This document shows positions 1 to 6,865 of a DNA stretch of 6,865 nt, piece after piece. Both the position numbers and the translations under genes were made by a program. The stretch is from an uncultured Erysipelotrichaceae bacterium (lineage in GTDB: Bacteria > Bacillota_I > Bacilli_A > RF39 > UBA660), in contig CACZQV010000015.1 in NCBI GenBank assembly GCA_902783435.1, forward strand, positions 1-6,865, written 5' to 3'. Under the pieces are notes generated by a model. That model was not told the origin of the DNA, did no database searches, and worked only from the letters and a program-made list of their open reading frames with translations. How positions within the stretch are numbered: the first letter of the stretch is position 1; each line of letters begins with the position of its first letter.

Positions 1-41
1 AGGGTCTAATTAAGGTGGGATATTTGAATGTACCAGTTAAG
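1..41 (-). other. Start of a transcript leaving the left edge (leader or small RNA)
   Basis: This stretch lies downstream, on the minus strand, of the promoter at 42-70 and should be the first ~35 nt of a new transcript. I see no ribosome binding site followed by a start codon on the minus strand, so it is either the 5' leader of a gene beyond the window or the start of a non-coding RNA. The sequence is too short to assign to an RNA family. Confidence 0.35.
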
Positions 42-70
42 ATTATACTAAAAAAAGTATTAAAAATCAA
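42..70 (-). promoter_or_regulatory. Sigma-A-type promoter reading off the left edge
   Basis: On the minus strand there is a perfect -10 box TATAAT (42-47), exactly 17 bases downstream of TTGATT (65-70), a 4/6 match to TTGACA. The -35 box lies partly in the loop and partly in the 3' arm of the terminator hairpin at 53-87, so the next gene's promoter is embedded in the previous operon's terminator. No TG extension is present. The transcript would begin near position 35 and run out of the window. Confidence 0.6.
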
Positions 71-87
71 TAGTTTTTAATACTTTT
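50..87 (-). terminator. Intrinsic terminator of the small-protein operon
   Basis: This is a perfect 14-bp inverted repeat: arms 53-66 and 74-87 with a 7-base loop at 67-73. On the minus strand the hairpin is followed by seven T residues (56-50, partly shared with the stem base). It sits 8 bases past the stop codon of the 104-residue gene. The stem is almost all A-T with a single G-C pair, but it is long and has a good T-tract, as expected for an AT-rich genome. Confidence 0.85.
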
Positions 88-95
88 ATTCATAT

Positions 96-410
96 TTACA
101 CTGTTTTATTATTATTTTTATCAATATTTTCACTTTCTAATAAATTTAATTTAGTATATAACTCTTCTAATTGTTCATCATTTAATGAATCTACGTATGC
201 AGATGTGTATTCATGATGGATTTTTCTTAAGTTATATTGACTAATAATTTCTCCTGCAGTAGCACTTGCAGATGTTAAAACTGTAGTTGTTAAAGCTCTA
301 TTTCTTTTCTTTTCATCTACTGTACCATCTTCATTAAGAGTATAACATGTTGTACTTACTCCTCCAACTGAAGTTGTTGATGATAATACTGTACTTCCTA
401 ATATTCCCAT
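96..410 (-). CDS. Small Ser/Thr-rich protein, third member of a local paralogous family (104 aa)
   Basis: I do not recognise a known family. The N-terminus (1-25) is uncharged and rich in Ser, Thr, Val and Gly, beginning MGILGS. It is followed by a short charged linker (about 27-38), a second uncharged Thr/Ala/Ser segment (about 39-54), and a predicted amphipathic helix with YVDSLNDEQLEEL (72-84). The tail is Asn/Lys-rich. The IxG start, the second uncharged segment and the Y-[IV]-[DE]-SL motif are shared with the 92- and 97-residue proteins nearby, making this the most divergent of three paralogs. The ATG has a GGGGG ribosome binding site 8 bases upstream that overlaps the TAG stop of the preceding 256-residue gene, so the two are probably translationally coupled. 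No cleavable signal peptide is evident. Confidence 0.8.
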   Translation of the reverse strand: MGILGSTVLSSTTSVGGVSTTCYTLNEDGTVDEKKRNRALTTTVLTSASATAGEIISQYNLRKIHHEYTSAYVDSLNDEQLEELYTKLNLLESENIDKNNNKTV

Positions 411-422
411 TATTATATCCCC

Positions 423-1193
423 CTATCTTACCATTTGTTTTGGTTTATTATCTTTATATGATACACATTCTTTTCTTTCTTTTTGTGCTTCATATACTAG
501 TTTTTTTAATTGTTCTAATTGTTTTTTATTTTCAATGTTATCAACTATTTCATCAATAGTTGGAACATCTGCTTTTTTAGTAAATGTTTTATGTATTACA
601 CTAGCTGCTTCACTATATTCTTCTATATTTTTCTCTAATCTTTTTTCTTCTTTTTTCTTTAATGTTTCTTCTGCTATTTTATATCTACAAATATTATAAT
701 CTTGAATATTTATACATTCGAAGTTAATTCCAGCACTTATTAATTCTATTATTAATAAAGGTAGGGCACCAGGTATCTGTGTAATTGATCCAGCTACTAA
801 AAAAGGTATTACTATAGCGTCTTTAATAAGCCCTTTTTTGTGGATATCTTTATTCCAATTTAAGTATTTTATTATCTCTGTTGGTTTTCTATTATCTATA
901 TGATAGTTTCTATTTTTTTCTTGGTTAAATTCTTTTCTCATAGCCATTTTATCAAATGATATTTTTGTAATAATACTATTAATTTGTTCTTCTGATGTAG
1001 CTTTGTTAATAGCTCTTTTCTTTTTAAAATCACAGTATTTATCAAAATACTTTGGAAAATTTGGACATATTGTTTTTAGTACTTTGAATTTTGCTTTTTC
1101 TACTCCAAATACTACCTTTTGAAACTTTTCTGCACCTAGTGCTTTATGAAATTCCATTTTTTTCTTTAGTTTTTTCTTTTCTAATTTATCCAT
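423..1193 (-). CDS. Unrecognised protein with a hydrophobic hairpin between charged helical arms (256 aa)
   Basis: The family is not recognised. The N-terminal third is strongly basic (Lys-rich from residue 5; KKKR at 57-60). Residues 126-158 form one long hydrophobic stretch broken by a Gly/Pro turn (around 140-145), consistent with a membrane hairpin or two short membrane helices. Residues 172-192 and 215-242 are charged, Glu/Lys-rich and probably helical or coiled-coil. Cysteines occur at 43, 54, 160, 169 and 243. It lies between the 92-residue and 104-residue paralogs, 20 bases after the former and 12 before the latter, in the same operon, so a joint role is likely. I infer a membrane-attached or membrane-remodelling partner of the small proteins. 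Nothing indicates an enzyme. A TTG start at 1199 is possible but the ribosome binding site favours ATG at 1193. The stop is the only TAG in the window. Confidence 0.8.
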   Translation of the reverse strand: MDKLEKKKLKKKMEFHKALGAEKFQKVVFGVEKAKFKVLKTICPNFPKYFDKYCDFKKKRAINKATSEEQINSIITKISFDKMAMRKEFNQEKNRNYHIDNRKPTEIIKYLNWNKDIHKKGLIKDAIVIPFLVAGSITQIPGALPLLIIELISAGINFECINIQDYNICRYKIAEETLKKKEEKRLEKNIEEYSEAASVIHKTFTKKADVPTIDEIVDNIENKKQLEQLKKLVYEAQKERKECVSYKDNKPKQMVR

Positions 1194-1200
1194 AACCAAG

Positions 1201-1206
1201 CCCCTT
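1201..1206 (-). promoter_or_regulatory. Ribosome binding site that sets the start of the 256-aa gene
   Basis: On the minus strand AAGGGG lies 7 bases before the ATG at 1193 but only 1 base before the alternative TTG at 1199. Normal spacing therefore selects ATG, making the protein two residues shorter than the longest open frame. The same AAGGGG core precedes the 92-residue gene. Confidence 0.75.
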
Positions 1207-1213
1207 ATTATAT

Positions 1214-1492
1214 TTATATATGTTTATGATTTTCTTCTATTTGCATATAGTCTTCTTTTTCATTTAATAATTGGTCTAATTCAGCTAATTGTTCTACTGA
1301 TAATGAATCTATGTATCTACTTGCAAAATCAATATTTACTGAATTATATCCTTTTAATAATGCTACTGTAGCTATAGATGTTGATGTTGATGCAAATGGA
1401 TTCATGTTTATCTTCGTTTTGTCTTCATATTTAATTGTAACCGAACCCATTGTAGTTGTTGTAGCTACTGCTCCTAATATTGGTAATTTCAT
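1214..1492 (-). CDS. Small Ser/Thr-rich protein, second paralog, first gene of its operon (92 aa)
   Basis: The family is not recognised. Residues 1-20 are nearly uncharged and rich in Thr/Ala/Val/Gly, beginning MKLPILG with a run of four threonines at 11-14. A charged linker (21-29) follows, then a second uncharged segment (33-46) ending in LLKGY, then the helix motif YIDSLSVEQLAEL (60-72), and a tail ending in IEENHKHI. It aligns throughout with the 97-residue protein (MNIPIVG; LLYNGY; YIESLSDDEL; IEETHSKSI), so the two are clear paralogs. It has a strong promoter at 1521-1549 and an AAGGGG site 10 bases before the ATG. The 256-residue and 104-residue genes follow at short distance. The two uncharged segments could be short membrane-inserting or self-assembling helices, but this is only inference from composition. 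Confidence 0.82.
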   Translation of the reverse strand: MKLPILGAVATTTTMGSVTIKYEDKTKINMNPFASTSTSIATVALLKGYNSVNIDFASRYIDSLSVEQLAELDQLLNEKEDYMQIEENHKHI

Positions 1493-1520
1493 TTTTTTAA
1501 TTCCCCTTCACTGAGCACAT

Positions 1521-1549
1521 ATTATAACATAAAACACTAAAAATAGCAA
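1521..1549 (-). promoter_or_regulatory. Strong extended -10 promoter of the 92/256/104-aa operon
   Basis: On the minus strand TTGCTA (1544-1549, 4/6 match to TTGACA) is separated by exactly 17 bases from a perfect TATAAT (1521-1526). That box is preceded by TGT, giving the extended -10 form TGnTATAAT. Transcription should start near 1514, about 20 bases before the ATG. The -35 box lies entirely inside the 3' arm of the upstream gene's terminator hairpin. Confidence 0.8.
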
Positions 1550-1566
1550 GTTATATTGACTTGCTA
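1539..1566 (-). terminator. Intrinsic terminator of the 97-aa gene, overlapping its coding end
   Basis: A perfect 8-bp inverted repeat, TAGCAAGT / ACTTGCTA (arms 1559-1566 and 1544-1551), with a 7-base loop, is followed on the minus strand by TTTTT (1543-1539). The 5' arm is coding sequence for the last residues (Ser-Lys-Ser) of the 97-residue protein and the stop codon is in the loop region. The 3' arm contains the -35 box of the next promoter. Confidence 0.75.
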
Positions 1567-1844
1567 TGTGTTTCTTCTATTACTATATTCTCATCTTTCC
1601 CAGTTAGTTTTTGTTCTAACTTATATAATTCATCATCTGATAATGACTCTATATAGCTTTTTGTTAATTCCATATCAATTTTTACATCTTTGTAGCCATT
1701 ATATAGTAATACTGAACCTGTTGTTAGGGTACTAGATGTTTCAACAAGATTAACTGCTGCTCTTTCTTCGTCATCTGATCCAATTACATTAGTTACTCCT
1801 AGTGTTGATGTAACTGCCATACTTCCAACTATTGGTATATTCAT
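1551..1844 (-). CDS. Small Ser/Thr-rich protein, first paralog, own transcription unit (97 aa)
   Basis: The family is not recognised. The layout matches the 92-residue protein: an uncharged start (1-22) beginning MNIPIVG, an acidic linker (DDEE at 24-27), a second uncharged segment (36-48) leading into LLYNGY, the helix motif YIESLSDDEL (64-73), and a tail ending IEETHSKSI. The start codon is supported by GAGGTG 5 bases upstream. A terminator overlapping its last codons and a candidate promoter after truA indicate it is transcribed alone. Its last residues are encoded in a terminator stem, which constrains them at the DNA level, yet the tail resembles that of the 92-residue paralog, which has no such stem. 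It might be a small surface, membrane or secreted peptide, but no signal-peptide charge pattern is seen. Confidence 0.8.
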   Translation of the reverse strand: MNIPIVGSMAVTSTLGVTNVIGSDDEERAAVNLVETSSTLTTGSVLLYNGYKDVKIDMELTKSYIESLSDDELYKLEQKLTGKDENIVIEETHSKSI

Positions 1845-1864
1845 TTTTTCACCTCTACAGGTAT

Positions 1865-1878
1865 ATATGATATCATAT
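1865..1878. repeat. 14-bp perfect palindrome covering the promoter of the 97-aa gene
   Basis: ATATGATATCATAT reads the same on both strands and contains the candidate extended -10 element TGATATCAT. A dyad at this position could be an operator for a dimeric repressor. However, its seven-base half-site is AT-rich, so chance or simple promoter composition could also explain it. Confidence 0.4.
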
Positions 1879-1894
1879 GTAAAATAAAAAGCAA
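1867..1894 (-). promoter_or_regulatory. Candidate extended -10 promoter of the 97-aa gene
   Basis: On the minus strand TATCAT (1867-1872, 5/6 match to TATAAT) is preceded by TGA, giving an extended -10 (TG at 1874-1875). A weak -35, TTGCTT (1889-1894, 3/6), sits 16 bases upstream in the 3' arm of the truA terminator. The predicted start is near 1860, leaving about 15 bases of leader with a GAGGTG ribosome binding site. It looks weaker than the promoter at 1521-1549. Confidence 0.5.
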
Positions 1895-1906
1895 TATAAA
1901 TTGCTT
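1881..1906 (-). terminator. Intrinsic terminator after truA
   Basis: A perfect 7-bp inverted repeat AAGCAAT / ATTGCTT (arms 1900-1906 and 1889-1895) with a 4-base loop is followed on the minus strand by a T-rich tract (TTTTTATTTT, 1890-1881). The stem begins inside the truA stop codon. It ends the 77-aa/SDR/ATPase/truA unit. Confidence 0.75.
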
Positions 1907-2636
1907 AATATTTTATATTTACTAAGTATAGCCCAACTGATGGAGCAGTTTTACTTGCTTTTGTTCTATCTTTGCTTTCAATTATTTTATCCACATCTTC
2001 TGGGGATAATTTGTTTTCTCCTATTTTTATTAACAATCCTACCATATTTCTTACTTGATATCTTAAAAATCCATTACCAGTAAATTCAATTATTATTTTA
2101 TCTTTATCTTCTTTTATATTTACTTTTGTTATAGTTCTTATACAGTTTTCTTTTTCTTTATTATCAGTTACAAAAGATCTGAAATCATGTTCTCCTAAGA
2201 AATGATTTATTGCTTCTTTCATTTTATTTACATCTAGTTTGTAATTATATTGAAATACATAATTTCTTTCTAATGGATTATATTCTCCTGTGTTAATAAT
2301 ATACTTATATGTTTTTTCTTTTACATTATATCTTGCGTGAAAATCACTTTCTACTTCTTTTGTTTCTATTACATGTATATCATCTGGTAAATTGGAATTT
2401 AATGCTCTTTTAAGCTTCTTTTCTGTTATATTCACATTAATATCTGCATGTCCATATTGAACAAGTGCATGTACACCTTTATCTGTTCTACCTGTAGCAG
2501 TAATAGTAGTTTTAATACCATTATTAACTTTAGTTAATGCTTCTTCTAGTTTTCCTTCAATAGTTTCTAATCCTCTTTGTTTTTGAAATCCAGAATAATT
2601 AGTTCCATCATAAGAAAATTTAATTAAAAATCTCAT
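1905..2636 (-). CDS. truA: tRNA pseudouridine(38-40) synthase TruA
   Basis: TruA converts uridines 38, 39 and 40 in the anticodon stem-loop of many tRNAs to pseudouridine. At 243 residues it has normal family length. The catalytic motif GRTDKGVHA is at 49-57 with nucleophile Asp52. The N-terminal FSYDGTNYSGFQKQ, the FHARYNVKEKTYKY block near 107-120, the C-terminal NGFLRYQVRNMVG block and the APSVGLYLV ending are all present, so it looks fully functional. The start is supported by AAGGAGG 4 bases upstream; the TAA stop of the preceding ATPase gene lies in this spacer, implying translational coupling. TruA classically follows ecfT in Firmicutes, but here it directly follows the second EcfA-like gene. 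Confidence 0.97.
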   Translation of the reverse strand: MRFLIKFSYDGTNYSGFQKQRGLETIEGKLEEALTKVNNGIKTTITATGRTDKGVHALVQYGHADINVNITEKKLKRALNSNLPDDIHVIETKEVESDFHARYNVKEKTYKYIINTGEYNPLERNYVFQYNYKLDVNKMKEAINHFLGEHDFRSFVTDNKEKENCIRTITKVNIKEDKDKIIIEFTGNGFLRYQVRNMVGLLIKIGENKLSPEDVDKIIESKDRTKASKTAPSVGLYLVNIKY

Positions 2637-2637
2637 T

Positions 2638-3429
2638 TTACCTCCTTTTTACATGTTTATAGATATCTTTTATAATATCTCTTATGTCTTTATGATAATC
2701 TATTTTTATATCTTTCTTTTTAGCTAAGTATGTTATTAATACTATTTCTGGTATTTCTATAGAGTTTTTCTTTAAGAAATCTACTCTTTGAAATGTATTA
2801 GAAGTAGTATCTTCTATTATTATTTTATTATTCTTACTAATAATCATATTATCAGTGTATTTATATAACATAGTTGTATCATCACTTATGAATACGATAG
2901 TTTTATGATATTTTTCCTTCATTTTTTGATAAAGTGAATATATTTCTTTTTCTTTTTTCATATCTAAACCAATAAATGGTTCTTCTACTATTATTAATTC
3001 TGGATTAGAAAGTAAAGATATACTTAATTCTATTAATTTCTTTTCAGAACTAGATAAAGTAATTAAATCTCTATTTAGATATGTATAATCTAATCCTACT
3101 ATTTTTAATGAATCTAGTATTTTTTTTCTAGGGTTTTTTAGAGCTAGACCTTTTCTTTTTATTTCATAATACATTGACTCATATACTTTACCTTGAAAGT
3201 ATTTATTTAACATATTTTTCTTTATTATTACTATTCTATTTTTGTATTCATTTATATTTATATTACTTTTTCTATTAATAGTTATTTTTCCATTATAATT
3301 ATTCTTTAAATAGATAATATTTTCTATTTCTTCTTTTGAATTACCAGTAATACCAGTAATCATTTCTTCTCTTATAGTAAAACTAATAGTATTTTTTCCT
3401 AATTCGTAGTCTTTAACCTTTATTTCCAT
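2638..3429 (-). CDS. ecfA2: Degenerate EcfA2-like ABC ATPase (probable pseudo-ATPase, 263 aa)
   Basis: By position and by ungapped stretches of similarity this descends from EcfA2, one of two ATPases that power ECF-type vitamin and metal-ion importers. Key residues are altered. The Walker A region reads GITGNSKEE (26-34): Lys32 is kept, but the preceding Gly is Ser31 and the following Ser/Thr is Glu33. The Q-loop Gln is Lys (about residue 70-71). The signature is LSSSE (125-129) rather than LSGGQ. The Walker B Asp is Glu149, followed by a retained catalytic Glu150. The switch His is Asp183. The D-loop GLD (154-156) is intact. The EcfA-like C-terminal region (after about 212) remains. It probably cannot bind ATP normally at its own site but might complete the site of its partner. 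It overlaps the upstream ATPase gene by 10 bases. Descent is fairly sure, activity is not. Confidence 0.85.
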   Translation of the reverse strand: MEIKVKDYELGKNTISFTIREEMITGITGNSKEEIENIIYLKNNYNGKITINRKSNININEYKNRIVIIKKNMLNKYFQGKVYESMYYEIKRKGLALKNPRKKILDSLKIVGLDYTYLNRDLITLSSSEKKLIELSISLLSNPELIIVEEPFIGLDMKKEKEIYSLYQKMKEKYHKTIVFISDDTTMLYKYTDNMIISKNNKIIIEDTTSNTFQRVDFLKKNSIEIPEIVLITYLAKKKDIKIDYHKDIRDIIKDIYKHVKRR

Positions 3430-4169
3430 AATTCATCCACCATTTCTTTAGGTTCTAGTATCTGTTTATCTATTAGTTCATAGTCTTTTAGTTTTACTGA
3501 TAAATCTATCATAAATGGTAGTTTTAAACCTATTTTATTTATTATATTATCTTTTTGTAATATATATAATGGATTACCTTCTAGTGCTACTTTTTTATCT
3601 CCTATTATGTATATATAATCACTATATAAAGCATCTTCTAATGATATAGTTGTATATACTATAGTTATTTTTTGTTTTCTTAAGAATAAAAATATATCTT
3701 TCTTTTCTTTATTATTAAAATATAAAGATATATCATCTAGAAGTAGTATTTCTGGTTTATTTAATAATGCTTTAGCTATTTGGATTAATACTATTTCTTT
3801 ATCACTTAAATTATTTGTATTTTTATTTAATAATTTAGTTATCTTTAATCCTTTTACTATTTTATCTATTTTATTATCTATTCTTAATAATTCTTCTTCT
3901 ACTGTTTCTTCTTCTAAGATTGTTTCTAAAGGTATCACACAACTTACTATTTTAGAATATTCTTCTATTTTGTAGTTGTTTATACCTCTATTTTCTATTA
4001 TTATTTTATTTTCTGTGATGATTTCTCTATTTAAAATTCTTAATAATGTAGTTTTACCACAATTATTAGGACCTGAGATAGTTATGAAATTATCTTTAGG
4101 CACTAATATATTTAAATTTTCGAATAAATAGTCATCAAAAAAATTATATAACATAATACTATTTTTCAT
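3420..4169 (-). CDS. ecfA1: Degenerate EcfA1-like ABC ATPase (249 aa)
   Basis: This is the first of the ATPase pair and is shorter than typical EcfA1 (about 280 residues). Walker A is intact: GPNNCGKTT (33-41). Other motifs are not. The Q-loop region (74-90) lacks its Gln, the signature is LSDKE (121-125), and Walker B ILLLDD (141-146) has Asp146 in place of the catalytic Glu. The D-loop is lost (SLYFNN follows), and the switch His aligns with Ile175 in an otherwise well-aligned stretch ending LEDAL. The C-terminal region with NPLYIL and IGLKLP (199-218) is typical of EcfA proteins. It can probably bind ATP but hydrolysis would be poor. It starts 25 bases after the SDR gene with a GAGAGG site and overlaps the second ATPase gene. 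Apart from ECF transport, a non-transport role for the pair is possible. Confidence 0.85.
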   Translation of the reverse strand: MKNSIMLYNFFDDYLFENLNILVPKDNFITISGPNNCGKTTLLRILNREIITENKIIIENRGINNYKIEEYSKIVSCVIPLETILEEETVEEELLRIDNKIDKIVKGLKITKLLNKNTNNLSDKEIVLIQIAKALLNKPEILLLDDISLYFNNKEKKDIFLFLRKQKITIVYTTISLEDALYSDYIYIIGDKKVALEGNPLYILQKDNIINKIGLKLPFMIDLSVKLKDYELIDKQILEPKEMVDELWK

Positions 4170-4194
4170 AACAACCTCTCCCCTAGATTAATTA

Positions 4195-4953
4195 TTATTT
4201 TTTCTTGTTCTTTTGAACATTATAAGCTATTCTTAGTAAGAATTTGTCTGATACAAATCTAGACATAAACTTAGCTAATCTCATACCAGAACCTGGTATT
4301 ATTAACATTTTGTTTTCAAACATCTTATCTATAGCATATTTAGCTACATAAGTACTCTTTAATGGTTTAACTGAAAAGTGTACTCCAGCTACATTATTAA
4401 AGTTTGTATCTACTGGTCCTGGACATAATACGGATACATGTACTTTAGTTTTCTTTTTCTTTTCTTCATAGTATAAACTTTCAGTGAAACTTCTAACATA
4501 AGCTTTAGTAGCATAATATGTAGACATTAATGGACCACCTGGTTGTAGTCCTGCAGATGATGCGACATTTAATACATAAGTATCAGTATCTTTCTTTTCT
4601 AAGTCTTTTGCTATTGATTTAGTTAGAATATGTACTGCTTTTATGTTTGTATTAATCATATTTAGATCTTTTGATAAATCTGTATCTGTTAGATAGCCAA
4701 AGTCACCAAATCCAGCATTATTTATTAATATATCTATATTCTCTTGTCTAGCTATTAGTGATACTTCTTTTACTTTTTGTTCATCTGATAAATCTGCGAC
4801 TACTATAGTTACTTTTGTAGGTAATTTTTCTTGGATAATTTCTAAGTTTTCTTTATTTCTAGCTACTAAGATTAATTCATATCCCTTAGTGGCTAAATAT
4901 CTTGCCATATCAAGACCAATACCACTTGTTGCGCCAGTAATTAATGCTTTCAT
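4195..4953 (-). CDS. Classical short-chain dehydrogenase/reductase (SDR)
   Basis: This is an NAD(P)-dependent oxidoreductase with a Rossmann fold, 252 residues, of the DltE/YqjQ-like group of classical SDRs. The cofactor motif TGATSGIG is at 6-13. Arg32 after the second strand (VARN) suggests NADP(H). NNAG is at 78-81. The catalytic triad is Ser133, Tyr146 and Lys150 (YxxxK), and PGPVDT is at 178-183. All active-site residues are present, so it should be active; the substrate cannot be inferred. Residues 198-246 are basic with hydrophobic patches and could form a membrane-associating C-terminal helix, as in some members of this group. The start follows TAAGGTGA, which merges the stop of the 77-residue gene with the ribosome binding site. 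It is an unusual insertion between rplQ and the ecfA pair. Confidence 0.93.
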   Translation of the reverse strand: MKALITGATSGIGLDMARYLATKGYELILVARNKENLEIIQEKLPTKVTIVVADLSDEQKVKEVSLIARQENIDILINNAGFGDFGYLTDTDLSKDLNMINTNIKAVHILTKSIAKDLEKKDTDTYVLNVASSAGLQPGGPLMSTYYATKAYVRSFTESLYYEEKKKKTKVHVSVLCPGPVDTNFNNVAGVHFSVKPLKSTYVAKYAIDKMFENKMLIIPGSGMRLAKFMSRFVSDKFLLRIAYNVQKNKKK

Positions 4954-4962
4954 AATATCACC

Positions 4963-5196
4963 TTACTTCTTTTTAATTCTTCTTTCTAATTTTTTTATAA
5001 GTGCGACTGGTTTACTATATATAACATCATCTAAATCATTTTCTATTTTTCTTTTTTCTTCTTTCATAGAAGTTCCTGCATAAACAAAAGTTGAAGAATC
5101 TCCTAATAATACTGTTTCACCATTTTTAACTGATGCGAACATTGATTGATCACCAGAACGTATTAAAATTATTTCTTCATTGGATGTTTTATTCAT
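4963..5196 (-). CDS. Small hypothetical protein (77 aa), first gene of the SDR-truA unit
   Basis: I do not recognise the family. Residues 1-40 look like a small beta-rich unit (EEIILIRSG, FASVKNGETVLLG, TFVYAG), and residues 44-77 are charged and helical, ending in a basic stretch (KKLERRIKKK) that might bind nucleic acid or membrane phospholipid. No signal peptide or membrane segment is seen. The gene is well supported as real. An extended -10 promoter lies just upstream, AAAGGAGA precedes the ATG by 6 bases, and the stop codon overlaps the ribosome binding site of the SDR gene 9 bases on, so the two are likely coupled. It stands where ecfA1 usually follows rplQ. Confidence 0.75.
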   Translation of the reverse strand: MNKTSNEEIILIRSGDQSMFASVKNGETVLLGDSSTFVYAGTSMKEEKRKIENDLDDVIYSKPVALIKKLERRIKKK

Positions 5197-5217
5197 ACTA
5201 ATTCTCCTTTAAAAGTT

Positions 5218-5226
5218 ATTATATCA
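5218..5226 (-). promoter_or_regulatory. Extended -10 promoter of the 77-aa/SDR/ATPase/truA unit
   Basis: On the minus strand TGATATAAT forms a perfect extended -10 element (TATAAT at 5218-5223). No good -35 box is found at 16-18 bases upstream; that position lies in the rplQ terminator hairpin. Such promoters can work through the TG extension. The start would be near 5211, giving a leader of about 15 bases with an AAAGGAGA site. Confidence 0.7.
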
Positions 5227-5227
5227 C

Positions 5228-5253
5228 AAAAAAACAAGTAATTATACTTGTTT
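5228..5253 (-). terminator. Intrinsic terminator after rplQ
   Basis: A perfect 9-bp inverted repeat AAACAAGTA / TACTTGTTT (arms 5245-5253 and 5232-5240) with a 4-base loop is followed by T7 on the minus strand (5234-5228, overlapping the stem base). It begins 7 bases after the rplQ stop codon and closes the ribosomal-protein operon, separating it from the SDR-truA unit. Confidence 0.85.
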
Positions 5254-5260
5254 CTTTTTA

Positions 5261-5683
5261 TTATTTATCTTCTTTCTTTGTTGTTTTCTTAGTTGCTTTC
5301 TTTTCTTCCTTTTTATCTTCTTTTACTTCTTTTTTAGCTTCTTCTACTAATCTTATCATAACCATTAATGAGTTATCCCCACGTCTTTCAGCTACTTTTA
5401 AGATTTGAGTATATCCACCATTACGATTTTCATAACGTTTAGCTAAATCATTGAATACTTTTTCAACAGTAGCTTTGTCATTATGTAAGAATGCTAAAGC
5501 TTTACGACGAGAAACTAAATCTCCTTTTTTACCGTAAGTAATCATTTTATCAACGAACTTACGAACTTCTTTAGCTCTAGTATCAGTAGTAGTAATAGAT
5601 TCGTTGTTAATTACTTGTTTAGTTAAAGTAGCTAACATACTTCTTCTATGTTTATTATCTCTACCTAATTTTCTATATGCCAT
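5261..5683 (-). CDS. rplQ: Large ribosomal subunit protein bL17 with charged C-terminal tail
   Basis: bL17 is a 50S subunit protein near the peptide exit tunnel. The body (1-114) begins with [20 protein letters not shown] and carries the family features [24 protein letters not shown] (32-55) and [16 protein letters not shown] (98-113). At 140 residues it is about 20 longer than usual, owing to a Lys/Glu-rich low-complexity tail (115-140) that is probably disordered. The start has AAGGAGG 7 bases upstream. It follows rpoA by 17 bases and is the last gene of the operon, ended by the terminator at 5228-5253. Confidence 0.98.
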
Positions 5684-5700
5684 AGTTATTCCTCCTTATC

Positions 5701-6651
5701 TTAATCTTCATCACGTAAAACTAATCCCATGTCTCTGATCTTGTCTAATACTTCTTTTAATGATTTCTTTCCTAAGTTACGGATTTTCATCATATCAGAT
5801 TCGCTCTTATTAACAAGGTCTTGTAGAGTATGGATTCCAGCTCTCTTTAAGCAATTATATGCTCTTACAGAGAAGTCTAAGTCTTCAATTGAAGTTTCTA
5901 ATGCTTTTACTTTTGGATCTTCAGTCTTTTCAATCATCATACCACTTACATCAGCAATACTTGATAAGTCAGTAACGATTTCTAAGTGTTCAATTAAGAT
6001 ACGAGCTGCTAAAGCGATAGCTTCTTCTGGTTTAATTGAACCATTTGTCCAAACGTCTAAGATTAATTTATCATAACTTTCATCTTGACCAACACGAGCA
6101 CTAGCTACTTCATATGAAACTCTTTCGATAGGAGAATATAAAGAATCAACAGCAATTTCTCCTACTTTCTTAATATCATGTATTCTTTTGTTATCTTCAC
6201 TTCTAACATATCCACGACCATTAGTTACAGTCATTTCAATATTGAAGCTTGCCCCTTTTGATAAATGACAAATTACTTTGTCTGGATTAATTACTTCGAT
6301 ATCTGAATCATGTTCAATATCTCCTGCAGTAATTTCTCCTTCTTTAGTAGCATGAATGCTTACTACTTTTTCTTCTTGTGAATGATTTTTAAATACTATT
6401 CCTTTTAAATTTAAGATAATAGTAGTTACGTCTTCATATACTCCATCAATTGTTTGGAATTCATGAAGTACTCCATCTATTTTGATACTACTAATTGCAC
6501 TTCCTGGTAATGATGATAACATTACTCTTCTTAATGCATTTCCGATTGTAGTACCGAACCCTCTTTCAAGTGGTTCTAATTCAAATCTTCCATAAAAATT
6601 ATTTTCAATAGAATCTGTTATTTTATAAATTGGTTTTTCAAATTGTAACAT
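5701..6651 (-). CDS. rpoA: DNA-directed RNA polymerase subunit alpha
   Basis: RpoA nucleates RNA polymerase assembly, and its C-terminal domain contacts promoter UP elements and activators. The 316-residue length is normal. The N-terminal dimerisation domain (about 1-230) includes ELEPLERGFGTTIGNALRRVMLSSLPG (25-50). The C-terminal domain (about 250-316) keeps the DNA-contacting stretch SVRAYNCLKRAGI (261-273) and RNLGKKSLKEV (291-301), which match the conserved R265/N268/C269 and K298/S299 positions of the E. coli protein. The start follows GGGAGG by 8 bases. It lies 66 bases after rpsK and 17 before rplQ, the standard order. A Trp codon near residue 201 is TGG. Confidence 0.99.
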   Translation of the reverse strand: MLQFEKPIYKITDSIENNFYGRFELEPLERGFGTTIGNALRRVMLSSLPGSAISSIKIDGVLHEFQTIDGVYEDVTTIILNLKGIVFKNHSQEEKVVSIHATKEGEITAGDIEHDSDIEVINPDKVICHLSKGASFNIEMTVTNGRGYVRSEDNKRIHDIKKVGEIAVDSLYSPIERVSYEVASARVGQDESYDKLILDVWTNGSIKPEEAIALAARILIEHLEIVTDLSSIADVSGMMIEKTEDPKVKALETSIEDLDFSVRAYNCLKRAGIHTLQDLVNKSESDMMKIRNLGKKSLKEVLDKIRDMGLVLRDED

Positions 6652-6717
6652 GAAACTAACCTCCCTTTACTTTTTTCACGAACTATTTTACTTATTATTT
6701 CCACAAGTATCTACCAA

Positions 6718-6865
6718 TTATCCTCTAGGACGTTTTGGTGGACGACATCCATTATGTGGGATTGGTGTAACATCTATGATTGATGTTACTTCTAGTCCTG
6801 CAGTTTGTAATGAGCGAATTGCAGTTTCACGACCTGGACCTAAACCTTTAACGCGAACTTCAACT
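6718..6865 (-). CDS. rpsK: Small ribosomal subunit protein uS11, C-terminal part (cut by window edge)
   Basis: The last 48 codons and the TAA stop are present; the 5' part lies beyond the right edge. The translated end carries the uS11 signature: [12 protein letters not shown], then AGLEVTSI and [14 protein letters not shown], finishing RPRG. uS11 is a 30S platform protein that contacts 16S rRNA near the Shine-Dalgarno helix. The gene leads into rpoA as in most Firmicutes. The 66-base gap to rpoA shows no terminator, so co-transcription is expected. Confidence 0.97.

Follow-up and report, generated by a model that had tools for sequence, protein, structure and literature searches.

A cassette of four genes on the - strand of the window (the whole stretch of 6,865 nucleotides analysed here) encodes three small Ser/Thr-rich proteins together with a helical membrane-hairpin protein (HP), and the two kinds of protein almost certainly constitute a linked system. 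On the evidence of profile comparisons, HP is very probably a member of the CrtO superfamily (PF18927), a remote homologue detectable only through its relatives; judged by its sequence, it is a divergent relative of CrtO and not a CrtO. Its function is proposed tentatively: HP may be an acyltransferase-like membrane protein of this superfamily, which would most readily be pictured as acylating serine and threonine residues of its dedicated small partners.

The window is a piece of low-G+C Bacilli chromosome. Its gene order, read on the - strand, runs from the end of rpsK through rpoA, rplQ, a 77-aa ORF, a short-chain dehydrogenase, two ABC ATPases in the place and of the type of EcfA, and truA to the cassette, the gene names beyond the Pfam hits having been assigned by reading and not by family match. 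All frames are intact (translation table 11). Within the cassette the ORFs follow each other as small1 (97 aa, 1551..1844), small2 (92 aa, 1214..1492), HP (423..1193) and small3 (104 aa, 96..410), the last lying directly downstream of HP after a 12-base gap; this is where the original prediction had placed three paralogous small proteins around a hairpin protein (96..1844). HP counts 256 aa from an ATG, and the 258-aa form in the ORF list begins at an upstream TTG. The alignment of the paralogues shows small1 with a YIESLS..EL helix and the C-terminus SKSI, small2 ending in HKHI and small3 in NKTV. A terminator-like stem lies over the last codons and the stop of small1 (1543..1567, - strand); a scan of positions 1-2700 found two such sites where 0.3 were expected, both of them this stem, one per strand. 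A promoter-like site, TTGCTA-17-TATAAT, is found upstream of small2 (1521..1549, - strand), in a motif scan in which sites of this kind were not enriched over shuffles (19 found, 20.1 expected).

The linkage between HP and the small proteins is well supported. An adjacent Ser/Thr-rich small ORF is present in all 27 strong HP loci (L001-L006, L014-L030 and L034-L037, with the duplicates L007-L013 and the weak matches excluded), adjacency being defined, after examples had been seen, as a same-strand ORF of 80-235 aa at most 400 bases away with a Ser/Thr-rich uncharged stretch; the 27 loci include three pairs of near-copies (L020/L021, L018/L019 and L024/L025). The nearest small ORF overlaps HP or lies within 35 bases of it in 25 of the 27 loci, the exceptions being L002 (47 bases) and L004 (341 bases). 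Thus, the co-occurrence of homologues, whose absence the original prediction had named beforehand as speaking against it, is found in every strong locus and at several genomic places, as befits the conserved multi-component system of tandem paralogues and a membrane partner that it had envisaged.

The same association is seen at the level of genomes. The HP profile matched 21 of 385 genomes of one order, which we take to be RF39 or a close order, at E <= 1e-3, and 18 of these matches are strong (E <= 1.4e-37); of the three weak matches, two carry stops, and the remaining one is the locus L032, to which we return below. The small-protein profile matched 23 of the same genomes, 17 strongly (E <= 3.1e-7), the six weak matches being other ORFs that, by eye, do not have the Ser/Thr-rich layout. 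Strong matches to both profiles occur in 16 genomes, to HP only in two, to the small protein only in one and to neither in 366 (Fisher p 3e-25, with genomes counted as independent), so that a strong small-protein match accompanies 16/18 genomes with a strong HP vs 1/367 of the others. In both HP-only genomes (G132 and G353) an adjacent Ser/Thr-rich ORF is present (L029 and L027, respectively) and was overlooked by the profile. The small-only genome (G147, locus L054) holds an orphan small gene, and a tblastn search with the aligned HPs for a decayed HP near it gave only matches of E >= 0.13. A search of one family found ten matches in 145 genomes, eight of them strong; a class-wide sample of 395 genomes gave three matches, all of them already found in the order, and added no new genome. 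One paper (PMC12306168) describes RF39 as a Bacilli order that has not been cultivated and whose genome is strongly reduced.

The paralogy of the three small proteins is well supported: their local scores against each other (139, 96 and 78) lie well above the means of 32, 37 and 35 obtained when sequences were shuffled 2000 times within halves (p <= 0.001), which indicates a relationship beyond composition. The features first read from the window, i.e., an I-[VL]-G start, two uncharged segments, a Y-[IV]-[DE]-S-L helix and, in two of the proteins, an IEE..H tail, are all present. No small protein reaches a curated Pfam or NCBIfam cut-off. In an alignment of 32 relatives, taken from loci and proteins, two uncharged segments of at least 11 residues are found close to the N-terminus in 31, and a single such segment in the remaining one; a charged linker lies between the segments, and a Y-[IVL]-[DE]-S-L-S-x-E-E-L-like helix comes after segment 2, with Y72 and S75 (small3 numbering) conserved in at least 90% of the sequences. 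Serine and threonine make up 45% of the apolar segments, vs 18% of 121 apolar segments of other ORFs from the same loci, and 31% of the first 60 residues, vs 11% in 128 background ORFs taken at full length; asparagine and glutamine are lower in these first 60 residues (6% vs 10%).

The helical hydrophobic moment of segment 2 is well above that of shuffles (z 5.8), and its sequence has the well-supported pattern of an amphipathic Thr/Ser-rich helix; segment 1 shows neither helical (z -1.25) nor strand periodicity against shuffles. Both segments are only mildly hydrophobic, with a best 17-residue Kyte-Doolittle mean of 1.05-1.49 vs 1.94 in HP. At the C-terminus, [KR]-x-[LIVMF] is found in 17 of the 32 small proteins vs 17 of the 128 background ORFs (p 6e-6, for a pattern picked after inspecting the sequences). 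The single-chain model of small3 is poor (pLDDT 50.5). The C-terminal helix of the small proteins bears a faint likeness, by profile comparison, to a C-terminal helix module of HP (residues 211-242; 468..563, - strand), the score of 21.4 standing against at most 11.1 in 60 shuffles and 13.0 for a reversed profile, but only just exceeding the 18.1 of the unrelated real family SDR.

HP, for its part, is predicted by AF2 as a confident, all-helical structure (pLDDT 89) with a long antiparallel hairpin of helices 104-137 and 143-206, whose turn falls inside a hydrophobic stretch. The hairpin had been announced at residues 126-158; it is present, and hydropathy gives it a slightly wider extent of about 121-159 (717..833, - strand). 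A structure search with the model returned no significant neighbour, and long helical hairpins of the ExbB/TolQ/PomA and SMC-like kinds resemble it only at that level. Conservation is well supported. At E <= 1e-3, 175 homologues of HP were found, and aligning the window HP with 43 of the 120 listed leaves 25 invariant columns; in the far more divergent set of 27 rows, Y97, L111, N114, H118, C160 and Q164 are kept in 27/27, and N96, K115, N157 and N162 in at least 25/27. These residues fall in three blocks of the - strand: N-R-N-Y-H at residues 94-98 (900..914; N96 in 26/27), N-K-x-x-H at 114-118 (840..854), and N-F-E-C-I-N-I-Q-D-Y-N-I-C-R at 157-170 (684..725). Judged by the register of such a hairpin, the invariant residues flanking the membrane stretch would be level with each other, close to the cytoplasmic interface. 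A cytoplasmic N-terminus would fit the excess of basic residues in the first 120 positions (33 basic vs 15 acidic).

CrtO esterifies a hydroxyl of a membrane-bound glycosylated carotenoid. PF18927 is named after this staphylococcal pigment enzyme, glycosyl-4,4'-diaponeurosporenoate acyltransferase (Pfam). The HP of the window has no match to this family at E <= 1; among 44 HPs two have weak matches (best E 0.0013), and the best of those scanned, in L023, attains 24.0 bits, below the cut-off of 27.3. A CrtO-like family of the same order supplies the connection. Its member L032:1285-2016 passes the cut-off with 34.2 vs 27.3 bits, and PF18927 is carried by 105 of the 108 homologues listed for it; against the HP profile it gives E 4.4e-4, which falls short of significance in a search of 385 genomes. 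The alignment of 27 HPs matches that of 43 CrtO-like rows related to L032 with Prob 99.0, E 4.5e-18 and a score of 130.8 over 183 columns. As a control, a 50-row set, in which seven CrtO sequences of other Bacilli are added to the 43, scores 122, vs at most 20.4 in 30 column shuffles and 22.3 for reversed HP; unrelated alignments (truA, SDR, rplM and rpsI) score 9-19. The 43 rows in turn match the seven CrtO sequences (E 1.4e-10, score 77.6; at most 15.7 in 20 shuffles), two of which are encoded beside a gene of glycosyltransferase family 2. Compared directly with the seven, HP gives a weak match in which the post-hairpin part alone is aligned (Prob 74, E 2.8e-5). Homology is thus well supported through the intermediate family. 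The statement in the original prediction that no known family is recognised is not supported as worded: no curated Pfam or NCBIfam cut-off is passed, yet HP can be placed by way of its relatives.

The CrtO-like proteins of the order (about 210-250 aa) are the closest relatives of HP that were found, and the matches span most of the length: Y-E-x-L-G, N-Y, N-x-x-x-H, N-x-x-C-x-x-x-Q-x-Y-N-x-x-R and the C-terminal helix module. H118, before the hairpin, aligns with a His present in 43/43 CrtO-like rows, and the 7/7 CrtO rows also have an invariant His. After the hairpin, residues 157-170 align with the N...C...Q-R-Y-N motif of the CrtO-like proteins; of the Q/L-R-Y-N motif, HPs keep a part, namely Q164 (27/27), Y166 (23/27) and N167 (23/27). 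However, HP differs from CrtO in being longer, with a basic N-terminal domain, and in two residues of the presumed site: the Arg following the Gln of Q-R-Y-N is replaced in all HP rows shown, and where 5/7 CrtO rows have the Glu of A-E-x-x-H, three positions ahead of the His, the HPs have Lys (26) or Arg (1). The 27 HPs also form a branch of their own against five CrtO-like rows (support 100/100). Twelve of the 385 genomes have a PF18927 match over the cut-off, and G238 alone among them also has HP. Unlike HP, PF18927 genes have no Ser/Thr-rich small neighbour in any of 17 loci, ten of them from the order (18 of about 24 distinct loci were used, split, interrupted and weak ones being excluded, and one had no core ORF by pattern). 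Inspection by eye showed no carotenoid biosynthesis genes among the listed ORFs of the window and of the 27 HP loci, whose flanks are mostly about 1.5 kb and at most about 8 kb.

Taking these data together, we propose that HP would sit in the cytoplasmic membrane by means of its helical hairpin, where N114, K115 and H118, before the hairpin, and N157, C160, N162 and Q164, after it, would meet at the cytoplasmic face. The adjacent small proteins would be its dedicated protein partners, with segment 2 lying at the membrane as an amphipathic helix, while the C-terminal Y-[IV]-[DE]-S-L-S helix would dock on HP or on one another. HP would then move an acyl group onto Ser/Thr hydroxyls of the small-protein helices, thereby anchoring or assembling them in the membrane. 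Acyl transfer to these hydroxyls would be the simplest mechanism, since HP keeps the His and most of Q-x-Y-N, no lipid gene recurs beside it and the partner helix is crowded with hydroxyls. Whether HP is still an enzyme seems evenly balanced; that the small proteins are its substrates is rather doubtful, and the absence of any invariant Ser/Thr position in the apolar segments of the 32 aligned small proteins speaks against one fixed acceptor. The most specific form of the proposal is somewhat less probable still: a dedicated protein O-acylation, in which a CrtO-derived enzyme with an interface His (possibly helped by Cys160) would place fatty acyl groups on Ser/Thr of one helix face, giving multiply lipidated subunits without a lipobox.

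Equal in probability to acylation as such is that HP is a catalytically dead scaffold, which would form a structural complex, a pore or a membrane-shaping assembly with the small amphipathic proteins. With the Q-R-Y-N Arg and the A-E-x-x-H Glu lost, the site could be inactive or altered, and the sequences of the small proteins vary freely while composition and amphipathic helix are kept. At least two small paralogues accompany HP in the window and in four of the 27 loci (L003, L026, L034 and L036), as would be expected of the subunits of a hetero-oligomer, and the small and HP ORFs overlap in 9/27 loci. Nevertheless, the invariance of Y97, N114, H118, C160 and Q164 across 27 divergent HPs is more than a scaffold seems to require.

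Returning to acyl transfer, the acceptor could instead be a lipid or glycolipid, as in CrtO, with the small proteins acting as activators or regulators and not as substrates, although this is improbable. CrtO does act on a glycosylated lipid, as the family name says, and in three loci of other Bacilli (L068-L070) its gene lies downstream of two genes; in L068 these code for an acyltransferase of the PlsC type (PF01553) and for the C-terminal portion of a GT8 glycosyltransferase. Beside HP, however, no glycosyltransferase or lipid gene recurs among the listed ORFs, as judged by eye, and lipid acylation would leave the extreme Ser/Thr richness unexplained.

Less probable still is a reading of the small proteins as toxins active on membranes, or as bacteriocin-like peptides, with HP providing immunity or export. 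They are small, amphipathic and paralogous, and the spread of the cassette is patchy (strong HP in 18/385 genomes); against this stand its chromosomal sites beside ribosomal-protein, truA, yqfD or ylbD genes, the lack of any PADLOC match at E <= 1, a best PHROGs match (E 0.023) that is not significant, and the finding that none of 51 viral-contig pattern matches encodes an HP relative. Immunity proteins are also not known to be akin to CrtO. Finally, the chance neighbourhood of unrelated composition-biased ORFs, which might be suggested by the shortness and bias of the small proteins and by the fact that, in the HP loci, 4 of 64 further ORFs in this size range pass the same Ser/Thr test, has next to no probability, being refuted by the recurrence of the pair in all strong loci and in 16/18 genomes.

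To our knowledge, a route of the proposed kind to lipidated proteins has not been described in bacteria, and acylation of the small proteins, if true, would be such a route. One group of small-genome Bacilli may thus possess an undescribed way of building small membrane proteins or of tagging them with fatty acids. Two orphan families of Bacilli, here known from metagenome assemblies alone, are turned into a testable enzyme-partner hypothesis, and the CrtO superfamily is extended to a branch with protein partners. No description of the pair was found in the family libraries or in the literature searched, which lay mostly outside subscription journals and in which unnamed families cannot be searched by name.

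As regards the genomic site, 26 fetched HP rows were used in the tree, and by reading 13 of them have the cassette between truA and rplM, although one of these 13, L029, shows only rplM; in the rest it lies elsewhere. Among the six related MAG contigs (L001-L006), rplM and rpsI (by reading) come after the cassette in five, L004 having a different context. At least four changes of site can be traced on the HP tree, but the well-supported branches force only one, too few to establish repeated movement of the cassette. Two functional links were likewise set aside in view of their lack of positive association: mraY, for the cell wall, is over its cut-off in 24/27 cassette genomes vs 45/48 others, and the SpoIVA ATPase domain, for sporulation, in 21/27 vs 45/48. 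Even so, one cassette outside the truA-rplM site adjoins a YlbD_coat gene and another a YqfD gene.

Among the CrtO relatives in other Bacilli, the gene at three loci (L068-L070) directly follows genes for a PlsC-type acyltransferase and a GT8-like protein, these two families having been identified at L068 only. Because of this arrangement, the gene order suggests a glycolipid pathway, which may not be a carotenoid one. Within the order, a CrtO-like (PF18927) family, with proteins of about 210-250 aa, was found at L032 and L076-L087, and PF18927 exceeded the cut-off in 12 of the 385 genomes searched. The genomic context of these genes varies among the loci inspected.

With respect to the small Ser/Thr-rich proteins, a terminator-like stem (window 1543-1567) overlaps the stop and last codons of small1, and therefore this gene may be transcribed apart from small2-HP-small3, HP being the 256-aa helical-hairpin protein. 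A small Ser/Thr-rich gene also occurs as an orphan in genome G147 (L054, 1405-1791), with no HP gene adjoining it, and tblastn with the HPs of alignment A6 as queries revealed no convincing HP remnant beside it.

Elsewhere in the window, a 77-aa ORF (4963-5196), for which no Pfam or NCBIfam family reaches the cut-off, lies between rplQ and an SDR gene. The latter adjoins a pair of EcfA-like ATPase genes, beside which no EcfT-like gene was seen. The second ATPase (2638-3429) matches ABC_tran with a score of 30.9 bits, which is low, yet above the cut-off. Inspected by eye, its Walker A loop is abnormal, being of the GNSKEE type instead of GxGKST, and the same departure was observed by eye in the second EcfA-like ATPase of four contigs of relatives (L001, L002, L003 and L006).
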